DNA from: a virus
DNA: 25,578 nt
Strand: one strand, 5' to 3'
IMG/VR virus record: IMGVR_UViG_3300000230_000008
Coordinates: 24,482-50,059 of that record
The position numbers were made by a program, and so were the translations under genes. The notes beneath the pieces are model-generated. The model worked only from the letters and a program-made list of their open reading frames with translations. It had not been told where the DNA came from and ran no database searches. Positions 1 through 25,578 of this stretch are shown piece after piece (the stretch's first letter is position 1; each line of letters starts with the position of its first letter).

Positions 1-633
1 TGGAAAAGAAAAGTTCTTAATGACGAGGTACTTTTTGCTGCAAACTATATGCTTTCACTTGTTTCTGATGATGAAAAACCTTTTCCTAGGATGAATAATG
101 TAGGAAACTACAATAGGGGCTATTTTGCCGAAGCTGATGAAGTGCTTGCTCATATTGATGCTAAGTACGCAGGAGAAGATACTTGCGCTTTGACCATAGG
201 CTCTCACAACTGGGAGACAAACCATACCATTGTGTATGGAAGGTTATGGAAGATGTCTATTGACCAGAATTATATAGAACTGGCAGAGGTGATGGAGCAA
301 TGTGAAGTTGATAAATTGTTTATAGAGACAAATACCGACAAAGGATTGATGGGGGACAGGTTTAGAGGGCTTGGTTTTGAGGTTGAAAGCTATCATGAGA
401 GCCTCAATAAACATATTAAAATAGTTAGCACAATAAGGCCGTTCTGGAGAGAAGGTCAATCCGAAGATTTCCCTTCTGTTCAATTTGTTGAAGAAACGGA
501 CCCCGAATACCTGCTCCAAATACATAATTATAAAAAGGGAGTAAGAAAAGATGATGCTCCTGATAGTTTAGCTAGTTTGATATTGCGGTCTAAATTTGAA
601 ACCATGCCTATAAGCATAAGCTGGGTGGGCTAA
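1..633 (+). CDS. terL: Terminase large subunit, C-terminal nuclease part (5' end outside window)
   Basis: The frame is open from base 1 with no stop, so the gene starts upstream and only about 210 C-terminal residues are seen. They look like the RNase H-fold nuclease that cuts concatemeric phage DNA during packaging. Three acidic clusters stand in the family order: the Asp of AHIDAKYAGED (Asp codon at 157-159), the Glu of LFIETN (codon 325-327), and the Asp pair of KDDAPDSLA (about 550-564). The IDxxYxGxDxxAL pattern and the DDAPDSLAS ending are typical of terminase nuclease domains. The ATPase half is missing. An internal Met at 49 could be mistaken for the start, but the reading continues upstream. 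The stop overlaps the next start (TAATG). Family assignment is confident; the subfamily is not determined. Confidence 0.88.
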   Translation, partial: WKRKVLNDEVLFAANYMLSLVSDDEKPFPRMNNVGNYNRGYFAEADEVLAHIDAKYAGEDTCALTIGSHNWETNHTIVYGRLWKMSIDQNYIELAEVMEQCEVDKLFIETNTDKGLMGDRFRGLGFEVESYHESLNKHIKIVSTIRPFWREGQSEDFPSVQFVEETDPEYLLQIHNYKKGVRKDDAPDSLASLILRSKFETMPISISWVG

Positions 634-893
634 TGGTGGGGAGAAAAGTAAATTGCGGAGGGCACTGGACATTAACTTCGGCAGAGTGCTGGTTATTTGA
701 CGACTGCAAGACATGCCTGAATGAGAAGTATTGCAAAGGCTCTGCGAGTCGAGACGGAGTGCCCACGATAAAAATAGTTGTAGATATACTTTTAGGGCTA
801 TGTGGGGAACCTCCTGAAAAATTAATAATTGAAGCCAAAGAGGCTAGATTGAATGATAAAGTTTTAGATTTCTTGAAAAAAACCAATAAGTAG
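633..893 (+). CDS. Small Cys-rich hypothetical protein
   Basis: This 86-residue protein is not recognised. Its start overlaps the terminase stop by one base (TAATG), which suggests translational coupling. Five Cys lie in the first 34 residues (8, 19, 25, 28, 34), including a CxxC, together with a His at 11. This could be a small metal-binding or disulfide-bonded unit. The C-terminal half is a Lys/Glu-rich predicted helix. A gene between terminase and portal often encodes a small packaging or head-assembly accessory protein, but nothing in the sequence proves that here. A promoter-like element for the portal gene lies in its last codons. Confidence 0.6.
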   Translation: MVGRKVNCGGHWTLTSAECWLFDDCKTCLNEKYCKGSASRDGVPTIKIVVDILLGLCGEPPEKLIIEAKEARLNDKVLDFLKKTNK

Positions 894-901
894 GTTATTA
901 T
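873..901 (+). promoter_or_regulatory. Promoter upstream of portal gene
   Basis: TTGAAA at 873-878 and TATTAT at 896-901 are separated by exactly 17 bases, ending 18 bases before the portal start. The -35 box lies inside the end of the upstream gene. The same arrangement recurs before three other genes in the window, which raises confidence. Confidence 0.55.
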
Positions 902-919
902 TTTCTTGGAGGGTTTCTC

Positions 920-2233
920 ATGGTATTTCGAAATGTTTTAAATAATCTGGGCTTTGGCGGAAGCAGCGAGGAATCATCTGTTGACGTGACTATAAAAGAT
1001 GGTGAGATTGTAGGCAATCCTTATTTAGGGTTGTCTGGGACTAAAACATCATTATCATCGGCAGAGCTTGGGCTTGCTTACGATAAAATTTCCTGCATAG
1101 GCACAAGTATTGACAGAATTTCTGAAAATATGAGAACTATTGAACCTGTTTTTTGGGACGATAAAAATAGGGAAGCGATAGAATACCCTGTCGACTTAAA
1201 GCTTATTGCTTTTAGAAAAAGACTTGAAAATCCTAATTCATTGGACAACAGGAGAAGCTTTATAAGCAAGAGTGTTAAGAGTTACAACCTTTTTGGGGTT
1301 GTTTACTATCTTTTCAATTTGGGGTCAAAGAACGAAATAATCTCAATAAAAATAATAGATTACCCTCTCGTAACCCCTAGCGTCGACATCTCTGTCAATA
1401 ATATTTCCTACTATACAATCAATAATTCAGTGTACGAAGGTGAGTATGTTTTTGATGGCAGATATTATTCTCATAAAACTAATAAAAAACAAATATTGGC
1501 TCCATATATTAATTCTCACCCAGACTATTCGCATCTTTCGTCGTCACCAGTGCAAGGGGCTGGCATAGAGGTTCTAATGTATTGGTATGGCTGTTATCAT
1601 AACAAAAGTTTGCTTGAGAACGGAGCAAGACCTTCTCTTGTGTTTATGATAAAGCAAACCTTAAAGGCAAAATTTAAAAAAGTCCTTGAAGATAGCATTA
1701 GAGTTAGGCATTCTGGAGCAGGCAATGCTGGCAGAGCTATAATCTTCGACGGAGCTGCTGATAAAGACGTTAAGCAACTCTCCCAAAATAATAAAGATAT
1801 GGAATTTAGCACAATGGTCTCCGAAGCCAAAGAATCGGTATTCGAAAGGCTTGGCACCAACTGGATTTTGAGTAAAAAAGTTCAGAGTAAAGATTTCTCA
1901 AGAGCTATGGAAATGTTCTATGACATGACGGTTTGTCCTATGTTCCAAGGTTTTTATAACCATATATTTGATTTTTATAAGAACTTTAATGGTAATTATA
2001 GCCATTTGAGTATATTTTATCTTGAGCAGGACATTCCTGCATTAAGAGGCAGATTTCTAAGTATGATGAAAGATCTTCCTAGTCTACAGATTTTCACAGT
2101 AGCCGAGAGAAGAAAAATGTATAATTACAAGCCTTTAGGGGATGAAAGAGATAACGAATTGGTCGTTCAAACAGTCAAAGTAACACAGACTGGAGCAAGT
2201 GGAACAAACGATACAGGGTTTACTGGAAGTTAA
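920..2233 (+). CDS. Phage portal protein
   Basis: This 437-residue protein sits between terminase and the prohead protease, the standard portal position in HK97-type phages. Portals form the dodecameric ring at one capsid vertex through which DNA enters and to which the tail attaches. The N-terminal third shows the usual portal pattern: a helix with conserved small residues (about 47-70, AYDKISCIGTSIDRISENM), then a stretch describing segments of short peptide coordinates (LENPNSLDNRRSF, YNLFGVVYYLF). The length fits HK97-like portals. GGAGGG at 907-912 is a strong ribosome site for the ATG. The last 20 or so residues are Thr/Gly-rich and probably disordered. The call rests on pattern plus position. 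Confidence 0.82.
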   Translation: MVFRNVLNNLGFGGSSEESSVDVTIKDGEIVGNPYLGLSGTKTSLSSAELGLAYDKISCIGTSIDRISENMRTIEPVFWDDKNREAIEYPVDLKLIAFRKRLENPNSLDNRRSFISKSVKSYNLFGVVYYLFNLGSKNEIISIKIIDYPLVTPSVDISVNNISYYTINNSVYEGEYVFDGRYYSHKTNKKQILAPYINSHPDYSHLSSSPVQGAGIEVLMYWYGCYHNKSLLENGARPSLVFMIKQTLKAKFKKVLEDSIRVRHSGAGNAGRAIIFDGAADKDVKQLSQNNKDMEFSTMVSEAKESVFERLGTNWILSKKVQSKDFSRAMEMFYDMTVCPMFQGFYNHIFDFYKNFNGNYSHLSIFYLEQDIPALRGRFLSMMKDLPSLQIFTVAERRKMYNYKPLGDERDNELVVQTVKVTQTGASGTNDTGFTGS

Positions 2234-2237
2234 AAAG

Positions 2238-2266
2238 TTGCAAAGAATATAAACATATTATATGAT
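2238..2266 (+). promoter_or_regulatory. Promoter upstream of prohead protease
   Basis: TTGCAA (2238-2243), 17 bases, TATGAT (2261-2266), in the 54-base gap after the portal gene and ending 21 bases before the protease GTG start. The gap resembles the one before the tail tube gene, where GTTGCAA follows directly after the stop codon. Confidence 0.55.
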
Positions 2267-2287
2267 TATGACAAAAGGAGTTCCGAA

Positions 2288-2878
2288 GTGGGCAAACAAA
2301 GCAAACGTATATTTTTTAAATTAGAAAAAGTCAATGAATCCGAGGTTAAACTTGAATTTGACTTTGATCGTGATGACGAAAAAAATATATACATTATGGG
2401 CATTGCGAGCACTCCTGATAAAAATAGCGCAGGCTTTATCGTTGAAAACCAAGCATTGATAGAATCTTGGGAAGAGTGCAAAAGAAGCGGAGACAATATA
2501 GCCGTTTATGAAAAACATAGCACTCCAGTTGGCAAGGTTATTGGGTGTCAAGAACTCAATGATAAAATCTTGGTAATTCTTGAAATACCTAAAAATGGTA
2601 ACGAAAGACTTATCTCTGTTTACGAACAAGGCATTTATGTTGGACTTTCCATCGGTGGATGGACTCTTGACGGAAGCTGGGACGAAGATGATATATTTCA
2701 TGTAACAGAGTTCGAATGGTACGAGGTATCATTAACCGATATACCTTCAAACGAAAACGCTTTGTTGCTTGAGTACGCAAACGATAAGAGAATAAAACCA
2801 ATAAGCAAAAATACTGAATCCGAGATGGCTCAAATATTTTTACAAAAAGTTATAGATAATGTAAAGGGGATTAACTAA
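2288..2878 (+). CDS. Prohead maturation protease (XkdF/S78-like)
   Basis: This 196-residue protein lies directly before the major capsid gene. It starts at GTG, chosen because AAAAGGAG at 2273-2280 stands seven bases before it. It resembles phage serine proteases of the XkdF/S78 type, which cleave the capsid scaffold during head maturation. Supporting pattern: an N-terminal beta segment (IYIMGIASTPDKN, 34-46), a candidate His77 in YEKHSTPVG, a candidate catalytic Ser121 in the GLSIGG motif (119-124), and Glu146 in the family-typical WYEVSLTDIPSNENA ending. The core ends near residue 160, and the tail carries basic residues. The stop overlaps the capsid start (TAATG), so the two are likely co-translated. 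The catalytic residues are inferred by pattern only. Confidence 0.8.
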   Translation: MGKQSKRIFFKLEKVNESEVKLEFDFDRDDEKNIYIMGIASTPDKNSAGFIVENQALIESWEECKRSGDNIAVYEKHSTPVGKVIGCQELNDKILVILEIPKNGNERLISVYEQGIYVGLSIGGWTLDGSWDEDDIFHVTEFEWYEVSLTDIPSNENALLLEYANDKRIKPISKNTESEMAQIFLQKVIDNVKGIN

Positions 2879-4236
2879 TGAACACTAAAAAAAGATTATT
2901 CAAGGTGCAACTTGAAGGTAAAACCGCAGAGGAAATATTGAAAGAAGGAGCTGACAAATTGTCCGCATCTTTTGATGTTAAACTCGAAGAAAAAACATCT
3001 AAAGCAAAAGGCGAAGCGCTAGAAGCTGCTAAAGTTGAACTCGAAACTGCTGTTTCAGCTGTTAAAGTTGAACTTCAATCTTCTTTTGAAGAGCAATTAA
3101 CTGCTCATAAACAAGAAATCATTGAGCTTCAAAAAGTTGTAAGCAAAAATTCAAATAGCGATATGACTGAGATTGAAAAAATCCAGCTCCAACGCTTGAA
3201 TGCTTGCCAAAAAGATGGGGAAGCTCCAGTTTCTCTTGAAGCGTTCCGTAAGTACCACGATGACTTGACTAGCCAAACTAGAAGAATCATGAGTGGAGAA
3301 AACGTTCAGCTTGATGCAACAATCGCTGGCTATGCTGGTTATGACGATGCTAAAGGTGGAGCTTTGATCGTACCTGAAGTTGATAAAAACATTCGTCAAG
3401 ATTTCGTAGACCATGATATGGGCTTATTCAACATGATAACTTTTGAGCCTGCTATGAGCAGAACTAAAAAAGTTATTGTTGATACTATCGAGCCTGATGA
3501 AAACACTAAAGCCGTTAAAGAGTCTTTGAATGCAATCAATTACACTTTGGCTGATGGTGGTTTCGTTGAGGCTACTGTTAACTTGAAAGATTATGATACT
3601 CCTGCTAGAGTTACTTTCGATATGATTGAAGATTCTGCATTTAGAGTTGAATCTTATGTTAATGGCAAATTGGTTCAAGGTAGCAAATTGGCTGTAGCTA
3701 AAGATTTGTTCATCGGTAACGGTGCTCAAGGCATTAAAGGCTTAATCCACTACCCGCAAGGTAGTGGATACGGTAAAGTTGGAATTGCTAACGTAGCTAC
3801 AACAGGAACTGTTACAATGGACGACATTATGAAGCTTTGTATCGCCAATAAAAACAAAGGTGTTTTGGTAATCGACAAGGCTACTTGGAGTACCGCTATC
3901 ACTGAGAAATCAGCGACTGATGGAAAATACTTGTTCGAGCTTGGTGCTGTAGGCAGAGGTCAAGGTTCACAACCTTTCCATGTTGATGCTTATGTTCCTT
4001 TCTTGAATGTTCCTGTTGTATTTGATGACGGTTTCACGTTGGACGAAGTTGTTGCAGCTGATATAGTTGCTGCTATTCTTCCTCCGTCTGCTTTTGCTGG
4101 ATACAAAAAGCCAGTAGGCAGATTCTCAATTAAACCAGAGCATAAATATAAAGATATGCTTTTAACAGAGCGTTACGATGCCGTATTAGCTCAGTTCAAG
4201 TATGTCAGAGTTCTATTGGGCACAAAATCTGCTTAA
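2878..4236 (+). CDS. Major capsid protein, HK97 fold with N-terminal delta domain
   Basis: This 452-residue protein follows portal and protease in the canonical order. Residues 1 to about 95 are Lys/Glu/Ala-rich and predicted coiled coil (KVELETAVSAVKVELQ), fitting the scaffold-like delta domain that the upstream protease removes. From about residue 140 the sequence fits the HK97 shell fold: FVDHDMGLFNMITFEP for the start of the shell domain, a central VESYVNGKLVQGSKLAVAKDLFIGNGAQGIKGLIH spine-helix and loop region, and a beta-rich C-terminus ending in MLLTERYDAVLAQFKYVRVLL. Codon use is more regular than in neighbouring genes (many GCT, GTT, AAA), as expected for a highly expressed protein. 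A 10-bp hairpin lies just behind the stop. Confidence 0.88.
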   Translation: MNTKKRLFKVQLEGKTAEEILKEGADKLSASFDVKLEEKTSKAKGEALEAAKVELETAVSAVKVELQSSFEEQLTAHKQEIIELQKVVSKNSNSDMTEIEKIQLQRLNACQKDGEAPVSLEAFRKYHDDLTSQTRRIMSGENVQLDATIAGYAGYDDAKGGALIVPEVDKNIRQDFVDHDMGLFNMITFEPAMSRTKKVIVDTIEPDENTKAVKESLNAINYTLADGGFVEATVNLKDYDTPARVTFDMIEDSAFRVESYVNGKLVQGSKLAVAKDLFIGNGAQGIKGLIHYPQGSGYGKVGIANVATTGTVTMDDIMKLCIANKNKGVLVIDKATWSTAITEKSATDGKYLFELGAVGRGQGSQPFHVDAYVPFLNVPVVFDDGFTLDEVVAADIVAAILPPSAFAGYKKPVGRFSIKPEHKYKDMLLTERYDAVLAQFKYVRVLLGTKSA

Positions 4237-4248
4237 TTTGGGGAGATA

Positions 4249-4276
4249 AGATAGGGGGTTGAAAAATCCCCTATTT
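4249..4276 (+). other. Hairpin behind major capsid gene
   Basis: ATAGGGG (4251-4257) pairs with CCCCTAT (4268-4274). One further G-T pair inside and a G-T plus an A-T pair outside give about ten base pairs around an eight-base A-rich loop. It begins 13 bases after the capsid stop. No U-run follows on either strand, so it does not look like a complete intrinsic terminator. An mRNA 3'-end stabiliser or weak attenuator is more likely (inference). Confidence 0.55.
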
Positions 4277-4292
4277 ATAAAAAAGAAAAAAA

Positions 4293-4301
4293 TGTTATTA
4301 T
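4293..4301 (+). promoter_or_regulatory. Extended -10 promoter before 4326 gene
   Basis: TGTTATTAT is a TGn-extended -10 element ending 24 bases before the ATG. No good -35 box stands 16-18 bases upstream. It follows the capsid hairpin in an A-rich stretch, consistent with a fresh transcript starting after the capsid gene. Confidence 0.45.
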
Positions 4302-4325
4302 ATAAATTGCTGAAGGAGGCAAAAA

Positions 4326-4685
4326 ATGAACACATTGATAGATAAATTAAAAGTTGCAGGGGCTACAAATATTGCTACTGTTGGCTTTAAAACATTGCTA
4401 ATCTTGCTAGTTAATGCAGCTTCTGGCTCAATTAACTACGAAGGTACTGCTGCTGAGGCTGCCGCTTTAAAAGCTGCCATTACAGTAAATATTGCTGATA
4501 ATTCATCAGGAACAGGTGCTGCAGCTATTAACGCTGAGTATGTAGAAGTAAGAACTCAAGCTGGGACTAAAAATGCTTTCTTGGAAGTTGTTTTGAATGA
4601 GAACTATGTCTCTTCAATCACGTTCCCAAGCGGAGTAACTGCTGTAGCAAGGTTTTTGACTTCACCGTCAAATTCTCAAGTTTAA
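4326..4685 (+). CDS. Hypothetical Ala-rich protein, possible head decoration protein
   Basis: This 119-residue protein directly follows the major capsid gene and has a strong AAGGAGG ribosome site at 4313-4319. It is not recognised. The N-terminus (LIDKLKVAGATNIATVGFKTLL) is a possible helix. The middle is rich in Ala, Ser and Gly, and the end is beta-like with Val and Thr (FLEVVLNENYVSSITF, GVTAVARFL). Capsid-stabilising and head-fibre proteins are often encoded here, but no diagnostic motif is seen, so that role is positional inference. It has its own promoter-like element. Confidence 0.6.
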   Translation: MNTLIDKLKVAGATNIATVGFKTLLILLVNAASGSINYEGTAAEAAALKAAITVNIADNSSGTGAAAINAEYVEVRTQAGTKNAFLEVVLNENYVSSITFPSGVTAVARFLTSPSNSQV

Positions 4686-4709
4686 TTAATAATTGAAGCG
4701 AGGTAAATT

Positions 4710-4994
4710 ATGACAGTAGTAACCTTAAGTCAAGATTGTCCATTCGTTACTGTTGACGGGCAAAGACAGTATGGCAAAAAAGGTCAGAGAGTTGATATTA
4801 GACCATCATATCTTGATCTAATCAGAGGCAAATATGTTGAAAATATAGCTGAGGAAGAAATCCAAGAGGAAGAAATCCAAGAGGAAGAAATCCAAAAGGA
4901 AGAAATCCAAGAGGAAGAAATCCAAGAGGAAGAAATCCAAGAGGAAGAAATCCAAGAGGAAGCTCCTAAGAAAAATAAAAATAACCGCAAATAG
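4710..4994 (+). CDS. Small acidic protein with tandem EEEIQ repeats
   Basis: This 94-residue protein has two parts. Residues 1 to about 47 form a compact beta-like N-terminus (VTLSQDCPFVTVDGQRQYGKKGQRVDI). A very acidic tail of seven five-residue units follows, EEEIQ with one KEEIQ, then a basic Lys/Asn end. The repeat is also perfect at DNA level, so it is recent or kept uniform by slippage. The ribosome site is GCGAGGT. Unknown function; between the capsid and connector genes it is most likely a small virion or head-completion protein. The repeat is probably helical, with Ile every fifth residue. A strong terminator follows the stop. Confidence 0.6.
   Translation: MTVVTLSQDCPFVTVDGQRQYGKKGQRVDIRPSYLDLIRGKYVENIAEEEIQEEEIQEEEIQKEEIQEEEIQEEEIQEEEIQEEAPKKNKNNRK
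4851..4955 (+). repeat. Seven 15-bp tandem repeats inside a gene
   Basis: Seven consecutive copies of GAGGAAGAAATCCAA; the fourth (4896-4910) begins AAG instead of GAG, and a partial copy continues to about 4962. The unit is a multiple of three, so copy-number change lengthens or shortens the EEEIQ tail without breaking the frame. Confidence 0.95.
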
Positions 4995-5019
4995 AAGTCT
5001 AAATTTCATTTTTGTATCT

Positions 5020-5053
5020 AAAACCCTGTTCATGCAGGGTTTTCTTTCTTTTT
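5020..5053 (+). terminator. Intrinsic terminator after head genes
   Basis: AAAACCCTG (5020-5028) pairs perfectly with CAGGGTTTT (5035-5043) around the loop TTCATG, followed by the T-rich run CTTTCTTTTT. A complete 9-bp rho-independent terminator 26 bases behind the 4710 gene. A new promoter begins in its T-run. Confidence 0.9.
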
Positions 5054-5081
5054 GGAATTTTAATCAAAAACATGTTATAAT
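5052..5081 (+). promoter_or_regulatory. Promoter directly after terminator
   Basis: TTGGAA (5052-5057), 18 bases, TATAAT (5076-5081), with TGT at 5073-5075 giving an extended -10. It ends 25 bases before the connector ATG at 5107 and restarts transcription after the terminator at 5020-5053. Confidence 0.7.
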
Positions 5082-5106
5082 TTCATTAAAGAACTTTGGA
5101 GGGCTT

Positions 5107-5805
5107 ATGAACTCGCTAGCAAGGGTTAAATTATCAAATAGGTATGATTTAGTGCGGGATGACCTAACACAACCCACGGGGTCAGCTCCGATAACTAATA
5201 TTGATGGCACTACAATTTTGCTCTTAGATAACGGCACGAGTTGGCAATATACCGATTCAGAATGGGAGCAGATAGAACTACAAGAAGATACTACTATAGT
5301 GAATAGTATATTTCCATTTCTGGCTTCAGTCTGTGACTCAATAGATAATTATTTTACTACTGACGATTTTTCAGTTTTATATGAAGGAGTTACCCTTTCA
5401 TGGCAAGATGGAATAGCCACTATTTCGGGACTTGTTGACCCTCCATTGGTTAAAGTCGGGGACTATGCTTTAATAGAAACTTACACTTCTGAATATTTGA
5501 CAAAAATAACAGCGAAATCAAGCACAAGCATATCTTTTGATAATACCACGGGAGAAAATGTCAGGATAACAGGCGAGGCTGAAAATGTAGCCGTATCTCT
5601 TGTGTCTTTTCCTTCTAATTTTCTAAATGCTGCCCTTGATATGTTGGGCTATAATATGTTCAGCAGGGAAGCTAAGGAAAAAAGACAAGAACGTCTTGGC
5701 AACTACACATACACTAATTTTGAGCCTGTACAATATTATGGTTCAAGTAATTATCCTAAAGATATTGAAAACATAGTAAAGTCTTACGAAATAATATTAT
5801 TATAA
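5107..5805 (+). CDS. Head-tail connector (adaptor), gp6/YqbG-like
   Basis: This 232-residue protein is probably the adaptor ring that binds under the portal. The start is 5107 because GGAGGG lies at 5098-5103; an in-frame ATG at 5032 falls inside the terminator hairpin and is rejected. Residues about 60-90 (TTIVNSIFPFLASVCDSIDNYFTTDDF) resemble the first helix of gp6-type connectors. The C-terminal part (AALDMLGYNMFSREAKEKRQERLGNYTYT) resembles the closing helix and the SErlGdYs-type motif of that family. Between them lies a beta-rich insert of roughly 85 residues (about 95-180), making the protein longer than classic gp6. The N-terminal 60 residues also contain beta-like repeats of unknown role. 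Family assignment is by pattern and position. Confidence 0.55.
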   Translation: MNSLARVKLSNRYDLVRDDLTQPTGSAPITNIDGTTILLLDNGTSWQYTDSEWEQIELQEDTTIVNSIFPFLASVCDSIDNYFTTDDFSVLYEGVTLSWQDGIATISGLVDPPLVKVGDYALIETYTSEYLTKITAKSSTSISFDNTTGENVRITGEAENVAVSLVSFPSNFLNAALDMLGYNMFSREAKEKRQERLGNYTYTNFEPVQYYGSSNYPKDIENIVKSYEIILL

Positions 5806-5817
5806 AGGTGGTAAAAG

Positions 5818-6354
5818 ATGGTTAAAGAGAAAATTTCCCTAGAAAAGAATAGCGAGCCAGAAATCGTAAAAGAAGATTTGGCAATATTAAAACTTAAAGA
5901 TTATAAGGTTGAGCATTACCTGAATGCTGTGCTTGATTTATCAGAGCATGTTGATAATGTTTATTTTAAAGCTCCGTTCCAAAGATGCCCAGGGTGTCAT
6001 AAAAGCGGAAGTGCTGTAATGGCACATTTCGGACAAGGTGGCAGTAACAAGATAGGAAATCTAAAAGGGTTTGATGCTACTATTGGAGATGTTATCGGGT
6101 GGAGTTCCTCAAGTTACAACGGTATATCTATTGTAAAGTCAAAAGACAATGGTGTTTTTATGCTTGAGTCTGAGCATTTCTCTTTGGACAGAAAAGAACC
6201 TGCTGTGATTGAAAAGCTTCTTATTCCTGAGAAATTTGTCCCTATTTTGACCCAAATGGCTATTTATTTGGCTAATGCTAAAAAATACAAAAAAACAGAT
6301 CTAGTAAAAATTGGACAAAGGGAGTACCCAAGTGTTATTGCAGAACAATTATAG
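5818..6354 (+). CDS. Hypothetical protein with CPGC motif, connector region
   Basis: This 178-residue protein is not recognised. It starts with a charged N-terminus. It contains RCPGCHKSGS with Cys57 and Cys60, a CxxC that could bind metal, but no second Cys pair is present, so a full zinc ribbon is not visible. A Gly/Ser-rich beta-like centre follows (FDATIGDVIGWSSSSYNGISIV), then a helical C-terminus. AGGTGG ten bases upstream is a usable ribosome site. It lies between the connector and the stopper-like gene and may be a head-tail joining or virion protein; that is positional inference only. The 3' end overlaps the next gene. Confidence 0.6.
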   Translation: MVKEKISLEKNSEPEIVKEDLAILKLKDYKVEHYLNAVLDLSEHVDNVYFKAPFQRCPGCHKSGSAVMAHFGQGGSNKIGNLKGFDATIGDVIGWSSSSYNGISIVKSKDNGVFMLESEHFSLDRKEPAVIEKLLIPEKFVPILTQMAIYLANAKKYKKTDLVKIGQREYPSVIAEQL

Positions 6355-6748
6355 GACTTTAAGCCTTTGGAAAAAACCTCCTATCGACGATTACGATAGA
6401 AGGAATGACTCGTATATTTTTGTTAAAAAATTCAGAGGTCTTATCCAATATCCCATGGGGCAATACTATTCGAAAATGACTGATGTTCAAGACAAAGAGA
6501 CTTTAAGAATGTCGGGCATTTTATTTGCACCGAGATGTGTCAAGTTTGATGGTAAAAATATCGTTAGAAATGTTGACGGAAATTCCTACTCGTTTTTCTC
6601 TATAATTCCTGTAAATCAAAATATAGGGATGATCAAGGGGGTTGGTAAAGTTGACCACAACGAGTATAGAATAGAGTTTGTTAATAAAAACATAAAATAT
6701 CCTTGTGATGAACTTGGTAATGTTATTTACGAGGAGGAGACGAAATGA
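6332..6748 (+). CDS. Probable head closure (stopper) protein
   Basis: A 138-residue protein. The GTG at 6332 is preferred because AAAGGGAG stands at 6317-6324; the frame also has a TTG at 6311 with no ribosome site. It overlaps the previous gene by 23 bases. The sequence is beta-rich (FVKKFRGLIQYPMGQYY, MSGILFAPRCVKFDGKNIV, HNEYRIEFVN). This fits the small beta-barrel of head closure proteins that plug the portal-adaptor channel, and the position between adaptor and tail terminator agrees. No diagnostic motif is seen. The stop overlaps the next start (ATGA). Confidence 0.5.
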   Translation: MLLQNNYRTLSLWKKPPIDDYDRRNDSYIFVKKFRGLIQYPMGQYYSKMTDVQDKETLRMSGILFAPRCVKFDGKNIVRNVDGNSYSFFSIIPVNQNIGMIKGVGKVDHNEYRIEFVNKNIKYPCDELGNVIYEEETK

Positions 6749-7131
6749 GCCCCACCTTTAATATAGAGCTTTGGCAACAATTAAAAAGAGATTTCCTTGA
6801 CGGCAATGTGTTTTTCGGGCAAGCTCCTGAAGATACACCTGCCCCTTATTGCGTAATGTTCTCTCTAGATAGTGGCGATGATGAAAATTCAAAAACATTA
6901 TGCGGTTATACGTCTGGCGAATCGGAACTGCAATTCAATCTTTATGATTTTAATGACATGGCTATTGATGAGAAATTAGAGGAACTTTGTAGTCTTTTAA
7001 AATCTTATAGTTCTTTTGAGGTTTATTCTATCATAGGCAGGAAAAGAGGCACTGTAAAAATGGCTTCAAGTTTTAGCTCTGAGGTAGGCGCAGGATTGGC
7101 AAGATATACTTTCAAGTACCAAACCCTTTAA
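6745..7131 (+). CDS. Probable tail terminator / tail completion protein
   Basis: This 128-residue protein overlaps the upstream stop (ATGA) and has GAGGAGGAG before it. The pattern fits tail terminator proteins (lambda gpU / DUF3168-like): an N-terminal helix (LWQQLKRDFLD), a strand with PYCVMFSL, a strand SELQFNLYDFND followed by the helix AIDEKLEELCSLLKS, and a final pair of strands ending in ARYTFKYQTL. Such proteins form the ring that stops tail-tube growth and joins the head connector. The position directly before the tail tube gene supports this. Divergence in this family is high, so confidence is moderate. Confidence 0.6.
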   Translation: MSPTFNIELWQQLKRDFLDGNVFFGQAPEDTPAPYCVMFSLDSGDDENSKTLCGYTSGESELQFNLYDFNDMAIDEKLEELCSLLKSYSSFEVYSIIGRKRGTVKMASSFSSEVGAGLARYTFKYQTL

Positions 7132-7132
7132 G

Positions 7133-7161
7133 TTGCAAGAACTAAAATATTAATGTATTAT
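7133..7161 (+). promoter_or_regulatory. Promoter upstream of tail tube gene
   Basis: TTGCAA (7133-7138), 17 bases, TATTAT (7156-7161), in the 70-base gap before the tail tube gene. The -35 box begins two bases after the upstream stop, as it also nearly does at 2238. Confidence 0.6.
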
Positions 7162-7201
7162 TTAAGATATACGAGCAATTAATAAAAATGGAGGAGATAA
7201 A

Positions 7202-7864
7202 ATGACAACCAAAAGTACAGCGGGTGACCACACAAGAATGTATACCTTTGAAATAGGGGCAGAAATTATTGTTGGGGCTTTAACAGCTGAGAATTTCTAT
7301 CTAATCACTAAAAAAGGCACTACAAGTGCTCTACCTGATGGTTTAAGCGTAGGACATATTTTTATCGCTAAAACAGGCATGACTCTTGTTTCAGGAGCAG
7401 GCGACGGAGTAAAACCTCTAGTTATGAGCCAGCAATGTGGTATGCAAGATATTGGAAGTACTTTGAGCAGAGATGCTATTGACGTCACCACTTTGTGCGA
7501 CACTATGTCCACCTTCGTTCCTGGTAAATTGAACGGAGAAATCTCAGGCACTATGGTTATTGATACATCAACAGGCGAAGAAACTACTACTGACGTTATC
7601 TTGGGTAACTTAATCGAGTTGCTGTCAGAGCAGACAGATGGTTCATTCACAGCAAGCACACCTGGTGAGCAAGTCAACATAGCTATCCTTTTAACAGAAG
7701 GCATTTTAGGAGAGTCTGTCAGAGATATGTTCTTGTTCGCTCCTGCTTTCATTACTTCAAGTGGTTTCACTGGAGGACTGGGTTCTGCAAAAACAGGCGA
7801 TGTGAGCATTTCTATCGCAAAAGGCGATTTCCAACCGCACATGCTAAAAACAATCAGATTGTAG
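7202..7864 (+). CDS. Major tail tube protein
   Basis: This 220-residue protein follows the terminator-like gene and precedes the assembly chaperones, the standard tail-tube position. Typical features of the tube fold are seen: an N-terminal beta segment, the motif SRDAIDVTTLCDTMSTFVPGKLNGEISGTMVID (about 91-123; compare the D-x-T-x-x-D...PG...G...G signature), and a C-terminal strand ending in GDFQPHMLKTIRL. Tube proteins polymerise around the tape measure to form the hollow tail through which DNA passes. GGAGGAG at 7190-7196 is a strong ribosome site, and the gene has its own promoter and good codon use, fitting high expression. No C-terminal Ig-like decoration domain is present. Confidence 0.8.
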   Translation: MTTKSTAGDHTRMYTFEIGAEIIVGALTAENFYLITKKGTTSALPDGLSVGHIFIAKTGMTLVSGAGDGVKPLVMSQQCGMQDIGSTLSRDAIDVTTLCDTMSTFVPGKLNGEISGTMVIDTSTGEETTTDVILGNLIELLSEQTDGSFTASTPGEQVNIAILLTEGILGESVRDMFLFAPAFITSSGFTGGLGSAKTGDVSISIAKGDFQPHMLKTIRL

Positions 7865-7894
7865 GTAATGCAATAAAGAAAGGCGAGGATAATT

Positions 7895-8284
7895 ATGGCA
7901 TTAAAAGCACGAGTAGCTAAAAAATTCAAAGCTAATATTAAATTCTTGGAAGATAATAGTGTCAAGGAAGTCTCCTGTAGGCTTCCAAGGCTTCTTGATT
8001 ATCACCGAGGAGAGGCAGGCAATGTTGTTGAAGATAGATTGATGTTGCTTGCGAATATCATAGAAAACTTTGAAAAACCAGTCCAAGTAGTAGTCGAAGA
8101 TGGCTCGGTCATCAATGTTTATAGCTTTAGACAGTTATTAGAGCATGATGTCGAGATGGATTACGATGATATTTGGGCAAAAATGAATGAAGCCGCTGAA
8201 GAGGCACAAGTCGAAAAGGATAAGCTTGTAAAAAAGTCCAAATCGGGTGGTGGCTCAGAAGCAAAGGATACCAAACAGGAGTAA
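7895..8284 (+). CDS. Tail assembly chaperone (gpG-like)
   Basis: A 129-residue protein between tube and tape measure, the position of lambda gpG. Chaperones of this type coat the tape measure before tube assembly and are absent from the mature virion. The body is mixed beta-alpha (residues about 10-90), followed by an acidic helix (DYDDIWAKMNEAAEEAQVEKDKLV) and a Lys/Ser/Gly-rich tail made only when no frameshift occurs. Near the end, the frame contains A AAA AAG (8230-8236), where part of the ribosomes probably shift to the -1 frame to make the longer GT form. AAAGGCGAGG is the ribosome site. Confidence 0.75.
   Translation: MALKARVAKKFKANIKFLEDNSVKEVSCRLPRLLDYHRGEAGNVVEDRLMLLANIIENFEKPVQVVVEDGSVINVYSFRQLLEHDVEMDYDDIWAKMNEAAEEAQVEKDKLVKKSKSGGGSEAKDTKQE
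8214..8236 (+). promoter_or_regulatory. Programmed -1 frameshift site
   Basis: The heptamer A AAA AAG at 8230-8236 is in the correct phase of the 7895 gene (codons AAA at 8231-8233, AAG at 8234-8236). AAAAGGA at 8214-8220 lies nine bases upstream, resembling the internal ribosome-site stimulator of dnaX. After the slip the next codon is GTC at 8236. No strong downstream pseudoknot was found by eye. Confidence 0.85.
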
Positions 8285-8313
8285 AGCTAACAGAGGTTGA
8301 AGCCCAAACCCCA

Positions 8314-8541
8314 ATGTTCATTGGGGATAAGAAAAATCCAATAGCTTGCGGAAAAAAACTAGAGCTCCTGTCTAACCTAGATTGGGAGTTCTGTTCTTTA
8401 TTGGACGATGCTCTAAATCACCTTTCTAGCTTCAAAAGAATATCCGCAGATGATTTAACACTATCCGAGGGATATATAGTAGCAACAAGATACTTAGTTC
8501 TCGAACTCATGAGGGAATACGGAGCAAATGGACAATTCTAA
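8314..8541 (+). CDS. Tail assembly chaperone T part, made by -1 frameshift from the 7895 gene
   Basis: The first ATG in this frame is at 8314, but no convincing ribosome site precedes it. The frame is open without a stop from the slippery site at 8236 to 8541. A -1 shift at 8230-8236 therefore yields a fusion of about 215 residues encoded by 7895-8541, matching the lambda gpG-gpGT arrangement in which the T part recruits tube protein. The T part is helical (ELLSNLDWEFCSLLDDALNHL, GYIVATRYLVLELMREYG). The frameshift is inferred from the exact heptamer, its phase, and the open -1 frame. The end overlaps the next gene by 14 bases. Confidence 0.7.
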   Translation: MFIGDKKNPIACGKKLELLSNLDWEFCSLLDDALNHLSSFKRISADDLTLSEGYIVATRYLVLELMREYGANGQF

Positions 8542-8968
8542 CGAAAAATTAATATTAAGACTAAGAAGGATTGCTGAAAATTTGCCTAAAATTGCTGATA
8601 TAGCGGGGGAACTTTTGGTGCAAAATGTTAGGAAGCAAGCTACTGAAAAGTTCGGCAAAGACATGGAATGGCCTCATGAAATAAGCCATAGCTTCCAAAA
8701 CAACGATACAGTTTATTATAGGGCGGGAGAAAAAGCTGTTTATGTTGATCATCCCGCAGCTTTCAGATTAGAATACGGATTGCTTAAACCTTTAGTAATT
8801 GAGTCTAAGTCTAAAGATAAGCCCTTAAGGTTTATCGACAGGGATGGCGAGGTGGTATTCGCTCACAAGGTTACTATTAGAAATTCTAAGCCTTACGGCT
8901 ACGCAAGGGCTGCTATCAAACAGACCTACAGAGATTTACCTAAGAGATTTAGAGAGGTAGTCGCATGA
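8528..8968 (+). CDS. HK97 gp10-like tail/neck protein (tentative)
   Basis: This 146-residue protein starts inside the end of the chaperone T frame and ends in an ATGA overlap with the tape measure gene. It has an N-terminal helix (LILRLRRIAENLPKIADIAGELLVQNVRKQA), then AEKAV/YVDHPAAFRLEYGL, resembling the A-x-x-x-E-[YF]-G motif of HK97 gp10-type proteins. The C-terminus is basic (GYARAAIKQTYRDLPKRFREVV). In most siphophages a gp10-like gene lies before the tail tube; here it lies between chaperones and tape measure, so either the order is shifted or this is a different tail-tip-associated protein with a similar fold. GGAG at 8520-8523 is the ribosome site. Confidence 0.5.
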   Translation: MDNSNEKLILRLRRIAENLPKIADIAGELLVQNVRKQATEKFGKDMEWPHEISHSFQNNDTVYYRAGEKAVYVDHPAAFRLEYGLLKPLVIESKSKDKPLRFIDRDGEVVFAHKVTIRNSKPYGYARAAIKQTYRDLPKRFREVVA

Positions 8969-11900
8969 GCGGTGATGAAAAATTCAAAATAGGCATAGAA
9001 GTTGGCAACCTCGAGCGAAGCGTAAAAGGCACTCAAAAGCTTGCCGACAACTTTACTAAACTTTCTGCCCATGCTGATAAAATAGACTTGATAACTGGTA
9101 AATTCAGGCAACTAGAACAAAGCATAACGTCAGCCAATAGGGTCTTACAACAATCAGTGAGAGCCATGAATTCGATAGCTATGTCGAGCAAAATTATGTC
9201 TCAAGCTGAAAAAATTAATATAGCTAATACTAAAGAGTCTGCTAGAGTCTCCAGAGAACTAGCAGCTGTTAAAAAATTAGAAAACCAAGCTAATAAAGAA
9301 GCCGCAGCAACTAAACGGATTGAGGCTCAAACTGAAATCGCCAATATAAAAGCCAAGACAGAGGCGATAAGACTATCAGAAGCTCAGTACAGGCAAAGTC
9401 AAAGGACAAGCAAAGAAACAGCCAAAGGTGGTGCCTACAATCAGCTCAGAAACGAGTTGTCGCAATACACAACAAAAATAAAAGATGCCATAGCCTCAGG
9501 GAAAGTTCATGGTTCGGCTTTAGAAATGATGGGAGAGAAGTATTCGAGGTTGCAGGCTAAGTTAACAGGGGTCAATGCTGGATTTGTGAGCCTTACAGGG
9601 CAGACAAAAAATACAGACACAGCGACTCAAATGCTTGGGAGATCCTTCTCTTATTTCTTAGGGCAAATGGCTTCTGATTTATTCCGAAACGGAATAATGA
9701 ACATGTTAAATTTTGGCAAGGCTATTTCCGATGCTGGTGTAAAAATGGATGCCTTAAATAATATCATGCTCGTAGCTTCAGGCGGATGGAGTGCAGGGCA
9801 AAGAGGGATAGGTAATCTTATCCAAATGTCTAATGCTCTCGGGATGTCTTTTGGTGCCGCTTCTGAAAGCTACGGGAAATTTGCAACTTCGTTTACTCGC
9901 TCGGGTGGCACAGTTGAACAAGCCAATAAAATATTTCAAGATATGTCGAGTGCAGCAGTTTCAATGCACTTAACTCCTGAAGCTATGAACAGCGTGTTTA
10001 TAGCATTAGAGCAAATGGCGAATAAAGGCACAGTCCAATCGGAAGAATTGAAAAGACAACTTGGCAACGTCTTGCCAGGTGCTTTTGAATTAGCTGCTGA
10101 AAGTATGGGAGTTCTCCCTGCTAAATTAATGGAGATGATGAAAGCTGGAGAGGTATTCACTAAAGATTTCTTGCCAAAATTTGCAAAAACTGTTAACGAA
10201 GTTTTAGGTCAAGGTATTAGCATTGCAGTAGTTCAATTTAATGCTAATATGCAGAGATTAATAACCTCCACTGATTTATTAAAAATGTCATGGGGTCAGG
10301 GGTTAAACTCAGCCTTGATTCCTGTCGTAAAATTGCTTACAGGAGCAAGTAACGTTCTTTTAGGCTTGTCAAAATTCCTTGAGCGAAACGTGGCGGTTGC
10401 TTCCGCTTTAAAAGCAGTAATGGTGCCATTAACATTGGCTATAAGTGCTTTTGTTTGGACTATAGGCTCAGCAGCTGTTTCTTTTGGAATAGCTCAATTA
10501 GCAGGAACTGCCTTTTTTGTGGCAATGCAAATTGGGACAGCTTCACTTACAGCAAGTGCGATAGCCCTTAATGCTTCATTGGGCGGGCTCCCTCTAGTGA
10601 TAGGATTAGTCACTACAGCAGTTATAGGGCTTGGCTTCTATATCGCTGAAATGAGCAAAAAAGCCGCAGACACATCTCCTTATATCGGATTAAGAAATCA
10701 AATAGTCACCTTGACAAAAAGTGTTACTGAATTAGATTTGGCCACCAAAGAAGGCAAAAAAGCTTTGGCTGGCTACAAGGAAGATTTCCCTGTTCTTGCT
10801 CAATATCTGCTTGATACTGATAAAAAATTCAAAGATTTAACTAAAGAAGAATTAAAGAATATTGCAGCCATGGGTGTCCATGAGAAGGAAATGCAAATTT
10901 TGGCAGAAAAAACTAAAGAGCTAGGCTCATGGCAGAATACCTTGGCTGCTGAATTTAGCATGGCATGGGATAGTATAAAACGGACTGTAGCATCGGCATT
11001 AAAGCCATTATTGGATGCGTTTGACAGCATTGGGAACAAGGCTGGATCTGTAATATCAAAAATAAATAATGTCAGAATAGCCGCCAACAAGGTCAGTAAA
11101 GATAAATATTACGAAGGGTTAAGTAAAGAAGATAAAGTCAAATACAGGCAAGAAGAAGCTAAATACAAGGAATATGCGGAAGGAAAAACAGGAGCGGTAG
11201 CTTCAGCAAAGCAAAAAATTGCTGATGCCAATGCTAAGAAAAAGCTTGATCTAATTAAAAATCAAGAGGACAAAATTTATAAAGATTTGCTTCAATCTCA
11301 GAGAGCAACCCGAGGCATGAACGCTGGCGGGGATGGCAAGGACAAAAATAAGAGCAAAAAAGAGGCAGACACCGCATGGGACAAACTAGGCAAGGAGATT
11401 TCTGCCACAGAGGAATTGATGAGAGTCCGCATGCTCAATGGTCAGAGCGTAGACAATTTATTGCCAAAGTATCTAAGACTGAAAAAACAGCAAGACGATA
11501 TAAACGATTCTATTCAGAAATTATCAGCTCCTCTAGGGGATATGTCTGATAAGTGGAAGAACCTCGAAAAACAATTAACTGAGACTGAAGATAAATATAA
11601 GTATATGCTCGCCAATTCGACTGAATATACTGCTGAGCAAATTAAACAGCAAGCAATAATAATGAGAGGCCAAAAAGTTCAAGTTGGCTATAATAAGCTT
11701 CTTGAAGAATCTGCTGATTTAACAGGCATATCGAGCAGAGCTGCGAATCAGCTTACAAATACACTGGTGGACGGCTTGTTCACTAAGCTTGGTGAAGGCG
11801 AAACAATGTGGGGCAGATTTAAACAAGCAGGGCTTGATACAATAAAAGCTTTAGCTAGTGAATGGGTCAGAAGCAGGCTCGTTTTGGCAAGTGCAGGGTT

Positions 11901-12786
11901 TCAAGCAAACCTTTCAAACTTCAGTGCTGCCAATCCAGGCTCTTCTTTAGGTTCAAAAATTGGAGCAGGGCTTTCAGGATTTATGAAAGGGCTCAGAAAA
12001 GAACCACTAGAAGGGTTCAAAAAAGAAGGTGGACTGGCTGGCGGGATTACTGGCGGAGCTTCTGCTATAGGCGGAATGGCTCAAGACTTAGCAACCTCGG
12101 CAGCGGGAAGTGCGACATTAACAGCAAGTATGGCTGCATTAGCTCCGATAGCTATAGCAGCAGCGCCTGCAATGATGGCAATGTCTGGAAGTTTAGCAGC
12201 GATCGCTACCACTGGCACAAGTGCTGCCGTAGCAATGGCTGCATTAGCAGTAGCCACAGCAGCAAATAGCGTAGCAGGAATCCCTATAGCTGGGGCAATA
12301 TTAGCTCCAATAGCCGCATTGGCGACAGGAGGTGCTATAGCCGCAGCCACAGCTCTGACTGGGGCAAGTATCGGTGCTAGTGCAATAATGGCTGGCGGAG
12401 GTCAAATGATTGGCGGAGCGATGTCGGGGATTGGCAATTTAGCTTCTGGCGGAAAAGTAATTAAGCATGCGAAGGGGGGCATAGTGTCCTCGCCAACCTC
12501 GTTCCCCATGCAGGGTGGCAATATCGGAGTTGCTGGCGAAGCTGGTACGGAGGTTATTGCTCCTGCACGTCGCATGTCGAATGGTGATGTTGGAGTTGGA
12601 GCAGTTGCCCCAAATGTAACTATAAACAATTATGCTAATACAGCCGTTGAAGTTATAAAACGTCCTGACAATGAAATTGAAATTAAAATAACAGAGCTAA
12701 ACGCAATGCTTGCAAGCAGTAGGACCAACAAGGGCATGAGTGCGGCTCAAAGCAGATTGCAATCTAAGGGGAGGCAGGTCGGATAA
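8965..12786 (+). CDS. Tape measure protein
   Basis: This is the longest gene in the window (1273 residues) and sets tail length. Residues about 40-160 are charged helical coiled coil. Residues about 227-415 form the conserved tape-measure N-terminal domain, with the diagnostic block KGTVQSEELKRQLGNVLPGAFELAAESMGV (355 onward). Residues about 473-565 are strongly hydrophobic, suggesting membrane insertion during DNA ejection. Helical Lys/Glu-rich segments follow to about 900. Residues 1025-1150 are extremely Ala/Gly-rich, and the C-terminus has the lambda gpH-type motif GGIVSSPTSF...GNIGVAGEAGTEVIAPARR. With the usual rule of about 0.15 nm per residue, the tail would be somewhat under 200 nm. 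It overlaps both neighbours by ATGA/TAATG. Confidence 0.93.
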   Translation: MSGDEKFKIGIEVGNLERSVKGTQKLADNFTKLSAHADKIDLITGKFRQLEQSITSANRVLQQSVRAMNSIAMSSKIMSQAEKINIANTKESARVSRELAAVKKLENQANKEAAATKRIEAQTEIANIKAKTEAIRLSEAQYRQSQRTSKETAKGGAYNQLRNELSQYTTKIKDAIASGKVHGSALEMMGEKYSRLQAKLTGVNAGFVSLTGQTKNTDTATQMLGRSFSYFLGQMASDLFRNGIMNMLNFGKAISDAGVKMDALNNIMLVASGGWSAGQRGIGNLIQMSNALGMSFGAASESYGKFATSFTRSGGTVEQANKIFQDMSSAAVSMHLTPEAMNSVFIALEQMANKGTVQSEELKRQLGNVLPGAFELAAESMGVLPAKLMEMMKAGEVFTKDFLPKFAKTVNEVLGQGISIAVVQFNANMQRLITSTDLLKMSWGQGLNSALIPVVKLLTGASNVLLGLSKFLERNVAVASALKAVMVPLTLAISAFVWTIGSAAVSFGIAQLAGTAFFVAMQIGTASLTASAIALNASLGGLPLVIGLVTTAVIGLGFYIAEMSKKAADTSPYIGLRNQIVTLTKSVTELDLATKEGKKALAGYKEDFPVLAQYLLDTDKKFKDLTKEELKNIAAMGVHEKEMQILAEKTKELGSWQNTLAAEFSMAWDSIKRTVASALKPLLDAFDSIGNKAGSVISKINNVRIAANKVSKDKYYEGLSKEDKVKYRQEEAKYKEYAEGKTGAVASAKQKIADANAKKKLDLIKNQEDKIYKDLLQSQRATRGMNAGGDGKDKNKSKKEADTAWDKLGKEISATEELMRVRMLNGQSVDNLLPKYLRLKKQQDDINDSIQKLSAPLGDMSDKWKNLEKQLTETEDKYKYMLANSTEYTAEQIKQQAIIMRGQKVQVGYNKLLEESADLTGISSRAANQLTNTLVDGLFTKLGEGETMWGRFKQAGLDTIKALASEWVRSRLVLASAGFQANLSNFSAANPGSSLGSKIGAGLSGFMKGLRKEPLEGFKKEGGLAGGITGGASAIGGMAQDLATSAAGSATLTASMAALAPIAIAAAPAMMAMSGSLAAIATTGTSAAVAMAALAVATAANSVAGIPIAGAILAPIAALATGGAIAAATALTGASIGASAIMAGGGQMIGGAMSGIGNLASGGKVIKHAKGGIVSSPTSFPMQGGNIGVAGEAGTEVIAPARRMSNGDVGVGAVAPNVTINNYANTAVEVIKRPDNEIEIKITELNAMLASSRTNKGMSAAQSRLQSKGRQVG

Positions 12787-13295
12787 TGGCAGGTGGAAAA
12801 ACCATAATTTTTGAAGATAAAAGTAACTTATTTGTAACATCAGATACGGACGGACTTTATATAATGCCTTGGGCTTTGCTTCATGATGGATACAGCGTTT
12901 CAATGCAAGAGACTGTGGTAAGTGTCTCTCCAGATGCAGGCATTCCGATTTCTCATTCAAGATTTTCTATAGGTGGACGTATAATCGGAGCTAAGATATA
13001 CTGCGACACTGAAACTGACTGGTGGATGTGGTTCAAAAAGGCTACGAATAACAGAGCTTTGCCTTGCTGGGTTTATGACCCGAAAGTCAACGGCTTCATG
13101 CGTTGCATGATCACTGAACAGCCTCAATTAACCCTTGCAGGCTCAAGCCAACAAGGGGTGAATGTTTCGTTATCTTTATTTGTCAGGGCTTCTGCTATTT
13201 CAGTAAAAAGATTTGTTACTGAAAACGACGTGCCCAATATCGTCACCGAAAGTGATAATTATTTTGTTTATGACGAGGAAGAGGTCAGCTATTAA
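12786..13295 (+). CDS. Minor tail protein (tail tip, gpM position)
   Basis: A 169-residue protein directly after the tape measure, with GGGGAGG upstream and TAATG overlaps on both sides. It is beta-rich and aromatic (TDWWMWFKKATNNRALPCWVYDPKVNGFMRCMITEQPQL), ending in an acidic Tyr-rich tail. The layout of a strand-rich body with W/F-x-x-W and a late R-C-M-I-x-x-x-P segment resembles distal-tail or gpM-like minor tail proteins of lambda-type tails. No precise family is claimed. The order of two minor tail proteins, NlpC/P60 and J supports a role in the baseplate-like tail tip. Confidence 0.55.
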   Translation: MAGGKTIIFEDKSNLFVTSDTDGLYIMPWALLHDGYSVSMQETVVSVSPDAGIPISHSRFSIGGRIIGAKIYCDTETDWWMWFKKATNNRALPCWVYDPKVNGFMRCMITEQPQLTLAGSSQQGVNVSLSLFVRASAISVKRFVTENDVPNIVTESDNYFVYDEEEVSY

Positions 13296-13792
13296 TGCCA
13301 ATTTTACCAATGATAAGTGCTACGAAAACCCTCGACAAAGTTCTATGTTTGGCGGCAGATATAAAACATAGTTCCTTCGTCAATGGTCAATACAATATCT
13401 GCAATGACGTTATTGAACATACTAGGACAGTCGGGACAGGTGGCCAGTCCTTAACATATCAGCCAGTGCCTTTTAGTTTCAATATCCCAGCCCAAAGTGA
13501 GACGGATAGTCCGCAGTTTGTCGTTACAAATATAAGCTTGGTTTCGTCAGAGGTTTTGCAATCTGCGGACAATAGCCTAGAGGACATTTTAATTTCCTGT
13601 TGGCTTATAGTAGCCGACTTTAACGGTAACAGCAATTGGATAAGTGCAGGGGAATACATCTGGGATACTTTACAAACAGAAACTATCGAAAGCGTTTCAG
13701 GTAGTCTAATTATGAAAAACTGCTATAATATCAATATGGGTAAATACAGGGGGAAAAACCCATTAGTATTTAAAAACTTAAATCATAGGTGA
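13295..13792 (+). CDS. Minor tail protein (DUF1833-like, tentative)
   Basis: A 165-residue protein overlapping the upstream stop (TAATG). It has a beta-rich layout: FSFNIPAQSETDSPQFVVTNISLVSSEVLQ (59-88), an ISCWLIVADFNGN strand, then LQTETIESVSGSLIMKNCYNINMGKYR. DUF1833-type and gpL-type tail-tip proteins share a phase of conserved strands with a D-x-P-Q and late Ser/Ile repeats, and this gene occupies their position before NlpC/P60. The assignment is suggestive. Very likely a tail-tip structural component. Confidence 0.5.
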   Translation: MPILPMISATKTLDKVLCLAADIKHSSFVNGQYNICNDVIEHTRTVGTGGQSLTYQPVPFSFNIPAQSETDSPQFVVTNISLVSSEVLQSADNSLEDILISCWLIVADFNGNSNWISAGEYIWDTLQTETIESVSGSLIMKNCYNINMGKYRGKNPLVFKNLNHR

Positions 13793-13795
13793 ATT

Positions 13796-14170
13796 ATGGA
13801 CGAAAAGAGAATAATTGAATACATGACAAAAAAAAGATATGTTGACGGTAAATATATTTGCTGGGATTTTGTTATGGATGTTTTCAAAGACTGCTACGGA
13901 ATCGACCTGCCTGAATACCCAGTTGATGAGATTCAGGTTGATTTCAGAAAAAGACTTATCGCTAATTTTGAGCATGAAAAGATAGCTAAAGGATGGGAGA
14001 GAGAAGGCGACATAATAGCTTTCTCCTTGCTTTCTAATCAGCATGCAGGGGTTATGATAAACAGTAAAGATTTTATACACTTAAGCCGAGATGGAGTTAG
14101 CGTTGTTTCACTCAAGTCATTGCTCGGGAATTATCAGATTTACAGAGTGCCACCATGTTCAAAAAAATAG
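13796..14170 (+). CDS. NlpC/P60-type tail peptidase (gpK-like)
   Basis: A 124-residue protein with the NlpC/P60 layout: YVDGKYICWDFVMDVFKDCYGIDLPEYP holds candidate nucleophile Cys22 followed by D-F-V; GDIIAFSLLSNQHAGVMINSKDFIHLS carries candidate His83 and the later His95. In lambda-type phages (gpK C-terminus) this domain sits just before the I/J genes; it is thought to cut peptidoglycan stem peptides during DNA entry or to act in tail assembly. It is shorter than gpK because the N-terminal JAB/MPN domain is missing. The start has AGGTGA upstream. The end overlaps the J-like gene by 16 bases. Confidence 0.8.
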   Translation: MDEKRIIEYMTKKRYVDGKYICWDFVMDVFKDCYGIDLPEYPVDEIQVDFRKRLIANFEHEKIAKGWEREGDIIAFSLLSNQHAGVMINSKDFIHLSRDGVSVVSLKSLLGNYQIYRVPPCSKK

Positions 14171-16980
14171 ACCTTGAAAAGTTAATAATGCGAATACTTG
14201 CCCCATCGACTATATGTTACAGGGAGCTAGGGCAAAGCTTTAGCGAGCTTAAATATTGCTCTTGGCATGTTGCAAAATTTGTGTTCCCTTTCGAAGAGGT
14301 CGGCAAGGACGGATATTTCAAGGCAATATACTTGAACAATAAGAGATTAAAAGCATGGAGCATCATTCCAAGGCATGCTTTCATGGAAATAAGGCAAAAG
14401 CCCCAGATAAAAGCAATAGCGACTTGGGCTTGGGTGGCTGCATTTGCTACAGCTATAGGGGTCTCGGCTACCACAGCAGCATGGATTGTAGTCGGAGTGG
14501 CCGCCGTAGCAGTTGGTGCTGGAGCCATGGCTCTTTCGAAAGTTGGAGCAAGAGGAATCTCGTCGGGCACAGGCACTCCGACTTATTCTTCAAATGATTC
14601 GCCTTCATTGTCAGGGGCTAAAAACGAGACGACTACAGGCATAGTGCCTATTTCGTTTGGTCGTTCTTTGCAAGTTTTTAATTATGCCCAATTTGCTATA
14701 CCTCTTGTAAATAGTGGGTATGGCGGCAACAGGTATAGAGTTTACTGTATTCCTGGCTACAAAAACGCTAGATACGAGGACTTTAAGCTCGGAGATATCT
14801 TGCTTTCAAACTATAGAACTGCCGTTTACAGTTTACAGCAATCCAATGGCGGAAGCGGTTTTATCGGATGGGATAATGCTGTTACTGAAAGTTTTAATAA
14901 AGAATTAAGTTTTGACACTACTCAGGCAGTTTTCCAGTCCGCCATAGCGTATTACAATCAATCTGTTAGCGGGACCACGTTGGCTATAGAGCAAACATAC
15001 AATCTTCAAGGGGTTGATTTAGCCCATTGGACTGATAAGACGATGGGAGTGACAGCCACCTTTGTGTCAGGAGGGGCTGACGTAACAGTTTCCACTCAAA
15101 CTACTATTTTACTATCCGATTTAGTTCCTGACGGTTTAGGAGGATATAATGCTGTAAAAACAATAGTTATTGACTTAGGTCCTTATTCTATTTCTGAATA
15201 CAGATACACTACCACGAGCCCAAATTCCACCACAAGGGGGAATGATTATGAAGCCAATCTTGAAATTGATTTAATTACAGAGGAGATAACGGTTGGGTCT
15301 GGTAATTATTCTGACAGCGTAAACCAAGGAGTAAACAGTTATACTGGCGATAAAAATGAAATTATATCCCAATCACCGACCGAAACACAATATTGCGACA
15401 TGCATTTCTCTTTTCCGCAAGGGCTTTATACGATAGATGCAGGGACTGGAGCAAGGGCAAGAGTTACGATTCAGGCGGAGGTCTACTGGAAAAAGGTCGG
15501 AGATACTTCATGGAGCGGGTTAAGTGACTCCGATATAGTGAATATATATACGAGAGATTTAGATGGAGTTGTTCAAACTTTAAGCAGTCGTATCACTCGC
15601 AGTGGGGACCTCTTAACATTCAAAACACCTGATGATATAAATAATGCTGACGATAATTTTTTTGAATGCGTAGGTCTTGAGTTCGCAGAGACTGGTCAAT
15701 ATATAGTGAAAATATTACCTGTTACATTCATAAAAGATAGTTATTGGGTTGGTACTATAAATATGGCAGATATCATTTGGAGACTAACATCAAACATGGA
15801 TATTGTTGATGAAACTATCTTACCTAACGTTTCTCAAGTAGCTTGCACATTTAATGCCACAACTCAACTCGATGGAGAGGTTGATGCACTTGGGGCTATT
15901 GCTAAGCCTTTTGTATTGAATTTAAAAACAGAAGAGCTTGAGCAAAGCAGAAATCCTGTAGATATCATTTATTATCTCCTGACAGATATTTACAGCAATC
16001 CCGACCCAATGCTGCCAAGCCAGCTTGACATGGACTCGTTTCTTTCTGCAAGGCAATGGTGCGAGGACCATGATTGCTATGCTGATGGAGTTATTTCTGA
16101 TGAAGTCAAGTACGAAATGGTTATAAATGAGATAGCGAGCAATAATCAACTTTATTTTATCCCTAACAAATGGGGTAAAGCTGTCTTAAGAGTCGATACC
16201 AATGAAGATAGTCGCCCAATAAAAACCTTCTTTAATGCCGAAAATAGTTGGGGTTTAAGCTTGTCGAGACAGAGGGGAAGCCTGAATAGACTTCTTGCTT
16301 TACGTTGCTCTTATATCGATGAAGAAACTTGGTCAGAGCAAGAGATTACAGGATATTGGTATAACAGTACATGTAATTTTGTTCCCGAAAGCGGTAAAGA
16401 TGATACATACTATAAACCTGAAAAGAGAGATTTGCAGTATGTAAAAAATGCCGATAGCGTAAAAAGACGTATCGCTTATGAGCTTGAAATAGCCAATACT
16501 AAAAACGTACAGGCTACTTTCAATGTAGCAAGAGAGGTTTTAGACCTAGAGGTTCTCGATAGGGTTCTTGTGGCAGATTACACAAGGATTAATGAAGGTA
16601 TGAGCGGGGTGATTAGCGGGGTGATTCAAGAAGGGGCAAATATCGTCGGAGCAAGATTGGACTCTCCGATTGTAATTACAGCAGGCATGACAATAACAGT
16701 CCGTTCAATCGACTTAACAGGCAGCGGAGCAAATGTCCAAACTTTGGCATTGGTAGCAAATTCTGCCAGTAAATCGAGCATTTATTTTTCAACTCCTGTT
16801 CTAGCTTCGACAAATATTATCAGGGGTGCTGGGTTTTATGATGTTGACGGCACTGATTTTTACCATAGCGGAGATATCTACATGGTAGGCACAGCAAACA
16901 TCTTGAGCATGGTTATAAGTAATATTGAAGAAATAAAAGGGGACGATTTCACGAGCAAGATAACTTGCAGATTGTACTAA
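14155..16980 (+). CDS. Central tail tip / host specificity protein J-like
   Basis: This 941-residue protein forms the tail tip that contacts the host. Residues 1 to about 85 resemble a ubiquitin-like/tail-assembly segment. An Ala/Val/Gly-rich hydrophobic stretch (about 88-128) follows, which in lambda belongs to the separate gpI-type region. The J hallmark follows: GTPTYSSNDSP then GIVPISFGRSLQVFN (140-178) and RYRVYCIPGYKN. The remaining 750 residues are beta-rich tip domains; about 590-800 (VDALGAIAKPF...WGLSLSRQRGSLNRLLALRCSYIDEE...) match the hub region of TipJ proteins. The start is the first ATG after the NlpC/P60 overlap; its ribosome site is weak (GAG at 14145). It thus merges an I-like hydrophobic part and a J body. 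Confidence 0.82.
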   Translation: MFKKIDLEKLIMRILAPSTICYRELGQSFSELKYCSWHVAKFVFPFEEVGKDGYFKAIYLNNKRLKAWSIIPRHAFMEIRQKPQIKAIATWAWVAAFATAIGVSATTAAWIVVGVAAVAVGAGAMALSKVGARGISSGTGTPTYSSNDSPSLSGAKNETTTGIVPISFGRSLQVFNYAQFAIPLVNSGYGGNRYRVYCIPGYKNARYEDFKLGDILLSNYRTAVYSLQQSNGGSGFIGWDNAVTESFNKELSFDTTQAVFQSAIAYYNQSVSGTTLAIEQTYNLQGVDLAHWTDKTMGVTATFVSGGADVTVSTQTTILLSDLVPDGLGGYNAVKTIVIDLGPYSISEYRYTTTSPNSTTRGNDYEANLEIDLITEEITVGSGNYSDSVNQGVNSYTGDKNEIISQSPTETQYCDMHFSFPQGLYTIDAGTGARARVTIQAEVYWKKVGDTSWSGLSDSDIVNIYTRDLDGVVQTLSSRITRSGDLLTFKTPDDINNADDNFFECVGLEFAETGQYIVKILPVTFIKDSYWVGTINMADIIWRLTSNMDIVDETILPNVSQVACTFNATTQLDGEVDALGAIAKPFVLNLKTEELEQSRNPVDIIYYLLTDIYSNPDPMLPSQLDMDSFLSARQWCEDHDCYADGVISDEVKYEMVINEIASNNQLYFIPNKWGKAVLRVDTNEDSRPIKTFFNAENSWGLSLSRQRGSLNRLLALRCSYIDEETWSEQEITGYWYNSTCNFVPESGKDDTYYKPEKRDLQYVKNADSVKRRIAYELEIANTKNVQATFNVAREVLDLEVLDRVLVADYTRINEGMSGVISGVIQEGANIVGARLDSPIVITAGMTITVRSIDLTGSGANVQTLALVANSASKSSIYFSTPVLASTNIIRGAGFYDVDGTDFYHSGDIYMVGTANILSMVISNIEEIKGDDFTSKITCRLY

Positions 16981-16993
16981 AATAGATTATTAT
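16965..16993 (+). promoter_or_regulatory. Promoter upstream of first tail fibre gene
   Basis: TTGCAG (16965-16970, inside the end of the J-like gene), 17 bases, TATTAT (16988-16993). It ends 20 bases before the fibre ATG. Same layout as at 873, 2238 and 7133. Confidence 0.55.
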
Positions 16994-17013
16994 AAAATAA
17001 AGGGGACTTTTGT

Positions 17014-18318
17014 ATGGAAACTCCAGTCGGAACAATATATTCTACAACGGCAATAAAAGCATTCAAAACTTTAACAGGGCTGACTCCTGAACAGTTTCTA
17101 CTTGGCATCGATGATGTTTCGGCAGGAAATGGAGCTAAAATAACTTTAGCGGACCTAATCGCGAGCATGATTTCATCCGATGCAGGAAATTTGCTCTCAA
17201 CAGGGACTGATGATTTACTAAAGGCAGAAGGTTCTGACGTAAGCTTCGACGATTTAAGCGATACAGAAAAAGTAATTTTTGGGGAAACTGGTTATGGCAA
17301 TACTGTTTCTACTAATTTGGACACAATAACTAAAAATGGGTTCTACACATGTACTACAACTACAACTGGTGTTCCATCAGCAAGCTATGACTGGTTTATA
17401 ATTCATCAGAACTCGAGCGCAGATACAGCTAGTGCCACTCAAAGAGCTGTAGCGGTAAATTCTGGTCCCCTAGCTTACGAACGTACAAAAGTTTCTAGCG
17501 TTTGGGGTTCTTGGGTTACAGCAGGTGTTGGCGCTGACCAAGACTTAAGCAATCTGAGTGTCATTGGTAATGCAAAAATAAGTAAATATACCCCTAATGC
17601 TATAAACAGCGGTAGCGTAGATGTAAACGGCAATGGCAACCTTCTAAGCTACGCTAGCAATAACGTAGTATTCGACGCAACTCCAAGCATAATCCTAACA
17701 GACTACGCAGGCATAACTGCAACTTTAAGCAGTATTGCTAATTTAGCAATACCTGCAAGCCCTGTATCTCAAACGTGGCGGATTTATATTGGCACAGACG
17801 GAACTCCTGTAGCTTATAACGCACCTTTTACAGTAGGCAAAGTTTTAACAGCTTCTCCAGTTGCTAATGAAGTTTATTATCTAACAGCTACGGAAACACC
17901 TATACAATACAAAAGAAACTCAGGAAATACAGCTTGGGAAGTCTTTACTCCTATTTATAGTGGCTATGCTTTAACAAATGCAAGCGGTGTTATTATAAGC
18001 GTTGTCCAGCCTGTTTATAACTCAAAATATGTAACTACTCCAAGCCATACAAGAACTGCACAAGTTGTTGAAACTTATGTAAACGGTACTTCTTGGTACA
18101 GAAAATACTCTGATGGTTGGATTGAGCAGGGGGGGAGAATAACCGCCTCTGGAATTGTCAATTTTATAACTCCATTCACAACCACTAATTATTTTATAGG
18201 TATGACAAGAGCCGACGGAGGTGTAAATACTTATACTGCTTCAGTATCTACCTTTGCAGTAGGAAGTTTTGCAGCAGTAGCATATAATCCTACAATGTGG
18301 AAAGCAGAGGGATACTAA
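17014..18318 (+). CDS. Tail fibre with pyocin-knob-like domain
   Basis: This 434-residue protein follows J and is a candidate receptor-binding fibre. The N-terminal 90 residues are Ser/Asp-rich helices that could attach to the tip. About 90-168 (TGYGNTVSTNLDTITKNGFYTCT...YERTKVSSVWGSWV) fit a pyocin-knob-like domain: N-x-[IV]-x-x-x-G-F-Y, a late Y-x-R and a closing W-x-x-W. The middle (190-340) is beta-rich. The C-terminus (SWYRKYSDGWIEQGGRI...FTTTNYFIGMTR) matches the putative tail-fibre tip type seen in many phages and prophages, which carries host specificity. No chaperone domain is visible. The last bases lead directly into the next gene. Confidence 0.75.
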   Translation: METPVGTIYSTTAIKAFKTLTGLTPEQFLLGIDDVSAGNGAKITLADLIASMISSDAGNLLSTGTDDLLKAEGSDVSFDDLSDTEKVIFGETGYGNTVSTNLDTITKNGFYTCTTTTTGVPSASYDWFIIHQNSSADTASATQRAVAVNSGPLAYERTKVSSVWGSWVTAGVGADQDLSNLSVIGNAKISKYTPNAINSGSVDVNGNGNLLSYASNNVVFDATPSIILTDYAGITATLSSIANLAIPASPVSQTWRIYIGTDGTPVAYNAPFTVGKVLTASPVANEVYYLTATETPIQYKRNSGNTAWEVFTPIYSGYALTNASGVIISVVQPVYNSKYVTTPSHTRTAQVVETYVNGTSWYRKYSDGWIEQGGRITASGIVNFITPFTTTNYFIGMTRADGGVNTYTASVSTFAVGSFAAVAYNPTMWKAEGY

Positions 18319-18319
18319 A

Positions 18320-18787
18320 ATGAATAACATATTAAAACAACCATACAATAACACCGAATACGCTAACTTTGCAGTCTATGCAAATAATACTCAAAGACGT
18401 ATAGAAGATTTTAACGGTGATAAATATGCACTCTTGCCTACTGAAATTCTAGTAGACGGCATAATAACAGACATATTCCAGACCTCTGAATATATTGCAG
18501 AACAAGAAGAAAAAGAACAAGAACGCATAAATAGTCTTACAATGACCGCTCTTGATTTTATTCAAGTAATAATTAAGGCAGGAGCCACTTACGACCAAAT
18601 CAAGGCATATTTGGATAGCAACGCAGCTTTAGAGATCCATCTTAAATGTTGCAAAGACGTATATTGCGGTGTTATCATGCAGTTGTGCCCTTTGTCTATC
18701 GGAGAAATGATTCTCACCGAAGATATGGCTATTGAAGCTTTCAAAAAGAAGAATAACCCAGATTATCAATTAACCAACGGAGAATAA
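18320..18787 (+). CDS. Probable fibre-associated protein
   Basis: This 155-residue protein begins two bases after the fibre stop with AGAGGG upstream. It starts MNNILKQPYNNTEYANFAVYANN. Residues 50-75 (IFQTSEYIAEQEEKEQERINSLTMTALDF) resemble, from memory, a small protein placed after tail fibre genes in many gut-associated phages, often called fibre assembly chaperone or hypothetical. Eight-residue charged helices and four Cys near the end (CCKDVYCGVIMQLC) are visible. Function is not shown by sequence. Confidence 0.6.
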   Translation: MNNILKQPYNNTEYANFAVYANNTQRRIEDFNGDKYALLPTEILVDGIITDIFQTSEYIAEQEEKEQERINSLTMTALDFIQVIIKAGATYDQIKAYLDSNAALEIHLKCCKDVYCGVIMQLCPLSIGEMILTEDMAIEAFKKKNNPDYQLTNGE

Positions 18788-18790
18788 AAG

Positions 18791-19105
18791 ATGACTCACG
18801 AGTGCATTCAGGAGGAAGTCATAAGGAAAATGGACGAAAAACTTGACAAGATAACAGATGGCATATCCGACCTAAAAGAATGTCAAGCATTAACCAATCA
18901 AATATTGATAGGTGTAGATGGAGCGCCAGGTACAGGCATGCTCGCTGAAATCGCTGACATAAAGAAAGAAAACAAGGAATTAAGAAAAGATATTGAGGAC
19001 TTAAAAGTCTTGAAGGCACAGCTTCTGGCGATAGGTAGCTTTTGTGCATTTATCGGCGGAGTTATAGGGTTCATCGGGTCCTTTATAACTTCACTTTTTA
19101 AATGA
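18791..19105 (+). CDS. Holin-like protein with coiled coil and C-terminal membrane helix
   Basis: A 104-residue protein. Residues 10-30 and 52-76 are charged helices (IADIKKENKELRKDIEDLKVLK), and residues 78-102 form one hydrophobic Gly/Phe/Ile-rich membrane segment (LLAIGSFCAFIGGVIGFIGSFITSLF) followed by Lys. This layout matches XhlA-type haemolysin/holin accessory proteins, which help endolysin reach the wall. It opens the lysis-type region and starts three bases after the upstream gene with GGAG in front. Two features are odd: Cys5 and Cys31, and a +1 open frame that continues past the stop (see findings). A direct pore role is not provable here. Confidence 0.6.
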   Translation: MTHECIQEEVIRKMDEKLDKITDGISDLKECQALTNQILIGVDGAPGTGMLAEIADIKKENKELRKDIEDLKVLKAQLLAIGSFCAFIGGVIGFIGSFITSLFK

Positions 19106-19189
19106 GTTTCAGGCATATATCCCTGATGGCTTAACAGGCTTAGCAGAAATGACATGTGCAGTTTATGGGTACATTGAGGAGTATTAAAT

Positions 19190-19747
19190 ATGATAAATTT
19201 AGAATTGCTCGACAAGGAAAAAACTTATTGCATCTACGAAATAGGCACAGGCATTATTTCTAGACTTATCCAAAAAGTCAGCCTCCCTGACAATATTAAA
19301 GAAATTCCGACAAACCGCATAGCAACACATGTCGCTGTTTTACTTTTTAACAAGGAGTGGGTCGTCTATGAGTCGCATGCTAAAACAAGTGGAGTCCATA
19401 AGGAACCTTATCTTAGCTGGATTAACGAGGTTGCTATCGAGAATATCTTTTGTTTCCCATTTTATGCCAATAAGCAAATACTCGAGTATTACGTCGATTT
19501 TAATCCTGGTTACTCGCTCGCTGATATTACGAGGTTTTCATTCACTGATTTAATAAAGAAAATAAGACCTGAGCATATCTTTAATGACAATCCAGGGGTC
19601 GTATGTTCTGAATATATAGCAAAGTGCAATATTGACAGATATGGTAAAGTTGGCTGCATAGTCAACATTTTTGACTTACCTGCTTATGAGGTAATGCCTA
19701 TCCACTTCCAAATGCTCGACAACGAGGAACAGTATGCTATTAGCTGA
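19190..19747 (+). CDS. Permuted NlpC/P60 (YiiX-like) hydrolase
   Basis: A 185-residue protein with GAGGAG 8 bases upstream. The pattern of the circularly permuted papain fold is visible: His47 in RIATHVAVLLFN, an acidic partner Glu61 in VVYESHA, and Cys139 in PGVVCSEYIAKC with the following Ser-Glu-Tyr typical of YiiX/YebB-type proteins. In this fold the His comes before the Cys, the reverse of classic NlpC/P60. Such proteins hydrolyse amides or esters in cell wall or lipid substrates; the substrate here is unknown. In a lysis region it may be an additional wall enzyme, but it has no signal peptide. Confidence 0.65.
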   Translation: MINLELLDKEKTYCIYEIGTGIISRLIQKVSLPDNIKEIPTNRIATHVAVLLFNKEWVVYESHAKTSGVHKEPYLSWINEVAIENIFCFPFYANKQILEYYVDFNPGYSLADITRFSFTDLIKKIRPEHIFNDNPGVVCSEYIAKCNIDRYGKVGCIVNIFDLPAYEVMPIHFQMLDNEEQYAIS

Positions 19748-20036
19748 ATTTAAAAACAGGATTAATCGTGTCGACAATATTTTGAATAAAATCGATGTAA
19801 TATCTGACAATGATTTTATCTTGATAAGAAAAGTAGCAAAATCAGCGCTTATCTTAGGACTGGAAGGTCTTGAAAGGCCTGAGGTAAGTGCTATAATAAA
19901 GGCAATAACTTTTGTGCTTTTGTTGCAAACTGGTATTTCTCCAATTTTAGCAAACACTATTTCTGCTAAAATTTCTAATCTAAGTCAAAGATGTATTGAT
20001 GAGGTCCAAAATGAATTGCAATCTTCCGATAACTGA
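19734..20036 (+). CDS. Small helical hypothetical protein with hydrophobic segment
   Basis: A 100-residue protein overlapping the preceding gene by 14 bases, with CGAGGAAC upstream. It is not recognised. It is helical with a hydrophobic stretch at 53-72 (AIIKAITFVLLLQTGISPIL), long enough for one membrane pass, and charged ends. Together with the holin-like gene at 18791 it could be a second small membrane lysis protein; this is inferred from position and hydrophobicity only. Its end overlaps the next gene by 26 bases. Confidence 0.5.
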   Translation: MLLAEFKNRINRVDNILNKIDVISDNDFILIRKVAKSALILGLEGLERPEVSAIIKAITFVLLLQTGISPILANTISAKISNLSQRCIDEVQNELQSSDN

Positions 20037-20499
20037 TACTGTTTTAATTTTTGGCAGAAGCCCTTTTATAAGGGAAATAGATATACAAAGCCTGTTAAGT
20101 CTTGGCTTTACTACGTTTGGTGTCAATCAACAAGATTTTAAAACAGACTATTCGGCTTTTGTCGACGACTACAATGCTTCATTCCACGAGAGTTGCTCTG
20201 GAACAATCATAACCCAGTCGCGGCATAAGGTTAGAGAACCCTACATCTATTACGACAACTTCTCCTATGACTTTACTCACGACTATCTTTTAAAGTGGCT
20301 TCATGGACGTTGTGGCGAGGCAATTTTGATAGGAGCTGCCGATTTTGATGGATATGACCATTACAATGCTGAATATAAGTTTACTTACCACCCTGATTGC
20401 CTGCCAAGGAGCAAAAAATTTATTGAAGGCATAAGGGATTTTAAAATTTACAAAATGAATCCGAGGGGAATTTTAAACGTACCCATGAAAAGTCTATAA
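20011..20499 (+). CDS. Rossmann-like protein, MptE/GT42-resembling (unknown function)
   Basis: A 162-residue protein; start at 20011 because GAGGT stands 8 bases upstream, whereas the upstream TTG/ATG at 19996/19999 lack one. The first strand and loop (TVLIFGRSPFIREID, 10-24) and FTTFGVNQQDF (33-43) look like the nucleotide-sugar or nucleotide binding start seen in DUF115/MptE-like and GT42 sialyltransferase-like proteins, where the loop reads G-N-G-P-S. Here it reads GRSP, so key residues differ. A later GAADFDGYDHYN (108-119) could be a second ligand site. It is short for a glycosyltransferase. Perhaps it modifies host surface or virion; function remains unknown. Confidence 0.5.
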   Translation: MNCNLPITDTVLIFGRSPFIREIDIQSLLSLGFTTFGVNQQDFKTDYSAFVDDYNASFHESCSGTIITQSRHKVREPYIYYDNFSYDFTHDYLLKWLHGRCGEAILIGAADFDGYDHYNAEYKFTYHPDCLPRSKKFIEGIRDFKIYKMNPRGILNVPMKSL

Positions 20500-20514
20500 G
20501 TATCCAAAAAGACA

Positions 20515-20523
20515 TGATATAAT
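20515..20523 (+). promoter_or_regulatory. Extended -10 promoter before endolysin
   Basis: TGATATAAT is an extended -10 box ending 26 bases before the endolysin ATG at 20550. The gap after the previous stop is AT-rich and the -35 region has no match, as is common for TGn promoters. Confidence 0.55.
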
Positions 20524-20549
20524 TTATATGTAAAGAAATGAGGTGTGCT

Positions 20550-20999
20550 ATGAAAAAAATATATTCCCCGATTCAAATTTATAATTTTCTAAAAAAAAAT
20601 CACATTGATAATGCTTCTTTGACTTTTACCCTGCCTCCTCTATCTTTTTGCACTGAGAATATCTCTTGGAAAGAATTGTTGATGAATCAAACTGAATTAC
20701 CAAGCTTGGAAGTTTTGATAAATTTATGCATGGTGGCTAATAGGCTTCAAGCTTTCCGAGATACTGTTTTTAGGGCAGAGATAACTATTTCAAGTGCTTG
20801 GCGGTCAGAAGCTTATAATAAAAAAATAGGTGGTGAGCCAATGAGCAAGCATATTTTAGGTCAAGCTATTGATTTTAATGTAAAAGACTTCCCGCCAAGC
20901 AAAGTTCAATTCTTGCTTGATAAGCACTCAGGAGGTCTTGGAGCCTATAAGAGCTTCACTCACATGGATACAGCTACGAAAAGAAAATGGGTTAGCTAA
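20550..20999 (+). CDS. Peptidase M15 family endolysin
   Basis: A 149-residue zinc peptidase of the M15 (Peptidase_M15_3-like) type, expected to cleave peptidoglycan cross-links for host lysis. The core is intact: SSAWRSEAYN (81-90), KKIGGEPMSKHILGQAIDF with His101 and Asp108 as first zinc ligands, and the end motif GLGAYKSFTHMD with His138 and Asp140. There is no signal peptide or separate wall-binding domain, so a holin would be needed for export. The ATG at 20550 is preferred over 20538 because GAGGTG is correctly spaced for it. Its own promoter lies just upstream. The stop overlaps the next small gene (TAATG). Confidence 0.88.
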   Translation: MKKIYSPIQIYNFLKKNHIDNASLTFTLPPLSFCTENISWKELLMNQTELPSLEVLINLCMVANRLQAFRDTVFRAEITISSAWRSEAYNKKIGGEPMSKHILGQAIDFNVKDFPPSKVQFLLDKHSGGLGAYKSFTHMDTATKRKWVS

Positions 21000-21154
21000 T
21001 GTCTTGCTGTATCAACTGCAACAGAAGAATTGCTGGTACTTGTCCTAAAACCAAATTTCAGCGTAGATTGCACTCTATAACAGCAGGGTGGACAAAGGAC
21101 TATTTTAAATATAAAGATTGCAAATGTTTTGAAAAAATAAACTGGCTAAAATAG
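20999..21154 (+). CDS. Cys-rich 51-residue protein
   Basis: A short gene whose ATG overlaps the endolysin stop (TAATG). The translation begins MSCCINCNRRIAG and ends KDCKCFEKINWLK. Six Cys (3, 4, 7, 15, 41, 43) and a His at 25 suggest a small metal-binding or disulfide-stabilised unit. It is followed after 11 bases by another small gene with GAGGAG in front. Not recognised. A Rz1-like spanin was considered but there is no lipobox. Translational coupling to the endolysin and an open frame with ordinary composition support it as a real gene. Confidence 0.55.
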   Translation: MSCCINCNRRIAGTCPKTKFQRRLHSITAGWTKDYFKYKDCKCFEKINWLK

Positions 21155-21165
21155 AGGAGTTTTTA

Positions 21166-21318
21166 ATGACTAAGGACGAAATAGAATCTTTACCAAAATT
21201 CACTATAAGGCACTTGAAAGATTTGGATCAACTTAAAATAGGACGAGATTTGGTTCTAAAGAAAATGATTATTGAGGAAATAAACGCAAAAAAAAGACTG
21301 CTTGAATGCAATCTTTGA
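21166..21318 (+). CDS. Small charged 50-residue protein
   Basis: The ATG follows AGAGGAG with usual spacing. The product is helical and charged (MTKDEIESLPKF, then RHLKDLDQLKIGRDL), with a single Cys near the end. Not recognised. Its last codons overlap the terminator of the candidate leftward small RNA, so the two genes are antisense to one another over about 30 bases. Confidence 0.5.
   Translation: MTKDEIESLPKFTIRHLKDLDQLKIGRDLVLKKMIIEEINAKKRLLECNL
21288..21316 (-). terminator. Terminator of leftward small RNA
   Basis: On the minus strand AAAGATTGC pairs with GCAGTCTTT around ATTCAA, and eight T's run from 21295 to 21288. The one non-Watson-Crick pair is G-U in the leftward RNA but would be C-A in a rightward RNA, so the hairpin favours the leftward strand. 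Confidence 0.8.
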
Positions 21319-21358
21319 ATGAATGGGAAATAGTTAAGGTTAGTCAATAGAAATTTAT
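21289..21358 (-). ncRNA. Candidate phage small RNA, about 70 nt
   Basis: A complete transcription unit can be read: a consensus promoter at 21393-21365 and an intrinsic terminator at 21316-21288. The start is expected near 21358, giving a transcript of about 70 nt. The first ~40 nt are AU-rich with a CCUUAACU and UUUCCC stretch and no obvious structure. It contains no translatable frame of useful size with a ribosome site. It is antisense to the end of the 21166 gene. A regulatory antisense or trans-acting RNA is the likely role; the target is unknown. Confidence 0.65.
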
Positions 21359-21364
21359 ATCATC

Positions 21365-21393
21365 ATTATAGGGGTTGTTGCGAGTTGTGTCAA
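21365..21393 (-). promoter_or_regulatory. Perfect sigma70 promoter, leftward
   Basis: On the minus strand TTGACA (21393-21388), exactly 17 bases, TATAAT (21370-21365): full consensus in both boxes with optimal spacing, the best promoter seen by eye in the window. The TTGACA overlaps the TGA stop of the leftward gene at 21390-21674. Confidence 0.85.
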
Positions 21394-21674
21394 GAATTAG
21401 CATTTCTTCCGTATATATGGAGGTTCTGTAGCTTATGCTTAGCGTTATAAATGCCTTCATTCAGCTTCATTTTCTGCCTAAACTGGTCGGAAATTAGCTC
21501 GAAATAAGCAAGCGACTTTGCCATTTCCTTTTTCCTGCCAACACTAACAGCGCTACATACTTGCTCACATGCAAACAATAGCTCTTTTTCTAATTCATCT
21601 TTACTTTTGCCAGATGTTCTAAAAGTCTTTAATATTTCGGATAATTCCAAAGTTGCACCATCCTTTTTGACCAT
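21390..21674 (-). CDS. Leftward small helical protein (moron-like)
   Basis: The only protein gene on the minus strand. The frame fills a 416-base gap that holds no rightward gene. From the ATG at 21674 the product has 94 residues, helical and basic (LSEILKTFRTSGKSKDELEKELLFACEQVCSAV, then KSLAYFELISDQFRQKMKLNEGIY). The frame is open further upstream to 21827, but that part overlaps the 21735 gene. The ATG at 21674 overlaps the -10 box TATAAT (21678-21673), so transcripts would begin after it. A TTG at 21650 with AAAAAGGA upstream is a better start and would give 86 residues. Not recognised; an accessory gene with its own promoter is inferred. Confidence 0.55.
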   Translation of the reverse strand: MVKKDGATLELSEILKTFRTSGKSKDELEKELLFACEQVCSAVSVGRKKEMAKSLAYFELISDQFRQKMKLNEGIYNAKHKLQNLHIYGRNANS

Positions 21675-21681
21675 TATAGCA
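21673..21681 (-). promoter_or_regulatory. Extended -10 promoter for leftward gene
   Basis: TGCTATAAT on the minus strand, identical to the rightward box at 21708-21716 and together with it a 9-bp inverted repeat. No good -35 box. It would start transcription near 21666. Confidence 0.6.
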
Positions 21682-21688
21682 TATTTTT

Positions 21689-21716
21689 TTGAATTTCGTG
21701 GAAAGTTTGCTATAAT
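21689..21716 (+). promoter_or_regulatory. Rightward promoter for fibre genes
   Basis: TTGAAT (21689-21694), 16 bases, TATAAT (21711-21716) with TGC at 21708-21710 giving an extended -10. It ends 18 bases before the 21735 ATG. Back-to-back with the leftward promoter at 21673-21681. Confidence 0.65.
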
Positions 21717-21734
21717 AAGAACGGAGGGCTTGCT

Positions 21735-22097
21735 ATGAACTTTAAACCTACTTTGACTAAAAGAGAGTATTACCGAGGTGATACACCGCTCCCAAGGACT
21801 GTACACTTTAAAGATACTGACGGCCAATATATAGACATTACGGGCTATAAAATTTGGTATACAGTTAGAGAAAAGCCAGCTACATCAATTATTAAGAATG
21901 ATGCCGATGCAATAATTCATAAAGAAATTGATGGCGATGCTACTGGCATAGTCACATTTTCGCTGTCTAGTGACGATACCGATATACCTGTTGGGACTTA
22001 TTATTATGATTTCCAGTATAAAAAGCCTGACGGAGTTATAAAGACTTTAGGAATTGGAGAATTTGTCATTCTTGCAGAAGCAACAAGGAGTCGATAA
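21735..22097 (+). CDS. BppU N-terminal-like fibre or baseplate adaptor protein
   Basis: A 120-residue beta-sandwich-like protein. It resembles the N-terminal domain of lactococcal-type upper baseplate proteins: an initial KREYYRGDTPLPRTVHFKDTDGQYIDITGYKIWYTV, a middle KEIDGDATGIVTFSLSSDDTDIPVGTYYYDFQY, and a final GVIKTLGIGEFVILAE. Proteins of this type stand before long tail fibres and may link them to the tail tip. GGAGGG at 21723-21728 is the ribosome site, and the stop overlaps the fibre start (TAATG), so the two are made together. Confidence 0.7.
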   Translation: MNFKPTLTKREYYRGDTPLPRTVHFKDTDGQYIDITGYKIWYTVREKPATSIIKNDADAIIHKEIDGDATGIVTFSLSSDDTDIPVGTYYYDFQYKKPDGVIKTLGIGEFVILAEATRSR

Positions 22098-24970
22098 TGG
22101 ATGATATTTTTGTAACATTACAGGAAGGTTCGGATGATATTTTCTTAACAATAGAGGACTCTTACATCTTGCCTACTGCCAGCGCCACTATCAAGGGTGG
22201 CATCAAGGTTGGGTCGGGCTTAAGTATCACTGGTGGGGTTTTGAGCGCTACCGCTCTCTCTCAAGTCCAATCTGATTTTGCCCAAACTGACAGCAATGAG
22301 CCCGATTTTATAAAAAACAAGCCGAGCATACCTTCCAATACAAGTGATTTAATCAACGACAGCGGTTTTATTACTATAGACAACTTGGAGCCTTATGTCA
22401 CGACCTCAGGGCTGACTATAGCCTTGAGTACTAAATCAGACACAACTCACAATCACTCTTTAGCCAATTTGACTGAAAAAAGTTACAATAGTTTGACGGA
22501 TAAGCCAACTATCCCTGACGAGTTAAAAGATTTAACAGACGATGCAACTCACAGGACAGTGACAGACATCGAAAAAACAACTTGGAATAATAAATTAAGC
22601 TCGTTTACGGAAGCAGACCCAGTATTTACTGCGCACCCAGCACATAATGTTGTTAATACTGGAGATGGTACGCAGTACCTCTCGGATGATGGCACTTATA
22701 AAGTTGTTGAAGGTGGAGTAACATCTGTAAATGGTGAAACTGGGGATGTTGTTATAACAATTCCAACGGCTACAAGCGATTTAACAAATGATAGTGGCTT
22801 TATAACGTCCTCAAGCATCCCTGACATAAGCGGAAAAGCTAACCTTGTGGGCGGAAACACCTTTACAGGTAGCCAAAACTTTGATGATAATACACTTTTT
22901 GTTGATAGCGTTAATAATAGAGTAGGGGTAAGAAACTCTACACCTTTAGAAGTTTTTGAAGTTAAGGCGGATGAGGACGAAGATATCAACTATATAGCTA
23001 TTATCGGAGATGAGGATAAGACCAGAGGCTTCCAGATTGACTCTAAGGGCGAGTATAAATGGGCAAACTACATTTATGCGGGTGAGGATGGAGATACTCA
23101 ATATTTCGCTAGTGGCAACTCTGGCAGAGATATTTTAACAATGCAATCGGGCGGAAGAATTGGGCTTAATGTCCCTACGCTTCTCGCTAATATAGAAATT
23201 TTAAGAATAGTTCAAACAGGCTCTAACACTTATGCAACTGTTACTTGTGAAGCACCTCATAAGCTTTCAAACAATACAGAAATAATAATAGAAGGGGCAA
23301 CTAATTTAAAATTTAACGGCTCTTTTATCATAACAAATGTAACTACAATGACTTTTCGCTTAAATGGATTAGAAGTTGGGGCGGTATCAGAAGAGCCGAC
23401 AGATGCAGTAGTGACTCAAGAAACTACTATACCTGCAAGTTTAGCTATATATCCTCAATATTTTGATGGGATATATTCTTTTGATGAAGCTTTAAATACT
23501 GGAGCAGGGGCAGGATACACAAATATAACAGCTAATATGCGGACTAGCTTTGGCACGGCTGATACTATATTACCTATAACAAGTGGCTCATACCTCTACA
23601 TTGGTAAAAATTACCCTTGGAGGGCAACCAACTTTAATATAGAAACAGCGAGCATTGGCGCTTCAACTATGGTAGTCGAATACAGCAACAAGGAAGGCGG
23701 ATGGACTATTTTAACAACATCTGCAACATCAGGTAATGGATTAGTAGACGGCACGTCGAAGTTAAAATCTGATGGAAATATCGCTTGGAATTTAAGAACA
23801 TTTAAAAACTTATGGAGCAAGGTTTCAATTCAAACAAACCCAGCACCACATTATACGCAAGAATTATTCTGGATTAGAATTTCACTAACTGGAACAGTAA
23901 CAACTGCACCGACTGCTAAAGCTATAGGGAATCATGGAATAGACAGATTTGCCATATATACTCAAGCAGGAGACGTAAGCCCAGTTATGTCAGTTGACTC
24001 CATGGGCAGAGTAGGTTTCTTGCCTGCTGAACTAGAAGGCAAGTACACTATGGGTACACTTGCAGGGCTCCAGAGCTCAAAGTTTGAAGTAGTAGCTGAA
24101 GACGGTTTACGTTCTGACTTTTTATATTATGTTGCCAATGATGCTTCAGGTCAACATCCAGCAATTATATTTGCACGTTCGGGTGGTAAAATAGCTACTA
24201 AAACCCCTGTTGCAAGTGGGATGGATTTAGGCGGTATTTATGCAGAAGCCTATGACGGTTCTCAATTTAGAGATGTAGGCAAAATCCTGTTTGAAAGCGC
24301 TAAACTAGCAACAAGTGGGGATGCTTCAGGCAGAATTTGTTTCTTTACTCGAAATGCAACCACAACAAGTTCTGAAAGAATGAGAATTACTGAAGCTGGC
24401 AACGTCGGCATTGGAACTACGAGTCCAACTTCTAAACTTCAAGTCAAGGGTGCAGGAACAACAACAGGGGTTTCTTTGCTTGCCCAAGATAGTTCAGGAG
24501 CAACAACATTCCAAGTTCAAGATAACGGCACTATTACAGCTCCTGCTTTGAATAGATGCGGGTTTAGTGCTTTTACGTCAAATACTGCTATACCTGCAGT
24601 AACTTGGACTACTGCAGTATTTTCGACCGAACAAGATGATACACACAACGCTTTTAATGGTTCTGTTTTTACAGTTCCAACAGGGAAAGGTGGCTTGTAT
24701 CAAATAAATGCTGTATATGCTTTTCTTTCAGTGTCCGATGGCTCTATGTACATTGTAGCCTTGGATTTAAACAATACAGGGTCAGCAACTCATCTGATAG
24801 GTAGAGGTATTTCGGGGGGCACGAACGTATGTGGAGCAGGTGGTTCTCTAGTTTTAAATCTATCAGCAGGGGCTACTATCAGGCTAAAGGTTTATTGTTC
24901 CAATGCCACAGTTGGCATTGGCTCAATACCTGGCTACTGTTCATTCTCAGCAACAAAGTTAATAGTATAA
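22097..24970 (+). CDS. Long tail fibre with C1q-like C-terminal domain
   Basis: A 957-residue fibre, second in the window. Residues 1-110 contain an N-terminal DDIFVTLQEGSDDIFLTIEDSY segment followed by the ASATIKGGIKVGSGLSITGG phage-fibre motif. From about 75 to 260 there are repeated SDLIND/NDSGFIT and LTDKPTIP units and a VTSVNGETGDVVIT motif, typical of fibre shafts. About 400-640 are beta-rich and may be carbohydrate binding. NVGIGTTSPTSKLQV at 768 is a common fibre collar motif. Residues 817-957 (FSAFTSNTAIPAVTW...FTVPTGKGGLYQINAVYAF...LSAGATIRLKVY) fit a C1q/TNF-like jelly roll, likely the trimeric receptor-binding head. No autocleaving chaperone is present. Confidence 0.82.
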   Translation: MDDIFVTLQEGSDDIFLTIEDSYILPTASATIKGGIKVGSGLSITGGVLSATALSQVQSDFAQTDSNEPDFIKNKPSIPSNTSDLINDSGFITIDNLEPYVTTSGLTIALSTKSDTTHNHSLANLTEKSYNSLTDKPTIPDELKDLTDDATHRTVTDIEKTTWNNKLSSFTEADPVFTAHPAHNVVNTGDGTQYLSDDGTYKVVEGGVTSVNGETGDVVITIPTATSDLTNDSGFITSSSIPDISGKANLVGGNTFTGSQNFDDNTLFVDSVNNRVGVRNSTPLEVFEVKADEDEDINYIAIIGDEDKTRGFQIDSKGEYKWANYIYAGEDGDTQYFASGNSGRDILTMQSGGRIGLNVPTLLANIEILRIVQTGSNTYATVTCEAPHKLSNNTEIIIEGATNLKFNGSFIITNVTTMTFRLNGLEVGAVSEEPTDAVVTQETTIPASLAIYPQYFDGIYSFDEALNTGAGAGYTNITANMRTSFGTADTILPITSGSYLYIGKNYPWRATNFNIETASIGASTMVVEYSNKEGGWTILTTSATSGNGLVDGTSKLKSDGNIAWNLRTFKNLWSKVSIQTNPAPHYTQELFWIRISLTGTVTTAPTAKAIGNHGIDRFAIYTQAGDVSPVMSVDSMGRVGFLPAELEGKYTMGTLAGLQSSKFEVVAEDGLRSDFLYYVANDASGQHPAIIFARSGGKIATKTPVASGMDLGGIYAEAYDGSQFRDVGKILFESAKLATSGDASGRICFFTRNATTTSSERMRITEAGNVGIGTTSPTSKLQVKGAGTTTGVSLLAQDSSGATTFQVQDNGTITAPALNRCGFSAFTSNTAIPAVTWTTAVFSTEQDDTHNAFNGSVFTVPTGKGGLYQINAVYAFLSVSDGSMYIVALDLNNTGSATHLIGRGISGGTNVCGAGGSLVLNLSAGATIRLKVYCSNATVGIGSIPGYCSFSATKLIV

Positions 24971-24986
24971 CGACAGGGAGGATAAA

Positions 24987-25130
24987 ATAAGAAACTACAA
25001 AATAAACGAAGAAACATTAAAAGGTATTTTGAACTATTTAGCACAAAGACCTTATGCAGGAGTAGCTCAATGAATACAAGCTTTACAAGACTTAGAAGAA
25101 ATTAAGGAACAAGAAAATGGCATTAAATAA
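24987..25130 (+). pseudogene. Broken small tail-end gene (ATA start, internal TGA)
   Basis: A frame of 48 codons preceded by a strong AGGGAGG at 24975-24981 five bases away, but it begins ATA instead of ATG and has a TGA at codon 29 (25071-25073). Read through, it gives NYKINEETLKGILNYLAQRP, then YAGVAQ, the stop, and IQALQDLEEIKEQENGIK, then TAA overlapping the next gene's start by 14 bases. The composition is protein-like on both sides of the TGA. It recalls, from memory, a small protein common in gut phages next to the following gene. TGA ends six other genes here, so recoding is unlikely. Confidence 0.6.
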
Positions 25131-25455
25131 AGCAATCGAACTAGACACAGGTGTAACTTTAAATTATTGGAGAGTTACTAGGATTAACGAAGATTTCAAC
25201 GGCAATGTTGAAGTTTATCTTGGTGGCTATATATCTGATGTTGCAAGACTAGCATGCAAAAACGCTTTAGAGTATAAAATATTTAATTTTACTGCAAGAA
25301 GTTTAAGTAGAGCTGGTGCTTATGAATTAATCAAAGAGAGTAAATTAGAAACCAAAACAACATCCGAAGCGATTATGGATGGTGAAACAGTTATAACCCC
25401 TGCTGTTATCGAGGAAGTGGAAACAAATATTTTTGCTGATGCAGTAGATTGCTAA
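25117..25455 (+). CDS. Hypothetical small protein at end of fibre block
   Basis: A 112-residue protein, MALNKAIELDTGVTLNYWRVTRIN, with an AAGGAAC upstream. A compact beta-rich first half (NYWRVTRINEDFNGNVEVYLGGYISDVAR) is followed by a more helical part and an acidic tail ending in Cys. It resembles, from memory, a protein often found near tail-fibre genes of gut phages and paired with the small gene that is broken here. No function is known to the writer. It overlaps the broken frame by 14 bases. Confidence 0.65.
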   Translation: MALNKAIELDTGVTLNYWRVTRINEDFNGNVEVYLGGYISDVARLACKNALEYKIFNFTARSLSRAGAYELIKESKLETKTTSEAIMDGETVITPAVIEEVETNIFADAVDC

Positions 25456-25474
25456 AATAAGCTAGGCGATTCGT

Positions 25475-25519
25475 AGGACTACCTTAAAACCCTAAAAGCC
25501 CTACCACCTCTTTTTTTAA
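25475..25519 (+). terminator. Weak terminator-like element after last gene
   Basis: GTAGG (25475-25479) can pair with CCTAC (25502-25506) across a long loop of 22 bases, and a run of seven T's begins at 25512 after six intervening bases. The geometry is poor, so an end of transcript here is only a possibility. Confidence 0.3.
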
Positions 25520-25578
25520 TCGCAGAAGAAACAAGCTCGATGGAAATATCTTTTCGGCATCCACCCATGTAGAGTGGA

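Follow-up and report, generated by a model that had tools for sequence, protein, structure and literature searches.

The OOP RNA of lambdoid phages is transcribed leftward from its own promoter, ends at a hairpin, and is complementary to the last part of a gene read rightward (PMC9438474); in lambda, it covers 52 nt across the end of cII (PMC5869508). Phage BTP1 also has an OOP RNA, OOP-BTP1, and as a prophage it encodes the antisense RNA STnc6030 (PMC7067206). Many antisense RNAs have been described in the structural region of phage PAK_P3, and one, PAK_P4as15, at the endolysin gene of phage PAK_P4 (PMC4933390, PMC12197685). Among bacterial genes, DapZ has a promoter located shortly ahead of the stop codon of dapB (PMC9438474). 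Here, we discuss a stretch of 25,578 nucleotides (hereafter, the window), which is the right half (24482–50059) of a 50,059-base virus record. A sequence-only reading had proposed within it a leftward, non-coding unit of about 70 nt with a perfect promoter and its own terminator, and had held that few such RNAs are described for phage late regions. The latter statement is overstated in view of the RNAs of PAK_P3 and PAK_P4 and of BTP1 STnc6030, all of which, like the predicted RNA, run antisense to phage transcripts from the structural or lysis region.

Early genes run leftward in the record, and the late genes of the window (portal, capsid, tape measure, tail, and endolysin) run rightward. 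An M15-peptidase endolysin gene (20538–20999, plus strand) belongs to the same late segment as the antisense site and lies upstream of it. A late ORF of 50 aa (21166–21318, plus strand), preceded by a good Shine-Dalgarno sequence, contributes its last ~29 nt to the complementarity with the predicted RNA. A single leftward ORF, ending at 21390, sits between the rightward ORFs 21166–21318 and 21735–22097. Tyrosine integrase and serine recombinase genes were looked for across the 50-kb record, and neither was found. In the terminase gene region, L009 (8929–9600) encodes a protein resembling an HNH homing endonuclease, flanked by terminase-small-subunit-like and terminase-nuclease-like genes and perhaps intron-borne.

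On the minus strand, we found a sigma-70-type promoter of full consensus, TTGACA-N17-TATAAT, at 21393–21365, exactly where it had been claimed: the −35 element TTGACA occupies 21393–21388 and, after 17 bases, the −10 element TATAAT occupies 21370–21365. Its −35 element contains the TGA stop (21392–21390) of the leftward ORF, and the overlap proposed between promoter and stop codon is thus real. This is the only 12/12 match in the 50-kb record, and hexamer counts give an expectation of 0.033 such matches per window and 0.093 per record. In 100 third-order Markov genomes of 50 kb each, seven perfect promoters arose (0.07 per 50 kb), none of which (0/7) had a terminator downstream; by simulation, the pairing of promoter and terminator is far below chance. 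The bulk number of promoter-like and terminator-like sites equaled the shuffle mean without any excess, so that the two elements are informative just in their quality and their pairing, and because the window was picked by a scan, any single p-value is weakened. A weaker second element, an extended −10 (TGATATAAA), lies at 21362–21354, with a possible start ~11 nt downstream.

Extended −10 elements (TGNTATAAT) with poor −35 boxes occur shortly upstream of several gene starts (window 5073, 20515, 21708, and 21681; L008 3980), which suggests that this is a common promoter style of the phage. At 5021–5073, a promoter of this type comes directly after a terminator, and ATG 5107 is probably where the gene there truly starts. 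Since the other gene-start promoters of the phage combine an extended −10 with a poor −35, a perfect −35 element may bring no advantage with the polymerase of its host.

The intrinsic terminator (21316–21288, minus strand) consists of a 9-bp stem with one G-U pair and a 6-nt loop (AAAGATTGC, loop ATTCAA, GCAGTCTTT; 21316–21293), followed by a U-run that extends to 21288. Read on the minus strand, the one weak pair of the stem is T.G, whereas the plus strand has C.A at that position, and a T-run follows the stem on the minus strand only; the terminator is therefore leftward, and its earlier description was verified in every part. By RNA folding, the leftward stem, which has only three G-C pairs, reached −10 kcal/mol (z −2.5 to −3.6), and a terminator-like site of this quality was present in 0.23% of random 140-nt stretches. 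It is the fifth strongest hairpin of the record by energy, and two of the four stronger ones (5021–5042 and 4254–4271) lie in gaps following genes, which suggests that the phage uses such terminators. The claim that the RNA has a terminator of its own holds insofar as the hairpin would end it, but the hairpin is first of all the terminator of the leftward gene, as it lies ~75 nt after the stop of a gene that has its own promoter; the terminator thus appears to be common to the gene and the predicted RNA. The same stem, including the G-U pair, occurs with the loop ATGTGT as the second stem of a conserved stretch, mostly a double hairpin, in a family of IMG/VR contigs (L011–L013, L015, L017–L019, L022, and L023). 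This match is convergent or due to chance, given that the flanks are unrelated to the window.

Transcription between these elements would yield an RNA of 68–74 nt (21361–21288, minus strand), with a 5' end at ~21361–21358, placed 4–7 nt past the −10 element, and a 3' end at ~21290–21288. Its 5' part is predicted to be unstructured and is pyrimidine-rich, with one G in 42 nt, a G content as low as that of 0.5% of the 42-nt stretches of the phage; the terminator hairpin follows. We found no plausible coding frame in the predicted RNA and an antisense overlap of ~29 nt with ORF 21166–21318, and the sequence-only reading was correct on both points as well as on the length. Within ~0.7 kb downstream there is no leftward ORF of at least 40 aa, and the predicted RNA is accordingly not an mRNA leader; Rfam contained no family matching it, and on these two grounds an attenuator, leader, or riboswitch was ruled out. 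Judged from the DNA, a small RNA is probably made from this locus, whereas the proposition that it regulates something falls somewhat short of probable. Separately, TGGGAAATAGTT has just two occurrences in the phage when up to one mismatch is allowed. One, at L008 3180 (minus strand), closes a DUF1351 gene (DWEIV-stop); the other, at window 21324 (plus strand), faces the predicted RNA on the complementary strand, and there a frame of 14 codons reads MQSLNEWEIVKVSQ. This double occurrence is either chance or a gene-end remnant.

The leftward gene (21674–21390, minus strand) encodes 94 aa if read from ATG 21674. This ATG lies inside the gene's own −10 element, however, and a start at TTG 21650, with AAGGA upstream and a product of 86 aa, is therefore more likely. 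The −10 element belongs to an extended −10 promoter, TGCTATAAT (21681–21673, minus strand), and a divergent copy (21708–21716, plus strand) lies upstream of the Shine-Dalgarno sequence and ATG of the rightward gene at 21735. Together, the two copies form an inverted repeat (21673–21716), which is probably behind a weak and meaningless miRNA match in Rfam. The leftward protein had no match in Pfam, PHROGs, or NCBIfam and was predicted to be mostly helical, with a mean pLDDT of 68 in a single-sequence fold. The codon-usage score of the ORF was 6.6 bits, where the 95% point of the null lies at 9.5 and the 5% point of true genes at 4.6; the endolysin, a certain gene, had an equally low score per codon. 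As the leftward gene has its own promoter and terminator and is not co-directional with the late operon, the three together, antisense to that operon, have the look of a moron-like cassette. Promoter and leftward gene had been taken to form one odd module; their linkage stands, but the layout is a recognized one (a DapZ-type 3'-UTR sRNA and a moron cassette) rather than an odd one.

We searched for relatives of the locus at several levels. Searches with the leftward protein gave no homologue in IMG/VR, the phage collection, or GTDB genomes, and none was found for the small ORFs 20999 and 21166, the latter of which was also searched against phages. Searches of IMG/VR and the phage collection with the DNA, the promoter, the RNA body, and the stem pattern returned nothing homologous. 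The stem pattern gave 13 matches, which had an upstream promoter of at best 7–9 of 12 positions (where the sequence was long enough) and unrelated flanks; these were rejected as relatives and taken as chance or convergent terminators. Relatives of the endolysin and tail genes (L003–L007) were distant, with no 12/12 promoter in the stretch examined. The nearest relative is a sister phage from sample 3300000234 (fragments L002 and L010), which shares ~95% DNA identity in the head genes, and its contig L002 starts at the position corresponding to window 21774 and so narrowly misses the cassette. Over the tail segment (L002 1–900 versus window 21774–22641), the sister phage is 81% identical, and a long divergent stretch follows after 22641, as would be expected for a fast-changing host-recognition protein.

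The reading we favor, which we regard as close to an even prospect, is that the 3' end of the moron-like cassette, together with the stop-codon promoter, gives rise to an OOP-like cis-antisense RNA. A leftward cassette of promoter, small gene, and intrinsic terminator would be set against the rightward late operon, and the stop-codon promoter would produce an untranslated RNA of 68–74 nt with its 3' end at the shared terminator. This RNA would pair with the rightward late mRNA across 21288–21361, where the mRNA comprises the last part of gene 21166 and then untranslated sequence. Such pairing would promote decay of the late message, or its cleavage by RNase III, in the interval that separates the lysis genes from the tail gene at 21735. 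The anatomy of the elements, their improbability by chance, and their leftward polarity are observed here; transcription, RNA ends, pairing, and effect are what we infer. On the plus strand, the stretch between 21318 and 21735 contained no terminator hairpin reaching −6 kcal/mol, so the late mRNA probably carries the complement of the whole RNA. A perfect pairing of ~70 nt would be an RNase III substrate, as is stated for OOP paired with the cII-O message (Krinke and Wulff, as cited in PMC5869508), and this favors action in cis. Also in favor of this reading are the sole 12/12 promoter, the fifth-ranked terminator with its leftward T-run and G-U pair, the combination of the two that no simulated genome showed, the unstructured and nearly G-free 5' part, the lack of a leftward ORF downstream, and the resemblance in layout to OOP. 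Conversely, no homologue was found that would show conservation or covariation, the leftward gene alone suffices to explain the terminator, the coding overlap with 21166 is ~29 nt compared with 52 for OOP, and the other promoters of the phage are of the extended −10 type with a poor −35; these points argue against it.

It is possible, though unlikely, that the terminator just ends the leftward gene and that the promoter match is due to chance or lacks function, with no regulatory RNA made or only noise. The position of the terminator, ~75 nt past the stop of a gene with its own promoter, would be fully accounted for in this way, and the generic count of promoter-like sites at chance level, the apparent extended −10 style of the phage, and the selection that applies to a locus found by a scan all point in the same direction. 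Against this, the sole 12/12 promoter of the record lies right at the stop codon with a strong terminator within 75 bases, and only 0.07 perfect promoters are expected per 50 kb even before any requirement on position.

Less likely still, the RNA might act in trans as a 3'-UTR-derived sRNA, its C-rich, G-poor tail pairing with phage or host mRNA leaders; DapZ and MicX, which act in trans and have their own promoters in 3' regions, are precedents (PMC9438474). The target prediction called for in the sequence-only reading, run on 94 leaders, did return a site: AACTATTTCCCA in the predicted RNA is perfectly complementary (12 pairs) to positions −33 to −22 of gene L008:3147 (minus strand), just upstream of its Shine-Dalgarno sequence, and this is the longest match among the leaders. 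The candidate target is an early gene located between the DUF1351 gene and a YqaJ-like recombinase gene. However, the match is borderline, as its length was equaled in ~5% of shuffles, and its duplex energy, equaled or bettered by 29% of shuffles, is not significant. In addition, the site doubles as coding sequence for the C-terminus of the preceding protein (DWEIV-stop), which gives it a second reason for being there.

The act of transcription itself could instead be what matters, with leftward polymerases colliding or reading through and thereby damping the expression of late or lysis genes until a late stage of infection, and the RNA being inert. The convergent geometry, the modest terminator with its three G-C pairs, and the early antisense transcription of structural genes in PAK_P3 (PMC4933390) are in keeping with this mechanism, but a terminator 70 nt past the start would confine the interference to a short stretch, and we consider it improbable. 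A dual role, in which the RNA would cut the late mRNA in cis and shut off the recombination-cluster early gene in trans, thereby linking the early and late programs, seems to us more improbable again. Prophage-borne type I pairs such as txpA/RatA and bsrG/SR4 combine a convergent 3'-end overlap with a small ORF, and yonT/SR6 is a further type I system that is adduced alongside them. A type I toxin–antitoxin pair, in which the 50-aa ORF 21166 would encode the toxin and the RNA, overlapping its 3' end, would be the antitoxin, would share that arrangement but is very improbable and was rejected on hydropathy, since the product is charged and lacks a transmembrane segment (mean hydropathy −0.36; best 19-residue window 0.35), whereas the toxin of type I modules is, in what PMC6563280 states of them, usually small and hydrophobic.

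Returning to the OOP-like cis-antisense RNA, we regard the locus as a good candidate rather than a discovery, and as a plausible example of a layout known from lambda and from bacterial genes rather than as something strange. Its transcription would place a short OOP-like RNA in the lysis/tail region of an uncultivated phage that has no close relatives in reference collections, and would show the DapZ-type arrangement of a promoter at a stop codon in a phage accessory cassette. If the reading is true, a full promoter between the stop codon of a moron and its terminator could serve as a rule for recognizing phage sRNAs from sequence.

Like OOP of lambda and its relatives, the predicted RNA is short and leftward, has its own promoter and an intrinsic hairpin, and overlaps a rightward gene at its 3' end in antisense orientation. 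Unlike OOP, it is located in the late lysis/tail region and not beside the immunity region, without cII/O genes; its complementarity to coding sequence spans ~29 nt, compared with 52 for OOP, it also sits where a leftward protein gene ends, and it has no sequence similarity to OOP. Because of this location and the absence of an Rfam match, we do not file it as an OOP homologue, and the analogy is one of layout only. With DapZ (dapB), MicX, and MicL, it shares a promoter placed at the stop codon or shortly ahead of it (DapZ), or within the gene, and the use of that gene's terminator, but those RNAs are chromosomal whereas this one is phage-borne. It is shorter than the small antisense RNAs of PAK_P3 (average ~176 nt) and STnc6030 (786 nt), and the antisense RNAs of PAK_P3, PAK_P4, and BTP1 were found by RNA-seq, whereas the one described here is a sequence prediction. 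As in prophage moron and accessory loci, a gene with its own promoter and terminator lies antisense to the late operon; in contrast to prophage morons, no integrase was found in the record, and an additional promoter is present at the end of the cassette. The class of RNA is therefore already known, and the predicted instance is new: in this comparison, the layout of the locus is best described as a cross of an OOP RNA and a 3'-UTR sRNA with its own promoter.
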